A stretch of 64,000 bases of DNA, taken from positions 96,325 through 160,324 of the forward strand of contig JAIKXN010000239.1 in NCBI GenBank assembly GCA_024684055.1, in the 5' to 3' direction. Below the pieces are notes generated by a model. That model made no database searches, was not told where the DNA came from, and saw only the letters and a list, made by a program, of their open reading frames with translations. A program made the translations under genes and the position numbers. Below are positions 1 to 64,000 of this stretch, one piece after another. The first letter of the stretch is position 1; each line of letters begins with the position of its first letter. Source of the stretch: Lachnospiraceae bacterium. Its GTDB lineage: Bacteria > Bacillota > Clostridia > Lachnospirales > Lachnospiraceae.

Positions 1-1
1 T

Positions 2-1327
2 GTCGAAAGCGAAGTAAACGTAAACGCTGAAAGCGAACAGACTGCTCCGAAGATAAAAAAGAGTTCCGGAAACGGGTGGATCATAGGTCTTATTGTCGGA
101 ATTGTACTTATGCTTTTCCTTGTTATTTTTTCGGGAATTCTCGTTGTTATAGGCATTATGCCGCTGGCTTTTAAGACCATAACTTCGACTTCACATCCCA
201 CGGTTCAGGCTGTACCGAATCCTCCGACAAACAACAATCTTCCGAATATTCCCGATGTTAAGGAAAACGAAGAAGATGAAAAAGATAATGAAAACAAAGA
301 TGAAGACGGAAAAGAAAACGACGAAACCAAAGAAGAGGAAGAACCTCTGACAATACGTCCTTACGATCCGGATGATTCTGTGTTTGATTATGATAAATTC
401 AGTGATGAGATCATTTCCGGTTCGAATGAATTCTGGGATGAAAACAAAGGTGATGACGATCTTTTCGTTCACGGTAATTATTCGGCGTATTCACAATCCG
501 GTTCTTCTCATGATTTCGCGGACAGAGACAGTTTCACCACCCCTTATTACAACTATATTATTAATTCCTATGTTGAGAACGAGAATTATGATGTTGAAAG
601 AAGAACAATAAGATATGAGGGCGAAGTTAACGGAGTTTATTACAACGCGTACTGCGGATATTATACTCTGTCTGCAGATAACGTTGATTTTACAGCCGTT
701 AATGAAGGCTTAAGAAATAAATGCCTCGAACGTATTGAAGATTATATAAGAAATTCGACAGATGCCGCGGGAACATATGTAACCATTTATGTTGATTCCG
801 TTGTAACTTTCAATAATGATGATGTATTCTCGGCAGCATACGACACAAATGTTTATTCGAATAATGTCATAAATACATTTTCGATTTCTTCGGTAAATAT
901 CGATGTTAAGAATGCAGCCGTTATGGATAATACAAAGATTCTCACGCTTGATGATGATTTCAGCAAATTCTTCATTGAACGTTCGAATACACAGAACAGA
1001 TGGGTTGAAAGCATTAATAAATCGGATGTATCCGATGTTACGAAAGTATTCAACGATGACGATTCGCTCATTCTGTTTTTCACTCCGCTCGGAGTTGAGG
1101 TCGGAATCAATTACAAATACAGGCAGGACAGTTACGGATCCGATTACGTCGGATGGGTTACCATTACCTTAAATGATTTTGACAATTATCTCAGCGGTAC
1201 TTATAACTTTAACGCGGATTGGGGCAAAAATTATGATATTTATCAGTATGAAAAAGATAATAACATAACACCCAGTTCAGGCTACGAATTCGATTACGAT
1301 TACGATTCGATTTTATATGATTTATAA
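2..1327 (+). CDS. Membrane-anchored extracellular protein, 5'-truncated by the window edge; C-terminal region vaguely DUF3298/RsiV-like
   Basis: Frame of ORF 110 stays open upstream to base 2 (VESEVNVNAESEQTAPKIKKSSGNGWIIGLIVGIVLML), then a TM helix, an acidic K/E/D-rich linker and a secreted domain; the true start lies outside the window. Confidence 0.7.
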   Translation, partial: VESEVNVNAESEQTAPKIKKSSGNGWIIGLIVGIVLMLFLVIFSGILVVIGIMPLAFKTITSTSHPTVQAVPNPPTNNNLPNIPDVKENEEDEKDNENKDEDGKENDETKEEEEPLTIRPYDPDDSVFDYDKFSDEIISGSNEFWDENKGDDDLFVHGNYSAYSQSGSSHDFADRDSFTTPYYNYIINSYVENENYDVERRTIRYEGEVNGVYYNAYCGYYTLSADNVDFTAVNEGLRNKCLERIEDYIRNSTDAAGTYVTIYVDSVVTFNNDDVFSAAYDTNVYSNNVINTFSISSVNIDVKNAAVMDNTKILTLDDDFSKFFIERSNTQNRWVESINKSDVSDVTKVFNDDDSLILFFTPLGVEVGINYKYRQDSYGSDYVGWVTITLNDFDNYLSGTYNFNADWGKNYDIYQYEKDNNITPSSGYEFDYDYDSILYDL

Positions 1328-1401
1328 TTTTTTATAATCTTCCCATAAATAATTTATTTTCTTTCGTATATGTATTAAAAGAAATACTTCGGAGGTGAAT
1401 T

Positions 1402-2100
1402 ATGAACGGTAAGGAAAAATGCAAAGCTCTTAAAGAGATCAGAAGAAAAATCGCAGAGAACAATGATATATATTATGCAGTGGAAGAATGTCAGCATAAA
1501 GGAGACTGCAAAGGCACATGTCCCAAATGCGAAGCAGAACTTCGTTATCTTGAAAGAGAGCTCGAGAGAAGAGCTGCTCTCGGCAAAGCGGTAGCTTTTG
1601 CAGGAATTTCCCTCGGTGTTGTATCTACTTTTGCTGCATGTACAGGCGTCGGGATCAATCCTGTTAATCATATTGACGGAGGAATGTCAGGCCCTGTTGA
1701 TTATGCAGGAGACATTCAGCCTGTTGAACCCGAATATATTATTGACGGGGATGTAAGTATTGATATGATAATCCCCGAAGAAGGCAATGACGGTACATGT
1801 ACCGATCCCGATTCAGACGGGGCAGAAAATAAAGACGGAACCGAAATACCAGAAGGTGATCAAAAAAACGAAGGAACAGAAAGCTCAGTCGGAACTGAAA
1901 ATACTGAAGGTCAAGAGGATCCCGAGGAAAAAGAGAATACTGACAGAACTGAGGATCCTGATGGCGAAGAAAACCCTGAAGGAAAAGAGAGCGACGGTAC
2001 TGAAACAGATGGAAATTCTGACAATGCCGACGGCAGCAAAGAATCTGCAGATAAACCGGTTCCTACACTGACGAAACCTGTAAGAAATTTTTGTTATTAA
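1402..2100 (+). CDS. Small protein with N-terminal Cys-rich domain (ECQHKGDCKGTCPKCEAE), one hydrophobic segment and long acidic low-complexity tail; probable partner of the adjacent radical SAM enzyme
   Basis: RBS-like ggaggtg before ATG 1402; MNGKEKCKALKEIRRKIAENNDIYYAVEECQHKGDCKGTCPKCEAELRYLERELERR; hydrophobic AVAFAGISLGVVSTFAAC; repeated GTE/EDPE-type tail. Confidence 0.75.
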   Translation: MNGKEKCKALKEIRRKIAENNDIYYAVEECQHKGDCKGTCPKCEAELRYLERELERRAALGKAVAFAGISLGVVSTFAACTGVGINPVNHIDGGMSGPVDYAGDIQPVEPEYIIDGDVSIDMIIPEEGNDGTCTDPDSDGAENKDGTEIPEGDQKNEGTESSVGTENTEGQEDPEEKENTDRTEDPDGEENPEGKESDGTETDGNSDNADGSKESADKPVPTLTKPVRNFCY

Positions 2101-2202
2101 ATAATTTTGAAGAATTACTGTTATGTATATATTAAAAAACATGTAAATATAAATATATAACGTTAAGTAATTGTTCATAAATATCGATCAAGCGGGAAAA
2201 AG

Positions 2203-2889
2203 ATGGCGGAAATTAAAATAGCCGGAATAGAAAGATTAAGAATGGAAACAGACGGCGAGGGTGTAACAACCCTCGTTGTTTCTATGGGTTGCCCTTTAAG
2301 ATGTGCATATTGTCTTAATCCTTTTACCTGGGATAATTCATATGCCGGATTTAAAACATATACCGTTAAAGGATTATATGATGAACTTAAAATAGACAGT
2401 CTTTATTTTCTTTCGACAGGCGGAGGTATAATGTTCGGGGGCGGAGAACCGCTTCTAAATGCCGATTTCATTCGTGAATTCATAGAAGAATATAAGTCTG
2501 TCGGATGGAAGTTTTATATGGAAACTTCGCTTTCGGTTCCAAGAGAAAAACTTGATAAAGTTATCGACCTGATAGACTGTTTTGTCGTCGATACCAAAGA
2601 CATGAACAAAGAAAGATACGAAAAATATACTCTCGGCAATTACGATCTTTTTTATAACAATCTTACATATCTTTTGGAAAAGGTCGGATGCGAAAAGATA
2701 ATAGCAAGAGTTCCGAAGATTCCCATATTTCATAAAGATAATGAATTTCTTGAAAACGAACAGTTCTTAAAAGATATGGGTTTTGAAAATATAAATGTTT
2801 TTGATTATATCAATCCGGAAGATCACAAAAAAATATCCGAAGCGGCTTTAAAAAACAGAGATTCTTTTATTGCCAAAATAATTCAATAA
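2203..2889 (+). CDS. Radical SAM protein, pyruvate-formate-lyase-activating-enzyme-like
   Basis: CxxxCxxC motif in VVSMGCPLRCAYCLNPFTW and GGGEPLL motif. Confidence 0.88.
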   Translation: MAEIKIAGIERLRMETDGEGVTTLVVSMGCPLRCAYCLNPFTWDNSYAGFKTYTVKGLYDELKIDSLYFLSTGGGIMFGGGEPLLNADFIREFIEEYKSVGWKFYMETSLSVPREKLDKVIDLIDCFVVDTKDMNKERYEKYTLGNYDLFYNNLTYLLEKVGCEKIIARVPKIPIFHKDNEFLENEQFLKDMGFENINVFDYINPEDHKKISEAALKNRDSFIAKIIQ

Positions 2890-3029
2890 TGATATTATTG
2901 TTTCATCTCATTTAAAGAAATTCTTCTTTAAATATTTTCCCTAAAATAAGAAATATAAGATGAAACGGAGAGTGATGCTTATTGAATGAATTCTGACGGT
3001 CTTGCTATCGGAATTTTGTTATTTTTTGA

Positions 3030-3078
3030 TTGACAAGAACAAATGTTTGGGCTAAACTATAAACAGAACGTATGTTTG
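3030..3078 (+). promoter_or_regulatory. recA promoter with two SOS (LexA/DinR-type) boxes
   Basis: TTGACA (3030-3035) N17 TAAACT (3053-3058); AGAACAAATGTTTG at 3036-3049 and AGAACGTATGTTTG at 3065-3078 fit CGAACRNRYGTTYC closely. Confidence 0.8.
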
Positions 3079-3090
3079 ATGGAGGTTAAA

Positions 3091-4110
3091 ATGGAAAGAG
3101 AAGACAAGATTAAAGCGCTTGAAGCTGCTTTAACACAGATTGAGAAGGCTTACGGCAAAGGAGCCGTTATGAAACTCGGAGATCCTGCAAGTCAGATGAA
3201 TGTCGAAACCATTCCCACAGGATCGATCAGTCTTGATATAGCACTCGGACTTGGGGGTATTCCCAAAGGAAGAGTTATTGAAATATACGGACCTGAATCA
3301 TCAGGTAAAACAACAGTCACACTTCACATGATCGCCGAAGTTCAGAAAAGAGGCGGCATCTGCGGATTCATTGATGCGGAACATGCTCTTGATCCCACTT
3401 ATGCCAAGGCTATCGGCGTAGATGTTGACAATCTTTATATATCACAGCCCGACAACGGCGAACAGGCACTTGAAATTACTGAAACAATGGTTCGTTCAGG
3501 TGCAATTGATCTTGTGGTTGTCGACTCGGTTGCAGCTCTTGTTCCCAAGGCTGAACTTGAAGGCGATATGGGCGATGCTCATGTAGGTCTTCAGGCAAGA
3601 CTTATGTCTCAGGCTTTGAGAAAACTTACCGGAGCTATCGGCAAAACAAACTGTACGGTTGTATTTATCAACCAGCTCAGAGAAAAAGTAGGTGTATTCT
3701 ACGGAAATCCTCAGGTTACAACCGGCGGTAATGCACTTAAATTTTATTCGTCTGTTCGTATGGAGATCAGAAAAGTCGATCAGATTAAGGTTAACGGTGA
3801 AATAGTCGGAAACCGTACAAGAGCAAAGATTGTTAAGAATAAGATCGCTCCTCCTTTTAAAGAGGCAGAGTTCGATATCATGTTCGGCGAAGGCATTTCA
3901 TACGTCGGAGACCTCCTCGACCTTGCTACCGAAATTGATGTTATAAATAAGTCAGGTGCATGGTATGCGTATAAGGGAGACAAGATCGGGCAGGGAAGAG
4001 AGAATGCCAAGACATTCCTTCAGAACAACCCCGAAGCTCTTGCTGATGTGGAAACTGCTGTAAGAACACATTTCAATTTACAGGGAGTTCCTTCCGAACT
4101 TGACAAGTAA
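3091..4110 (+). CDS. recA: Recombinase RecA
   Basis: [30 protein letters not shown]..., GPESSGKTT Walker A; ggagg at 3081 supports start 3091 rather than 3043. Confidence 0.98.
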
Positions 4111-4132
4111 TTAATATAACCCGGTATTAAAT

Positions 4133-4741
4133 ATGTATATTACTGAAATTAAAGAAATCAATTCTCAGAAAAACCAAATTAAAACAGATAACGGAATCGC
4201 CTTTGTGTTATACAAAGGCGATTTGTCTAAATACGGAATACATATCGGCGAAGTTGACGATGATATTATAGAAGAGATCGTTAATGAAGTTCTTCCCAAA
4301 AGAGCACTTAACAGGGCCGTTAAGATTATTACGGGAAGAGACATGACCGAAGGCATGATCAAAAATAAGCTTAAAGGCGACGGTTATTCCGATGAGATCA
4401 TTGAAGATGTTCTTGAAAGGCTCAGGAAAGAAAGACTTGTTAACGATGAAAGATTTGTCAGAGGATTTATAGAATCCAAAAGTCTTAAGAAGAGTAAGAA
4501 AGACATCATCATTGCTCTTTCCATGAAAGGCATAAATCCTGAATTATCAGAAAGAATATATGATGAGCTTAAAAATGACGGGGATTTATGTGAGGAGGAA
4601 GAACTTATCCGGAAACTCCTTGATAAGCGTCATTTCGATTATGAAAATTCCGATTTCGAAACCAGACAGAAAGAAATGCAGTATCTGCTTCGCAAAGGGT
4701 TTTCGTCTGATTCAATTCGTAGTGCAATGAAAAAAGAATAA
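4133..4741 (+). CDS. recX: Regulatory protein RecX
   Basis: Position after recA and RecX-like helical repeats (RALNRAVKIITGRDMTEGMIKNKLKGDGYSDEIIEDVLERL). Confidence 0.9.
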   Translation: MYITEIKEINSQKNQIKTDNGIAFVLYKGDLSKYGIHIGEVDDDIIEEIVNEVLPKRALNRAVKIITGRDMTEGMIKNKLKGDGYSDEIIEDVLERLRKERLVNDERFVRGFIESKSLKKSKKDIIIALSMKGINPELSERIYDELKNDGDLCEEEELIRKLLDKRHFDYENSDFETRQKEMQYLLRKGFSSDSIRSAMKKE

Positions 4742-4786
4742 TACATTATTTTGTGTTTTTGTGTCCATTTTGGTTTACAATAATTC

Positions 4787-4815
4787 TTGACATATGGTAT
4801 GAAAAACGATAATAT
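4787..4815 (+). promoter_or_regulatory. Sigma-A-type promoter upstream of rny
   Basis: TTGACA (4787-4792) N17 TAATAT (4810-4815). Confidence 0.65.
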
Positions 4816-4900
4816 ATAAATGTTGTAATTTGCAATATAGGGATTATTATGCCCTGTAAATACTGTACAATGATAATTGAATAAGGAGGTAAGACTGTCA

Positions 4901-6466
4901 ATGTTTGGTGAAGTTAGTGTGGTTGTCCTGATTATTGCCATAATAATTGTTGCTGTCATTGCTGCGCTTGTTTCCGGCTTGATTACATATTCTGTATACA
5001 AGAAAAATATAACGCAAAAAATCGGCAATGCCGAGGATAAGGCGCGTGAAATCCTTGATGAGGCACTTAAAACAGCTGAAGCCAAAAAGCGTGAAGGCTT
5101 ATTGGAGATCAAGGAAGAATCAATCAAGTATAAGAATGAGATTGAGAAGGAAAACAAAGAGCGAAGAGCTGAACTTCAGAGAACGGAAAGAAGAGTTCAG
5201 CAGAAAGAGGAGAGCGTTGATAAGAAGCTTGAGCAGATCGAGAAGAAAGAGGCAACAATCGCTCAAAAAGAAGCAGAACTGGCAAGAGACCAGGAAACCG
5301 TTTCTAAATTAAATGATCAAAGATTACAGGAACTTGAACGTATTTCAGGTTATACCTCTGATGAAGCAAAAGAATATTTACTCAGAATTGTTGAAGATGA
5401 TTTGAAACACGAGAAAGCTGTTCGTATTAAGGAGCTTGAAGCTCAGATTAAGGACGAAAGCGCTCAGAAAGCTAAGGAGTATGTTGTCAATGCTATTCAG
5501 CGTTGTGCTGCAGATCATGTATCGGATGTGGCAATTTCGGTTGTCAATCTTCCCAATGATGATATGAAGGGAAGAATTATCGGTCGTGAAGGACGTAACA
5601 TCAGAACGCTTGAGCAGATGACCGGTGTTGAATTCATTATTGACGATACGCCCGAAGCAGTTGTTTTATCCGGTTTTGATGCCGTAAGAAGAGAAGTTGC
5701 TAGAATTGCTCTTGAGAAACTTATCATTGACGGCAGAATTCATCCCGCAAAGATTGAAGAAGCTGTCGAGAAAGCACAGAAAGAAGTTGAGAGTATTATG
5801 AAGGAAGAAGGAGAGAATGCTGTTCTTGAAGCAGGCGTTCATGGAATTCATCCTGAACTTGTTAAGACTCTCGGTAAATTACATTTCCGTACAAGCTTTG
5901 GTCAGAATGCATTAAAGCATTCTATTGAAGTTGCTCATATTGCAGGACTTCTGGCTGAGGAAATCGGCGTTGATGCAAAAATGGCCAGAAGAGCAGGTCT
6001 TTTACATGACGTAGGAAAAGCAGTTGACCATGATCAGGAAGGTACACATGTTACACTCGGTACAGAACTTTGCCGCAAGTATCATGAACCTGCCATTGTT
6101 ATCAATGCGGTTGAATCGCATCATGGTGATGTTGAACCTACATCTCTTGTTGCGCGTATCGTTCAGGCTGCGGATGCTATTTCGGCAGCGAGACCCGGTG
6201 CAAGAAGAGAAACGCTTGGTGCGTATACTACAAGACTTACGGAACTTGAAGAATTATCTAACAATTTTGATGGTGTTGAAAAATCTTTTGCTATTCATGC
6301 AGGTAGAGAAATACGAGTTATGGTTGTACCTGAGAAGATTACCGATGATGATATGGTATTGCTTGCTCATGACATTTCCAAGAAGATCGAGGATGAACTT
6401 AAATATCCCGGTCAGGTTAAGGTTAATGTTATCAGGGAAACCAGAGTTATTGATTATGCTAAGTAA
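4901..6466 (+). CDS. rny: Ribonuclease Y
   Basis: N-terminal TM, coiled coil, KH ([29 protein letters not shown]) and HD ([17 protein letters not shown]...[12 protein letters not shown]) domains; RBS aaggaggt before ATG 4901. Confidence 0.97.
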
Positions 6467-6472
6467 TGATAT

Positions 6473-6502
6473 AAACCCCTTGCTTTTCGGCGAGGGGTTT
6501 TT
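6473..6502 (+). terminator. Rho-independent terminator after rny
   Basis: AAACCCCT...AGGGGTTTTTA hairpin with T-run. Confidence 0.8.
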
Positions 6503-6560
6503 AGTTTGATTTCAAACAAAAAAAACAGTACTTTTTGCTTTAATTTGTAAGCAAATTTTC

Positions 6561-6589
6561 TTGAAGTATTGCTTTAATCGTATTAAAAT
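6561..6589 (+). promoter_or_regulatory. Promoter upstream of aminotransferase gene
   Basis: TTGAAG (6561-6566) N17 TAAAAT (6584-6589). Confidence 0.5.
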
Positions 6590-6655
6590 ATAACAGAAAT
6601 TATGCAAATTATTAAAGGAGAGATTTCAATATATTTATATTGAAGGTAAAAGGCT

Positions 6656-7942
6656 ATGAAAGAATACTCTTCATTATCTAAAGAAGAACTGATTGCTTTA
6701 AAGGATGAATTTAGTGTAAAATATGAGGAAATAAAGTCTAAAGGACTTAAATTCAATATGTCCAGAGGGTTACCCGGCGCAGAGCAGCTTGATATGGAAG
6801 CTGATTTCTTTAATACACTTAATCCTACATCCGAATTTAAATCCGTTGCGGGAATTGACTGCAGAAACTATGGCGAATTAGTAGGTATTTCTGAAGCCAG
6901 AAAGCTTATGGGAGATATGATGAGCATTCCTGCAGATAATGTAATTGTATTCGGTAATTCAAGTCTTAATATAATGTATGATACGGTATGCCGTTCCATG
7001 ATACTCGGCGTATGCGGTTCAACGCCCTGGTGCAAACTTGACAAAGTTATATTCCTTTGCCCGGTTCCCGGATACGATCGTCATTTTGCCATCACACAGC
7101 AGTTTGGCATCGAGATGATCAACATTCCGATGAAGAGTGACGGACCTGACATGGATATGGTAGAAGAGTATGTAAATAACGATCCTGCCGTTAAAGGCAT
7201 CTGGTGCGTACCCAAATATGCAAATCCTACGGGAATCACATATTCTGATGAGGTTGTAAGAAGATTTGCGGCTTTAAAACCGGCAGCGGAAGATTTCAGA
7301 ATTTACTGGGACAATGCATACAACATTCATCATCTTTACGACAACAATCAGGACGATCTTCTTGAAATTTTTGCCGAATGTTGTAAGGCAGGGAACGAAG
7401 ATATGGTATATAAATTCTGCTCAACATCAAAGATTACTTTCCCCGGAAGCGGTATAGCTGCACTTGGTACTTCGAAGAAGAATCTTGACTTTATTAAGAG
7501 CGTTATTACGATCCAGACAATCGGTCACGATAAATTAAACCAGTTAAGACATGTAAGATACTTCAAAGATTTTGACGGAATGAAGAAACATATGAAGAAA
7601 CATGCTGAAATCCTTCGTCCCAAGTTCGAACTTGTACATAAAAAACTCGAAGAAGAACTTGGCGGACTCGGTGTAGGTTCATGGACAAATCCTCACGGCG
7701 GATATTTTGTATCTTTTAACAGTATTGACGGCTGTGCCAAAAAGATAGTAGAAAAATGCAAGGAAGCCGGAGTGGTCATGACCGGTGCAGGAGCAACTTA
7801 TCCGTACAAAAAGGATCCGTTTGATTCAAATATCAGAATTGCACCTACATATCCGCCCATCGAAGAATTATCCCAGGCGATCGATATTTTTGTACTTGTG
7901 GTTAAGCTTGTGAGCATTGAGAAGATCCTCGAGACTATGTAA
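6656..7942 (+). CDS. PLP-dependent aminotransferase class I/II, probable aspartate aminotransferase (Ic-like)
   Basis: PKYANPTGITYSDE, YKFCSTSKITFPGSGIA (PLP lysine region), NIRIAPTYPP. Confidence 0.88.
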   Translation: MKEYSSLSKEELIALKDEFSVKYEEIKSKGLKFNMSRGLPGAEQLDMEADFFNTLNPTSEFKSVAGIDCRNYGELVGISEARKLMGDMMSIPADNVIVFGNSSLNIMYDTVCRSMILGVCGSTPWCKLDKVIFLCPVPGYDRHFAITQQFGIEMINIPMKSDGPDMDMVEEYVNNDPAVKGIWCVPKYANPTGITYSDEVVRRFAALKPAAEDFRIYWDNAYNIHHLYDNNQDDLLEIFAECCKAGNEDMVYKFCSTSKITFPGSGIAALGTSKKNLDFIKSVITIQTIGHDKLNQLRHVRYFKDFDGMKKHMKKHAEILRPKFELVHKKLEEELGGLGVGSWTNPHGGYFVSFNSIDGCAKKIVEKCKEAGVVMTGAGATYPYKKDPFDSNIRIAPTYPPIEELSQAIDIFVLVVKLVSIEKILETM

Positions 7943-7975
7943 CAGACTGTTAGTTTAAAGAAGTTTCTTGTAACA

Positions 7976-8023
7976 AAGCAACATTATGTTCTTAAGTCTA
8001 AGCAACAAAATGTTCTTTAGACA
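7976..8023 (+). repeat. Tandem imperfect 24-bp repeat with internal dyads
   Basis: AAGCAACATTATGTTCTTAAGTCT followed directly by AAGCAACAAAATGTTCTTTAGACA, 19/24 identical. Confidence 0.6.
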
Positions 8024-8046
8024 AACAGAAAAATAAATTGATTAAA

Positions 8047-8082
8047 TAAACGGTTTCAGGGCGCTCCTGAAACCGTTTAATT
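8047..8082 (+). terminator. Terminator after aminotransferase
   Basis: TAAACGGTTTCAGG-GCGCT-CCTGAAACCGTTTA perfect 14-bp stem followed by T-rich sequence. Confidence 0.75.
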
Positions 8083-8463
8083 TATTATTTATAGCATATA
8101 GGAATATTGATTGGAATTAAAGACGATCAAAAAATCATATGGTATGTATTATATAAGCAAGAAGCATGACCGGTAAAGTCAATGATAAATGCTTAACATA
8201 AAGAGTTTATATAACAATATATAATTAGTTGTTTAATTGACATAATTTAATCCGAAAATATCATTCTCTATATTTAGTGAGATTTGTATTGTATTATTCA
8301 AGATATAGAAAAGCATCATAAAAGTGCCTAAAAATAGGCAAAAAATCAAAATAAATTCAATTTATCAATTGCTTTTTCGGCCTTATTTTTATATAATAAC
8401 TATTGCAGTCAACGATTGACATAATTTGTTGACAACCCTACTACTTTGGTTCGGAAGGCTCTT

Positions 8464-9348
8464 ATGGAAAAGCAGATTCAGTTGTTTATTGATTATATAC
8501 ATAATAAGAAAAAAACGTCTTTAAATACTGAGATGTCATATAAGAGAGACTTGCTGAAAGTGGCAAATTATCTTAACGAACATGGTATAAAAAGATGGGA
8601 AGATGCAACAAATAATGATCTTAAAGAATACATAGATTCTATGTATAACAATAATTTTGCAAATGCTTCCATTTCAAGAAGCATTGCTTCTGTAAAAGCG
8701 TTATATGCTTTTCTTCAGTATTCGGGTGTTTGCGAACAGGATGTTTCCAAAGATTTGAAAGCGCCCAAAATTGAGAAGAAAATGCCCAGCATTCTTACCA
8801 AGAATCAGGTAACGCTTCTTCTTGAACAGCCTAACGGCAGAACTCCCAAGCAGATCAGAGATAAGGCTATGCTGGAGCTTTTATACGCAACGGGTATTAG
8901 AGTTTCCGAACTTATTTCGCTTGAAATTTCCGATATTAACCTTAATATGGATTTTATTAAGATACGCGATTTGAAAAAAGAGCGTCTGATTCCTTTCGGA
9001 ACAAAAGCTCATAATGCAATGACCGATTATATTCTTAATTCAAGGGATATTTTGCTTGAGAATAATGAATCGAGTTATTTCTTCGTTAACTGCTCGGGTT
9101 CTCAGATGTCCAGACAGGGCTTCTGGAAACTTATTAAGAGTTATACCAAAATGGCCGGCATAGACGCAGATATTACGCCTCATACTCTGAGACATTCTTT
9201 TGCTGCACATCTTGTTGAAAACGGCGCAGAACTTAAGGCTGTACAGGAAATGCTCGGACATTCCGATATTTCGACAACTCAGATTTATTTAAATAACTCC
9301 CAGAATCATTTAAGGGACGTGTACGATAAGACACATCCCCGCAGTTAA
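8464..9348 (+). CDS. Tyrosine recombinase, XerC/XerD family
   Basis: LLYATGIRVSELISLE (Arg I), HTLRHSFAAHL (HxxR), LGHSDISTTQIYLN (His/Tyr); start 8464 follows ggaagg, upstream TTG at 8446 less likely. Confidence 0.92.
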   Translation: MEKQIQLFIDYIHNKKKTSLNTEMSYKRDLLKVANYLNEHGIKRWEDATNNDLKEYIDSMYNNNFANASISRSIASVKALYAFLQYSGVCEQDVSKDLKAPKIEKKMPSILTKNQVTLLLEQPNGRTPKQIRDKAMLELLYATGIRVSELISLEISDINLNMDFIKIRDLKKERLIPFGTKAHNAMTDYILNSRDILLENNESSYFFVNCSGSQMSRQGFWKLIKSYTKMAGIDADITPHTLRHSFAAHLVENGAELKAVQEMLGHSDISTTQIYLNNSQNHLRDVYDKTHPRS

Positions 9349-9353
9349 ATGAT

Positions 9354-10175
9354 TTATATTTTGATGAATTCGGGTTTTCTTTCCTTGAATTCTGCAACAT
9401 ATTTGAATCCTAAGGATTCCAGCAAATCACTTGCTCTTGATATTTCATACGCCATATGTTCACATATATGAGCGTCGCTTCCGAAAGTAATTATTTCCCC
9501 ACCGCATTGCTTATATAATTTCAAAATCTCCGGATTGGGGTTAAATTCTTTTAATTTGCTTCGAAGACCTCCCGAATTTAGTTCAATGCCTTTTCCCTTT
9601 GCAACTAATATTTTAAATATAGCTTCAAAGATTTCTTTATAATGTCTGATATCTTTATCTTCATCTGTGCATTCAGTATATCTTACGCAATAATCAAGAT
9701 GACCGTATACATCGAAATCATCGAAGTTTTTAACATTTTCAAGAATCTCTTCAAAGTATACCTTCATGCCTTCGACAGATGAATACATTTCCCAATATTT
9801 AGGGAAATAAGGATCGACTTTATTGGCTGTATGGGATGAGAGTATTACGAAGTCGTAAGGACTCGAAGTGATAATATCTTTTCCTATATCATATATATCA
9901 GGATATATACCGAGTTCAATGCCAAATCTTACGTTGATTTTGGATTGAAGGCTTTCATCTGCGCGTAATCTTTTGGCTGTTTCAATGTATCTTTCGACAT
10001 CCAGATCAAATTTTCCTTCATTTCCCGGTTTATATGACGGAAAAAGAGGATCGTAATGCTCTGTAAAGCAAATGGTTTTTAAATTATTTTCTATTGCCGC
10101 GTTAATCATATCGCTCATTTCGGTTTTCGAATCGCCCGAAAATGTTGAATGCATGTGCTGGTCACTTCGTATCAT
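9354..10175 (-). CDS. PHP-domain histidinol-phosphatase (HisJ/HisK family)
   Basis: [39 protein letters not shown] metal-binding motifs. Confidence 0.88.
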
Positions 10176-10320
10176 ATGTATACCTCACTTTATCGAATAC
10201 ATATTTTATCATTATAATGAAGAATATTCTATACACTTTAAACACTTCACATTTTTGAGAAAGAAGATTATAATAATCAATGTTGTTTATAGAATAATTG
10301 TTATATATAAGGAGTTTTTT

Positions 10321-11784
10321 ATGACAAAGATCAGAACAAGATTCGCACCTTCACCTACCGGAAGAATGCATGTAGGTAATTTAAGAACTGCTTTGTATGC
10401 TTACCTTATTACCAAGCATGAAGGCGGAGATTACATTCTTCGTATCGAGGATACGGACCAGGAAAGATATGTGGAAGGCGCAGTTGATATTATATACAGA
10501 ACTCTTGAGAAAACCGGACTTATTCATGATGAAGGTCCCGACAAGGATAAAGGATTCGGACCTTACGTTCAGTCTGAAAGACAAAAGAGCGGTCTTTATC
10601 TTGAATATGCCAAGAAACTAGTAGAAAAAGGCGAGGCTTATTACTGCTTCTGCGATAAGGAAAGACTTGCCACATTAACAAGAAAAGAAGGCGATAAAGA
10701 GATCAATGTTTATGACAAGCACTGCCTTTCTTTATCCAAAGAAGAAGTTGAGGCCAATCTTAAGGCAGGTAAGCCTTATGTTATAAGACAGAACAATCCC
10801 AATACAGGTACAACAACATTCCATGATGAGATTTATGGAGATATCACTGTAGATAATGCGGAACTTGACGATATGATCCTTATCAAGTCTGACGGATATC
10901 CCACATATAACTTTGCAAATGTTGTTGATGACCATCTTATGGGTATCACTCATGTTGTAAGAGGCAATGAGTATCTTTCTTCATCACCCAAATACAACAG
11001 ATTATATGAAGCTTTTGGCTGGGAAGTGCCTGTTTATGTGCATTGCCCTTTGATTACAGATGAGAATCATCAGAAATTATCCAAGCGCTGCGGTCATTCG
11101 TCATATGAAGATCTGATCGAGCAGGGATTTTTATCTGATGCTATCGTAAATTTCGTTGCTTTGCTCGGCTGGAGCCCTGAAAACAATCAGGAGATCATGT
11201 CTTTGGATGAGCTTATCAAAGCATTTGATTATCGTCATATTAATAAATCACCCGCCGTATTTGACTATACCAAGTTAAAATGGATGAACGGTGAATATAT
11301 TAAGGCGATGGATTTTGATGCTTTCTATGAGAAAGCTTTGCCTATTATCAAGAGTGTTCTGACAAAAGATTATGATTTAAAGAAGATTGCCGAAATGGTT
11401 AAGACGAGAATCGAAATATTCCCTGATATTAAAGACCATATCGATTTCTTTGAAGCCGTTCCCGAATATGACAGCGAAATGTATATTCATAAGAAAATGA
11501 AAACGGATAAGACAAACTCGCTTGAAGTTTTGAAGAATATCTATCCCGTTTTGAAAGAACTTGATGAGAGCAAATACAACAATGATGATCTGTATGCGCT
11601 TCTTGTTGATTTTGCCGCAAAATCCGAATTAAAGAACGGTACGGTTCTCTGGCCTGTCAGAACAGCACTTTCAGGTAAACAGATGACACCCTGCGGCGCA
11701 ACTGAAATACTTGAAATATTAGGAAAGGAAGAGTCGCTTAAGAGAATTGAAGCGGCCATCGAAAAGTTATCGAATGAAGTTTGA
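10321..11784 (+). CDS. gltX: Glutamyl-tRNA synthetase
   Basis: [22 protein letters not shown] (HIGH-like) and KLSKRCG (KMSKS-like); aaggag RBS supports start 10321, not 10072. Confidence 0.97.
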
Positions 11785-13582
11785 TGAAAATCAAATAAAG
11801 GTTATTGAAGCTCCGCTCGGGTCTCTGCTTGTTACGGCAGGACCCGGGGCGGGCAAAACGGCTGTACTGACGCACAGGATCAGGTATCTTAATGAAAAAT
11901 TCGGGATACCGTACGAAAAAATCCTTGTAATTACTTTTACAAAAGCGGCTGCGGTGCAGATGAAGTCGAGATTTGAAGGTGTATTTGAGAATGATTCCAA
12001 AGTTACGTTCTGTACATTCCATTCTCTGTTTTATTCAATCTTAAAAGACTGTCGGTTTAAAGATTTCTCAATTATTTCCACAAATGAAAAAATGAATATT
12101 CTGAAAACGGTTCTTATGGATAATGATATTGATTTATCCTTTTTTGATATGCCTTCCTTTCTGGAAGAAGTATCGAAAATAAAGAATCTGGGCATTGATC
12201 TGAATAATTACGAGCCATCGTCATGCGATAAAGATAAGTTTTCAAAGATCTACAGGCAGTATGGCGAAGAACTGAAAGACAGTAATTTAATTGATTATGA
12301 TGATTTTGCGATTGAAGTAAATGATTTATTTTCCAAAGATGCTGCGTTTCTTGAAAAATGGAAGAACAGATATGATTACTGTCTGATAGACGAATTTCAG
12401 GATATTAATTTCAAACAGTATGAAGTTATTAAAATGCTTTTTAAAAACAAGTCCGTATTTGCGGTGGGAGATGAAGATCAGTCAATCTATGCTTTCAGGG
12501 GATCTTCAAGCAATATCTGTCTTATCTTCAGGGAAGACTTCGAATCGGATGTCATGAAACTGTCTACCAACTACAGAAGTTCGAAAAAAATAGTCAATGC
12601 TTCCATGGAACTTATATCAAATAACACTTTACGGTTTGATAAACGAATTGTTCCCTGTGAAAGTTCTTCGGAAGGCGTTTTTGATCTGAAAATATTTAAT
12701 GATGCGAATGATGAATATAAGTATATTGCCGAGGAGATTAAAGAGAAAGGGAAAGGAAAGAGCGCGGCAATACTCCTTCGCACGAACAGCATTCCGGAAT
12801 CGCTTCTTTATTATCTTATGAAAGAAAAGGTAAGATTTAAAAGCGAAAAGGAGGTGCTTCAGAAAAAAGATAATGAGATCACAGATGATATACTGACTTA
12901 CATGAAATTGTCATGCAAAGATAATACATATAAAAATCTTATAAAAATAGCCAATAAACCCAATCGTTATATATCAAGAAATTTCCTTTCCAAATGCATG
13001 ATGAGTGAACTGAAAAATGATGGAACATTTAGTTATGTAAACCTTTACAAGAATGCGAAAGGGAAGGATTATCTGCTTGGGAACATATTTAAACTCGAAA
13101 GGAATATCAGACAGCTTTCAAAACTGGATTCCTTGGAGGGACTCATTTTTATTTTCAATGTTCTTGGCTATGATTCCTATCTGGCGTCAAAGAAGATTAA
13201 ATACCTGACGGAATACGAAGAACTAAAAATGCTTGCGCTTCAGCTTGAAAAGAAAGAAGAACTGATAGAGTATTTTGATTTTCTAAAGGATAATGAAAAG
13301 GAAGCCGGAGGTTGCTTTGATGAGCACGATGTTGAAATATGTACGATACATGCTTCTAAGGGAAGGGAATGGGATGAAGTTTACATCATTGATGTAAATG
13401 AAGGTGTAATCCCTCATAAAAAAGCTGTTACGAAGGCTGAAACGGAAGAGGAAAGAAGACTTTTTTATGTGGCAATGACCAGAGCTAAAGAAAAACTCTG
13501 CATAACCTGTATAAATAATGCGTCGTTTGCAAAACCTTCGGTATTTGCAGAGGAAACAGGATTTAGACCCTGTTCATATTAA
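11774..13582 (+). CDS. UvrD/PcrA-like superfamily I DNA helicase (about 600 aa)
   Basis: [56 protein letters not shown] overlaps the gltX stop. Confidence 0.92.
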
Positions 13583-13692
13583 AGAAAATACTTATTAAAC
13601 AGGTTTTAGATTTGTTTATATATAAAATTTGAAAAGGAAACAGGTTTCAGGATTTTGTTCTTATTATAGAAAACAATATATAAATTAAAGTA

Positions 13693-13721
13693 TTGAACAG
13701 GAAAAATTTTGAATGTATAAT
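13693..13721 (+). promoter_or_regulatory. pta promoter
   Basis: TTGAAC (13693-13698) N17 TATAAT (13716-13721). Confidence 0.7.
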
Positions 13722-13790
13722 AATTAAGTTGAAATTAAAAGATACGGATTTTTCCGTTCGAATTAAATTATTTACAAAGGAGATATAAAA

Positions 13791-14792
13791 ATGGCATTTG
13801 TTGACAGAATCAAAGAAAAAGCAAAGCTTCAGAGCAAAACGATTCTTCTTCCCGAAACAATGGATGACAGAACATACTATGCAGCTGAAGAAGCAATCAA
13901 GGAGGGAATAGCTAAAATCGTTCTTATCGGAGCTAAAGATGAAATCGATGCTCATGTAAAGGCTACGGGAGTTGATATTTCCAAAGCAGAAATTCTTGAT
14001 CCCGCTACATGCGATAAGTTTGAAGATTATGCAAATCTTCTTTATGAAACAAGAAAAGCAAAAGGTATGACACCTGAGCAGGCCAGAGAAATTCTTCTTA
14101 AAGATACAATTACATTCGGTATCGTAGTGTTAAAAGCAGGTGATGCAGACGGACTTGTTGCCGGTGCATGCCATTCAACAGCTGATACACTTCGTCCTTC
14201 ACTTCAGATTCTTAAGACAAAAGCAGGATGCAAGCTTGTTTCCGCATTCTTCATCATGGATGTTCCCAACTGCGAATACGGCGCAAACGGAACATTTATC
14301 TTTGCTGACTCCGGATTAAACCAGGATCCCAATCCCGAAGAACTTGCAGCAATCGCAGCTTCTTCAGCAGAAAGCTTCGAAAGCCTCGTAGGAGAGAAGG
14401 CTGTATGTGCAATGCTTTCACATTCTACAGTCGGATCTGCAAAGCATGCATTGGTTGACAAGATGGTTGAAGCTACAAGAATCGCAAAAGAGCAGTATCC
14501 TGAAATCGTTGTTGACGGCGAATTCCAGCTTGATGCAGCTATCGTTCCTTCTGTAGCCAAGTCAAAAGCTCCCAACTCGGATGTTGCAGGTAAGGCTAAC
14601 GTTCTTATCTTCCCCAACCTTGATGCAGGTAACATTTCTTACAAGATCGTACAGAGACTTGCAAAGGCTGATGCTTACGGTCCTATCCTTCAGGGTATCG
14701 CAAAGCCCGTTAACGATCTTTCCAGAGGATGCTCATGGCAGGATATCGTTGGCGTTATCGCAATCACAGTTTGCCAGGCCAGCGCACAGTAA
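13791..14792 (+). CDS. pta: Phosphate acetyltransferase
   Basis: DGLVAGACHSTADTLRPSLQ, VDGEFQLDAAIVPSVA, LIFPNLDAGNISYKIVQRLA. Confidence 0.96.
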   Translation: MAFVDRIKEKAKLQSKTILLPETMDDRTYYAAEEAIKEGIAKIVLIGAKDEIDAHVKATGVDISKAEILDPATCDKFEDYANLLYETRKAKGMTPEQAREILLKDTITFGIVVLKAGDADGLVAGACHSTADTLRPSLQILKTKAGCKLVSAFFIMDVPNCEYGANGTFIFADSGLNQDPNPEELAAIAASSAESFESLVGEKAVCAMLSHSTVGSAKHALVDKMVEATRIAKEQYPEIVVDGEFQLDAAIVPSVAKSKAPNSDVAGKANVLIFPNLDAGNISYKIVQRLAKADAYGPILQGIAKPVNDLSRGCSWQDIVGVIAITVCQASAQ

Positions 14793-14815
14793 TTTAAGAT
14801 TATAATAAAAGAAGA

Positions 14816-14852
14816 GGGCGAAGCACGATTTAATTGCTTCGCCCATTTTTTT
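14816..14852 (+). terminator. pta terminator
   Basis: GGGCGAAGCA-cgatttaat-TGCTTCGCCC followed by ATTTTTTT. Confidence 0.88.
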
Positions 14853-14986
14853 ATAAGAAGATATCGAAACTTAATATGAAAATGCTTTCGTGATTAATTG
14901 TACATGAAAAAACATTCCTGATCTATTGAATTGCATGTTCGTCAGGATTCTTTTAAGTGAAAATTAAGTTTATTTGCGCAATAAAA

Positions 14987-15008
14987 AACCTTCCCGAAAA
15001 GGAAGGTT
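14987..15008 (-). terminator. rpmF terminator (minus strand)
   Basis: AACCTTCC/GGAAGGTT hairpin followed by T-run on the minus strand (TTTTTTATT). Confidence 0.75.
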
Positions 15009-15032
15009 AATATTTAAAAGCAGAATTGAAAA

Positions 15033-15218
15033 TTAGTTCTCGTCTAATTTAATAATCTCTTTCTTGTTATAACATCCGCAAGCCTTGCATACTCTGTGAG
15101 GAACAGTAAGAGCGCCACATTTGGAACATTTTACCAATGTTACAGCTCCCATCTTCCAGTTTGCTCTTCTTTTATCTCTATGGCTTTTGGATGATTTGTT
15201 CTTAGGACAAATAGACAT
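15033..15218 (-). CDS. rpmF: 50S ribosomal protein L32, zinc-ribbon (C+) form
   Basis: MSICPKNKSSKSHRDKRRANWKM...CSKCGALTVPHRVCKACGCY; RBS ggaggtg on the minus strand. Confidence 0.95.
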   Translation of the reverse strand: MSICPKNKSSKSHRDKRRANWKMGAVTLVKCSKCGALTVPHRVCKACGCYNKKEIIKLDEN

Positions 15219-15396
15219 TTCTTTACACCTCCAATTCCCTACTTGTTTTTATTCGTACGTTAAAGAGTATACATTTTGAACATTACTTTGTCAACAAAAA
15301 AGTGAATATTAAACTATTTCTTGATTTTTTGCCGTATTTTTAGTATATTTAAGGTTGTATTTTTATGGTCATATGTATTGTTGAAGAGGGAATAAA

Positions 15397-16419
15397 ATGA
15401 GTGATTTTGTAAAAGTTGCACTTGATGCACACGGCGGTGACAACGCACCGAAAGAAGTGGTTAAAGGTGCCTTAAATGCATTAAAAGAAGAGGACGGCCT
15501 TCAGGTATACCTTGTAGGTGTGTCCGAACTCATTGAAAAAGAACTCGAAGGCGTTGAATATGATAAAGAAAGACTGATCATTAAAGATGCTCCCGAGATT
15601 ATAACGATGGCTGAACCGCCTGTTGCCGCAGTCAGAAAGAAAAAGAAATCTTCTATCGTTATCGGCATGCAGATGGTAAGAGACGGAGAGTGTGATGCAT
15701 TTGTATCATGCGGAAGTACCGGTGCCGTTTTAGTCGGAGGACAGGTTATCGTTGGAAGGATCAAAGGTGTTGAAAGACCGCCTCTTGCTCCGCTTATTCC
15801 TACCGCAAAAGGCTTTTCGCTTTTAATCGACTGCGGTGCGAATGTGGATTCGAAGCCTTCCAATCTTGTACAGTTCGCCAGGATGGGCAGCATTTATATG
15901 AAGAAAATGATGGGCGTTGAAAACCCTAAAGTCGGTATCGTTAATATCGGCGCTGAGGAAGAAAAGGGTAACGCTTTAGTAAAAGATACATTCCCCATGC
16001 TTAAGGGATGCACGGATATTAACTTTATCGGAAGCATCGAAGCGAGAGATATTCCTTCGGGTTGCTGTGACGTAATAGTGTGCGATGCTTTTGTCGGAAA
16101 TGTTATCCTTAAATTATATGAGGGATTAAGCAATACACTTGTTGCCAAGATAAAAGAATCCATGCTTACCAATGTTAAGAGCAAGGTCGGAGCGGCTCTT
16201 GTCAAGCCGAATCTTAAAAAGACGCTTAAGAGTTTTTCGGCTTCCGAATACGGCGGAGCGCCTCTTTTGGGATTAAAAGGTCTTGTTGTTAAAGGACACG
16301 GCAATTCAAAAGCGGGCGAGATTAAAAATGCGATAAAGCAGTGCATAAAATATAAAGAAAGCGATATGCTGAATATTCTAAGTAATAGTTTTGCTATTAC
16401 GGTTGTTCAGGAGGACTAA
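15397..16419 (+). CDS. plsX: Phosphate acyltransferase PlsX
   Basis: VALDAHGGDNAPKEVVKGAL, FVSCGSTGAVLVGG, SEYGGAPLLGLKG. Confidence 0.96.
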   Translation: MSDFVKVALDAHGGDNAPKEVVKGALNALKEEDGLQVYLVGVSELIEKELEGVEYDKERLIIKDAPEIITMAEPPVAAVRKKKKSSIVIGMQMVRDGECDAFVSCGSTGAVLVGGQVIVGRIKGVERPPLAPLIPTAKGFSLLIDCGANVDSKPSNLVQFARMGSIYMKKMMGVENPKVGIVNIGAEEEKGNALVKDTFPMLKGCTDINFIGSIEARDIPSGCCDVIVCDAFVGNVILKLYEGLSNTLVAKIKESMLTNVKSKVGAALVKPNLKKTLKSFSASEYGGAPLLGLKGLVVKGHGNSKAGEIKNAIKQCIKYKESDMLNILSNSFAITVVQED

Positions 16420-16423
16420 AATC

Positions 16424-16663
16424 ATGGTTCTGGATATTTTAAAGGAAAACATTGTAAATATATTAAATGTAGATCCTAATGAGATAACAGAAGAAACCAC
16501 ATTCATAGGTGATTTATGCGCCGATTCTCTGGATGTATACCAGATCATCGTAGGCGTGGAAGAGGCTTTAAACATTTCACTTGAAGGTGAAGACGTGGAA
16601 CAGATATCAAATGTCGGAGAAGCTGTTTTATTAATTGAAAAGGTAATGGAAAACAAACAATGA
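16424..16663 (+). CDS. acpP: Acyl carrier protein
   Basis: GDLCADSLDVYQIIVGVEEALN phosphopantetheine site; aggagg at about 16409 supports start 16424. Confidence 0.92.
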   Translation: MVLDILKENIVNILNVDPNEITEETTFIGDLCADSLDVYQIIVGVEEALNISLEGEDVEQISNVGEAVLLIEKVMENKQ

Positions 16664-17355
16664 ACATCGATGAGAGACTTACCAAATTACAGGAGCTTAT
16701 CGGATTGCAGTTTACCGATACGGCTAATCTGAGAAGTGCAATTTCGCATTCCTCGTTTGTTAACGAATTAAAAGTGAATAAATGGGAAGATTATGAAAGA
16801 CTCGAATTTCTCGGTGATGCCGTTCTTGAGATTGTTTCTTCCGATTATCTTTACAGAATGCATCCGGACATGCCCGAAGGTGAATTGTCAAAGCTTCGTG
16901 CTTCTCTTGTCTGTGAGCCTTCGCTTGCTTTTACTGCCAAAAGAATGAATCTTTCGGAATACATTCTTGTGGGAAAAGGAGAAGATGCGAGCGGCGGCAG
17001 ATACAGAAATTCTCTTTTATCCGACGTTTTCGAAGCCATTATCGGAGCTGTATATATTGAATTCGGATATCTTGAAGCCAAGAATTATATCGAGAAATTT
17101 CTTCTTAACGATATTTCCGAAAACCAGCTTTTTGTTGATTCAAAGAGCAGAATGCAGATTTATGTTCAGTCAAAGGACCACATGAATCTGGAATATAAAG
17201 TTATTGAAGAAAGCGGACCTGATCATGACAAGCATTTCAAGGTCGGTCTTTTCATAAATGATGAAATGATATGTTCGGGAGAAGGACATAACAAAAAAGA
17301 AGCGGAACAGTTAGCCGCTTACAACGGTATTAAAATACTGACAAAGGAAGAATAA
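16660..17355 (+). CDS. rnc: Ribonuclease III
   Basis: ERLEFLGDAVLEIV signature; C-terminal dsRBD. Confidence 0.96.
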   Translation: MNIDERLTKLQELIGLQFTDTANLRSAISHSSFVNELKVNKWEDYERLEFLGDAVLEIVSSDYLYRMHPDMPEGELSKLRASLVCEPSLAFTAKRMNLSEYILVGKGEDASGGRYRNSLLSDVFEAIIGAVYIEFGYLEAKNYIEKFLLNDISENQLFVDSKSRMQIYVQSKDHMNLEYKVIEESGPDHDKHFKVGLFINDEMICSGEGHNKKEAEQLAAYNGIKILTKEE

Positions 17356-17356
17356 A

Positions 17357-20300
17357 ATGTATTTAAAAAGCATTGAAGTTCAGGGCTTTAAGTCTTTTGC
17401 GAATAAAATAGTTCTTCAGTTTAATAACGGAATTACCGGTATAGTAGGACCTAACGGTTCGGGTAAAAGCAATGTTGCTGATGCGGTAAGATGGGTTCTC
17501 GGAGAACAGAGGATCAAGCAGTTAAGAGGCGCATCCATGCAGGATGTCATCTTTTCGGGAACGGAACTCAGAAAACCTGTCGGCAGCGCTTACGTTGCAA
17601 TCACTCTTGATAATTCTGACCACGCTCTTTCGATAGATTTTGACGAAGTTACGGTTGCCAGAAGAATATACAGATCCGGTGAATCGGAATATCTCATTAA
17701 CGGAACGGTATGCAGATTAAAGGACGTTAATGAGCTTTTTTATGATACGGGTATTGGTAAGGAAGGCTATTCCATTATCGGTCAGGGACAGATTGACAAA
17801 ATCTTAAGTTCCAAACCCGAAGACAGAAGAGAACTTTTTGACGAAGCTGCAGGCATCGTTAAATATAAAAGACGTAAAGTTGAAGCATTAAAAAAACTTG
17901 AAAACGAAAGAGCCAATCTCCTTCGTGTTACGGATATTTTATCCGAACTCGACAGACAGATCGGGCCTCTCGAAAAGCAGTCACAGAAAGCAAAGATTTA
18001 TCTTTCCAAAAAGGAAGAGTTAAAAAAATACGATATAAACGTATTCCTTCTCGATTCGGAAGTTATTGACAAGAAGATTACCGAACTTACCGAAAAAGAA
18101 GCGATTGCTCAGAAAGATTTCGAAGAAGTTTCTCTTGCAAATGAAAAACTCAAAAGAGATTACGAAGAAGTTGAAAATATTTTAAGTCATCTCGATGAGG
18201 AAATCGAAGAAAACAGAGCAAAACTTGCCGATACGGATGTGCTTCGCGAAAAACTTGAAGGCGAGATCAAAGTCCTTAACGAACAGATTTCCACTGCAAC
18301 GGACAATATCGGTCATCTTGATACGAGACTTGCAAGTATTGACGAATCCATCAAAAACAAAAATGAAGAAATCGAAAAGGTCGTTGAATTAAAATCACAG
18401 ATCGATAACGAGATAGCCGAGAAGAAAAAAGACAGTGATGCCCAGAAGGCAAAACTTGACGAAATAGAAGCTCTTATCGAAACCGTATCTTCTTACATTG
18501 ACAAGGGCAACAGTTATATCATCGAGATACTTAACGAAAGAGCAACGATAAAGGCTGATATTTCAGGTATTGAAAGCAATATTTCCCAGAGGAATATCAG
18601 ACTTTCCGAAGTTAATGCAAAACTTCTTGCAGCCAAATCCGTTGAAGAGAAGCATAATCAGGAAGTTAAGAAATTCGAGGATGAATTCAAGAAGATTACC
18701 GATGAGATTTCCGAACTTAACAAAAAGGGCAAGGAACTTGATTCGATGACTTCATCATTCCATGATGAACTTGCTCTTGCTGACGACAAATTAAAGGATA
18801 TCCAGTCAAAATATCATCAGGAAAAATCAAGGCTTGACGCTGTTTCAAACATCGCCGAAAGATATGACGGATTCAACTCTTCGATCAAAAGAGTCATGGA
18901 GCAGAAGCAGTCGGATAAACGTATCATAGGTGTTGTTGCAGATATTCTCAAAGTTGATCCCAAATATGAAACAGCCATTGAAATAGCACTCGGCGGCAAT
19001 ATTCAGAATATTGTCACGAAGGATGAGGACTGTGCCAAGAAGCTTATCGAGCTTTTAAAGAGAGAAAGAGCCGGACGAGCAACTTTCCTTCCGCTTACAT
19101 CTCTTACGAATCCTCAGGAATTCAAACAGCCTGAATCTTTAAATGAAAAAGGCGTTATCGGTAAAGCTGATGAAATCGTCGAATGCGATGATGAATTCAG
19201 ATGTGTTGCAGAAGCGATGCTTGGCAGAATACTTGTAGTTGATAATGTCGACAATGCTTTAAAGATTGCCAGAAAATATGAATTCGGCATAAGAATGGTT
19301 ACGCTTGAGGGTGAACTTCTTATCCCGGGCGGCGGTATCAGCGGCGGTAATTTCAAAAACAATTCGAACCTTCTCGGAAGAAGAAGAGAAATCGAAGAGT
19401 TAAACGATAAGGTTAAGAAACTTTCCGATGAACAGAATAAAGTTCTTGAGGAAATCGAAAACATAAAGACGAGAAGAAATGAAGTCAGAGCTCAGATCAT
19501 GAAGAACAAAGATGATCTGCAGGATGCCTTCATCAGACAGAATTCTGCCAGAATAAACTGTGAGAACGCCAAGGAAAAGATGGGTTCCACCATGTCTGAT
19601 TTTGATGCTCTTCGCGAAGAGGCCGCAATGATAGCTCTCGATCTCGAAACCTTTGCAAAGAATAAAGAGGAAAAAGAGTTACTTTTCACGCAGTCTGTTG
19701 AAAATGAAGAGAACGAGAAAAAGAAAATCGAATCCAAACAGGCTGAACTTGTCGAACTCAAGAATCAGGAAGCCGAAAAGGCTTCTAAAGCCAATGACGC
19801 TCATCTGGTAATGGAAAAACTTTATCAGAAACAGGAATTCGAGCAGTCGAATCTCGACAGAATCAAAGCCGAGGCTGAAAGATTCGTTAAAGAAAAAGAA
19901 GAAGTTATTTCAAACAGAAAACTTACCGATGAGGAAATAGAGAAGAAGAAAGAAGACCTTGAAAGCATAAGAGAAACCATCAAGGCAGGCTCTGCTTCAC
20001 AGTCCGAGGCGGAAAAGAAACTTAATGAAGATATTGAACGTAAGGAAGAACTCGTTAAAAAGAGAAAATCCTACTTCGATGAAAAAGATGCGATAAGCGA
20101 GAAAGTTAGCAACTGCGAAAAGGAAATCATCCGTCTTCAGAGTGCAAGAGAGAAACAACAGGAAAACCTTGCTTCATTCTCGTCTTATATCTGGCAGGAA
20201 TACGATATCACTTTGCAGGATGCCAAACTTTTGAGGGATGAGGAACTTGACAATCTTTCCGAAATGAAAAAGAAAGTTCATTCATTAAAGGATGAGATCA

Positions 20301-20935
20301 AAAAACTCGGCGATGTCAATGTAAACTCAATAGAAGAATACAAAGAAGTGTTTGAAAGACATTCGTTCCTTTCGACACAGCATAAAGACCTTCTTGAAGC
20401 TGAGAAAGAACTTGTAAAGATAATCGATGAACTTGATACGGCCATGAGAACTCAGTTTAAACAGCAATTCGGTCTTATTTCACAGGAATTCGAGAAAGTA
20501 TTCAGAGAATTGTTCGGTGGCGGTAAAGCTACTCTTGAACTTCTTGACGAAGAGGATATTCTTGAAGCCGGAATTAAGATCAATGCTCAGCCGCCCGGAA
20601 AGAAACTCCAGAATATGATGCAGTTATCCGGTGGCGAAAAGGCACTTACGGCCATATCCCTGCTCTTTGCGATCCAGAATCTTAAACCTTCGCCTTTCTG
20701 TCTGCTCGACGAAATCGAAGCGGCTCTTGATGAAAGCAACGTAGACAGATTCGCAAAATACCTGATGAAGATGACGAAAAATACTCAGTTTATAGTCATT
20801 ACTCACAGAAGGGGTACAATGTACAAAGCTGACAGACTTTACGGTATTACAATGCAGGAGAAAGGTGTATCGGCTCTTGTATCCGTAGATCTTGTCGAAA
20901 AAGAACTTGAGAAAGAAGAAAAAAAGGCTGAATAA
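17357..20935 (+). CDS. smc: Chromosome segregation protein SMC
   Basis: IVGPNGSGKSNVADAVRWVLGEQ, long coiled coils and hinge, LSGGEKALTAISLLFAI, LDEIEAALDESNV. Confidence 0.97.
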   Translation: MYLKSIEVQGFKSFANKIVLQFNNGITGIVGPNGSGKSNVADAVRWVLGEQRIKQLRGASMQDVIFSGTELRKPVGSAYVAITLDNSDHALSIDFDEVTVARRIYRSGESEYLINGTVCRLKDVNELFYDTGIGKEGYSIIGQGQIDKILSSKPEDRRELFDEAAGIVKYKRRKVEALKKLENERANLLRVTDILSELDRQIGPLEKQSQKAKIYLSKKEELKKYDINVFLLDSEVIDKKITELTEKEAIAQKDFEEVSLANEKLKRDYEEVENILSHLDEEIEENRAKLADTDVLREKLEGEIKVLNEQISTATDNIGHLDTRLASIDESIKNKNEEIEKVVELKSQIDNEIAEKKKDSDAQKAKLDEIEALIETVSSYIDKGNSYIIEILNERATIKADISGIESNISQRNIRLSEVNAKLLAAKSVEEKHNQEVKKFEDEFKKITDEISELNKKGKELDSMTSSFHDELALADDKLKDIQSKYHQEKSRLDAVSNIAERYDGFNSSIKRVMEQKQSDKRIIGVVADILKVDPKYETAIEIALGGNIQNIVTKDEDCAKKLIELLKRERAGRATFLPLTSLTNPQEFKQPESLNEKGVIGKADEIVECDDEFRCVAEAMLGRILVVDNVDNALKIARKYEFGIRMVTLEGELLIPGGGISGGNFKNNSNLLGRRREIEELNDKVKKLSDEQNKVLEEIENIKTRRNEVRAQIMKNKDDLQDAFIRQNSARINCENAKEKMGSTMSDFDALREEAAMIALDLETFAKNKEEKELLFTQSVENEENEKKKIESKQAELVELKNQEAEKASKANDAHLVMEKLYQKQEFEQSNLDRIKAEAERFVKEKEEVISNRKLTDEEIEKKKEDLESIRETIKAGSASQSEAEKKLNEDIERKEELVKKRKSYFDEKDAISEKVSNCEKEIIRLQSAREKQQENLASFSSYIWQEYDITLQDAKLLRDEELDNLSEMKKKVHSLKDEIKKLGDVNVNSIEEYKEVFERHSFLSTQHKDLLEAEKELVKIIDELDTAMRTQFKQQFGLISQEFEKVFRELFGGGKATLELLDEEDILEAGIKINAQPPGKKLQNMMQLSGGEKALTAISLLFAIQNLKPSPFCLLDEIEAALDESNVDRFAKYLMKMTKNTQFIVITHRRGTMYKADRLYGITMQEKGVSALVSVDLVEKELEKEEKKAE

Positions 20936-20937
20936 AT

Positions 20938-21867
20938 ATGGAAAAAGAAAAAACCGGCTTTTTTGCTAAACTGAAAAACGGTCTTAACAAGACAAGAATT
21001 AATCTGCTCGACGGATTGGACAGCGTTTTCCATGGTTTTTCGGAAATCGATGATGATTTTTACGAAGAACTTGAAGAAGTTCTCGTAATGGCTGACATCG
21101 GCGTAATGACCACCGGAGAAATAATCGAGGAGATCAAGACACTCGTAAAAGTTGAACATATCAAGAAACCTGAAGACTGCAGGGAATATCTTATCGATCT
21201 TCTTGCAAAAAGACTTACGGTTGATTCCGAAGGTTATTCGTTTGAAAACGAAAAATCGATAATTTTTGTTATCGGTGTAAACGGCGTAGGAAAGACGACA
21301 ACAATCGGAAAACTTGCTTATAACTTTAAGAAAGACAACAAAAAGGTATTGATTGCCGCTGCCGATACTTTCAGAGCCGCAGCGACCGAACAGCTTGAAG
21401 TATGGGCTGAAAGAGTCGGAGTTACAATGATAGGCTCCAAAGAAGGAACGGATCCCGCGAGCGTAATTTACGACGCGCTTCAGTCCGCAAAGGCCAAGGA
21501 TATGGATATTCTTCTTTGCGACACTGCGGGAAGACTACACAATAAGAAGAACCTTATGGAAGAACTCAAGAAGATGAACAGGATCATCGACAAAGAGTTC
21601 CCAGGAATTCATCGTGAGAATTTCCTGGTACTTGATGCATCCACAGGGCAGAACGCACTTAATCAGGCCAAAGAATTCAAAGAAGCCTGCGATATTACGG
21701 GTATAATCCTTACTAAAATGGACGGAACGGCCAAAGGCGGTATTGCGATCGCCATCTGGCAGGAACTTAAGATTCCCGTTAAATTCATCGGCGTGGGTGA
21801 AGGAATTGAAGATTTGCAGAAATTTGATTCAAAATCATTTGTTAAAGCTATTTTTGAAGAATCTTAA
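20938..21867 (+). CDS. ftsY: Signal recognition particle receptor FtsY
   Basis: GVNGVGKTTTIGKLA, DTAGRLHNKKNLMEEL, TKMDGTAKGG. Confidence 0.97.
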   Translation: MEKEKTGFFAKLKNGLNKTRINLLDGLDSVFHGFSEIDDDFYEELEEVLVMADIGVMTTGEIIEEIKTLVKVEHIKKPEDCREYLIDLLAKRLTVDSEGYSFENEKSIIFVIGVNGVGKTTTIGKLAYNFKKDNKKVLIAAADTFRAAATEQLEVWAERVGVTMIGSKEGTDPASVIYDALQSAKAKDMDILLCDTAGRLHNKKNLMEELKKMNRIIDKEFPGIHRENFLVLDASTGQNALNQAKEFKEACDITGIILTKMDGTAKGGIAIAIWQELKIPVKFIGVGEGIEDLQKFDSKSFVKAIFEES

Positions 21868-21899
21868 ACTTTAAAGATCCTGATTTAAAGAAAATTCGG

Positions 21900-21935
21900 G
21901 GGTGTCAAGTAAAAAGTCTTGACACCCTTGATTAT
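21900..21935 (+). terminator. Terminator after ftsY
   Basis: GGGTGTCAAG (21900-21909) / CTTGACACCC (21918-21927), then T-rich. Confidence 0.65.
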
Positions 21936-21947
21936 TTTTGTTATATT
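21919..21947 (+). promoter_or_regulatory. Promoter for ylxM-ffh overlapping the ftsY terminator
   Basis: TTGACA (21919-21924, in the 3' arm of the hairpin) N17 TATATT (21942-21947). Confidence 0.65.
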
Positions 21948-21992
21948 TAACGGGCTGGAAAATTTCGGTTATTGTTTTTTATGGAGGTTGTT

Positions 21993-22331
21993 ATGGACAG
22001 AATTGTAGAGAGATCTCTGCTTTTTGACATTTACGGCAATCTTTTGACAGAACATCAGAGAAAAATATATTCGGATGTTGTCGACAATGATTATTCTCTT
22101 TCGGAAATAGGCGAAGAGATGGGGATTTCCAGACAGGGTGTCCATGATGCCGTAAAAAGAATCGATAAGATTTTAAATGATTACGAAGACAGACTTCATT
22201 TTGCTTCGAATTATCTTAAAAATCTTGAAACGATAGACAGAATAAGATATGAGTTGGATGAGATTTCAAAGAACGGTACGGATGTTTCGATTATTGCCGG
22301 TCTTTTGAATGATCTTTCTGAGGATATATAA
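21993..22331 (+). CDS. ylxM: YlxM/UPF0122 family HTH protein, SRP-associated
   Basis: DIYGNLLTEHQRKIYSDVVDNDYSLSEIGEEMGISRQGVHDAVKR; upstream of ffh. Confidence 0.92.
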   Translation: MDRIVERSLLFDIYGNLLTEHQRKIYSDVVDNDYSLSEIGEEMGISRQGVHDAVKRIDKILNDYEDRLHFASNYLKNLETIDRIRYELDEISKNGTDVSIIAGLLNDLSEDI

Positions 22332-23692
22332 TGGCTTTTGAAAATTTAACTGATAAACTTACAAAAGTATTTAAAAATCTTCGCTCCAAGGGACGTTTGA
22401 CTGAGGATGACGTTAAGGTTGCTTTAAAAGAAGTCAAACTTGCTCTTCTTGAAGCGGACGTCAACTACAAAGTCGTTAAGACTTTTATCAAAAGTGTTGA
22501 AGAGAGAGCAGTCGGAACGGAAGTTCTTGAAGGACTCAATCCCGGACAGGCTGTTATAAAGATAGTTAACGAAGAACTTACCAATGTTCTCGGCTCTGAA
22601 ACCGTGGAACTTAAATTCGAACCCGGACAGGCGATTACCGTAATCATGCTTTGCGGTCTTCAGGGTGCAGGTAAAACGACCACGGCTGCCAAACTTGCCG
22701 GCAAGTTTATTCAGAAAGGCAAGAAACCTTTGCTTGTAGCACTTGACGTTTACAGACCTGCCGCTATCAAGCAGTTACAGGTTAACGGTGAAAAACAGGG
22801 CGTTGATGTTTTCTCGATGGGAGATAACGTAAAGCCTGTTGAAATCGCCAAGGCTTCAATCGAATATGCAAAGAATAACAAACACAATGTTGTTATCTTC
22901 GATACGGCAGGACGTCTTCATATTGACGAAGAGCTTATGAACGAGCTTGTGGAAATCAAGAAGAATGTAGACGTTCACAAGACGCTTCTCGTTGTCGATG
23001 CGATGATCGGTCAGGATTCCGTAAATGTTGCTTCGGATTTCAATCAGAGAATCGGAATCGACGGTCTTATCTTAAGCAAGATGGACGGCGATACAAGAGG
23101 CGGTGCCGCATTATCGATTAAATCCGTTACGGGTGTTCCCATTCTTTATGTAGGTATGGGAGAAAAACTTTCGGATCTCGAACAGTTCTATCCCGACAGA
23201 ATGGCAAACAGAATCCTCGGAATGGGCGATGTTCTTACTCTTATCGATAAAGTTATGGCTGAGACCGAAGAAATCGATAAAGATAAAGAAAAAGACATGA
23301 TGGCCAGACTCAAGAAAGGAAAGTTTGATTTCAACGACTACCTTGAGAGTATGAACCAGATGAAGAAAATGGGCGGACTTTCATCAATGCTCGGACTTAT
23401 GCCGAACCTTGGAATTTCCAAGGATGACCTTGAAGGCGCGATTGATGAAAAGCAGATTAAACAGATGGAAGCAATCGTTCTTTCGATGACAAAGAAGGAA
23501 AGAGCGAATCCCAAACTTCTCAATCCTCAGAGAAAACATCGAATCGCAAAAGGTGCCGGAGTTGATATTTCGGTGGTAAACAGATTCATCAAACAGTTTG
23601 AACAGACTCAGAAGATGATGAAACAAATGCCGGGTCTTATGGGAGGAAAGAAAAGACACGGTTTCGGCGGCGGATTCAGAATGCCGTTTTAA
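22331..23692 (+). CDS. ffh: Signal recognition particle protein Ffh
   Basis: GLQGAGKTTTAAKLA, DTAGRLHIDEELMNEL, Met-rich M domain. Confidence 0.97.
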   Translation: MAFENLTDKLTKVFKNLRSKGRLTEDDVKVALKEVKLALLEADVNYKVVKTFIKSVEERAVGTEVLEGLNPGQAVIKIVNEELTNVLGSETVELKFEPGQAITVIMLCGLQGAGKTTTAAKLAGKFIQKGKKPLLVALDVYRPAAIKQLQVNGEKQGVDVFSMGDNVKPVEIAKASIEYAKNNKHNVVIFDTAGRLHIDEELMNELVEIKKNVDVHKTLLVVDAMIGQDSVNVASDFNQRIGIDGLILSKMDGDTRGGAALSIKSVTGVPILYVGMGEKLSDLEQFYPDRMANRILGMGDVLTLIDKVMAETEEIDKDKEKDMMARLKKGKFDFNDYLESMNQMKKMGGLSSMLGLMPNLGISKDDLEGAIDEKQIKQMEAIVLSMTKKERANPKLLNPQRKHRIAKGAGVDISVVNRFIKQFEQTQKMMKQMPGLMGGKKRHGFGGGFRMPF

Positions 23693-23764
23693 TTAAGTCA
23701 ATTTCTTCCTATTCGGAAGCATTTGAAAATAAATTTTTATATTTTATATACGGAGGACAAAGAA

Positions 23765-24010
23765 ATGTCAGTTAAAATCAGATTAAGCAGAATGGGTTAT
23801 AAGAGAAATCCTATTTACAGAATCGTTGTTTCAGATTCTCGTACAGCAAGAAACGGCGGATGCATCGAAGAAATCGGTACATACGATCCCAACAGGAATC
23901 CTTCTGAATTCAAAGTTAATGAAGAAGCAGCAAAGAAATGGTTAAACAACGGCGCTCAGCCCACAGAAACAGTTGCTAAGATCTTCAAGATTGCAGGTAT
24001 CGAAAAATAA
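23765..24010 (+). CDS. rpsP: 30S ribosomal protein S16
   Basis: [26 protein letters not shown]; ggagg RBS supports start 23765. Confidence 0.97.
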
Positions 24011-24036
24011 TTCGGGATAACAAGGGAGGCGAATTC

Positions 24037-24264
24037 GTGAAAGAATTAGTTGAAACAATTGCCAAAGCTCTTGTAGATCATCCTGAAGAGGTTACTGTAA
24101 CTGAAAATGCAGACGGTAAGAATATCGAGATTAATCTCCATGTGGCACAAAGCGATATGGGTAAAGTAATCGGGAAACAGGGCAGAATAGCCAAAGCGAT
24201 CAGAACGGTTGTTAAGGCAGCTTCTGTTAAGGATGATTTACAGGTTGATGTAAATATTGAATAA
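24037..24264 (+). CDS. khpA: KH-domain RNA-binding protein KhpA/YlqC
   Basis: GKVIGKQGRIAKAIRTVVKAA KH motif; GTG start after gggagg; follows rpsP. Confidence 0.92.
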   Translation: MKELVETIAKALVDHPEEVTVTENADGKNIEINLHVAQSDMGKVIGKQGRIAKAIRTVVKAASVKDDLQVDVNIE

Positions 24265-24270
24265 AAGGGA

Positions 24271-24537
24271 TTAATCTTCTTCGATTATTTGAATTTCGAG
24301 ATAATCAAAATCGATTGATTCTATAAAAGAATCTTTGCCAAAACGTGTTTTGGATATCGATTTGAATTCGGAAATGTTTTTGTCCAGCCAGATAGGTACA
24401 GACAGATCAAATTGGTAACAGCCGTTTTCCAGAGATTTCAGGACTTTGTGAGTACGGGTATCGCAGCTTTCGTCGGAAATTGTTATATCTTTTATCTGAT
24501 GATTGTCTTTGATTTCCTTGATCCAGAGTCTGAACAT
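24271..24537 (-). CDS. Small acidic protein of unknown function (88 aa)
   Basis: Minus-strand ORF with gaggt RBS 5 nt from ATG; complete gene-like sequence MFRLWIKEIKDNHQIKDITISDESCDTRTHKVLKSLENGCYQFDLSVPIWLDKNISEFK...DYLEIQIIEED. Confidence 0.75.
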   Translation of the reverse strand: MFRLWIKEIKDNHQIKDITISDESCDTRTHKVLKSLENGCYQFDLSVPIWLDKNISEFKSISKTRFGKDSFIESIDFDYLEIQIIEED

Positions 24538-24663
24538 AAATTACCTCACTGATTGCCTGAAAAATATTATCGTTGTTTATTTTAACACAGTTTGGATTAT
24601 ATTTCGATGAATATTTATTTTTGTATTGAATTATTGTGATTTTTGTGGTAATTTATTATAGTT

Positions 24664-24736
24664 GCGTGTAAAGAGATGGTCCGCTGAGCCGATTTCGGAC
24701 TTAAGAACATCCGATGAAACATAAAGGAGATTTATC
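24664..24736 (+). ncRNA. Candidate ribosomal-protein (L19-type) leader of rplS
   Basis: GATGGTCCGCTGAGCCGATTTCGGACTTAAGAACATC folds as GATG/CATC plus GTCCG/CGGAC stems just upstream of the rplS RBS. Confidence 0.5.
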
Positions 24737-25081
24737 ATGAACGAAATTATTAAAGAGATTGAAAGTGCTCAGTTAAAAGAGAGCGTTCCTGCTTTCCAGG
24801 TTGGTGACACAGTAAAGGTTCACAACAGAATTCAGGAAGGCAACAAGTCAAGAATCCAGATCTTTGAAGGAACAGTAATTAAGATTCAGGGTGGTTCAAA
24901 CCGTCAGACATTTACAGTTCGTAAGATTTCAAACGGATGCGGTGTTGAGAAAACATGGCCCATCCATTCACCTAACGTAGCTGATGTTGAAGTTGTACGT
25001 AAAGGTAAGATCAGAAGAGCTAAACTTTTCTACTTAAGAGACAGAGTAGGAAAGAGAGCAAAAGTAAAAGAAAAAATGTAA
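24737..25081 (+). CDS. rplS: 50S ribosomal protein L19
   Basis: [37 protein letters not shown]...[11 protein letters not shown]. Confidence 0.97.
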
Positions 25082-25091
25082 TTGCTTTTTA

Positions 25092-25118
25092 AAAGGCGGG
25101 TTTTACCCGCCTTTATTT
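25092..25118 (+). terminator. rplS terminator
   Basis: AAAGGCGGG-TTTTA-CCCGCCTTT then ATTTG. Confidence 0.75.
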
Positions 25119-25182
25119 GTCTTTAAATACAGCTTGTTGTATAATTAATGAATCCAGATAATGACATTAAGGATTTTCAGAT

Positions 25183-25764
25183 ATGAAAAAGAAGGCCGGA
25201 CTTACATTTGTCAAAAAAGAAAAAAAGATCAAAACGCATCATTTCACTTCGGTTTTTTTGTTATTTTTCTGGATGGCCGCAGTATCTTTTATAGCTTTTG
25301 TACTTGTACTTGTTTTCGGTACGCGTTCTGCGGTTATCGGAGACAGTATGAATCCGGTATTGGTAAATTCCCAGGAAGTATTGATCAATAAGGCTTCGTA
25401 TATAATCCTTAAGCCGCGTGTCAATGATATTGTGGCATTTTATCCTCACGGAAACAAGAATTCGCATATGTATATAAAAAGGATTGTTGCCACACCCGGA
25501 GACAAAGTAATTATCGAGGACGGAAATCTCTATGTTAACGGAGAAGTTTATCACAGAGAAGGACACCTTGATTATATTGAATATGCAGGACTGGCCGAGA
25601 ATGAAATCGTTCTTGAAAAAGGCGAATATTTTGTAATGGGCGATAACTGCAACGATTCCGAAGATTCAAGATACGGCAATATAGGAAGCGTTTCTTCGGA
25701 CGAAATTGTCGGAAGAGTATGGTTTCATTTTCCTTTCGAAGACATGAAAATGGGTTTTAACTGA
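25183..25764 (+). CDS. lepB: Signal peptidase I (copy 1)
   Basis: TM, GDSMNPVL (Ser), MYIKRIVATPGD (Lys), MGDNCNDSEDSR box. Confidence 0.92.
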   Translation: MKKKAGLTFVKKEKKIKTHHFTSVFLLFFWMAAVSFIAFVLVLVFGTRSAVIGDSMNPVLVNSQEVLINKASYIILKPRVNDIVAFYPHGNKNSHMYIKRIVATPGDKVIIEDGNLYVNGEVYHREGHLDYIEYAGLAENEIVLEKGEYFVMGDNCNDSEDSRYGNIGSVSSDEIVGRVWFHFPFEDMKMGFN

Positions 25765-25770
25765 GAATTT

Positions 25771-26661
25771 ATGAGTAAAGAAACAGAAATAAACGAAAAT
25801 AAAAAAGATTCAATAAACAGCATCAACTGGTATCCCGGACATATGACCAAAGCAAAGAGGATGATGGAAGAAAACATCAAACTCGTCGATCTTGTAATCG
25901 AAATAATAGATGCAAGAGCACCGCTTTCTTCCAGAAATCCCGATATCGACAAACTTTCCGCGAATAAATTCAGACTTGTTTTGATGAACAAATCGGACAT
26001 GGCGGATAAAGCCGAAAATGAAAAATGGTGCAGGTATTTCGAATCCAAAGGAATTAAATGCGTGCTTATCAATTCGAGAACCGGATACGGAATCAAGAAT
26101 CTTGACAATATAATCAAAGAAGTCTGTAAAGACAAGATTGAAAGAGACCGTAAAAGAGGTATACTTAAAAGAAGCATTAAATGCATGATAGTCGGTATTC
26201 CCAATGTCGGAAAATCAACCTTCATCAATTCGATTTCCAGGAAATCCGCCGCAAAGACGGGAAATAAACCGGGTGTCACAAAAGGAAAACAGTGGATATC
26301 CGTTAAAAACGATTTCGAACTGCTTGATACGCCGGGTATTCTCTGGCCCAAATTTGATGATAAAAGAACGGGAATCGTTCTTGCGCTTATAGGTTCTGTC
26401 AATGATGACATTCTTCAGTTCGAAGATTTGTCTTTTATGCTTATAGATATTCTAAAAAACAAATATCCGGGCGCATTAAACGCAAAGTTATCGATAGATG
26501 AAAATCTTGATAACATCGATATACTTTCCGAATATGCCCGATTAAGAAATCTTGTCAAAACAGGAGGCGAACTCGATCTGACCAGAGCTTCCAAAATGCT
26601 GACAGATGAATTCAGAAACAATAAACTTGGATTTTTTACTCTGGATTATATTCCGGAATAA
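25771..26661 (+). CDS. rbgA: Ribosome biogenesis GTPase RbgA/YlqF
   Basis: NWYPGHMTKAKRMM, circularly permuted GTPase: LMNKSDM, GIPNVGKSTFIN, DTPGILWPK. Confidence 0.96.
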   Translation: MSKETEINENKKDSINSINWYPGHMTKAKRMMEENIKLVDLVIEIIDARAPLSSRNPDIDKLSANKFRLVLMNKSDMADKAENEKWCRYFESKGIKCVLINSRTGYGIKNLDNIIKEVCKDKIERDRKRGILKRSIKCMIVGIPNVGKSTFINSISRKSAAKTGNKPGVTKGKQWISVKNDFELLDTPGILWPKFDDKRTGIVLALIGSVNDDILQFEDLSFMLIDILKNKYPGALNAKLSIDENLDNIDILSEYARLRNLVKTGGELDLTRASKMLTDEFRNNKLGFFTLDYIPE

Positions 26662-26677
26662 TTTAGCGGAGCTGATT

Positions 26678-27226
26678 ATGAATGATACTTTAAAAGAGGT
26701 TTTAAAAACGAGCATATATTTTTTGTGCCTTCTTATAATTGCACTTTTGATTGTTACTTTTGTCGGACAGAGAACGATCGTTGACGGCACAAGCATGGAA
26801 AACACTTTATCGGATAAAGACAATCTTATAGTTGACAAGATCAGTTACAGATTTCATGATCCCGAAAGATTCGATGTTGTTGTTTTTCCTTACGAAAAGA
26901 AGTCCAGAAACTATTTTATCAAAAGAGTCATAGGACTTCCCGGAGAGACTGTTTACATTGATGAAGACGGAAATATTTTCATAAATGATGTTCTGCTTGA
27001 AGAAGATTACGGCAAAGAAAAAATAAAGGATCCCGGAATTGCGATTGAACCCATAGTTCTCGGCGAAGATGAATTCTTTGTAATGGGTGACAACAGAAAC
27101 GACTCCTTTGACTCGAGATTCAGGGAAGTCGGAAATATCAAGAAAAAGGATATTATCGGAAGAGCGTGGCTCAGGATTTTTCCTTTCAAAAAATTCGGTT
27201 TTGTAAAACATGCGGGAGATAAATGA
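26678..27226 (+). CDS. lepB: Signal peptidase I (copy 2)
   Basis: VDGTSMENTL, YFIKRVIGLPGETV, MGDNRNDSFDSR. Confidence 0.94.
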   Translation: MNDTLKEVLKTSIYFLCLLIIALLIVTFVGQRTIVDGTSMENTLSDKDNLIVDKISYRFHDPERFDVVVFPYEKKSRNYFIKRVIGLPGETVYIDEDGNIFINDVLLEEDYGKEKIKDPGIAIEPIVLGEDEFFVMGDNRNDSFDSRFREVGNIKKKDIIGRAWLRIFPFKKFGFVKHAGDK

Positions 27227-27867
27227 TTATGCGTGAATTAAAAGGGGAAAAACTCGAGGCCGAATTAAAAAGAATTGAGGCTTTGAAACAATACGAAAGA
27301 GAATATGAAAAATACGGATATGTATGCGGAATAGATGAAGTCGGAAGAGGCCCTTTTGCAGGCCCTGTTGTGGCATGTGCAGTAATTCTTCCCAAGGACT
27401 GCAATATACTTTATATTAATGATTCCAAAAAATTATCCGAAAAAAAGAGAGAAGAATTATACGATATAATAACCGGTGAGGCGGTGGCCTACGGTATCGG
27501 TATAAGAGACAACAAACGTATAGATGAAATAAATATCCTTGAAGCCACATTTGAGGCTATGCAGGATGCCATAGCGAATCTTTCGGTAAAGCCCGACGTT
27601 CTTTTAAATGACGCGGTTACCATCCCCAAGGTCGACATTAAACAGGTTCCGATCATAAAAGGAGATGCAAAAAGCATTTCAATCGGTGCCGCATCGATAG
27701 TGGCAAAAGTTACAAGAGACAGAATGATGTGCGAATTCGATAAGATTTATCCGGGTTACGATTTTGCGAAAAACAAAGGATACGGTACTGCAAAACATAT
27801 CGAAGGATTAAAAAATCAGGGCCCCTGCGAAATTCATCGGTATTCATTTATACATAATTACATTTAA
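27223..27867 (+). CDS. rnhB: Ribonuclease HII
   Basis: GIDEVGRGPFAGPVVACAVILP, NDSKKLSEKKREEL, SIGAASIVAKVTRDRMM. Confidence 0.96.
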   Translation: MIMRELKGEKLEAELKRIEALKQYEREYEKYGYVCGIDEVGRGPFAGPVVACAVILPKDCNILYINDSKKLSEKKREELYDIITGEAVAYGIGIRDNKRIDEINILEATFEAMQDAIANLSVKPDVLLNDAVTIPKVDIKQVPIIKGDAKSISIGAASIVAKVTRDRMMCEFDKIYPGYDFAKNKGYGTAKHIEGLKNQGPCEIHRYSFIHNYI

Positions 27868-27888
27868 CATTTCAGACAGAGGTATTAT

Positions 27889-29616
27889 GTGGATAATATA
27901 AGCGGTTTACAGAACATTAATCGGGTAGCGAATTTAAGAAACGAAGCGGTCAGGGAAGGGATTAACCTTGACAGAGCCGGCGTTGATCTTATTCGACAGA
28001 TGTCCTCGGGAGAAACCTTCAGGGGCGAGGTAATCGATGTTGCTCAGAATACCGCCACGATTCTCATCGGGGAAGATGCAAGGATAACGGCGAATATCAA
28101 TCCCGATATCAATTTAAGCGTAGGTCAGAGTGTTCTTTTTGAAGTCAATTCGGAATCTGACGACAGCGTGGTCCTGCGTACGCTTTTCACCAATATAGCA
28201 AATGAAAATATAGCAAACAATGCTCTTTCCACAGCAAATATTCCGGTCAATGCAACGTCACTGGCTCTGGTTTCGACGCTTATGGAACAGGGTATGAGCA
28301 TTGACAAGGATTCACTTGCTCTTTTATACAGGAATATTGTTTCAAATCCCGAAGTTCGTCCCGAAGAAATTATAAGGATGAAACAGATCGGGCTTGAACT
28401 TACTTCCGACAATATTGCAAGATTTGATTCTGTTCTGAATTTTGAAAGCAAAATATCCGAATCGATAAATACGCTTATCAATCAGATGCCTATGGAGCTT
28501 TCGTCCATGGCAGATAAGGATCTTTCGGCTGCGATAAATCTGGCGCAGAGTTTCATTGAAACATCGGGTGAAGGAAAGACAGAAGTTTCGGTTTCTTTGG
28601 GCGATTCCGCGCTTGGTAACGAAGAACTTCTTCAGGGAGAAGAAAATTCCGACGAAAATCAGCTTGGCGCGAATGCAAAGAATAACGAGCACATACAGGA
28701 AACGGTTAAAAATATCATAAGCGAAACAGAAGAAGGCATCATATCATCAAAGGATGCAAATACGCTTATTAACGAAGGCATAAAAACTCTGGACATTTCC
28801 GAAGAAATCGCTCTTACAAACAAAGATTTTGACAATCTTTATTCCATGGTCACAAAGGAAAATGCTTTTGCCAACGAGATGATAGACAAACTTTCTAACG
28901 GCGAAAAAATAGACCTTGAAGAACTTTTAAAAACTTTCGATTCCATTTTAAAAGACGAAAACGTTTCCGATGCGGCCAAAAAGGAACTTATTAAATCAGA
29001 GTTATTTAAGAATTCGCTTGTGGATAAATTTTCCGAGAAATGGCTTCTTGAACCCGGTGATATCAAAGATTCCAAATCCTTGAGCGAACATTACGGAAAA
29101 GTGATCGAGAACACGGATAAGATAATCGAATCTATGCAGGAAGCGGTCAAGGGAAGCGATAATCTGACGCAATCGGTAAATTCTTTCAGGGAGAACGTAC
29201 AGTTTCTTCAGAATCTGAATGATTTGACGCCTTATGTTCAGCTGCCGATGAGGCTTAACAATAATTCGAATACAGGGGACCTTTATGTTTACGCCAACAA
29301 GAAGAATCTTCTGTCGGATAATGAAAACATTTCCGCAGCATTAAGACTTGATATGAAGAACCTCGGAAGAGTGGATATATACGTTAAGTTAAATTCCGGA
29401 AAGAAACTTTCGACTGATTTTACGCTTCCGGATGAAGATACGCTTAAGTTTATCGAAGAGCATATCGACATGCTTAACGAGAAACTAACTGATCTCGGTT
29501 ATTCCGTCACGAATTCGTTTAATACGAAAAGTACGGCACCCGAAGTTCTTATGGAAGAGGAAACAGGAGACAAAAAAGATGCGATCGGTTTTTACCGGTT
29601 CGATGTCAGAGCATAA
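27889..29616 (+). CDS. FliK-like (hook-length-control-type) protein, YlqG-like position
   Basis: GTG start with gaggt RBS; long hydrophilic region and C-terminal domain NLGRVDIYVKLNSGKKLSTDFTLPDEDTLKFIEEHIDMLNEKLTDLGYSV resembling the FliK C-terminus. Confidence 0.65.
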   Translation: MDNISGLQNINRVANLRNEAVREGINLDRAGVDLIRQMSSGETFRGEVIDVAQNTATILIGEDARITANINPDINLSVGQSVLFEVNSESDDSVVLRTLFTNIANENIANNALSTANIPVNATSLALVSTLMEQGMSIDKDSLALLYRNIVSNPEVRPEEIIRMKQIGLELTSDNIARFDSVLNFESKISESINTLINQMPMELSSMADKDLSAAINLAQSFIETSGEGKTEVSVSLGDSALGNEELLQGEENSDENQLGANAKNNEHIQETVKNIISETEEGIISSKDANTLINEGIKTLDISEEIALTNKDFDNLYSMVTKENAFANEMIDKLSNGEKIDLEELLKTFDSILKDENVSDAAKKELIKSELFKNSLVDKFSEKWLLEPGDIKDSKSLSEHYGKVIENTDKIIESMQEAVKGSDNLTQSVNSFRENVQFLQNLNDLTPYVQLPMRLNNNSNTGDLYVYANKKNLLSDNENISAALRLDMKNLGRVDIYVKLNSGKKLSTDFTLPDEDTLKFIEEHIDMLNEKLTDLGYSVTNSFNTKSTAPEVLMEEETGDKKDAIGFYRFDVRA

Positions 29617-29631
29617 TAAATTGGAAATTTT

Positions 29632-29910
29632 ATGGAAAAGAAAAAAATAAGACAGGCCATAGCGCTCGAATACGATCCGAATGACGATACTGCGCCGAAA
29701 GTTATCGCTTCCGGAAAAGGTGCTCTGGCTGATAAAATCATAGACAAAGCAAAAGAAAACAAGGTTCCGGTACACAAGGATTCGAAACTGGCGGATACGC
29801 TGTCGAGACTGGAAATAGGGCAGGAAATACCGCCGGAATTATATGAGGTGGTAGCACAGATCCTTGTATTTGTTGACGCAATGGATAAGATAAGAGCGAA
29901 GCAAAAATAA
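29632..29910 (+). CDS. FlhB C-terminal-domain-like protein (YlqH-type)
   Basis: RQAIALEYDPNDDTAPKVIASGKGALADKIIDKAKENKVPVHKDSKLADTLSRLEIGQEIPPELYEVVAQILVFV; no N-PTH autocleavage site. Confidence 0.88.
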   Translation: MEKKKIRQAIALEYDPNDDTAPKVIASGKGALADKIIDKAKENKVPVHKDSKLADTLSRLEIGQEIPPELYEVVAQILVFVDAMDKIRAKQK

Positions 29911-30012
29911 TTTTTTTCAGAAACAATTCAATGAAAAAAGAAATGAATACTGCAAAAATATTGAATTGAAATGATTGGCATCTTTAAAACATTAGCTGCC
30001 GATTACAAACAT

Positions 30013-30381
30013 ATGGGGGGTATAAACATTAATAAACGATCAACGGGCACAGAAAAAGAAACTCTTGCCGCAGATTATCTTCGGGAAAACGGCTTGGAAA
30101 TACTCGAAACCAATTTCAGGTGTCGGATCGGAGAGATAGATATTATAGCCAAAGATAAAGAATATATCGTTTTTACAGAAGTAAAATTTCGAAAAACCGC
30201 TTCCAAAGGATTCGCTTCGGAAGCGGTTGATTTTAAGAAAATAAAAAAAATCTGCAAAGTCTCGGACTTTTACAGATTAATTAATCATTTGGATGAAAGT
30301 GTTCCGGTCAGATTTGATGTGATAGCCATAACGGGAGAGGAAACACTCTGGTATAAAAATGCTTTCGAGTATGTTAATTAG
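30013..30381 (+). CDS. yraN: UPF0102/YraN endonuclease-like protein
   Basis: KETLAADYLRENGLEILETNFRCRIGEIDIIAKDKEYIVFTEVKFR. Confidence 0.9.
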   Translation: MGGININKRSTGTEKETLAADYLRENGLEILETNFRCRIGEIDIIAKDKEYIVFTEVKFRKTASKGFASEAVDFKKIKKICKVSDFYRLINHLDESVPVRFDVIAITGEETLWYKNAFEYVN

Positions 30382-30755
30382 AATAATTTGAAAGCATCCT
30401 TCAAAAAAGTATCCATTGTTTCGTCGGATATTATTTCTTTATAATTAAGATTTGTATTGTCTTCTTTATTGATTCTTGAAGTGATCTTGTCTTCCTTTGC
30501 GCTTGTAAGAGAGAAGTCGTCAAGCTTCTGTACGGAAGGATTTAATACTTTTCCCGACTGAGGGAATTTTGAGTATAATGAAGAAGACGGGCTGAAAGAA
30601 TTCTTTCCGTCAATCTGTAATGTTACGTCAAGCTCGCGTTTGGGCTTTTCGACTTCAGGATTAGCTGCGATGTTATCGACTCTTTTGATTGATTCCGAAG
30701 ATAATCTTGAATAAATATTCATTTGTGAGCTTAATTCATAGGCGCCAATCTTCAT
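30378..30755 (-). CDS. Hypothetical protein (125 aa)
   Basis: MKIGAYELSSQMNIYSRLSSESIKRVDN...; minus-strand RBS gagagg before ATG 30755. Confidence 0.7.
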   Translation of the reverse strand: MKIGAYELSSQMNIYSRLSSESIKRVDNIAANPEVEKPKRELDVTLQIDGKNSFSPSSSLYSKFPQSGKVLNPSVQKLDDFSLTSAKEDKITSRINKEDNTNLNYKEIISDETMDTFLKDAFKLF

Positions 30756-30909
30756 ATGAAAAACCTCTCCAAATAATATATCGTAAATTATAACACATAA
30801 TTTAGATATGTGTAAAAAATTTTTTATTGAATCCGGAATGATACAAATCAAGGATTTAGTTGACATGAAAATGACCAGCATTTAAAATATATGGCGGAGG
30901 GTTTGAACA

Positions 30910-31245
30910 ATGAATGAACGAAGAAAATCCAAAAGAATAGAACTTGAAGCTAAAATTTTTGTTAAGAGACTTGATGCAGCCGAAACTCAGGAAATATCCA
31001 TTGATATCTATGATATTTCAACATCGGGTATCGGATTCAACTGTCCCGAAGCTCTTACCATCGGCGCCGTTTATGATGCGGATCTTACACTCTGGAACAA
31101 AGATGTGATCCACTGCTTTATCGAAATCGTCAGAATTCTTAAAAGCGATTCGACTTTCCAGTATGGCGGAATATTTATCGGTATGCCCGAGATGGATCTT
31201 AAGAGAATTGAAATCTACGATACCGTTAATGAATACATTAAATAA
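30910..31245 (+). CDS. PilZ-domain c-di-GMP binding protein
   Basis: RKSKR (RxxxR) and DISTSG (DxSxxG) motifs at PilZ spacing. Confidence 0.85.
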   Translation: MNERRKSKRIELEAKIFVKRLDAAETQEISIDIYDISTSGIGFNCPEALTIGAVYDADLTLWNKDVIHCFIEIVRILKSDSTFQYGGIFIGMPEMDLKRIEIYDTVNEYIK

Positions 31246-31461
31246 TTATTTGTGATTTTGTACAAATAATATATTTGTGTATCGTCTTTTTCATACAAAA
31301 GTTATAAAAATTATTGTATAATCAGCCCTGATTTAGTAAAATAGTCTAAGTGGGGTTGATTTTTTTATATGCAGAATTAATAGGCTGAGTTTATCTGCTT
31401 ACGTACATTTTGTATAAGGGGAATTGTATTAACCCCTAATAAAAACTTCGGAGGTTACAAC

Positions 31462-33552
31462 ATGAACATTTACACAACTGATAAGATTCGTAATGTCTGT
31501 CTTCTCGGACACGGCGGTGCCGGAAAGACTTCACTCGCAGAAGCCATGGCTTATCTTGGCGGAATTACATCCAGAATGGGCAAGATAACCGACGGCAATA
31601 CCGTAAGCGATTACGGCAAAGAGGAAGTAAAGAGACAGATTTCTATTTCTACTTCATCTATCCCCATCGAATGGAATAATTATAAGATCAATATTTTGGA
31701 TACTCCCGGTTTCTTTGATTTTGTCGGAGAAGCTGAAGAGGCCGCTTCTGCAGCAGATGCAGCGATTATCGTTGTTTCGGGTAAGGCAGGCGTTGAAGTC
31801 GGAACAGAAAGAGCATGGGATATCTGTGAAAAATATAAACTTCCCAGAATGTTCTTTGTAACCGATATGGATATCGATAATGCTTCTTACAGACAGGTTG
31901 TAGAAGATCTGACTGCAATGTACGGCAAAAAGATCGCTCCTTTCCATCTTCCCATAAGAGAAAATGAAAAATTTGTCGGATACGTTAACGTAATCGCTGA
32001 ACAGGGTTATAAGTGGGAAGGCAAGGAAGTTAAGGAATGTGAAATTCCCGAAGCCAACAAGGAATATCTCAACAACTACAGAGATGCTTTGATGGAAGCT
32101 GTTGCCGAAACAAGCGAAGACCTTATGGAAAGATATTTCGGTGGCGAAACATTCTCCGAAAATGAAATCCGTCAGGCTTTAAGAGTTTCCGTTAACGACT
32201 GCAGCATCGTTCCCATTTCCATGGGATCGAATATTCTTTGCCAGGGTATTTACACACTTCTTGATGATATCGTCAAGTATCTTCCCGGTCCCGATTCAAG
32301 AAATGTTGCAGGTATCGACCTTAAGACTAACGAAGTATTCGAAGCAAATTATGATTTCTCCAAGACGAAATCGGCATATATCTTTAAGACGATTGTCGAT
32401 CCTTTCATCGGTAAGTATTCACTTATCAAGGTTACGTCAGGTGTACTGAAGACAGATGACCTTATGTATAACGATGAAAAGCAGGTAGAAGAGAAGATCG
32501 GCAAGATTTATCTTCTTCAGGGCAACAAACCCATCGAAGTTTCCGAGCTTCATGCCGGCGATATCGGTGCTCTTGCCAAGATTACCGCAGCAAGAACAGG
32601 CAATACGCTTTCAACCAAGGCTCATATCATCAGATTCGGTAAAGCCGATTTGCCCAAGCCTTATACATACAAGAGATATCATGCAGTTAACAAGGCTGAC
32701 GTAGACAAGATCGCACAGTCGCTTCAGAAGATGATGCATGAAGATCTTACGATCAAGGCTGTTAACGATGCAGAGAACAAGCAGATGCTTCTCTACGGTA
32801 TGGGAGATCTTCACCTTGACGTAGTTCAGTCAAGACTTGAGAACGAATACAAAGTCAAGATCGATCTTACAAAACCCAAGGTAGCGTTCAGAGAAACGAT
32901 CAAGAAGAAGTCCGATGTTGAATACAAGTACAAGAAACAGTCAGGCGGACACGGACAGTACGGTCACGTTAAGATGCGTTTCGAATCATCGGGCGATCTT
33001 GAAACACCTTACGTATTCGAAGAAGAAGTTGTCGGCGGCGCAGTTCCCAAGAACTACTTCCCTGCAGTTGAAAAAGGACTTCAGGAATCCGTTCTCAGAG
33101 GACCTCTTGCAGCTTATCCCGTAGTAGGCGTTAAAGCAACTCTTTACGATGGTTCTTACCATCCTGTTGACTCGTCTGAAATGGCATTCAAGATGGCTAC
33201 AATCCAGGCATTCAAGAAAGGCTTCATGGAAGCAGGACCTATACTTCTTGAGCCTATCGCTTCACTTAAGGTTACCGTTCCCGAGAAATATACCGGTGAC
33301 GTAATGGGCGACCTCAACAAGAAAAGAGGACGTGTTCTCGGCATGAATCCCGCAGGAAACGGAAAGACGGTTGTTGAAGCCGATATTCCCATGATGAGTC
33401 TTTTCGGATACTGTACGGACCTTCGTTCCATGACAGGCGGACGCGGCGATTATGAATACGAATTTGCACGTTACGAGCAGGCTCCTTCGGATATTCAGGA
33501 TGCTGAAGTTAAGGAAAGAGCAGACAAGGTTGCAGAAGGCAATGTAGAATAA
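31462..33552 (+). CDS. EF-G-like translation factor GTPase (FusA2-type paralogue)
   Basis: LLGHGGAGKTSLAEAMAY, ILDTPGFFDFVGE, EF-G domains III-V (GGHGQYGHVKMRFE...VMGDLNKKRGRVLGM). Confidence 0.93.
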   Translation: MNIYTTDKIRNVCLLGHGGAGKTSLAEAMAYLGGITSRMGKITDGNTVSDYGKEEVKRQISISTSSIPIEWNNYKINILDTPGFFDFVGEAEEAASAADAAIIVVSGKAGVEVGTERAWDICEKYKLPRMFFVTDMDIDNASYRQVVEDLTAMYGKKIAPFHLPIRENEKFVGYVNVIAEQGYKWEGKEVKECEIPEANKEYLNNYRDALMEAVAETSEDLMERYFGGETFSENEIRQALRVSVNDCSIVPISMGSNILCQGIYTLLDDIVKYLPGPDSRNVAGIDLKTNEVFEANYDFSKTKSAYIFKTIVDPFIGKYSLIKVTSGVLKTDDLMYNDEKQVEEKIGKIYLLQGNKPIEVSELHAGDIGALAKITAARTGNTLSTKAHIIRFGKADLPKPYTYKRYHAVNKADVDKIAQSLQKMMHEDLTIKAVNDAENKQMLLYGMGDLHLDVVQSRLENEYKVKIDLTKPKVAFRETIKKKSDVEYKYKKQSGGHGQYGHVKMRFESSGDLETPYVFEEEVVGGAVPKNYFPAVEKGLQESVLRGPLAAYPVVGVKATLYDGSYHPVDSSEMAFKMATIQAFKKGFMEAGPILLEPIASLKVTVPEKYTGDVMGDLNKKRGRVLGMNPAGNGKTVVEADIPMMSLFGYCTDLRSMTGGRGDYEYEFARYEQAPSDIQDAEVKERADKVAEGNVE

Positions 33553-33573
33553 TTTGAAGTTTTATAAAAAACG

Positions 33574-33605
33574 GAAGGAGAGTGTTTTCGCTCTCCTTCT
33601 TTTTG
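33574..33605 (+). terminator. Terminator after EF-G-like gene
   Basis: GAAGGAGAG-TGTTTTCG-CTCTCCTTC then TTTTTG. Confidence 0.85.
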
Positions 33606-33638
33606 TCAGATTAAAACGATTGGAAATGCTTATTTTAT

Positions 33639-33667
33639 TTGACTTTTATCATTAGAATATTTAAAAT
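33639..33667 (+). promoter_or_regulatory. leuS promoter
   Basis: TTGACT (33639-33644) N17 TAAAAT (33662-33667). Confidence 0.5.
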
Positions 33668-33696
33668 GTTTTAGTATAATATTTTTGGAGGTTGAT

Positions 33697-36117
33697 ATGA
33701 GTCAGGCATATAATCACAGAGAAATAGAAAAGAAATGGCAAAAGTACTGGGAAGAGCATGAAACTTTCAAAACCGATGTTTGGGATTTTTCCAAACCTAA
33801 ATATTATGCTCTCGACATGTTCCCTTATCCTTCGGGTGTAGGTCTTCATGCCGGTCATCCGGAAGGATATACGGCAACAGACATTTCATCCCGTATGAAG
33901 AGAATGCAGGGATATAATGTACTTCATCCCATGGGATATGACTCGTTCGGACTTCCTGCAGAGCAGTATGCCGTAAATACAGGAAATAACCCTAACGGAT
34001 TTACACAGGAAAATATTAAGACTTTTACGGCTCAGCTTAAAGAACTCGGCTTCGATTATGACTGGTCAAAAATGATTGCAACAAGCGATCCTTCTTTCTA
34101 TAAATGGACACAGTGGATTTTCAAAAAGCTTTATGAAAAAGGATATGCAAAGCTTATTGATATGCCTGTTAACTGGTGCGAGGAACTCGGTACGGTTCTT
34201 TCCAACGATGAAGTTATCGACGGAAAGTCCGAAAGAGGCGGTTTCCCCGTTGTCAGAAAGAATATGAAACAGTGGGTTATCGATCAGGTTGCATTTGCTG
34301 ATGAATTGCTTGACGGACTTAATGAAATTGACTGGCCTGAGTCAACAAAAGACATGCAGCGCCACTGGATCGGACGTTCCGAAGGTGTTGAAGTTAAATT
34401 CCAGATCGTTGGCGGCGGTGAGTTTTCAATCTATACAACGTGTATCGAAACGATTTACGGTATCACATTCATGGTACTTGCTCCCGACGGAAAGATCGTT
34501 CAGGATTTAATGCCCAGAATTCAGAACAAAGAAGAAGTTCAGGCTTATATTGACGAAACAGTCAAGAAGAACGATATGGACAGAACCGAACTTAACAAGA
34601 CAAAGTCCGGATGCGAACTTAAGGGCGTCACCTGCATCAATCCCGTTAACGGAAAAGAAGTCCGCATGTTCATCGGCGATTTCGTTCTTGCCAATTATGG
34701 TACCGGTGCGGTTATGGCTGTACCTTCACACGATCAGAGAGACTTTGAATATGCGATCGCTCACAATATCGATATGATTCAGGTTATCGATGGAAGAGAT
34801 GTAAGCGAATGTGCTTTTGAAAAATATGATTATCTCGGAAAAGGCTGTAAACTTATAAATTCAGAAGAGTTTACAGGACTTGTCGTAGAAGACGCTAAAG
34901 AAGCAATTACTCAGAAACTCGAAAAAATGGGTGTTGCAAAGCGTACGGTAAATTATCACTTCAGAGAATGGATCTTTGCCCGTCAGCGTTACTGGGGCGA
35001 ACCCGTTCCCGTATGGTATGATGAGGACGGAAACATCCATGTTCTTGATGATTCCGAACTTCCTCTTGTTCTTCCCGAACTTGAAGATTATAAGGGAAAG
35101 AACGGACAGGCTCCTCTTGAAAATGCAACTGAATGGAAGGTATATGAGAAAGACGGCGTAAAGGGCAAGAGAGAAACATCCACCATGCCCGGATCGGCAG
35201 GTTCTTCATGGTATTATTTCAGATATATCGATCCCAATAACGACAAAGAATTCGCCAATCCCGAACTCTTAAAGCACTGGCTCCCGGTTGACCTTTATAT
35301 CGGCGGTCCTGAGCATGCAGTCGGACATCTTATGTATTCGAGAATCTGGAACAGATTCCTTTACAACGAAGGACTTTCACCTGTTAAAGAACCTTTCAAG
35401 AAGCTTGTACATCAGGGTATGATCCTCGGTGAAAACGGAATCAAGATGGGTAAGAGATTCCCTGAATTTGTTATTAATCCTTCCGACATCGTTCGTGATT
35501 ACGGCGCTGATACATTAAGACTTTATGAGATGTTCATGGGACCTCTTGAGGTTTCGAAACCCTGGAGTTCGTCAGGCGTTGAAGGTGCAAGAAAGTATAT
35601 CAACAAAGTTTACAATTACTTCACCAATCCCGAGAACATTACGGAAACAAACGATGACAGACTTACCAAGGTTTACAACCAGACAGTTAAGAAAGTTACA
35701 TCTGATTTCGAAACGCTCGGATTTAACACAGCTATCGCTCAGATGATGATCTTCATGAACGAAGCTGTAAAGGGTACATGTCCCAGAGAATATGCTGAAG
35801 GATTCATTAAGATGATATCCTGTATCTGTCCTCATGTAGGAGAGGAGATCTGGAGCATTCTCGGTCATGACGAAACGATCGCTTACGAAAAATGGCCCGA
35901 ATTTGATGAAACTGCGTTAAACGAAGATACCATTGAAATCGGTGTTCAGGTTAACGGCAAGGTTAAAGGAGTTGTGGAACTTCTTAAGACGGAAGATAAA
36001 GATTCGGCACTTGTCAAAGCAAAGGCTGTTGACGGCGTTGCAAAGGCTATCGAAGGAAAGACTGTTGTAAAAGAGATCTATGTTCCCGCAAAGATAGTTA
36101 ATATCGTTGTTAAATAA
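33697..36117 (+). CDS. leuS: Leucyl-tRNA synthetase
   Basis: MFPYPSGVGLHAGHPEGYT (HIGH), GIKMGKRFPE (KMSKS-like), YYFRYIDPNN. Confidence 0.97.
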   Translation: MSQAYNHREIEKKWQKYWEEHETFKTDVWDFSKPKYYALDMFPYPSGVGLHAGHPEGYTATDISSRMKRMQGYNVLHPMGYDSFGLPAEQYAVNTGNNPNGFTQENIKTFTAQLKELGFDYDWSKMIATSDPSFYKWTQWIFKKLYEKGYAKLIDMPVNWCEELGTVLSNDEVIDGKSERGGFPVVRKNMKQWVIDQVAFADELLDGLNEIDWPESTKDMQRHWIGRSEGVEVKFQIVGGGEFSIYTTCIETIYGITFMVLAPDGKIVQDLMPRIQNKEEVQAYIDETVKKNDMDRTELNKTKSGCELKGVTCINPVNGKEVRMFIGDFVLANYGTGAVMAVPSHDQRDFEYAIAHNIDMIQVIDGRDVSECAFEKYDYLGKGCKLINSEEFTGLVVEDAKEAITQKLEKMGVAKRTVNYHFREWIFARQRYWGEPVPVWYDEDGNIHVLDDSELPLVLPELEDYKGKNGQAPLENATEWKVYEKDGVKGKRETSTMPGSAGSSWYYFRYIDPNNDKEFANPELLKHWLPVDLYIGGPEHAVGHLMYSRIWNRFLYNEGLSPVKEPFKKLVHQGMILGENGIKMGKRFPEFVINPSDIVRDYGADTLRLYEMFMGPLEVSKPWSSSGVEGARKYINKVYNYFTNPENITETNDDRLTKVYNQTVKKVTSDFETLGFNTAIAQMMIFMNEAVKGTCPREYAEGFIKMISCICPHVGEEIWSILGHDETIAYEKWPEFDETALNEDTIEIGVQVNGKVKGVVELLKTEDKDSALVKAKAVDGVAKAIEGKTVVKEIYVPAKIVNIVVK

Positions 36118-36190
36118 ACAGCAGTATATTTTCCTGCAGGTTTAAAAATTTAGGAAAATTATATAATTATATAGATTTATTTGTATATGA

Positions 36191-36226
36191 TAAAAGCCGG
36201 CTGCTTCAGTGCAGCCGGCTTTTTAT
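36191..36226. terminator. Bidirectional terminator between leuS and the convergent lipoprotein gene
   Basis: AAAAGCCGGCTGC-TTCAGT-GCAGCCGGCTTTTT. Confidence 0.9.
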
Positions 36227-36238
36227 GAAAACAGGGCA

Positions 36239-37402
36239 TTAATCTTCAAATCTTTCGAGGAACCGGTAGAATGGAATTAAATTAGCTGTGGACGAAAACG
36301 GATAAGCGGTATTTTCATCTGTTAAGCCCAATTCTTCTCTGGTTAAGTTTAATTCATCCAGCCTTTTATCCACTTTTGTATTCAGGCCGTCCCAGTCAGT
36401 TACTGTTATTCCGGCTTTTTTATATATGTCCATATACTTTTTATCGGGATATATAATTTCTTCATCATCATTCTCAAATACATATACAATCTGTCTTAAG
36501 TAATTGTCGTAGAGGGAAGGGTCACCGTCGTTATCGTAATCATATTCTTCAAAAGAGAATGCATGACAGTAAATCTCTCCGCTGTAGTCATAATCTGAAG
36601 GATAATTATTTTTGAGTTTGACATCGGAGGGAAGATCAGAGGCTAAAATATAAGCTTCTGATAAATCGCTTTCGGTTGTACAGCTGAAAACAAACTCATG
36701 GATGCCTTCACCATTGCATCTGTCATAACGGTCGTAATCGGTATGATCACCCAAACTTCCCCATGAATTGTTAATTCCATAACCGTTTATTTCGCTGTAT
36801 TTATTTTCATACGAACTGAATGAATCAACTACACATAAGTTTCCGTTAAGGTACTTTAAGACGTAATATTCCATCAGCCTGTTGTTTCGCTCGGATCCGT
36901 AAATGTCAAAATTTATAACCATTTCCGGTATATCGTCTTTCCCACAGTCAATGATCGCATAGTTAACTTCTCCGACTTTAGTGTCTTCATGCCAGTTTTC
37001 CGGAAGATTTTCATCAATTTCATCAATCATTTCACGGTATGAGTAAGATTGTTCAAACGTAAGAAAATCGGTTTTGATATATGACACGAATGCTTTGGAA
37101 TTTCCGTCAAAATAACTTATATAATCATTTACGGTTTTCTCCCAAAGTTCTTCACCGGATAATGAGCTTTCATCATCGCGGGATGAGGAGCCTGTGTCAG
37201 GCTGCGTATCGTTTTCGGGTATTTTCAAAGAGATATCGGAGTCAGGTAATTTCACATCATTAACATTTGTGTCCTCTTCAGTTTTGTCTTTATCGTCAGG
37301 ACCGGTTACTGCCTGATGAACGGGAGGCAGAGCACATGCGGTTAAGAGCAAAGACATGGAGGACGCAATTGCAATTGTTTTAAATAAGTTTTTTCTTTTC
37401 AT
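36239..37402 (-). CDS. Putative lipoprotein of unknown function
   Basis: MKRKNLFKTIAIASSMSLLLTACALPP lipobox; gaaagg RBS. Confidence 0.82.
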   Translation of the reverse strand: MKRKNLFKTIAIASSMSLLLTACALPPVHQAVTGPDDKDKTEEDTNVNDVKLPDSDISLKIPENDTQPDTGSSSRDDESSLSGEELWEKTVNDYISYFDGNSKAFVSYIKTDFLTFEQSYSYREMIDEIDENLPENWHEDTKVGEVNYAIIDCGKDDIPEMVINFDIYGSERNNRLMEYYVLKYLNGNLCVVDSFSSYENKYSEINGYGINNSWGSLGDHTDYDRYDRCNGEGIHEFVFSCTTESDLSEAYILASDLPSDVKLKNNYPSDYDYSGEIYCHAFSFEEYDYDNDGDPSLYDNYLRQIVYVFENDDEEIIYPDKKYMDIYKKAGITVTDWDGLNTKVDKRLDELNLTREELGLTDENTAYPFSSTANLIPFYRFLERFED

Positions 37403-37554
37403 AGCATTTCCTTTCACAAAAAAATCCCTTTTGAAACTGATTTTATCATATCATATTTGATTTTTTGACTAAAGAACAATATATTGATTTTCCGCTTGAA
37501 TTATCTACGAGATATAGTAAAATATAATAGAGTATTTATGTAAGGTGGAGAAGT

Positions 37555-38760
37555 ATGAGTTCAGACTGGACTGTAGACGGCAGGACTGCCCGGAATAAAA
37601 GTGAATATGAGGCTTTTTTAAGGGATTCTTCCAGGATAAAAAAGATTCGTTCCAGGATAGATCTTAAAAACAAAAGGCAGCTGGAAAAGCTTTATTCTTC
37701 AATCTGTACGGGGCAGATCAAATTCGAATCGAAGATCGGTTTTGATTTCGAAGATGAGATTACGGAACTTTACAATAAAGCCGAAAGAAAAGAAGAACGA
37801 AAAAACAAAAATACAAGAAATACTTCCAGGTCCAGAGAAGAAAAACTCATCGAAGAAGAGGACAGATTTTACTCAGATTATTTAAATTCTCACGAAAAGG
37901 TTGATATTTACGATAAAAATGTCGATAAAGAATTAGTGGATTACTATCTTGAGAAGAACAGAAAGAAAAAAGGCATGATCAAATTCGTTATTATAGCTGT
38001 TTCTTTCGGAGTTCTGATCCTCTCGGGATTTATGGCTGTAATAAAGATCGCTTCCGACAGAAGAAGTGACAGTGTAAGTAAAGAAATTAAAGAAGCAGCC
38101 AAAGACAATGCTTTTGTATTTACCACGATAAAACAGCCCGAAATAAACAATCAGGCTACGTTCGATACGTATGAAATACCGGATATCCTTATGGATTATC
38201 AGGATCTGTATGACAAGAACAACGATCTTGTGGGATGGATAAAGATCGATGATACGCATATCGATTATCCTGTACTTCAGAGCGAAGACAACGAGTACTA
38301 TTTAACCCACAATTTTAACGGAAAGAATGATGCCAACGGTTCCATCTTTGTTGATATGAACTGCAGCATATTTCCGAGAAGCAAAAACATAATCCTTTAC
38401 GGTCATCATATGAAATCGGGAAAGATGTTTGCAAATCTCGAAAAGTATGACAGCTACGAGTTTCTGACAAATCATAAAACATTTGTATTCGATACGATTT
38501 ATGAACATGCCGTATATGAAGTTGTATTTGTTTTCAGGGATTATGTTCATGCTTCCGATGATACGTCTTTTAAATATTACGAATTTGTCGATGTAACGAG
38601 TGAGACGGAATTTAATTCCTATATGGAAGAACTGAAAAACAAATCCATATACACATCAAATATTGAACTGACCATGGATGATGAGCTTTTGACTCTTTCA
38701 ACATGTGATTATATGCAGGAAAACGGCAGATTTGTCGTTATGGCTCGCAAATTAAAGTAA
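37555..38760 (+). CDS. Class B sortase with about 140-residue cytoplasmic N-terminal extension
   Basis: NNDLVGWIKIDDTHIDYPVLQSEDNEYYLTHNFNGK, ILYGHHMKSGKMF (His), LTLSTCDY (Cys), RFVVMARK (Arg). Confidence 0.92.
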   Translation: MSSDWTVDGRTARNKSEYEAFLRDSSRIKKIRSRIDLKNKRQLEKLYSSICTGQIKFESKIGFDFEDEITELYNKAERKEERKNKNTRNTSRSREEKLIEEEDRFYSDYLNSHEKVDIYDKNVDKELVDYYLEKNRKKKGMIKFVIIAVSFGVLILSGFMAVIKIASDRRSDSVSKEIKEAAKDNAFVFTTIKQPEINNQATFDTYEIPDILMDYQDLYDKNNDLVGWIKIDDTHIDYPVLQSEDNEYYLTHNFNGKNDANGSIFVDMNCSIFPRSKNIILYGHHMKSGKMFANLEKYDSYEFLTNHKTFVFDTIYEHAVYEVVFVFRDYVHASDDTSFKYYEFVDVTSETEFNSYMEELKNKSIYTSNIELTMDDELLTLSTCDYMQENGRFVVMARKLK

Positions 38761-38801
38761 AAATACCATGATTCTTTGATAAGGTCCAGGTTCGGAGGAA
38801 A

Positions 38802-41800
38802 ATGATGAAAAAACAAAAGAAGAGATTATCAAGAAAATTCAAAAGAACCGTCGGGTTTACTCTTGCCGGTCTTTTTCTGATTTCGGCTGTTATCGTAGCG
38901 CTGCTTCCTCAGAGGGATGTTAACGCGTATACGCAGGACGGAGATTCGAAATGCTATCTTGAAGATTCGGAAAATGAAATTCCGGTGATCGACGATCAGG
39001 TTGATAAGATTTATACGGACGGAAACGGTTTTCAGTTTGCATATAAGAACAAAAACAACTCTCCGAACAAAATTGCGATTATATGCGGATACGATTATCA
39101 GCGTGCTTTATCGGGCGGAAATCTTACAATTCCCGATACAGTTGATGCATACAAGAAATATACCGATTCATTCGGTACATCCGGCGGTTATGTAGCCGTA
39201 TCCAACAATGATGAGCCTTTGTTCTATCCTACATACAAAACAGAAACCGTAACTACGACTACAACTGATGAAGAAGGCAATCCCGTAACAGTCGAAGAAG
39301 AAGTTGAAGTAGTAGATAATTATCTTCCCTGTTATGTAGAAACTTACAATGACTGGATCAATGACAAAACCGGCAATAACAAAAGAAAGCCTGAAGAGTT
39401 CTATTATGAGGCAAATCCCGGAGATTATCAGCCCTGCATAGATCAGGCTCATCAGAGAATTACAAATATCGAAGTTAACTATATCGCAAACCAGAATGTT
39501 ATCGCAAACATGGGAACAACAGGCGGAGACTGGATTCTTTCAGGCGATGATACTCTCGGTATTTTCTCAAAAGCAAACAACATTGTTAATATTACTTTCG
39601 GACCTCATCTTTACGGTATAGGAAACTATGCTTTCAGAGGATGTGCGAACGTTTCAAGCCTTACTTTCAATAACGGTATCAATACCCTTGGAAATTACAG
39701 CTTTGCAGACTGTCGTAACTTAAGAACCGTCAATCTGCCTACAGAGGCAACAATAAGTGTTATCGGTCAAAAAGCATTCTACAACTGTCAGGGATTACAG
39801 AAATTTGTTCTTCCCACGGCTGTAACCAAACTGGGTGATTCATGTTTTGAAGGATGTGTAAATCTTACCGAATGCGTTATTGATATTCCCGGCAATAACA
39901 TGCTTTTAACCGAGATGGGAAAGAATGTATTTAAAAACTGTACTTCTCTTGAATATATTCAGTTCCCGCCTCTTTATACGGAAGATCAGGATGTTGCATG
40001 GTTTGAGGGATGTACTTCCCTGAAGCGTATAACGATTCCCAACAGAAATGTTACGATTATTGATTCTCCGGATTTCAGTTTTGAAGATTTCCAGAAACAG
40101 CTTCCCGAGGAATTTTATCTTGAAGGCGTAAAGGATGAAAAATTACACAAGACATCAACCGCTAATTCTTTTGCGTTCAAATATCTTAACGATGAAATTT
40201 ACGAAAAGGTATATAACACAGATAAAGGAAAAATCGTATTCCAGGTAAACAACCTTAACGAACTCATTTTCTTCGAGATGGATGATTCTGTTGAAAAGGT
40301 TGAGATTCCCAAAAAGATCGGACCTTACAATATTACAAACATAGGTTCCGATTCATTTGCCGGAAGACACAATTTAAAACAGATTTCCATTCCTTCGACG
40401 ATTACCGAAATTTCCGAAGGTGCTTTCATGGGCTGCCACAGACTTGAAAGTGTTATTTTCGAGGAACCCATTAACATTACAGGTATCGGAAAGAATGCTT
40501 TTGACACTCAGACTGTCGATGCATCAAAAGATTCTTGCAATCTGGCTAAAAAGCCTTCGCTTTCCTTTGTAGGAAATGCAAAAGAAGGAAGTGTTCCTTT
40601 CGAATATGCCATGGATCCCGGCAATAATATCAATAACGGTGATCAGTCGAAGACTTACATTACTTTCTATACCGGATGGCCTACAAATCTTACAATCAAA
40701 TATAATTCTTCAAAGAAAACAAGAGAACTTGTTGACGTACCTACGATGACAAGTCTTTCCACAATGACTCTTGATTCATATCCTTACATGAATCAGAGTT
40801 ATGTAAGTGCGGCAGTAAGTGCATTTAACGATCGTAATGCAGGTAAAACTTTAACTGACAATCAGAAAGATATTATCAATGCAGTACTTAATGTATACAT
40901 CCCTGATGGTGTTACATCCATAAAAGAAGGACTTTTCTCAGGTGTTGATTCCGAAGGAAAAGCAACCGGATCAAAAAATACCGATATTGAAAGCATTACC
41001 GTTGAAGGTGTTAAGAAAATTGACAATTATGCTTTCAAGGATGTGGATACTCTTAAGGGCGTTTACTTAAAAGGCTCGATATCCGCACTCGGAGATTATG
41101 CTTTTGAAGGATGCGACGGACTTGTTGACGTTGATATAAGTCCAAATCTGACAGAATTCGGTAAAGTTCCTTTTGTTTCATGTCCTTCGCTTAAAGAAGT
41201 TGATTTCCAGAACAATCCTAACTTCTACTGTAAGGATGCCATCATTTACGGTCAGGTTAACGGCGTAAATGAAAACATACTTGAAGTTTTAGGCTCCAGA
41301 GGTTTACCTAACGGATACGGTTCGGGTACGATCCTTTCAAGCGAATTAAAATCAGTTAAAACTGTTGCACCCGAAGCGTTCAGAGACTGCGACGGTATCT
41401 TAAGCGTTGATTTTTCTGAAAGCAGTGTAACGGAAATTCCCGAAAGTTGTTTCGAAAATACTGCCGAACTTTATTCCGTTGTATTAAAAGACGGCAATAC
41501 CAAAATCGGTCCCAAAGCATTTAAGGACAGTAATATAAGATACGTACAGATCCCCAATTCGACTACGTTTATCGATAACTCCGCATTTGACGGAGATACA
41601 CAGTTAATTACTTTCTATGCTGAACCGAATACAGCTGCGGCTTATTATGCTGATAATCATCCGAATATCATAATCGCAGAGAAGCCCATTCAGTATCATG
41701 TATATTTCTATGACGAAGATACAACAACGCTTCTTGATACTCAGATCGTAGATGCAGGACAGGATGCAGTTACTTATATAACACCAACAAAACCCGGTTA

Positions 41801-43316
41801 TGTATTTGAAGGCTGGTATCCCGCACCCGTCAAAGTAACTTCAGACATGAATACATATGCTAAATACAGACCTGAAGATCTGATCATCTTTACGGTTAAA
41901 TTCATTGATTATGACGGTTCCGTATTCTATACCGAAGAAGTTGAAAGCGGAAAAGACTGTACGCTTTACAAGACTATCAAAGAACCTTCGAGAGATGGTT
42001 ACTTATTTACAGGCTGGATCGGTAATCTTACAAATGTTACCGAAAACAGAGAGGTTTATGCTCAGTACGAAAAACTTCCCGATGATACATTTGTAGTAAA
42101 GTTTTATGACTGGGATGACACCCTTCTTCATACACAGACCGTTAAAAAGGGTGAAGACTGTATCGAAGTTAAGGAACCTGTTCGTGAAGGTTATAAATTT
42201 ACCGGATGGAAGCCTTCGATCAAGAACGTTACCGAAAATATGAGCGTATATGCTCAGTACGAGAAGGATGATTCGAAAACAGACTCCGATCCTTCGAACG
42301 ATCCCGATAAGAAGGATGATCCCGATCCGAACGGAGACGGAGAGAATCCCGATAATGACAATACAAATAAGGATCCCGACAATCCCAACGGAAACAATAA
42401 CAATAACGGTGACCAGAATAAAGACAATCAGACTCTTTACACAGTTACAGTAGTTGACGGTACCGGTTCAGGAAGCTATGCCGCAGGCGCAAACGTTATC
42501 ATTCTTGCAAACAATCCCGAAAACGGCAAAGTATTCGACAAATGGGTGGCAGACGATGGCGTATCTTTACTTAAAGCCGAACTTGCAGCCAATTACTTCA
42601 CGATGCCTGCAAAGAATGTTACGGTAAAGGCAACTTACAAAGAGAGCGGCACCAATAATCCTTCGAATAACAATTCGTCGAATAATCAGGGATCTACTAC
42701 TTCAAATGTGGTAACTCCCAACACTACGGTTACGATTACCAAGCCCGGTATCTCAAACGGAGGTATCGCATCGGCTTCGGTTACAGGTTCTTCCGACAAT
42801 TACGTACTTAAGATTTCGGAATCACAGACGTCCAAGGCTGAAGTAGAAGACGCATTGCTTGGAAAATATGATTCTCTTTCCAACATTAAATATGTTGCAA
42901 TGGACATTTCGCTTTACGATAAGACAGGTTCCACAAAGATTGAGAACACTTCGGATCTTAAGGTTTCCGTAACAATGCCTATTCCCGACGATCTGGTTGG
43001 ATACGCAGGAAACAACAAGGTTGCATATGTTGTAAACGGCAAACTTGTGGATCTTAATCCCAAGTTTACAACAATTAACAATGTACCCTGCATCAATTTC
43101 GTGGCTCCTCATTTTTCGCCTTATACTATTTATGTGGATACATCAAACCTTTCGTCAGCCGTAACATACTCACCGACGTCAACACCCAAGACCGGCGACG
43201 GACTTCATGCAAAATGGTTCATCAGCATAGGACTGTTTGCGGCATCACTGATTTTCTTTGCTCTCTGTATTCCTACAGGAAAGAAGAAAAAAGCAACTGC
43301 AAAAGTGAAAAGGTAA
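38802..43316 (+). CDS. Large surface protein: BspA-type LRRs, Listeria-Bacteroides (InlB B) repeats, acidic linker and TPKTG sorting signal
   Basis: YAFRGCANVSSLTF-type LRR_5 repeats; 3 repeats ending GWYPAP.../GWIGNLTNVTENREVYAQYEK/GWKPSIKNVTENMSVYAQYEK; C-term STPKTGDGLHAKWFISIGLFAASLIFFALCIPTGKKKKATAKVKR. Confidence 0.92.
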   Translation: MMKKQKKRLSRKFKRTVGFTLAGLFLISAVIVALLPQRDVNAYTQDGDSKCYLEDSENEIPVIDDQVDKIYTDGNGFQFAYKNKNNSPNKIAIICGYDYQRALSGGNLTIPDTVDAYKKYTDSFGTSGGYVAVSNNDEPLFYPTYKTETVTTTTTDEEGNPVTVEEEVEVVDNYLPCYVETYNDWINDKTGNNKRKPEEFYYEANPGDYQPCIDQAHQRITNIEVNYIANQNVIANMGTTGGDWILSGDDTLGIFSKANNIVNITFGPHLYGIGNYAFRGCANVSSLTFNNGINTLGNYSFADCRNLRTVNLPTEATISVIGQKAFYNCQGLQKFVLPTAVTKLGDSCFEGCVNLTECVIDIPGNNMLLTEMGKNVFKNCTSLEYIQFPPLYTEDQDVAWFEGCTSLKRITIPNRNVTIIDSPDFSFEDFQKQLPEEFYLEGVKDEKLHKTSTANSFAFKYLNDEIYEKVYNTDKGKIVFQVNNLNELIFFEMDDSVEKVEIPKKIGPYNITNIGSDSFAGRHNLKQISIPSTITEISEGAFMGCHRLESVIFEEPINITGIGKNAFDTQTVDASKDSCNLAKKPSLSFVGNAKEGSVPFEYAMDPGNNINNGDQSKTYITFYTGWPTNLTIKYNSSKKTRELVDVPTMTSLSTMTLDSYPYMNQSYVSAAVSAFNDRNAGKTLTDNQKDIINAVLNVYIPDGVTSIKEGLFSGVDSEGKATGSKNTDIESITVEGVKKIDNYAFKDVDTLKGVYLKGSISALGDYAFEGCDGLVDVDISPNLTEFGKVPFVSCPSLKEVDFQNNPNFYCKDAIIYGQVNGVNENILEVLGSRGLPNGYGSGTILSSELKSVKTVAPEAFRDCDGILSVDFSESSVTEIPESCFENTAELYSVVLKDGNTKIGPKAFKDSNIRYVQIPNSTTFIDNSAFDGDTQLITFYAEPNTAAAYYADNHPNIIIAEKPIQYHVYFYDEDTTTLLDTQIVDAGQDAVTYITPTKPGYVFEGWYPAPVKVTSDMNTYAKYRPEDLIIFTVKFIDYDGSVFYTEEVESGKDCTLYKTIKEPSRDGYLFTGWIGNLTNVTENREVYAQYEKLPDDTFVVKFYDWDDTLLHTQTVKKGEDCIEVKEPVREGYKFTGWKPSIKNVTENMSVYAQYEKDDSKTDSDPSNDPDKKDDPDPNGDGENPDNDNTNKDPDNPNGNNNNNGDQNKDNQTLYTVTVVDGTGSGSYAAGANVIILANNPENGKVFDKWVADDGVSLLKAELAANYFTMPAKNVTVKATYKESGTNNPSNNNSSNNQGSTTSNVVTPNTTVTITKPGISNGGIASASVTGSSDNYVLKISESQTSKAEVEDALLGKYDSLSNIKYVAMDISLYDKTGSTKIENTSDLKVSVTMPIPDDLVGYAGNNKVAYVVNGKLVDLNPKFTTINNVPCINFVAPHFSPYTIYVDTSNLSSAVTYSPTSTPKTGDGLHAKWFISIGLFAASLIFFALCIPTGKKKKATAKVKR
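42271..42435 (+). repeat. Low-complexity D/P/N/G-rich linker-coding segment
   Basis: Encodes DSKTDSDPSNDPDKKDDPDPNGDGENPDNDNTNKDPDNPNGNNNNNGDQNKDNQT. Confidence 0.8.
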
Positions 43317-43319
43317 TTT

Positions 43320-44852
43320 ATGAACAAGAAAGTCTTTTTCACAATTTTATCAAGTGTCGGAATATTACTTGCGGGCGGTATTGCTCTTGCCACTTATACG
43401 GTTGGCAGAGCAGATACCGTCAGCGAGGATTTTCAGATGGAAAAAAACACGCTGGTAAAATATTACGGAAAAGATGAAACATGTGTAATTCCTGAAAGCA
43501 CCAAAAAAATCGCTTCAGCTGCTTTTGAAGGAAACGATTCGGTTAAAAAGATCGTAATTCCCAAAGGAGTGGAAGAGATAGGATATAATGCTTTTGCGGA
43601 AATGAGCAGTCTTGAAAGAGTTATTATTCCGGATAACGTTACAAAACTCGGAGCTTCGGCTTTTGCAAACTGCGAAAACCTGAAAGAAGTTTATATCGGT
43701 GCTTCTCTATGCGAAATCGGTTCATGTCCTTTTGCGGGATGCGAATCGCTTACGGATCTGGAAGTCAGTGACAATAACAAATATCTTACAAGTATCGACA
43801 ATATTCTTTATTCCGCGGACAGAACCGTTTTATATGAGATGGTTCCTTCGAGAGAAAAGAACTTCTATGTTTTCCCCGATTCGGTATCTGCAATTTCTCC
43901 CTATGCATTCTGGGGATGCGATAATCTTGAACACACAATAGTATCTGATTCCGTTAAGGTTATTCCACCTTACGCTTTTTCAGGTGCTCATAATTTAAAG
44001 AGCGTTACTCTCAGTTTCAATACCCAGGAAATATCGCTTAAAGCGTTTGAAAACTGTGAAAAACTTGAACAGGTTTATATTCCCGATTCGGTCACATTTA
44101 TCAGTGATTCCGCATTTGACGGATGTCCCAAAGTTTCTCTTTATGTTTCAGCATTGTCCCAGGGCGAAAAATATGCTCAGAATAAAGAACTCAATACGAT
44201 ATATGAACCCAAATACGATTTGAATCTTGCTTCTGTTTTAAGGAATGAGTATGCAGCGGATGCTTCCGAAAAAAGAAATGAAGCGGCAAAAGAGGAAGAA
44301 GAAATATATTTTGATATTTCCAAGGATGATTCTCTGGGTGCGGCTATAGTTGTCAACAACGAGGCCGTTGTTTTGATGGATCCTTATAAAATCCAGATTC
44401 AAAAGAATGCTTCCTCTGATAACAACGAGGCAGAAACGGATTTTAATGCTATTTTAACAAGCAACATGGATAATAATATCATTCCCGAAAATCTTTTTTA
44501 TCTCAAATCCGATCTGACTGAGATTTCCATTCCGGAAAATACCAAATATATAGGAAAATTTGCTTTTTCAAGAACAGGACTTAAAAAAGTTGTCATTCCC
44601 GAAGGCGTTCGTTCCGTTGGTTTCGGTGCATTTTATCACTGTGACGACTTAAGTGAAGTTATTATTCCGGACTCCGTTACCGAGATCGAACCTCAGGCTT
44701 TCGAGAAAACGGCATGGATGGAAGAGTGGTATAAAAACGGAGAAAGCGATTATCTTATTGTCGGCGACGGCATTCTTATAGCATATAAAGGCAAAAAGGA
44801 AGATTACGTAAAACCCGAAAATGTTAAATCTGTCTCTTGCGATATTGACTAG
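43320..44852 (+). CDS. BspA-type LRR protein with N-terminal signal/anchor
   Basis: MNKKVFFTILSSVGILLAGGIALATYTVG then LRR_5 repeats such as IVIPKGVEEIGYNAFAEMSSLERVIIPDNVTKLGASAFANC. Confidence 0.88.
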   Translation: MNKKVFFTILSSVGILLAGGIALATYTVGRADTVSEDFQMEKNTLVKYYGKDETCVIPESTKKIASAAFEGNDSVKKIVIPKGVEEIGYNAFAEMSSLERVIIPDNVTKLGASAFANCENLKEVYIGASLCEIGSCPFAGCESLTDLEVSDNNKYLTSIDNILYSADRTVLYEMVPSREKNFYVFPDSVSAISPYAFWGCDNLEHTIVSDSVKVIPPYAFSGAHNLKSVTLSFNTQEISLKAFENCEKLEQVYIPDSVTFISDSAFDGCPKVSLYVSALSQGEKYAQNKELNTIYEPKYDLNLASVLRNEYAADASEKRNEAAKEEEEIYFDISKDDSLGAAIVVNNEAVVLMDPYKIQIQKNASSDNNEAETDFNAILTSNMDNNIIPENLFYLKSDLTEISIPENTKYIGKFAFSRTGLKKVVIPEGVRSVGFGAFYHCDDLSEVIIPDSVTEIEPQAFEKTAWMEEWYKNGESDYLIVGDGILIAYKGKKEDYVKPENVKSVSCDID

Positions 44853-44901
44853 TTTCATCTATAATAGACTCTGTTTTATGGATGAGAAAGAAGGTAGAAA
44901 T

Positions 44902-46329
44902 ATGAAAAAGAGTCAGAATCCGAACAACGAGGGTTTCCAGAATCGTCCGATTTCTTTGAACCCCCGCAACAATCTTCTTTCGATTGAAGAGCACATGTAT
45001 ATCCTTGAAGACGTTGAAAAACCCAATGTTTTCAGAAACATGTTTCCCTATTCGGAAGTTCCCAAAATTCCCTTTAATGACAGGATAGTACCTCACAATA
45101 TGCCCAAAGAGATTTGGATAACCGATACTACATTCAGAGACGGTCAGCAGTCCAGAGCTCCTTATTCGACTGAGCAGATTGTGACTATATTTGATTATCT
45201 TCATAAACTCGGCGGCCCTAACGGCATGATCCGTGCCAGTGAATTTTTCCTTTATTCGAAAAAAGACAGGGATGCTGTTGTTAAATGTATGGAAAGGGGC
45301 TATAAATTCCCCGAAGTTACAAGCTGGATAAGAGCAAGCGAAAAAGACTTTAAGCTTGTAAAGGAAATAGGTATGAAAGAAACAGGTATTCTTGTTTCCT
45401 GTTCCGATTATCATATTTTCTTAAAGCTTAAAATGACACGAAGAGAAGCTCTTGAACATTATCTTTCGATTGTTCGCCAGTGCCTTGACTGCGGAATTTC
45501 CCCGAGATGCCATCTTGAAGATATAACAAGATCCGATATTTACGGTTTTGTTGTTCCTTTCTGTATGGAACTTATGAAACTGATGGATGAATATAAAATC
45601 CCCGTTAAGATTCGTCTTTGCGATACAATGGGATATGGTGTAAATTTCCCGGGAGCAGTTATTCCCCGAAGTGTTCAGGGTATCATTTATGCTTTGCATG
45701 TTAATGCAGGCGTTCCTCATGATATGCTTGAATGGCACGGACACAATGACTTTTACAAGGCCGTTGCAAATTCAACTACAGCCTGGTTATATGGCTGCGC
45801 AGGAATTAATACATCGCTTTTCGGTATCGGTGAGAGAACAGGAAATACACCTCTTGAAGCCATGGTTTTTGAATATGCTCAGCTTAAAGGTGATTTAAAC
45901 GGCATGGAGACGACGGTAATAACCGAACTTGCCGAATATTACGAAAAAGAGATCGGATATCATATTCCTCCGATGACACCTTTTGTAGGAAAGAATTTCA
46001 ACGTTACAAGAGCCGGAATTCATGCGGACGGATTATTAAAGAATGAAGAAATTTATTCTATTTTCGATACCGATAAATTCCTTAACAGACCTGTAATGTG
46101 CGCTATTTCCAATACTTCCGGACTTGCGGGCATTGCTCACTGGATGAATCATCATTATCATTTAAAAGGCGATTCACAGCTTGATAAAAAAGATGAAATA
46201 GTTATTAAATTAAAAGAGTGGGTTGACAAACAGTACGAAGAAGGCAGAGTTACCGTACTTACTGATAACGAACTTGAGAATCAGATCAATGCCATATGTG
46301 AAGAATATGGCATGCCGCTCTTTATATAA
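44902..46329 (+). CDS. DRE-TIM metallolyase of the isopropylmalate/homocitrate synthase type; candidate Re-citrate synthase
   Basis: EIWITDTTFRDGQQSRAPYS, CDTMGYGVNFPG, LEWHGHNDFYKAVANSTTAWLYGC; alternative start 44878. Confidence 0.8.
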   Translation: MKKSQNPNNEGFQNRPISLNPRNNLLSIEEHMYILEDVEKPNVFRNMFPYSEVPKIPFNDRIVPHNMPKEIWITDTTFRDGQQSRAPYSTEQIVTIFDYLHKLGGPNGMIRASEFFLYSKKDRDAVVKCMERGYKFPEVTSWIRASEKDFKLVKEIGMKETGILVSCSDYHIFLKLKMTRREALEHYLSIVRQCLDCGISPRCHLEDITRSDIYGFVVPFCMELMKLMDEYKIPVKIRLCDTMGYGVNFPGAVIPRSVQGIIYALHVNAGVPHDMLEWHGHNDFYKAVANSTTAWLYGCAGINTSLFGIGERTGNTPLEAMVFEYAQLKGDLNGMETTVITELAEYYEKEIGYHIPPMTPFVGKNFNVTRAGIHADGLLKNEEIYSIFDTDKFLNRPVMCAISNTSGLAGIAHWMNHHYHLKGDSQLDKKDEIVIKLKEWVDKQYEEGRVTVLTDNELENQINAICEEYGMPLFI

Positions 46330-46349
46330 TAATTTTGAAAGGAATAAAT

Positions 46350-46589
46350 ATGGAATCTTATCAATATCTCAGTTATATTTTTTTGTTTGGAAGATTGGCT
46401 GTATTTGTTATTATTGTTGCTCTTTTGATCGTTTTGGGTGTTGTTCTTATTAAGGCTCGCAAAAAAAGAAGAGAAAGAACCAGACAGGCCATTCATGAAT
46501 TGTTTAACGGAAAAGAAGATGAAGGCACTGTTAGTATAAACATTGACAATTCATCAGATAATTCAGGCGATAATAACAATAATTATTAA
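46350..46589 (+). CDS. Small single-pass membrane protein (about 79 aa)
   Basis: [52 protein letters not shown]..., between two metabolic genes on the same strand. Confidence 0.6.
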
Positions 46590-46627
46590 TTACATTTATA
46601 TTTTTGAATCTTTATACAGAGGTGAAT

Positions 46628-47839
46628 ATGGAAAAGATTAAGATGACAACTCCGCTTGTTGAAATGGACGGAGATGAAATGACAAGAATTCTCTGGAAAA
46701 TGATCAAGGATGAACTTCTCATTCCTTATATCGATCTTAAGACGGAGTATTACGATCTCGGACTTGAAAAAAGAAACGAAACAAACGATCAGATTACAGT
46801 TGATTCTGCAAATGCTACAAAGAAATACGGAGTTGCCGTTAAATGTGCGACTATCACTCCGAATGCTGCAAGAGTAGAAGAATATAATCTTAAGGAAATG
46901 TGGAAGTCTCCCAACGGTACTATCCGTGCAATGCTTGACGGTACTGTTTTCAGAGCGCCCATTATCGTTAAAGGTATCGAACCCTGTGTAAAGAACTGGG
47001 AAAAGCCCATCACACTTGCACGTCATGCATACGGCGATGTTTATAAGAATACTGAAATCAAAGTTCCCGGACCCGGCAAGGCAGAACTCGTTTTCACCGG
47101 CGAGGACGGAACCGTAATCAGAGAAACCATTATGGATTTCAAATCAAGCGGTATTATTCAGGGTATTCACAATATCGACAAATCTATCGAATCTTTTGCA
47201 AGAGCATGCTTTAATTACGCTCTTGATACAAAGCAGGATCTCTGGTTTGCAACAAAAGATACGATTTCAAAGAAATACGATCATAATTTCAAAGATATTT
47301 TCCAGGAAATCTTTGATAAGGAATACAAAGAAAAATTCGAGGCTGCAGGAATCACATATTTCTACACTTTGATCGATGATGCCGTTGCAAGAGTTATGAA
47401 AGCAAAAGGCGGATTTATCTGGGCTTGCAAGAACTATGACGGAGACGTAATGAGCGATATGGTTTCAAGTGCTTTCGGTTCACTTGCGATGATGACATCC
47501 GTTCTTGTTTCTCCCGACGGAATTTATGAGTACGAAGCTGCTCACGGAACTGTTCAGAGACACTATTACAAGCATCTTAAAGGGGAAGAAACAAGTACCA
47601 ACTCCGTAGCTACGATATTTGCATGGACAGGTGCATTAAGAAAGAGAGGAGAACTTGACAATATTCCCGAACTCGTTAATTTTGCCAATATGCTTGAAAA
47701 GGCAACGATTCAGACTATCGAGTCAGGAAAGATGACGAAAGATCTTGCTCTTATCACTTCACTTAAGGACGTAACGGTTCTTAATTCCGAAAACTTCATC
47801 AAGGAAATCAGAAATACGCTTGATGAAATGATCAAATAG
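46628..47839 (+). CDS. icd: NADP-dependent isocitrate dehydrogenase
   Basis: [65 protein letters not shown] supports 46628. Confidence 0.95.
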
Positions 47840-47973
47840 CTTAGGCTTAAGAATATACTTAATAAAATGCGATCGGACAATAAAGTGATTCGGACTATTC
47901 CTGATGAAATGATATGACATTAAAGTAAATATCCTTTATCGATGATTTAGCATGGTAAGAAATTGTAAATCAA

Positions 47974-48010
47974 AAACCCCGAATGTTTGTTAACATTCGG
48001 GGTTTGGTTT
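47974..48010. terminator. Bidirectional terminator between icd and ABC-F gene
   Basis: AAACCCCGAATGTT-TGTT-AACATTCGGGGTTT perfect 14-bp stem. Confidence 0.88.
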
Positions 48011-49929
48011 TATGAGTTAAGTTCTTCCCATTCTTCGTATAAAGAAGAGAGCTTTTCGTTTGTTTCAGCCTGTTGTGAACAAAGTTTGTTAAGCTTGGCG
48101 GAATTTACAGCTGTTTCGGGTTTTGCCATTTCTTCTTCGAGAGAAGAGAGTTTATTCTCAAGGGCTTCGATTTTTTCCTCGATGGTTTTTATTTTATTTT
48201 CGAGTTTTCTTTTCTCGCTTTGAGCTTTCTTTTGTTCCATCCAGTCGGATTTTGAAACGGAATCATTTTCATCTTCGGTTTTAACGGTATTTACTGTATT
48301 TGATTCAACCGAAAATGCAGATAACTGATTCTTTTTCTCGAGAAAATAGTCATAATTTCCCAAATATTCAACCAGACGGCCGTTTTCCAGAGACAAAATT
48401 CTGTCAGCGGTTTTATTTATAAAATATCTGTCGTGAGATACGTAAAGACATGTGCCGGAAAAAGCGTTAAGTGCATCTTCGAGTATTGTCTTTGACGTCA
48501 TGTCAAGATGGTTTGTCGGTTCGTCAAGTACCAGAAAATTGGCTTTTGAGAGCATAATTTTTGCCAAAACAACTCTGCATTTTTCACCGCCGCTCAATAC
48601 GCCTATTTTTTTGAACACTTCATCATTTGAAAACAAAAAAGCACCGAGGGTATTTCTTATTTCCGTCTGAGTCATATCAGGGTAGGAATCCGATATTTCA
48701 TCGAATAATGTTTTGCTGTCGTCTATAACGGCCGACTGCTGATCGAAATAGCCGATAGTAACGTTGCTTCCGAATCTTATTGAAGCTTCGGTATCCGATT
48801 CAAGGTAATCGTTTATTATTTTAAGAATGGTTGTTTTGCCTGAACCATTTGCACCGATTATAGCTACATGTTCGCCTTTTTTAAGTTCGAATGAAAGATT
48901 GCTGAAAAGATTTCTTTCTTCAAAAGATTTTGAAATTCCTTTTACGCTCAAAACATCTTTTCCGCTTTCGATATCGGGCGTTAAGAAAAGTTTCATTTCG
49001 TTGTCGGCATTAACCGGCTTGTCGATAACTTCGATCTTATCGAGCATTTTCTGCCTCGAATCGGCTCTTTTTATTGATTTTTCACGGTTAAACGATCGAA
49101 GTTTCTTAATAACTTCCATCTGATGCTTAATTTCGCGCTGCTGATTCTCGTAAGCGGATGTGAGAGTTTCGGTATACTGTTCCTTTTTGGTTATGAAATC
49201 ATCGTAGTTTCCGTCAAACGAAAGAAGAGAGTTTCCGAATATTTCCATAACCTTGTTTGCGGTCTTATTTATAAAATATCTGTCATGAGATACAAATAAT
49301 ACGGCGCTTTGTACGTTCGAAAGATAACTTTCAAGCCATTCCACGGACTGTATATCCAGATAGTTGGTAGGCTCGTCGAGAAGAATGAGATCGGGCTTTG
49401 TAAGAAGTATCTTACCAAGCATAAGTCTTGTTCTTTCGCCGCCGGAGAGAAGATTGACCGTCTTTTCCCTGTCGTCTGTAAACTTAAGGCCGTTTAATAC
49501 GCCGTTGATTTCGGATTTATATGTATAGCCGCCTTTTTTATCAAATATTTCAGTAAGAGAATGGTATTTATTCATATAATCATCCATTTCTTCCGAAGAT
49601 ACATTTTTAAGATTTTCTTCCATAAGGCGTATACGGTTTTCCATCTCGATTAAGTCTTTTTTGCAGTCGAGAAGTTCTTCATATACTGATTTGGTCGAGT
49701 TAAAATCCTGATTTTGAGCCACGTAACCTGTGGTACAGTCCTTTTTAAAGACGATTTCACCTGAATCGGGAGTGTGTTCGCCCATAATCAGTTTAAGTAG
49801 AGTGGATTTGCCGGTGCCGTTGTCGCCGATGAGCGCACATTTTTCTTTTTCGTTTAGCAAAAATGTTATATTGTTAAGTATCGTGTTTTCACCGAATGAA
49901 AACGAAACACTGTTAAATGAAAGTATCAT
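48010..49929 (-). CDS. ABC-F family ATP-binding protein
   Basis: Two ABC domains (GDNGTGKSTLLKL, GANGSGKTTILKI), LSGGERTRLMLGK and LSGGEKCRVVLAK, no TM domain, C-terminal coiled coil. Confidence 0.92.
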   Translation of the reverse strand: MILSFNSVSFSFGENTILNNITFLLNEKEKCALIGDNGTGKSTLLKLIMGEHTPDSGEIVFKKDCTTGYVAQNQDFNSTKSVYEELLDCKKDLIEMENRIRLMEENLKNVSSEEMDDYMNKYHSLTEIFDKKGGYTYKSEINGVLNGLKFTDDREKTVNLLSGGERTRLMLGKILLTKPDLILLDEPTNYLDIQSVEWLESYLSNVQSAVLFVSHDRYFINKTANKVMEIFGNSLLSFDGNYDDFITKKEQYTETLTSAYENQQREIKHQMEVIKKLRSFNREKSIKRADSRQKMLDKIEVIDKPVNADNEMKLFLTPDIESGKDVLSVKGISKSFEERNLFSNLSFELKKGEHVAIIGANGSGKTTILKIINDYLESDTEASIRFGSNVTIGYFDQQSAVIDDSKTLFDEISDSYPDMTQTEIRNTLGAFLFSNDEVFKKIGVLSGGEKCRVVLAKIMLSKANFLVLDEPTNHLDMTSKTILEDALNAFSGTCLYVSHDRYFINKTADRILSLENGRLVEYLGNYDYFLEKKNQLSAFSVESNTVNTVKTEDENDSVSKSDWMEQKKAQSEKRKLENKIKTIEEKIEALENKLSSLEEEMAKPETAVNSAKLNKLCSQQAETNEKLSSLYEEWEELNS

Positions 49930-50094
49930 AAAAAATCTTCCTTATTGCCGAAGAATAACAAAACAATAAAATAATATCAATTATGTCGGAGATTTGCAAT
50001 TTTTATCGTGTTTTATTGTAAAACATTTTTATTGGTATTTGTGTTGCATATGTGATAAAATTACTATATATGGTTTTTTGGAGGTTTAAAAACA

Positions 50095-51582
50095 ATGTTT
50101 TCTGCTGTTTTTAACGAAATAAGAAGGCATAAGAAGCTTATTATCGCTTATGTTTCCGTATGCATGGTACTTGCAGTCTTTGCGTCACCTTTCTTCGGTG
50201 TTACCGAAATGAGACAGGTTTATGCAACTTCCGAGGAAGAAGCCGTTCCGGTAGGTGAGACGATTTATACTCTGACTACCATGTTTACCGGAAAGGCATT
50301 AAGAAATGTTGCCGGTTCATACGGTTCGGTAGTCGGCGTATCAGCTGAACCTTTTACGGCTCTCCTTTTCCTCGGAATAGTTGAGAATATCAATAAACTC
50401 TGCGGAAGCCCTCTTGCGATTGCGGCAACTCCCGCGGGAAATCCTTTTGTATTGCTTCTTGTGGCGGTTTTCTTCGTTGCAAGCAAACTAATGAAATCGT
50501 TTGAAACTACCAAGGTTTTCGGGCTCTGTACTCTCGGAGAACTTGAAAAATACCTTGGTCTTGTATTTATACTTGCACTCGGAATCATGAATGTTGTCGG
50601 ATTGACGGAATATTCGGTTTCAAAAGTTTCTGCGGCTGCTCAAGCTCCCTCCGGTGCAGGAGGTCAGGGAGTGGCTGCAGGTATTCTTACCGCTTTGATT
50701 TCCGTATTTTTGTCACTGGTATCCGTGGTAATTTACCTTGTGGTCAAAACCGTATTCTTCGGACTTGATGCGCTTCAGTCTTGCTTTTCGTTTATTCCTT
50801 TTTCGGGCGCTTTGTTCGAAGTATTCAAGAGTGCATTTGTTATTGTAGTTCTTTCCGTTAACGTATTTATGCCCTGGCTGGGCGTTGCAATAAATATCAT
50901 TGTATTTATTATCTGCTGCTTCCTGTTTAAATTCTTTGTTAACGTCGAAGAGTTCTTAAGAAAGATTTACATCAAACCTTTCCTTGCAAGAATGCGCGGA
51001 TTTAATGACGAAATTCCTCTTATTTTTGCAAAGGTTCCAAAGAAGATCAGAAAATACTGCGAGGCAGAGGGTATTGATTACGATCTTGCGCTTCCGGTTT
51101 ATGCTTTCAAGAAAAAAGAAGCCGAGAATTACAAGATGAAATTCATGGAAAAAGTCTGGCTGGTAAATACCGCAGAAGGTGCTGTTTTCCTTAAAAAGAA
51201 AGGAAGAAAAATTCAGAGATACAATCTTTACGGAAAAGAGAAGACTTATTTCCTCAAAAAGGATTTCCGTTTTATTGAGATCTTTTCCAATCCCGTTGAC
51301 GACAAGATTACCAAAAAGGATTTAAGGGTTATAATTTCCGTAGAGTATATCAAGAGATTTGAGGAAATCTGCGATAAACTTAAATTCGTAAATTATCATG
51401 TTTATAAAGACAATCTCAAACTTTCAAAGAAGGAACAGAGACTTCAGATAAAAGAAGAGAAGAGAGAGTTAAGAAAAGAAAAGATCAACGCATTTACGAC
51501 CAAAGCGGCAGACAAATTCAAGCCTGTTTATTTAAAAGTACGCAATGCAATCCCTTTTTTGAAGAAAAAAGAAACGGAATAA
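50095..51582 (+). CDS. Polytopic membrane protein of unknown function with basic cytoplasmic C-terminus
   Basis: Multiple hydrophobic segments and K/R/E-rich tail; ggagg RBS. Confidence 0.75.
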   Translation: MFSAVFNEIRRHKKLIIAYVSVCMVLAVFASPFFGVTEMRQVYATSEEEAVPVGETIYTLTTMFTGKALRNVAGSYGSVVGVSAEPFTALLFLGIVENINKLCGSPLAIAATPAGNPFVLLLVAVFFVASKLMKSFETTKVFGLCTLGELEKYLGLVFILALGIMNVVGLTEYSVSKVSAAAQAPSGAGGQGVAAGILTALISVFLSLVSVVIYLVVKTVFFGLDALQSCFSFIPFSGALFEVFKSAFVIVVLSVNVFMPWLGVAINIIVFIICCFLFKFFVNVEEFLRKIYIKPFLARMRGFNDEIPLIFAKVPKKIRKYCEAEGIDYDLALPVYAFKKKEAENYKMKFMEKVWLVNTAEGAVFLKKKGRKIQRYNLYGKEKTYFLKKDFRFIEIFSNPVDDKITKKDLRVIISVEYIKRFEEICDKLKFVNYHVYKDNLKLSKKEQRLQIKEEKRELRKEKINAFTTKAADKFKPVYLKVRNAIPFLKKKETE

Positions 51583-51636
51583 GGAATATTCAGTTATTCT
51601 TATTTGATAAAAAAATCAGAAAGTCGAGAAGAAAAA

Positions 51637-52875
51637 ATGGCAAAAGTTTTACCTTTTAAAGGCATCAGACCTACAGTTGAAAAATGCAGCAAAATCGCAG
51701 CGCTTCCCTATGATGTTTACAACAGAGAGGAAGCCAAGGAAGTAGTAGCGAAGAATCCGGATTCTTTCCTTGCAATCGACAGAGCGGAAACTTCTTTTCC
51801 CGATGATGTCGATACATACGATGAAAGAGTTTACAAAAAAGCTCACGACATGCTCTGGGACAGAATCGAAAAAGGCGATTTCGTAACCGAAGACAAAAAG
51901 GTCTACTATATTTACGAACTTATTATGGACGGAAGATCTCAGACCGGTATCGTTGCATGTGCTTCGATCGATGATTATATCAATAACATCATTAAAAAAC
52001 ATGAAAATACCAGAGCAGACAAGGAAGTTGACAGAATCAATCACGTTTCAGTGTGCGAAGCTCAGACAGGACCTATTTTCCTTGCATACAGATCAAACGA
52101 TACCATTAATGCCATTGTGGATAAGATCAAAAAAACTCCTGCACTTTATGATTTTACCGCCGAAGACGGTATTACACACAAGGCATGGATTATCGATAAT
52201 GAAGACGATATAAATGCCATCGGAAATGCTTTTTCGGGCATGGATTCAATTTATATTGCCGACGGTCATCACAGATGTGCATCCGCCTGCAAAGTTGGAC
52301 TTAAAAGAAGAGAAGAGAATCCTTCCTATACAGGCGATGAGGAATTTAACTATTTCCTTTCGGTTCTTTTCCCCGACGATCAGCTTATGATCATGGATTA
52401 CAACAGAGTAGTTAAAGATTTAAACGGACTTGACAGCGAATCCTTTATCAAAAAGATTGAGGAAGTTTTCGATGTGGTTAAAACTGACGATAATGCAATC
52501 AAGCCTTCGAAAAAAGGTGAAATGTCCATGTATCTTGACGGAAAATGGACTCTTTTGAATGTTAAGGACAAATTCAAATCCGACGATCCCATTCTCGGAC
52601 TTGACGTTTCCATTCTTCAAAATGAGATCTTGAAACCAGTTCTCGGAATAGAAGATCCCAAAACCGACAAGAGAATCGACTTCGTCGGAGGTATCAGAGG
52701 ATTAAAGGAACTTGAAAGAAGATGTTCCAATGACTGTGTACTTGCATTTGCGATGTATCCCACATCAATAGGCGAACTTTTCGATGTTGCCGATGCTCAT
52801 CTGCTTATGCCTCCCAAGAGTACGTGGTTCGAGCCAAAATTAAGAAGCGGTATGTTTATTCACAGCATTAAATAA
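51637..52875 (+). CDS. DUF1015 family protein
   Basis: MAKVLPFKGIRPTVEKCSKIAALPYDVYNREEAKEVVAKNPDSFLAIDRAE, IYIADGHHRCASA, LLMPPKSTWFEPKLRSGMFIH. Confidence 0.9.
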   Translation: MAKVLPFKGIRPTVEKCSKIAALPYDVYNREEAKEVVAKNPDSFLAIDRAETSFPDDVDTYDERVYKKAHDMLWDRIEKGDFVTEDKKVYYIYELIMDGRSQTGIVACASIDDYINNIIKKHENTRADKEVDRINHVSVCEAQTGPIFLAYRSNDTINAIVDKIKKTPALYDFTAEDGITHKAWIIDNEDDINAIGNAFSGMDSIYIADGHHRCASACKVGLKRREENPSYTGDEEFNYFLSVLFPDDQLMIMDYNRVVKDLNGLDSESFIKKIEEVFDVVKTDDNAIKPSKKGEMSMYLDGKWTLLNVKDKFKSDDPILGLDVSILQNEILKPVLGIEDPKTDKRIDFVGGIRGLKELERRCSNDCVLAFAMYPTSIGELFDVADAHLLMPPKSTWFEPKLRSGMFIHSIK

Positions 52876-52897
52876 TAAATCCAATCAGGGGGTTACC

Positions 52898-55180
52898 ATG
52901 GATAAGAAACATTATAATATGATGGACTGGGAATCCATTGAAAGTATTGTATATGCGGACTGCGACAAGCCTTTTGAAATCCTTTCCGTTACAAAGAAAG
53001 GAAAATCAAAACTCATTCAGGCTTTTTATCCGAATGCCGAAAAAGTTTCTGCGGTTTTTAACTGCAATTCCAAAAACAAAACCGTCAAACTCGAAAAAGT
53101 AGACGAAAACGGATTCTTTGCGGAATTTATCGATTTTGAATTTGATTCTTATACATTTAAGATCGAATATGAAAATGAGATAAAAGACAAAGTTTACGAT
53201 CCTTACTTTTATCCCGTTTCGATAGATACGGCTGCTGTAAGAGATATAATAAAGGGAAAATCAAGAAACGCTTATAAGCATCTCGGAAGCCACAGAAAAA
53301 AATACGGCAATGTCGAAGGCTATGAGTTTACGGTCTATGCTCCCAACGCTTTATGCGTGGCGCTTGTCGGAGACTTCAATAATTGGGTTGAAAATGCCAA
53401 TCTTATGGAAAGGGATTCAAACGTAAAAGGTTTATTTAAACTTTTTGTACCCGGACTTGAAGATTACAGTGTTTATAAATATATAATCAACTGCAAGGGC
53501 AACAAAACATACAAACTCGATCCTTTTGCTCTCGGCATTGACGGCGATAACAGCGTATGTGTGCCTGCTTCTTTTGCCGACAGGAAACCACGAAAGGAAG
53601 AATGTCCTTCAGATCTTGAATTCCAGGTTCTTGAAGTCGACATAAACAATTTTTTCAAAAAATACAAAGATGAAAAAGCTGTTTTTGAATATCTTCACGA
53701 ACATGCTTTGAAATACAGCTATAATGCGATTTCATTTGTTCATCTTTTTAAATCGAATAATCCCAATGATGTTTATGAGATCATCAATCCTTATTCGCTT
53801 GATGTTTCTAACGGACTGACAACGGATAAGCTTAAAACTCTTATTCATAACCTCAAGGCTGCGGGAATTCTTTCATTTATCGAAATTCCTTTAGCTTACG
53901 CATCTGACTGTGAAAGCGGACTTGTAAACTTTGACGGAGCATGTCTTTTCGAGAATACCGATTCCAGACTTTCGTCGCATAAGTTTTACAAAGCGATGCT
54001 TTATGATTATACCTGTTCATTCACAAAATCATATCTGCTTTCTGCGGTAAATTATTACTTTAACGATTTTGATTTTAACGGTTACGTATTATCAAATGCC
54101 GGTGTGATCATTTATCATGATTACAATAAGAATCCCGGTGAATTTGTTACGGAACAGTGGGGCTCGACACTTCATTCGCAGGGTGTTTGTTTCATCCGGG
54201 AAGTTAACAGATACATTCACAAGGAATACAAAAATGCTCTGTGCATAGCAAGTATTTATGCTTATTACAAGGACGTTACCGGCAAGGGTACGGATTCTCT
54301 CTGCTTTGATTACTGCATGAATACAGGGGCGTGCGAAGAAATACTTGATTTCCTGAGACTTGATCCTTCTTTCAGAAGAGACAAACTTGATTCGTTTCTT
54401 CTCTTTACTCATTTCACGAATAATGATGAGAAATATATCTATCCTTATTCGAGAAAAGAAAATACAAAGGATTTTGCTTCGATTTACGACAAAATGCCCG
54501 GCGATAAGATTCAGAAACTTTCTAATCTTAAGATGGCGATCATCTTTAAACACCTTCTTTACGGCGCTCAGTATATCAATATTGATATTGATGAACTCGA
54601 AAGCGCTGACAATGATGTAAGAGAAGCATATAATAAGTTTTATGATGATTTCCGAAGAATTTATGTATCCAGCAGACACAGGATCAGAAATTTCAATGCT
54701 GAAAAACCTTTCAGTTACAAATGCATTGACAATCAGGTGTTTACAAGAGAATATTTTGACGGAACAAAAGATTTTATTATCGTATTTAACTTCTCGAATG
54801 ATTCTTATCAGAAATACAATATTCCCGTTTCTCATGCGGGCGTTTACAAAGAAGTATTCAACTCCGATTCAAAGGTTTATCTCGGAGAAGGGGTTGTCAA
54901 TGTAAAACAGATCCAGACCCAGGAATCGGAAGGAATGACGGAACATACGGTTACCGTAAAACTTCCTGCGCTTTCAATCGTAGCTTTTGAATACAGGGAA
55001 TTTACGCAAAAAGAACTTGATGCGATCTTCCTTAAGAAAAAGAAAGCTATGTACAAATATGTTGACGGAGAAAAGAAGAAAGTAAAAGACAAGCTAAATG
55101 CCGATATCGAGATTCTTAAGAAAGATGCCGATGAACGCATTAAGGAACTTGAAAAACTCCTTGAACCGTTTAATAAATAA
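52898..55180 (+). CDS. 1,4-alpha-glucan branching enzyme (GlgB)-like protein, predicted catalytically inactive
   Basis: CBM48-like GYEFTVYAPNALCVALVGDFNNW; GH13_8-like layout (TTDKLKTLIHNLKAAGILSFIEIPLAYAS...AGVIIYHD...CFDYCMN) with active-site residues replaced; Lys-rich C-terminal coiled coil. Confidence 0.8.
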   Translation: MDKKHYNMMDWESIESIVYADCDKPFEILSVTKKGKSKLIQAFYPNAEKVSAVFNCNSKNKTVKLEKVDENGFFAEFIDFEFDSYTFKIEYENEIKDKVYDPYFYPVSIDTAAVRDIIKGKSRNAYKHLGSHRKKYGNVEGYEFTVYAPNALCVALVGDFNNWVENANLMERDSNVKGLFKLFVPGLEDYSVYKYIINCKGNKTYKLDPFALGIDGDNSVCVPASFADRKPRKEECPSDLEFQVLEVDINNFFKKYKDEKAVFEYLHEHALKYSYNAISFVHLFKSNNPNDVYEIINPYSLDVSNGLTTDKLKTLIHNLKAAGILSFIEIPLAYASDCESGLVNFDGACLFENTDSRLSSHKFYKAMLYDYTCSFTKSYLLSAVNYYFNDFDFNGYVLSNAGVIIYHDYNKNPGEFVTEQWGSTLHSQGVCFIREVNRYIHKEYKNALCIASIYAYYKDVTGKGTDSLCFDYCMNTGACEEILDFLRLDPSFRRDKLDSFLLFTHFTNNDEKYIYPYSRKENTKDFASIYDKMPGDKIQKLSNLKMAIIFKHLLYGAQYINIDIDELESADNDVREAYNKFYDDFRRIYVSSRHRIRNFNAEKPFSYKCIDNQVFTREYFDGTKDFIIVFNFSNDSYQKYNIPVSHAGVYKEVFNSDSKVYLGEGVVNVKQIQTQESEGMTEHTVTVKLPALSIVAFEYREFTQKELDAIFLKKKKAMYKYVDGEKKKVKDKLNADIEILKKDADERIKELEKLLEPFNK

Positions 55181-55201
55181 TTACCAACGAGGCCTAAAAA
55201 G

Positions 55202-56053
55202 ATGCTTGATTTTTTGAAATATTTTATTGCAGATACTTTTCACTTTACATTTAATGAAGCTTTTTTAACGAAGTTATATTCGCTTTCTCTTCGCGTACTT
55301 TTAAGTATCGTCATCATTGTTGCCGTTCTTCAGGTTGTAAAGTATTTTAAGAAGTTTCTGAGAAAATCTTTCAAAAAACTTCAGGTTGATGACGGTATAG
55401 CAGGTTTCCTTACTTCATTAATCGGTATTGCGCTTTATATTTTAACCGGCTTCCTCATCGCTCAGAGTTTCGGAGTTGATGCGGCAAGTATTGTTGCGCT
55501 TCTTGGCTCCGCCGGCGTTACCATAGGTCTTGCCATTCAGGGATCGCTTGCAAATCTTGCGGGCGGTGTTCTTATACTTATTATAAAACCTTTTAAAGTC
55601 GGTGATTATATCATTGAAGATACAAAGATGAACGAGGGTACTGTTACGGAAATCGGTCTTATTTATACGAAACTCGTTACGCTCGACAATAAGACAGTCG
55701 TTCTTCCGAACGGTATTCTTGCCAATTCATCTTTGGTCAACGTTACTCATCTGCCTTACAGAATGATAGACATGAAATTTGATATAGCATACGATGCCGA
55801 CGTCAAACTGGCCAAAGAACTTATAAAAAACGTGATCGATAATGATGAAGCGGTTTTAACAGAAAAACCCATCGAAATCGTTATGGAATCATGGGAATCC
55901 TCGTCAATAAGACTCTGTGCAAGGTTTTATGTTCTTAATCCGAATTTCAGAAGCGCAAAGTTCAGAGTTCTTGAAAACGTCAAGTTTTCTTTTGACGAGA
56001 ACAATATTGAAATACCTTATCCTCAGGTCGTTGTTCACAATGCGGACAAATAA
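55202..56053 (+). CDS. MscS-family small-conductance mechanosensitive channel
   Basis: VALLGSAGVTIGLAIQGSLANLAGGVLILIIKPFKVGDYI, VVLPNGILANSSLVN. Confidence 0.94.
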   Translation: MLDFLKYFIADTFHFTFNEAFLTKLYSLSLRVLLSIVIIVAVLQVVKYFKKFLRKSFKKLQVDDGIAGFLTSLIGIALYILTGFLIAQSFGVDAASIVALLGSAGVTIGLAIQGSLANLAGGVLILIIKPFKVGDYIIEDTKMNEGTVTEIGLIYTKLVTLDNKTVVLPNGILANSSLVNVTHLPYRMIDMKFDIAYDADVKLAKELIKNVIDNDEAVLTEKPIEIVMESWESSSIRLCARFYVLNPNFRSAKFRVLENVKFSFDENNIEIPYPQVVVHNADK

Positions 56054-56066
56054 ACTAAATTAAGTC

Positions 56067-56095
56067 TTGATTTAACTCGTTTTCATGGTTATAAT
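56067..56095 (+). promoter_or_regulatory. Promoter of tRNA-Thr
   Basis: TTGATT (56067-56072) N17 TATAAT (56090-56095). Confidence 0.7.
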
Positions 56096-56116
56096 ATAAA
56101 ACGTTTTAGATGAATT

Positions 56117-56189
56117 GCTGGAATAGCTCAGCCGGTAGAGCACTTCACTCGTAATGAAGGGGTCGTCAGTTCGAATCTGATTTCCAGCT
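56117..56189 (+). tRNA. tRNA-Thr (anticodon CGT), CCA not encoded
   Basis: GCTGGAA/TTCCAGC acceptor stem; CTTCA-CTCGTAA-TGAAG anticodon arm; GTTCGAATC T loop. Confidence 0.95.
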
Positions 56190-56207
56190 TTATAACGGTA
56201 TTGGAGG

Positions 56208-56238
56208 AAATGGGAACAGTTTTTTGTTTCCATTTTTT
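56208..56238 (+). terminator. Terminator-like hairpin between tRNA-Thr and argH
   Basis: AAATGGGAAC-AGTTTTTT-GTTTCCATTT (one G-U) followed by TTT. Confidence 0.6.
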
Positions 56239-56263
56239 AAAAAATTTTAAAAAGAGGTGCTTT

Positions 56264-57628
56264 ATGGCAGGATTGTGGGGCGGAAGATTCACAAAAGAAA
56301 CAGATGACAGGGTATTTGCTTTTAACGAATCCCTTTCTTTTGATAAAAAACTTTACCGTGCTGATATCACCGGTTCTGTTGCCCATGCGACAATGCTCGG
56401 AAAACAGGGCATTATTTCAAAAGAAGAAATGGAATCGATCATATCCGGTTTGAATTCCATTCTTGCAGATATCGAAAACGGTTCGCTCGAATTCGATCCC
56501 AAATGCGAAGACATCCACAGTTTTGTTGAAGCAAATCTTATTAAAAGAATAGGCGATGCAGGAAAAAAACTTCATACAGGAAGAAGCCGTAACGATCAAG
56601 TTGCTCTTGACATGAAGATTTATGTAAGAAACGAACTTGACACCATGGAAAGTCTCTTAAAAGAACTTTTGGGTGTGTTTGTTAAAAGAATGGAAGAGAA
56701 TACCGAAACTTACATGCCGGCGTTCACACATCTTCAGAAAGCACAGCCTACCAATCTTGCTCATTACATCGGTGCATATGTTGAAATGTTCCTTCGCGAC
56801 AGGGACAGAATTAAAGATATAAAGAAAAGACTCAATTTATCGCCCTTGGGTGCAGGAGCTCTTTGCGGAACCACATACGATCTTGACAGAGATTATGTTG
56901 CGCAACTTCTTGAATTCGATTGTGCAACTTACAATTCAATGGATTCCGTGTCCGACAGAGATTACCTTATCGAGACTCTTAATGCATGTGCGATAATTAT
57001 GATGCATTTATCGAGATTCAGTGAAGAACTTATTATCTGGAATTCGAATGAATACAGATTCGTTGAAATGGATGATGCTTTTTCAACCGGTTCATCCATT
57101 ATGCCTCAGAAAAAGAATCCCGATATTGCAGAGCTTGTAAGAGGAAAGACCGGAAGAGTATACGGCTCCTTAATGTCGCTTCTTACAACAATGAAAGGAC
57201 TTCCTCTTGCGTATAACAAAGACATGCAGGAAGACAAGGAAGTTGCTTTTGATGCACTTGATACGGTTAAAGACTGCCTTGCACTTTTCACAGGAATGTT
57301 TGCCACCATTACTTTCAATAAGGATATAATGGCTAAAAGTGCAATGAAAGGTTTTACGAATGCAACAGATGCAGCAGATTACCTTGTTAAAAAGGGAATG
57401 CCTTTCAGAGATGCTCATTCGGTTATCGGTCAGCTGGTTTTAAAATGCATTGAAAAAGACTGTTCGATCGAAGAATTAAGCATTGATGAACTTAAAGAAC
57501 TTTGCAATATGTTCGATGAAGATATATATGATGCAATCTCATTAAAGACATGTGTCGAAAGACGTCTTACCAAAGGTGCGCCCGGTGCGATAAAAGAGAG
57601 CATCGAAAGATACAGGAAATTAATTTGA
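56264..57628 (+). CDS. argH: Argininosuccinate lyase
   Basis: MAGLWGGRFTKETDDRVFAFN, TGRSRNDQVALD, GSSIMPQKKNPDIAELVRGK; RBS agaggtg supports 56264. Confidence 0.97.
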   Translation: MAGLWGGRFTKETDDRVFAFNESLSFDKKLYRADITGSVAHATMLGKQGIISKEEMESIISGLNSILADIENGSLEFDPKCEDIHSFVEANLIKRIGDAGKKLHTGRSRNDQVALDMKIYVRNELDTMESLLKELLGVFVKRMEENTETYMPAFTHLQKAQPTNLAHYIGAYVEMFLRDRDRIKDIKKRLNLSPLGAGALCGTTYDLDRDYVAQLLEFDCATYNSMDSVSDRDYLIETLNACAIIMMHLSRFSEELIIWNSNEYRFVEMDDAFSTGSSIMPQKKNPDIAELVRGKTGRVYGSLMSLLTTMKGLPLAYNKDMQEDKEVAFDALDTVKDCLALFTGMFATITFNKDIMAKSAMKGFTNATDAADYLVKKGMPFRDAHSVIGQLVLKCIEKDCSIEELSIDELKELCNMFDEDIYDAISLKTCVERRLTKGAPGAIKESIERYRKLI

Positions 57629-57707
57629 AAAAATAATTGATTTTCGGAGTAAAAAGTTATATATATTATGATTAATCCGAATATCGGTTTTTATGGAGGA
57701 CAATGAT

Positions 57708-58793
57708 ATGAGTGACAAATTACGTGTTGGTATTCTCGGTGGTACGGGAATGGTAGGTCAGAGATTTATTTCTCTTCTTGAAAATCATCCCTGGTTTGAA
57801 GTTGTTTTAATCGCTGCTTCACCAAGATCAAAAGGCAAAAGATATGAAGATGCCGTAGGTGACAGATGGAAAATGACCACACCGATGCCTGAAGCCGTTA
57901 AAGATATGATCGTTTATGATGTTAATGAAGTTGAAGAGATTTCAAAGCTTGTTGATTTCTGCTTCTCGGCAGTAGACATGACGAAGGATGAGATCAGAGC
58001 AATAGAAGAAGCATATGCTAAAGCTGAAACACCCGTTGTTTCAAACAACTCTGCACACAGATGGACACCCGATGTTCCCATGGTAGTTCCCGAGATCAAT
58101 CCCGAACACATGAAAGTTATTGACGATCAGAGAAAGAGACTCGGAACAAAGAGAGGATTCATCGCAGTAAAGCCTAACTGTTCAATCCAGTCATATGCTC
58201 CTGTTCTTACAGCATGGAAAGAGTTTGAGCCTTACGAAGTTGTTGTAAGTACATATCAGGCAATTTCAGGTGCAGGCAAGACATTTAAGGACTGGCCCGA
58301 AATGGAGGGAAACATCATTCCTTACATCGGAGGCGAGGAAGAAAAGTCAGAAAAAGAGCCTTTAAGAATCTGGGGCAAGGTTGAAAACGGACAGATCGTA
58401 CCTGCAGACAACATCAAGATCACAAGCCAGTGCATCAGAGTACCGGTTCTTAACGGACATACAGCAAGCGTTTTCGTTAAATTCAAAAAGCAGCCCACAA
58501 AAGAACAGCTTATCGAAAAGCTTGTAAACTTCAAGGGACTTCCTCAGGAACTCAAGCTTCCTTCTGCTCCCTCACAGTTTATTCAGTATCTTGAAGAAGA
58601 CAACAGACCTCAGGTTACGCTTGACGTTGACTTCGAAAAAGGCATGGGTATAAGCGTTGGACGTATTCGTGAAGACAGCATTTACGACTGGAAATTCGTA
58701 GGTTTGTCACACAATACTGTAAGAGGCGCTGCAGGCGGTGCTGTACTTTGCGCAGAACTTCTTAAAACTCAGGGTTATATTACGAAAAAATAA
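57708..58793 (+). CDS. asd: Aspartate-semialdehyde dehydrogenase (archaeal/fungal-like subtype)
   Basis: LRVGILGGTGMVGQRFISLLENHPWFEV, VKPNCSIQSYAPVL, GAGKTFKDWPEM. Confidence 0.94.
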   Translation: MSDKLRVGILGGTGMVGQRFISLLENHPWFEVVLIAASPRSKGKRYEDAVGDRWKMTTPMPEAVKDMIVYDVNEVEEISKLVDFCFSAVDMTKDEIRAIEEAYAKAETPVVSNNSAHRWTPDVPMVVPEINPEHMKVIDDQRKRLGTKRGFIAVKPNCSIQSYAPVLTAWKEFEPYEVVVSTYQAISGAGKTFKDWPEMEGNIIPYIGGEEEKSEKEPLRIWGKVENGQIVPADNIKITSQCIRVPVLNGHTASVFVKFKKQPTKEQLIEKLVNFKGLPQELKLPSAPSQFIQYLEEDNRPQVTLDVDFEKGMGISVGRIREDSIYDWKFVGLSHNTVRGAAGGAVLCAELLKTQGYITKK

Positions 58794-58830
58794 AAAGCAA
58801 TAAATTATTATATATGTTTGGGGAATAATA

Positions 58831-60198
58831 ATGATTATTGGACGAAGTGCCGAAGTAGAATATTTGAATAAAATATTTGGTTCACCGGAAGGTTCGCTCG
58901 TAACTTTATACGGGCGGGCCGGTGTCGGCACTTCATCTGTCTGGCATGAATTCGTAAAAGACAAGAAATATATTTACATCAAATGTCCCAAGGCTTCCAG
59001 CAAGCAGATCAACTTTCTTATAGCCGGGGATTTATCGCTTAAAGGATTTGATTTCAACGATCCTTTTCCTTCGTTTTCAACGATTCTTGAATCCATTTAC
59101 AACAAATACAAACTTGATAAATTCGTTCTTGTACTGGATGATTTCGAGAACTGTTTCAAAGCTGACGATTCTTTTGTCAACGATATTTTTTCATATGCAA
59201 AATTAAATAAAAATGATAACAGATCGATGTGCCTCCTTGTTTCTCATGATACAAGGTATGTCGAGAATGCATTTATTTCGAAGATCGGGAAGAATGCACT
59301 TTCTTTAAACGGAATTTTAAAGATTCAGCCTGTTTCTTTTATCGATCTTGTTATGTATTATAATATCGAGGATACTTCGGTATGCATGGATTATTATGCA
59401 CTTTTGGGAGGAAATATCGGATTTTATTCATGTTTTGACAAGAAAGTTTCTCTTAAAGAGAATATTATAAACAATTTCCTTAAGCCTCATTCGGTATTCA
59501 GGCGTGCGGGAAATGACGTTGTGCTTGAATATTTAAGAGAAGTAAATGTTTACGCAACGATTCTTTACTGTCTTTCCAACGGACACAATAAATTAAACGA
59601 TATTTTCCTTCATACCGGTTTTTCAAGAGCAAAGATAAGCGTTTATCTTAAGAATCTTATGGCGCTTGATACGGTAGAAAAAGTTGCCAGTTTTGATACG
59701 CCCGGAAATGAAAATACAATGAAGGGCGTTTACAGGATTTCCAATCCCATAGTCAATTTCTGGTATAAATTTGTATATCCTCATGAATCTTATCTCGAGC
59801 TTATGCCTGCCGATAAGTTTTATGATACATTCATAAATGACAATATTTCCGATTTCTTAAAAGATACGCTTCCGCTTATCTGCAAGGAATATCTCAATCT
59901 TTTAAACAAGAAACACGGACTTCCCATTAAAGTTTCCAAATACGGAGAGTGGGTGGGCAAAGCCGGAACCATACATTATATCGGCAAAGATGAACACAGG
60001 AACATTCTTGCGGCTTACTGTGCGCTTGGTAACGAACCCTTGAATTATTCGGAATACGAATGGTTTGATTACTGCCTCAAAGAAGCAAGGATTAATCCGG
60101 ATTATATTTATCTTTTCTCCAAGAAAGGGTTTGATGAAGATCTTGAAGAAATGCTGACGGACAAAGAAGTCACTTATGTCGATATAAGAAATCTGTAA
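58831..60198 (+). CDS. Archaeal-type ATPase/DUF234 family protein with degenerate Walker A and nuclease-like motifs
   Basis: MIIGRSAEVEYLNKIFGSPEGSLVTLYGRAGVGTSSVWHEF, FVLVLDDFEN, winged helix, C-terminal YLFSKKGFDEDLEEML. Confidence 0.82.
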   Translation: MIIGRSAEVEYLNKIFGSPEGSLVTLYGRAGVGTSSVWHEFVKDKKYIYIKCPKASSKQINFLIAGDLSLKGFDFNDPFPSFSTILESIYNKYKLDKFVLVLDDFENCFKADDSFVNDIFSYAKLNKNDNRSMCLLVSHDTRYVENAFISKIGKNALSLNGILKIQPVSFIDLVMYYNIEDTSVCMDYYALLGGNIGFYSCFDKKVSLKENIINNFLKPHSVFRRAGNDVVLEYLREVNVYATILYCLSNGHNKLNDIFLHTGFSRAKISVYLKNLMALDTVEKVASFDTPGNENTMKGVYRISNPIVNFWYKFVYPHESYLELMPADKFYDTFINDNISDFLKDTLPLICKEYLNLLNKKHGLPIKVSKYGEWVGKAGTIHYIGKDEHRNILAAYCALGNEPLNYSEYEWFDYCLKEARINPDYIYLFSKKGFDEDLEEMLTDKEVTYVDIRNL

Positions 60199-60218
60199 AA
60201 ACGTGTATTAGGAGAATT

Positions 60219-62273
60219 ATGGCAAAAGCAGTTTATATTGCCGAAAAGCCTTCGGTAGCGAAGGAATTCGCAAAGGCTTTAAAAGAAAATTTTAAAAGTT
60301 CTGACGGTTATCTCGAAAGCGATAATTCCATAGTAACATGGTGTGTCGGACATCTTGTTAATATGAGTTATCCCGAAGAATATGACGAAAATCTGAAAAA
60401 ATGGTCATTCGACACAATTCCTTTTATTCCCGAAAAATATAAATATCAGGTTATTCCGAATGTTTCAAAACAATTTAAGATCGTAAAAGGCCTTCTAACA
60501 AGAGATGATGTGGACCGGATATATGTCTGCACCGACTCGGGAAGAGAAGGTGAATATATTTATCGCCTGGTTGAACAGCAGGCAGGTGTCAAAGGAAAAG
60601 ACAGACGCCGTGTCTGGATCGATTCCCAGACTGAAGAAGAGATTTTAAGAGGAATTCGCGAAGCGAAAGATTTAAGCGAATATGACAATCTTTCCGATGC
60701 TGCATATCTTCGCGCAAAAGAAGATTACCTTATGGGAATCAATTTTTCACGTGCTCTGACACTTAAATACGGTTACGGAATGAAAACCTTTTTAAAGGCA
60801 GACAGATGTGTTATCAGTGTCGGCCGTGTCATGACATGCGTTCTCGGAATGGTTGTCAGCCGAGAAAGGGAGATAAGGGATTTTGTAAAAACTCCTTTCT
60901 ACAGGGTTCTTGCTTCTCTTGATTTTAACGGAACTTTCTATGACGGCGAATTCAGAGCGGTCGAAGGCTCAAAGTATTTTGAATCGCCCTTGCTTTACAA
61001 GGAAAACGGTTTCAAAAAAGAAGAGGATGCGCTTAAACTCGTTGAGGAAGTGAAGGCGGGTGAAGGAAACGAATTTACTGTCTTTTCTATCGAAAAGAAA
61101 AAAGAAAAGCGCAATCCACCGATGCTTTACAACCTTGCCGATCTTCAGAATGACTGTTCAAAGTATTTTAAGATCGATCCTTCCAAAACTTTGAATTACA
61201 TTCAGGAATTATACGAAAAGAAACTTGTTACTTACCCGAGAACCGATGCAAGGGTTTTATCGAGTGCCGTTGCAAAAGAAATCCATAAGAATTTAAACGG
61301 TCTTAAAATCCATCCTTTATATGCTGATATAATTAAAGGCATTTTTGAATCGGGCACAGATAAAAAAATCGGTTCTACGAAATACACAAACGATAAGCTT
61401 ATTACGGACCACTATGCGATCATTCCCACAGGACAGGGATTCGAAAACCTGAAAAGCGTGGATGAAACATGTCTTCATATTTACGAAGTTATCTGCAGGA
61501 GATTCCTTGGCATTTTTCTGCCTCCGGCTGTTTATGAAAAGGACTCGCTTGTTGTGGAAAGAAACGGCGAGAAATTCTTTTCTTCATTCAAGGTTTTAAA
61601 AGAAGAAGGATTCCTAGGCGCAACAAAGTTTTCTTTTATTAAGAAGAAAGATAAAGACGCAGATGCCGATAATGACGAAGATGAGGAGAAAAGCAAAAAC
61701 GGCTCCGATTCGAAAGATGACGCCGAAGATGTTAAATGTTCCGAAGAAACACTTCAGTTTCTGGCAAAACTCAAAAAGGGCGATAAGCTTCCGTACAGTG
61801 AGATAAACATAAAAGAAGGCGAAACTTCACCGCCCAACAGATATAATTCAGGTACGCTTATCCGTGCTATGGAAAGTGCGGGACAGCAGATAGAAGATGA
61901 GGAATTAAGAGCCCAGCTTAAAGGCTCGGGAATCGGTACGTCTGCTACGAGAGCGGGAATCCTTGAAAAGCTCGTTAAAAACGGCTATCTGAAACTTAAT
62001 AAGAAAACGCAGATCGTCACACCGACTCTGCTTGGTGAAATGATCACCGATGCAGTTCATCTTTCGATCCCTTCGCTTTTGCATCCCAAACTTACCGCAA
62101 GTTGGGAAAAAGGACTTACCATGGTTGCAAACGGAGAAGTCAAAGAGAAAGATTACATGGAAAAACTAACAAAATACGTATCCGATTTTACAAATGACGT
62201 TAAGAAAAATGATTATAATTCAAAGCTTAACTCGAGATACAGACATATTTCGCAGTTTTACAAGCAAAAATAG
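60219..62273 (+). CDS. topB: DNA topoisomerase III (type IA)
   Basis: AEKPSVAKEFAKAL, CTDSGREGEYIYRLV, LVTYPRTDARVL, GIGTSATRAGILEKL. Confidence 0.95.
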   Translation: MAKAVYIAEKPSVAKEFAKALKENFKSSDGYLESDNSIVTWCVGHLVNMSYPEEYDENLKKWSFDTIPFIPEKYKYQVIPNVSKQFKIVKGLLTRDDVDRIYVCTDSGREGEYIYRLVEQQAGVKGKDRRRVWIDSQTEEEILRGIREAKDLSEYDNLSDAAYLRAKEDYLMGINFSRALTLKYGYGMKTFLKADRCVISVGRVMTCVLGMVVSREREIRDFVKTPFYRVLASLDFNGTFYDGEFRAVEGSKYFESPLLYKENGFKKEEDALKLVEEVKAGEGNEFTVFSIEKKKEKRNPPMLYNLADLQNDCSKYFKIDPSKTLNYIQELYEKKLVTYPRTDARVLSSAVAKEIHKNLNGLKIHPLYADIIKGIFESGTDKKIGSTKYTNDKLITDHYAIIPTGQGFENLKSVDETCLHIYEVICRRFLGIFLPPAVYEKDSLVVERNGEKFFSSFKVLKEEGFLGATKFSFIKKKDKDADADNDEDEEKSKNGSDSKDDAEDVKCSEETLQFLAKLKKGDKLPYSEINIKEGETSPPNRYNSGTLIRAMESAGQQIEDEELRAQLKGSGIGTSATRAGILEKLVKNGYLKLNKKTQIVTPTLLGEMITDAVHLSIPSLLHPKLTASWEKGLTMVANGEVKEKDYMEKLTKYVSDFTNDVKKNDYNSKLNSRYRHISQFYKQK

Positions 62274-62411
62274 AACGGATACAAAATTCACCTGTTTATC
62301 GATTTGCTGTAATTTTTTGTTTTAAATATAAAAAAATGATGATATAATAAATTGCTGTGTTAATTTATTAACATATTTACAAAATCCGGAAACGGTATTA
62401 CGGAGTCTAAA

Positions 62412-63083
62412 ATGAAAAAAGTAAAAATCTGTGATTTATACGATTTAAATGAAACAAGGGCCAAAAGCCTTTTGGAAAGCAAAACATATCCGTGGGAAGT
62501 TCTTCCCCTGATCAAAGATTTCATTCTGGAAATCGGAAAGACTCTCGATGAAAACGAATTTGAGAAAAAAGGCGAAGACATCTGGATTCATAAGACTGCA
62601 AAGATTTATCCCAATGCAAATATATACGGACCCTGCATTATTGATGCCGAGACGGAAGTTCGTCCCGGAGCATTCATAAGAGGCAATGCGCTTGTCGGTA
62701 AGAAATGTGTGGTAGGAAACTCGACAGAACTTAAAAACGTTATTCTTTTTAACAATGTTCAGGTTCCTCATTACAATTATGTTGGCGATTCCGTACTTGG
62801 TTTTAAATCTCACATGGGTGCTGGCTCGATCACATCCAATGTTAAATCCGACAAAACTCTCGTTGTTGTCAAAGGCGATGAAAATTACGAGACAGGTCTT
62901 AAGAAATTCGGAGCAATGCTCGGTGACAGAGTAGAAGTGGGTTGCAACAGCGTTCTTAATCCCGGAACGGTCATAGGCAGGGATTCAAACGTTTATCCTA
63001 CAAGCTGTGTAAGAGGAGTTATTCCCGAAAAGTCCATTTACAAAGACAAAGACAACATAGTTTCCAAGATTTCGGATATTTAA
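62412..63083 (+). CDS. Left-handed beta-helix (hexapeptide) transferase, GlmU-C-like
   Basis: IWIHKTAKIYPNANIYGPCIIDAETEVRPGAFIRGNALVGKKCVVGNSTELKN...GDRVEVGCNSVLNPGTVIG; no pyrophosphorylase domain. Confidence 0.85.
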   Translation: MKKVKICDLYDLNETRAKSLLESKTYPWEVLPLIKDFILEIGKTLDENEFEKKGEDIWIHKTAKIYPNANIYGPCIIDAETEVRPGAFIRGNALVGKKCVVGNSTELKNVILFNNVQVPHYNYVGDSVLGFKSHMGAGSITSNVKSDKTLVVVKGDENYETGLKKFGAMLGDRVEVGCNSVLNPGTVIGRDSNVYPTSCVRGVIPEKSIYKDKDNIVSKISDI

Positions 63084-63163
63084 AATGATAATAAACTCGA
63101 TATATACTATTTGGTTCAAATGGCGAGTTATTATATATTTAATTCTTGAAAGGAGATTTTCAC

Positions 63164-63856
63164 ATGATTTATTCAAAAGAAGTTGAAGAAATGTGTACCG
63201 TTGCTCAGGGCGTGAATCACGGTTGTGCTCCCATTCCCGAAGAAGCAAAATGGGTAAAAGCCAAAGAAGTTAAAGACATCTCCGGCTTAACACATGGTAT
63301 CGGCTGGTGTGCTCCTCAGCAGGGCGCATGTAAACTTACACTTAACGTTAAGGAAGGTATCATCCAGGAAGCATTGGTTGAGACGATCGGTTGCTCAGGT
63401 ATGACTCATTCAGCAGCTATGGCAGCTGAAATTCTTCCCGGAAGAACAGTTCTTGAAGCTTTAAATACAGACCTTGTTTGTGATGCTATCAACACAGCTA
63501 TGAGAGAACTTTTCCTTCAGATTGTTTACGGAAGATCGCAGTCCGCTTTTTCAGAAGACGGTCTTCCTATCGGTGCAGGTCTTGAAGACCTTGGTAAGGG
63601 ACTTCGTTCTCAGGTTGGTACAATGTACGGTACTCTTAAAAAAGGTCCCCGTTACCTTGAAATGGCTGAAGGCTATGTAACAGGTATCGCACTTGATGCT
63701 GACGATCAGATTATCGGTTACAAGTTTGTTAACTTCGGTAAGATGACAGACTTTATGAAAAAAGGCGACGATGCAGCTACAGCATATGAAAAAGCAAGCG
63801 GTCAGTACGGACGTGTTGCAGATGCTGTTAAGATCATCGACCCCAGAAAAGAATAA
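63164..63856 (+). CDS. NifU-like iron-sulfur scaffold-type protein
   Basis: MIYSKEVEEMCTVAQGVNHGCAPIPEEAKW...GIGWCAPQQGACKLTLNV...TIGCSGMTHSAAMAAEIL. Confidence 0.8.
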   Translation: MIYSKEVEEMCTVAQGVNHGCAPIPEEAKWVKAKEVKDISGLTHGIGWCAPQQGACKLTLNVKEGIIQEALVETIGCSGMTHSAAMAAEILPGRTVLEALNTDLVCDAINTAMRELFLQIVYGRSQSAFSEDGLPIGAGLEDLGKGLRSQVGTMYGTLKKGPRYLEMAEGYVTGIALDADDQIIGYKFVNFGKMTDFMKKGDDAATAYEKASGQYGRVADAVKIIDPRKE

Positions 63857-63874
63857 TTTAAGGAGGAAAAAGAA

Positions 63875-64000
63875 ATGGCTTTATTTGAATCATATGAAAG
63901 ACGTATCCCTCAGATCGAAAAAGTTCTTGCAAGCTATGGAATTTCTTCCCTTGAAGAAGCTGAAAAGATCACAAAAGATGCAGGTCTTGATGTTTACCAC
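63875..64000 (+). CDS. Start of GGGtGRT-family protein (truncated by window end)
   Basis: aggagg RBS then MALFESYERRIPQIEKVLASYGISSLEEAEKITKDAGLDVYH, in frame to the window end; assignment from recalled family N-terminus. Confidence 0.7.
   Translation, partial: MALFESYERRIPQIEKVLASYGISSLEEAEKITKDAGLDVYH

Follow-up and report, generated by a model that had tools for sequence, protein, structure and literature searches.

A cysteine-rich domain of about 57 amino acids (the Cys domain) and a small radical SAM enzyme (rSAM), encoded next to each other in the window (the whole stretch of 64,000 nucleotides analysed here), recur together in essentially every genome that carries either gene, which is more than chance would produce. 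The best single explanation of this pair, to which we give an even chance of being correct, is that the Cys domain serves as a leader guiding the rSAM to glycines in the variable tail of the protein that bears it.

The gene pair and its distribution

Both genes were found where the initial annotation had placed them, adjacent to each other on the + strand. The first (1402–2100), preceded by a GGAGG ribosome-binding site just ahead of its ATG at 1402, encodes a protein of 232 amino acids (the Cys-leader protein), a putative precursor or substrate of the rSAM, which matched no family over cut-off and has homologues in Clostridia and Bacteroidales. The second (2203–2889) encodes an rSAM of 228 amino acids; the 102 nucleotides that separate them contain no terminator-like site on the + strand. 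The cysteines of the 232-residue protein occupy positions 7, 30, 36, 40, 43, 80, 133 and 231. Its parts, all encoded on the + strand, are the Cys domain (residues 1–57, with C7, C30, C36, C40 and C43; 1402–1572), which we propose to be the docking leader for the rSAM; a hydrophobic segment ending in a lipobox-like AAC with C80 (1573–1641); three copies of a glycine motif (1684–1755), namely MSGPV (1684–1698), YAGDI (1702–1716) and IDGDV (1741–1755); and a putatively exported, acidic low-complexity tail of D, E, G and T (1756–2097). The hydrophobic segment and its AAC end are indeed present, but are better read as a cleavable signal sequence than as a membrane anchor, a role at first considered for the Cys protein. 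Similarly, the C-terminal RNFCY that had been pointed out closes the window protein, but it is not conserved even within the genus.

Directly upstream of the Cys gene lies the gene of a 474-amino-acid zinc-ribbon membrane protein that has an acidic linker and a C-terminal domain (window 1–1327, the gene starting just upstream of the window; L048:9903-11327). Its relatives occupy the same position in many genomes of the genus, and none was seen outside the genus.

Using profile searches on an evenly drawn set of 397 genomes from the window's family (Lachnospiraceae), we found the Cys domain in 17 genomes and rSAMs of the window's clade, with 189 bits or more, in the same 17, an extra Cys match in G757 being a spurious frame of 34 amino acids. 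The other rSAM matches in this draw scored below about 140 bits; most of their frames had the length of activases of glycyl radical enzymes (GREs), and the low-scoring matches that were inspected adjoin GRE genes. The sole rSAM-only case of the draw is a frame of 143 amino acids (L204, in G132), apparently a decayed rSAM of the clade, with no Cys gene nearby. Within the genus, the Cys domain and the rSAM occur in the same 28 of 31 genomes, and in the family outside the genus relatives of the Cys domain occur in a scattered minority of genera; as judged by tblastn on the loci, the rSAM adjoins essentially all of the Cys loci found in genus and family. Of 399 genomes drawn from the whole phylum, only the window's own and one other had the domain, and its distribution is thus patchy.

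A scan of 84,980 species genomes yielded at least 494 confirmed relatives of the Cys domain, in Clostridia and Bacteroidales, of which 80 loci were kept. The rSAM lies within the locus in 71 of these 80, usually within a few bases 3′ of the Cys gene, and comes first in several Bacteroidales. The nine other loci (L127, L130, L133, L144, L145, L152, L155, L157 and L164) come from genomes that each have exactly one rSAM of the clade, at another site, with a score of 280–314 bits versus at most 85 for the next match. In Bacteroides cellulosilyticus DSM 14838, for instance, the genes of two Cys-leader proteins are separate from that of the rSAM. Regarding the possibility, raised in the initial annotation, that homologues of the Cys protein routinely occur without the rSAM gene, every exception met in this neighbourhood analysis turned out to have the rSAM in its genome. 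Two candidate exceptions were dismissed, namely L047, whose Cys match was not recovered with the family profile, and L034, whose genome carries the rSAM on another contig. The domain does recur in the Lachnospiraceae, but it is not confined to this family, since relatives exist in other Clostridia and in Bacteroidales.

The radical SAM enzyme

The 228-residue protein matches Pfam Radical_SAM (PF04055, 1.8e-12) and resembles GRE activases without carrying an auxiliary-cluster domain. The members of its clade are about 205–230 amino acids long, lack a C-terminal SPASM/auxiliary-cluster domain and, in 64 relatives, share as invariant cysteines only C30, C34 and C37 of the CX3CX2C cluster motif (residues 30–37; 2290–2313, + strand). 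The predicted model of the rSAM (pLDDT 93.3) has as its best PDB fold match 3cb8, the GRE activase PFL-AE with a bound peptide (E 3.2e-15). Two residues invariant in the clade, D17 and N39, align with Asp16 and Asn38 of PFL-AE, which hold the loop of the substrate Gly734 (PMC9326890). Binding of a glycine-containing peptide by the rSAM is plausible, and a glycine would be the site from which it abstracts hydrogen.

With the GRE activases (PFL-AE; TIGR02493/TIGR02494), the clade has in common the radical SAM fold, CX3CX2C, GGGE and the equivalents of Asp16 and Asn38. It differs from them in having no GRE partner and a strict partnership with the Cys domain, in reading DGEGVTT where PFL-AE has DGPGIR, in its long branch off the GRE activases (in a tree whose deep branching order is weakly supported) and in its scores. 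The nearest curated family of the window's rSAM, TIGR02494, gave 120.7 bits against a cut-off of 174.35, the protein falls under every curated GRE activase cut-off, and none of its relatives was seen above that of TIGR02494 (best E 8.9e-44).

Since the nearest named families and the closest solved fold are those of GRE activases, the rSAM might be taken for an ordinary activase whose GRE is encoded elsewhere in the genome, a reading that we consider highly improbable. As had been stated from the sequence, no GRE adjoins the rSAM in the window, and no GRE domain was found in the tested partner proteins. As to a cognate GRE elsewhere, there is a single PFL-like gene in the window's genome (G000; 3.04 Mb, 95% complete), on contig 139, which is followed by an activase of its own, so that the window's rSAM is a second, GRE-less relative. 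This genome is a draft of 264 contigs, and a GRE might have been missed, yet such a GRE would leave the co-occurrence of the Cys domain and the rSAM unexplained. Together with the sub-threshold scores and the long branch of the clade, the activase next to the only PFL and this co-occurrence largely refute the ordinary-activase reading. A role in defence, as a prokaryotic viperin, was rejected as well, the similarity of the rSAM to the PADLOC pVip models being weak (17–23 bits only).

Putative leader, signal sequence and tail

The five cysteines at positions 7, 30, 36, 40 and 43 are invariant in 80 exported relatives, and C30 is replaced by Tyr in one divergent cytosolic member. The Cys domain, for which there was no Pfam family over cut-off and no PDB sequence or fold match, is probably metal-binding. 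Its AlphaFold2 model (mean pLDDT 77.6) comprises a helix (3–20), the Cys loop and a long helix (41–78). As this long helix runs into the hydrophobic segment with its lipobox or AxA site, the Cys domain appears to occupy the n-region of an extended signal peptide. Among the non-redundant members, 92 have a lipobox-like cysteine, 11 (found in Bacteroidales) have a signal peptidase I-like AxA site, and 7 have no hydrophobic segment. From these site motifs, the leader is predicted to be cleaved off at the lipobox or signal peptidase I site. Just upstream of one Bacteroidales Cys gene lies the gene of a small lipoprotein-like protein that lacks a Cys domain and whose hydrophobic segment and lipobox are similar (L142:4477-4989).

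In Bacteroidales and some Clostridia, two to four Cys-leader genes stand in a row, one enzyme thus being found with several precursors. In 27 pairs of such same-locus paralogues, the median identity is 95% for the Cys domain, 64% for the hydrophobic segment and 34% for the tail, the last value being near the 30% found for random pairs of tails. Between orthologues of the genus, the identity is 78% for the Cys domain, 51% for the rSAM and 34% for the tail. The tails are either acidic and of low complexity, or they contain TonB_C (2.7e-15) or CarboxypepD_reg (7.5e-20) domains; the precursors reach several hundred residues, with folded domains in tails, and are not short peptides.

In both phyla, the tails share the consensus ExLxG(D/E)(V/P/A)x(Y/P)xP, which is enriched about tenfold over shuffled sequences. 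Around the glycines of 106 non-redundant tails, position −2 favours Leu (3.5-fold), +1 Asp or Glu, +2 Val, Ile or Met, +4 Tyr, and +5/+6 Pro. In these 106 tails, which were filtered for overlap, LxGx[VIMAP] occurs 199 times versus 20.8 in shuffles (27 versus 4.9 in Bacteroidales; 172 versus 15.5 in the rest) and LxG[DE] 160 times versus 17.5, in shuffle statistics that ignore common descent. The controls GxL (reversed), LxD, LxE and LxP showed no enrichment in the tails; the motif ratio in other ORFs was 1.1, and the motif density per 1000 residues was 14.9 in the tails versus 0.9 in acidic stretches taken from other ORFs. At least one [LM]xGx[VIMAP] is present in 87% of the tails versus 23% of the shuffles, leaving 13% of the tails without it. 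A short-tailed precursor of 139 amino acids (L092:5001-5420) has both LAGDVEYIPE and LEGDVVYEPE in its tail. The protein of L034 has no signal sequence, yet it bears both the Cys domain and such a motif (MVGNILPP).

Near the base of the tree stands a group in which the Cys domain forms the C-terminus of cytosolic proteins, most of which lack the tail motif, and the rSAM is still paired with it. In L053, L054, L056, L059, L169 and L170, it ends a protein with a domain of about 270 amino acids (MKIVxTDxGxLWN...), an RxYP-like segment standing behind the Cys domain in place of the signal sequence. In L167 (5889-7109), an FtsZ-like GTPase (Tubulin/FtsZ, 9.7e-24) encoded beside the rSAM gene bears it as a C-terminal fusion, and L060:7422-9008 and L168:6085-7698 encode three-part fusions uniting an N-terminal domain, the Cys domain and the rSAM in one chain. 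These fusions and basal cytosolic carriers support a direct partnership between the Cys domain and the rSAM; they also show that not every carrier has an exported tail, and give room for a role of the Cys domain as an Fe-S partner or as the part that is modified.

Proposed function and relation to known systems

We propose that the Cys domain would act as a recognition leader that binds its dedicated rSAM, which would then act on the ExLxG(D/E)(V/P/A)x(Y/P)xP motifs of the tail while the protein is still cytosolic. The chemistry would most likely be the removal of a hydrogen from the glycine alpha-carbon, as in GRE activases. The protein would then be exported with the Cys domain and the hydrophobic segment as an extended signal peptide, and cutting at the lipobox or signal peptidase I site would yield an extracellular product, either a modified lipoprotein or a modified secreted protein. 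Several lines of evidence argue for this leader-guided modification. First, the two partners co-occur (17/17 genomes of the family and 28/28 of the genus), even for the nine loci with a non-adjacent rSAM, and can be fused. Second, near-identical Cys domains precede near-random tails, and the Cys domain is better conserved than the enzyme. Third, lipobox- or signal peptidase I-like sites were found in 103 non-redundant sequences, and the tail motif is enriched in both phyla. Fourth, the D17/N39 anchors are invariant and the closest structure is that of PFL-AE with a peptide. Against it stand the Cys domains of the basal cytosolic proteins, paired with the rSAM and mostly without motif, the minority of motif-less tails, and the tails themselves, often large and folded, unlike typical RiPP cores. 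The early suggestion of a possibly RiPP-like rSAM system, in which the Cys protein would be partner or substrate, is in part supported by the co-occurrence, the fusions and the conserved-leader/variable-tail arrays, but the precursors are not short peptides. Furthermore, the tail motif could be a binding motif instead of a modification site.

It is also conceivable, though unlikely, that the Cys domain serves the rSAM as an Fe-S or electron-transfer partner, contributing an extra cluster in trans (in the fusions, in cis), while the proteins attached to the domain bring the complex to membranes or partners and the substrate is something else. The absence from the rSAM of invariant cysteines beyond CX3CX2C, the natural fusions that set the Cys domain directly ahead of the rSAM, and the pairing that persists on cytosolic, motif-less proteins all fit such a role, which leaves unexplained why one locus should hold several near-identical Cys domains on different tails, why a signal sequence should lie right behind the domain, and why the tails should have a common motif. 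The tail motif is equally unaccounted for if the Cys domain is itself the substrate of the rSAM (e.g. for metal-site maturation or a crosslink) and the variable parts are merely carried along. Being the only element common to all carriers, the FtsZ-like and other cytosolic proteins included, and more conserved than the enzyme, the domain would suit that role; in the exported members, however, it belongs to the part that signal peptidase is expected to remove, so that the modification would be discarded, and we regard this option as quite improbable.

Leader-guided protein modification by radical SAM enzymes is of a known kind, and there is a real chance that the Cys-leader system is more than another instance of it. 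Like proteusin- and Nif11-type RiPP precursors, the Cys-leader proteins combine a long conserved leader, several paralogues per enzyme, a hypervariable downstream part and an adjacent radical SAM enzyme. Unlike them, they have a leader that, judging from its sequence, doubles as the n-region of a signal peptide, and downstream parts that can extend to several hundred residues and include TonB_C or CarboxypepD_reg domains. No SPASM domain and no recurring dedicated protease or transporter gene were seen in the Cys/rSAM loci. TIGR04133/TIGR04134 (NCBIfam), the models of the Bacteroidetes rSAM/lipoprotein pair, were not among the matches of the tested proteins. That pair likewise joins a radical SAM enzyme to a lipoprotein; its enzyme is of the SPASM type, unlike the window's rSAM. 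A search of the open-access literature found no earlier description of the Cys-leader/rSAM pair.

Tentatively, the pair may represent a new class of post-translational modification, in which a metal-binding domain situated in a signal peptide's n-region would recruit a GRE-activase-type rSAM, and this enzyme would modify several glycines of LxG(D/E)V motifs within whole exported proteins. In gut Clostridia and Bacteroidales, its targets would be lipoproteins as well as TonB-like and CarboxypepD-like proteins, and ordinary signal peptidase would remove the leader. If this is true, glycine-directed radical chemistry decorates surface proteins, beyond switching on glycyl radical enzymes, and a RiPP-type leader can at the same time be a signal peptide. 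The Cys-leader system offers concrete substrates, a motif and an enzyme, and a possible role for an activase without a glycyl radical enzyme. Modified surface proteins would then exist in many gut Bacteroidales and Clostridia under the present annotations 'hypothetical protein' or 'energy transducer TonB'.

Spread by phages or plasmids was rejected, given that the pair was seen on no viral contig and on one plasmid, of Segatella copri (L221; NZ_CP137558.1). The NCBI annotation of this plasmid places a 'radical SAM protein' gene behind two genes named 'energy transducer TonB', and this copy lies near relaxase/MobC genes, which points to horizontal spread.

Follow-up and report, generated by a model that had tools for sequence, protein, structure and literature searches.

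What is the role of a protein that has the full architecture of an ATPase-nuclease while both of its active sites look degenerate? The question is raised by a gene at positions 58831-60198 of the window, the whole 64,000-nucleotide stretch analysed here, which belongs to a Lachnospiraceae MAG; most of the named genomes closest to it are MAGs from the rumen. An initial annotation had described an intact 455-aa ORF for a DUF234-type ATPase and proposed a repurposed regulatory or antidote-like role rather than decay. Here, X denotes this gene together with its Lachnospiraceae homologues, and "classical" denotes DUF234 ATPase-nucleases of the catalytic type. The ORF is indeed intact, with an ATG start and an upstream GGGG. 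The features of the locus are as follows.

57693..58793, + strand: asd (aspartate-semialdehyde dehydrogenase), the gene before X, assigned by Pfam
58820..58823, + strand: Shine-Dalgarno-like GGGG, found ahead of the X start codon in the majority of the 13 window-clade genomes
58831..60198, + strand: X, a 455-aa, putatively non-catalytic DUF234 ATPase-nuclease homologue; open ORF with an ATG start
58912..58938, + strand: degenerate Walker A motif GRAGVGTSS, with Lys34 replaced by Thr and Gly28 and Gly33 kept
59128..59151, + strand: altered Walker B motif LVLDDFEN, with Glu104 replaced by Asp; Glu104 occurs in 0/28 genus members and 38/38 classical proteins
59521..59745, + strand: winged helix-turn-helix, residues 231-305, the best-conserved region of X
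59617..59658, + strand: recognition helix GFSRAKISVYLKNL, with the derived invariant Arg266 and Lys268
59872..59874, + strand: nuclease motif-I Glu, replaced by Pro348; Glu in 38/38 classical proteins and 0/54 X
59974..59976, + strand: nuclease Asp, replaced by His382; CAT or CAC in 13/13 window-clade genomes
60016..60024, + strand: Y396-C-A398 in place of the nuclease E-x-K; no intact triad among X (0/98)
60219..62273, + strand: topB (DNA topoisomerase III family), the gene after X; Pfam Topoisom_bac 9.5e-98

Architecture and catalytic residues

The architecture of the classical proteins is retained over the full length. Alignment of X with the classical family by hhalign gave a probability of 100 and an E-value of 3e-102 over 459 columns, which is the full length, at 27% identity. 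The ATPase, winged-helix and nuclease-like domains are all present end to end, in the same order as in classical DUF234 ATPases (PF01637/PF13191 ATPase, winged helix and PF03008; PDC-S27). The Pfam DUF234 model (PF03008) matches residues 311-393 of window X (6.6e-9; 36.5 bits against a gathering cut-off of 22.5) and hits 54/54 X members scanned; Pfam matches of window X to ATPase and winged-helix models are sub-threshold only. Classical relatives match the archaeal Walker-type ATPases of PDB 2qen and 2fna over the ATPase and winged helix (E 1.5e-15 and 3e-14), whereas the X profile reaches 2qen at an E-value of only 0.005, and a PDB search with a single X sequence gave no direct match. The P-loop of 2qen, GxxxxGKS, is intact in its alignment with X, and the chains of 2qen and 2fna (about 350 aa) are too short for the nuclease-like domain. 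A restriction-endonuclease-like fold would be predicted for X by way of its classical homologues, whose profile reaches AF1548 (PDB 1y88, restriction-endonuclease-like) in the nuclease part at a weak E-value of 0.006. No paper describing the X branch was found in the open-access literature searched, where text matches to DUF234 were mostly to other DUF234x names.

Residues were compared between 54 X orthologues (alignment A1) and 38 classical DUF234 ATPases (alignment A2), joined by profile alignment. Codon 58930-58932 of window X is ACT, as first read, placing Thr34 where Lys stands in 39/39 classical proteins. This Walker A Lys is missing from all 28 X-bearing genomes of the window's genus, which carry T, I, V or L at position 34. 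The Walker B motif had been said to remain. Its Asp103 does, but the catalytic Glu104, present in 38/38 aligned classical proteins, is now Asp. Further ATPase residues that do not vary among the classical proteins (R30, R31, Q120, D124, P154 and R158) are all replaced in window X; R30/R31, Q120, D124, P154, G157 and R158 are rare or absent across X, the GKT-bearing members included. In DUF1703, another AAA-ATPase plus PD-(D/E)xK family, the Walker A arginines have been proposed as sensors (PMC1913061). What may be the equivalent arginines of classical DUF234 proteins are mostly lost in X. Judged by its residues, window X is not an active P-loop ATPase of the AAA/STAND type.

Such a protein might still act as a non-hydrolysing nucleotide switch, in which a P-loop devoid of Lys binds nucleotide and toggles the binding of DNA or a partner. 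Weak nucleotide binding may be conceivable because Gly28 and Gly33 are each present in 28/28 genus members; Ser/Thr35 is kept in 25/28, selection maintains Thr34 in the window clade, and Asp103 is found in 15/28. However, none of Lys34, the catalytic Glu and the classical R30/R31/R158 is left, the Walker B Asp has also been lost in other parts of the genus, and X persists in other lineages with a scrambled loop (GNTRSEKER, GHRNTAYKE). We therefore consider a nucleotide switch unlikely. In two other genera, g207 (L195-L200) and g153 (L191-L193), most or all species have a broken X P-loop, whose residues differ from one species to another, whereas Thr is constant in the window clade.

The nuclease part has fared no better. 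All four catalytic positions are replaced in window X (E348P, D382H, E396Y and K398A). Three of these substitutions had been proposed earlier, and profile alignment places them exactly at D382, E396 and K398; the degeneracy of both sites was real and had been understated, since Glu104 and the motif-I Glu are lost as well. The D382-E396-K398 triad is intact in 33/39 classical proteins and in 0/98 X. Thr34 and His382 are shared by 12 further species of the window clade, and position 396 is aromatic in all of them, so a sequencing or assembly slip is excluded. On these residues, X is not an active PD-(D/E)xK nuclease.

The two losses did not occur together. In a tree computed with the catalytic columns left out, X forms one clade (support 100), as does the genus (100). 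Because the triad is found in 0/98 X as against 33/39 classical proteins, the loss of the nuclease is placed at the root of X. An intact GK[ST] P-loop is found in 39/39 classical proteins, in 12/12 X of a branch linked to argS, in 35/58 topB-linked X outside the genus and in 0/28 genus members. The same tree implies at least 12 changes of P-loop state, and about 12 is itself an approximate figure because the tree is a quick one with many open forks. As read from these sequences, the P-loop broke later than the nuclease, repeatedly and in separate X lineages, and fully so in the genus. Contrary to the initial annotation, the double loss is thus not special to the window protein: the loss of the nuclease is shared by the whole family branch, and that of the P-loop is later and repeated.

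Pseudoenzymes are usually encountered singly. The X locus provides a graded series from the intact classical enzyme, through a nuclease-dead form with a P-loop, to a form predicted to be dead at both sites, and this series is unusually complete. Its spread over at least 73 genera, with about a dozen P-loop changes, makes the route from a defence-like enzyme to a core non-enzyme testable, and could reveal which step frees X from ATP.

Locus, distribution and selection

The gene order is argH-asd-X-topB, on one strand throughout. X was found in 28/31 genomes of the genus and lies between asd and topB in 28/28. The three genomes in which X was not found (G010, G016 and G024) were considered as true losses and rejected as such: asd is absent from all three, topB is absent from two, and in the third it abuts a contig end. 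The assemblies therefore probably do not include this region. Of the 298 Lachnospiraceae genera sampled, at least 73 yielded X. Outside the Lachnospiraceae, there was no X-type protein among the matches examined, and the order-level matches examined were classical. An overly divergent, overlooked X in the X-less topB genomes was also considered, and a profile search of the gaps returned other genes or nothing.

X could be an accessory subunit of topoisomerase III that binds or loads TopB, with the winged helix and the dead nuclease fold gripping DNA. Consistent with such a partnership, topB directly follows X in 80/99 loci (median gap 11.5 bp), even where topB identity is 45-51%. Of the 80 loci in which asd was found, nearly all have it at -1 or -2 upstream of X, a GGDEF-EAL protein sometimes intervening. 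However, asd and topB are also adjacent without X in L170, L172 and L184, so that X may simply have landed beside topB. In X-less genera, asd and topB are joined directly (24 bp apart in L172) or separated by the GGDEF-EAL gene alone or by unrelated genes, and most X-less genera have topB alone. The second X branch, moreover, follows argS rather than topB. A dedicated TopB partner therefore seems doubtful to us. In L191-L193, L198 and L200, the topB beside X is only 45-51% identical to the window TopB, and the P-loop of X is broken there.

The argS-linked sister branch (n=12: L133, L138, L142-L147, L150, L153, L155 and L158) contains the best X match of each of its genomes. It shares the winged-helix signature of X (Arg266 in 12/12) and has lost the triad (intact in 0/12). 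Unlike window X, it keeps an intact P-loop (12/12) and lies after argS. K398 is retained in 6/12 of its members despite the loss of the triad, and in 8 loci the argS-X pair is followed by a 435-aa protein with a P-loop of its own.

The gap between asd and X contains strong hairpins, unrelated in sequence, in the G002, G029, G013, G014, G012 and G018 loci; they are absent from the window, G025 and G008. These hairpins are possibly terminators with read-through. A search of the same gap recognised no conserved operator among the species compared.

The ancestry of the protein suggests another role, that of an antidote, decoy or inhibitor left over from a defence system and directed at an intact DUF234 ATPase-nuclease or at phage factors. 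The PADLOC model PDC-S27 is matched by window X (E 4.3e-15), by 54/54 scanned X and by 38/38 classical proteins, and a defence-like origin is therefore plausible. The antidote-like role of the initial annotation is nevertheless not supported. X is the only DUF234 gene of the window genome, in which the search for an intact paralogue found none and gave sub-threshold PF01637 matches only; an intact DUF234 paralogue is present in 0/13 window-clade genomes, the window genome included. The housekeeping locus is fixed and inherited in one copy, unlike that of defence genes. Classical DUF234 genes keep the GRRRVGKT, DE and D..ECK motifs and are scattered accessory genes, whereas window X has none of these motifs, carries Arg266 and occupies one fixed locus. 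Variable placement near defence or mobile genes was not what we found, the order argH-asd-X-topB being fixed in about 80 loci. An antidote or decoy thus appears highly improbable. To annotate the X branch as an "ATP-binding protein" or a defence candidate would be misleading.

The stepwise erosion of catalytic motifs across the tree could also mean that X is in slow decay, losing its sites singly on the way to a pseudogene. The rate of protein change argues strongly against it. In close pairs with unsaturated dS, the dN/dS of X is 0.018, 0.022, 0.032 and 0.033, as low as that of its neighbours in the same pairs (asd 0.014-0.053; topB 0.016-0.040), all being Nei-Gojobori estimates on five pairs from one subclade with one genome per species. 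In X itself, constraint is weakest in the ATPase-like part (0.083, as against 0.013-0.024 elsewhere), a point in favour of decay. No genus orthologue contains a stop codon, and all 28 genes are intact. The replacement residues themselves are conserved through synonymous churn. Across 13 window-clade species, Thr34 is encoded by ACT, ACC, ACA and ACG; Asp104 uses both Asp codons; Tyr396 uses both Tyr codons in 12 species, with Phe in the 13th; and Ala398 uses all four Ala codons in 12 species, with Tyr in the 13th. His382 is written mostly CAT in the 13 genomes. Since the replacements stay constant despite this turnover, they are kept by selection. Decay is thus extremely unlikely, and the earlier view of X as repurposed rather than decayed is supported.

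Winged helix and proposed role

The constraint on X has shifted to its winged helix. Fifteen of the 22 invariant A1 columns fall within residues 231-305, where 3.6 are expected (p about 1e-7 if invariant columns are taken to be spread uniformly and the relatedness of the sequences is disregarded). Mean pairwise identity within X is lower than within the classical set in the ATPase core (0.32 vs 0.46) and higher in the winged helix (0.63 vs 0.47); outside these two regions the sets are about equal, and the whole-protein averages are 0.39 and 0.42. Six basic positions of the winged helix (K254, R266, K268, K274, K284 and K298) are each present in at least 94/99 X, and R266, K268 and K284 in 99/99. 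Arg266 is found in 0/39 classical proteins, and has therefore most likely been in place, without change, since X originated. The nearest classical relatives keep much of the winged helix too (LND..SKTSVYLKNL), so its conservation in X is partly inherited. Window X matches TrmB (0.0024) and HTH_5 (0.0085), both under the Pfam cut-off; among 54 X members, HTH_5 is matched by 26 (E<=1e-3) and the NCBIfam model MsvR by 17. X therefore has both a recognisable winged helix and a conserved basic recognition helix, as is the case for winged-helix DNA-binding regulators. The regulatory half of the original proposal is plausible on this evidence, the concentration of invariant columns above all.

At the level of sequence, X is a protein that has kept its fold over the full length and its place in the genome, has lost its catalytic residues, is under strong purifying selection and has had its constraint moved to the winged helix. 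On balance, we favour X as a domesticated non-catalytic protein that acts through its winged helix, most likely as a DNA-binding regulator. The sequences show that a DUF234-type ATPase-nuclease lost its nuclease residues in the common ancestor of one branch of the Lachnospiraceae, and that ATPase residues were lost afterwards, completely in the window's genus. X would then work without ATP turnover or DNA cleavage. The winged helix would bind DNA, and the dead ATPase and nuclease folds may serve as a scaffold for dimerisation, ligand binding or a non-cleaving grip on DNA. Its likeliest role would be to regulate transcription or the chromosome, perhaps with the asd-X-topB operon that contains it as the target. 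A fuller history is offered more tentatively: a defence-type ATPase-nuclease may have been captured once by the Lachnospiraceae and stripped of both activities to become a DNA-binding protein of the core genome whose recognition helix has a new Arg, the use of ATP then being lost repeatedly because energy was no longer needed.

Other observations near X

A palindrome, TTAARTCNNGAYTTAA, is conserved upstream of tRNA-Thr/argH, with 12 genomic sites against 2 in a reversed control. An imperfect palindrome, TTAAGTCTTGATTTAA, lies at window positions 56060-56075 (+), overlaps the tRNA-Thr promoter and occurs in almost every upstream region seen from the window clade. Some copies of TTAARTCNNGAYTTAA are extended as GTTAAATCNNGAYTTAAC between genes, for example near a class II aldolase-like gene. 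The palindrome looks like a putative regulator site. TTAARTCNNGAYTTAA was considered as an operator for X and set aside, as several of its sites are intragenic and nothing links it to X.

Four genes upstream of X, at 52898-55180 (+), the window encodes a GlgB-like protein with GlgB_N, CBM_48 and alpha-amylase C domains. In region II it has FNGYVLSNAG in place of the DGLRVDA found in the other GlgB of the genome (contig C79), and the region of the AEES Glu reads IASIYA. Relatives at the same locus have lost the Asp to a varying degree, and one from another genus (L097) keeps DGIRMDA. From these motifs, the GlgB-like protein looks like a dead enzyme, and thus like a second pseudoenzyme lineage.
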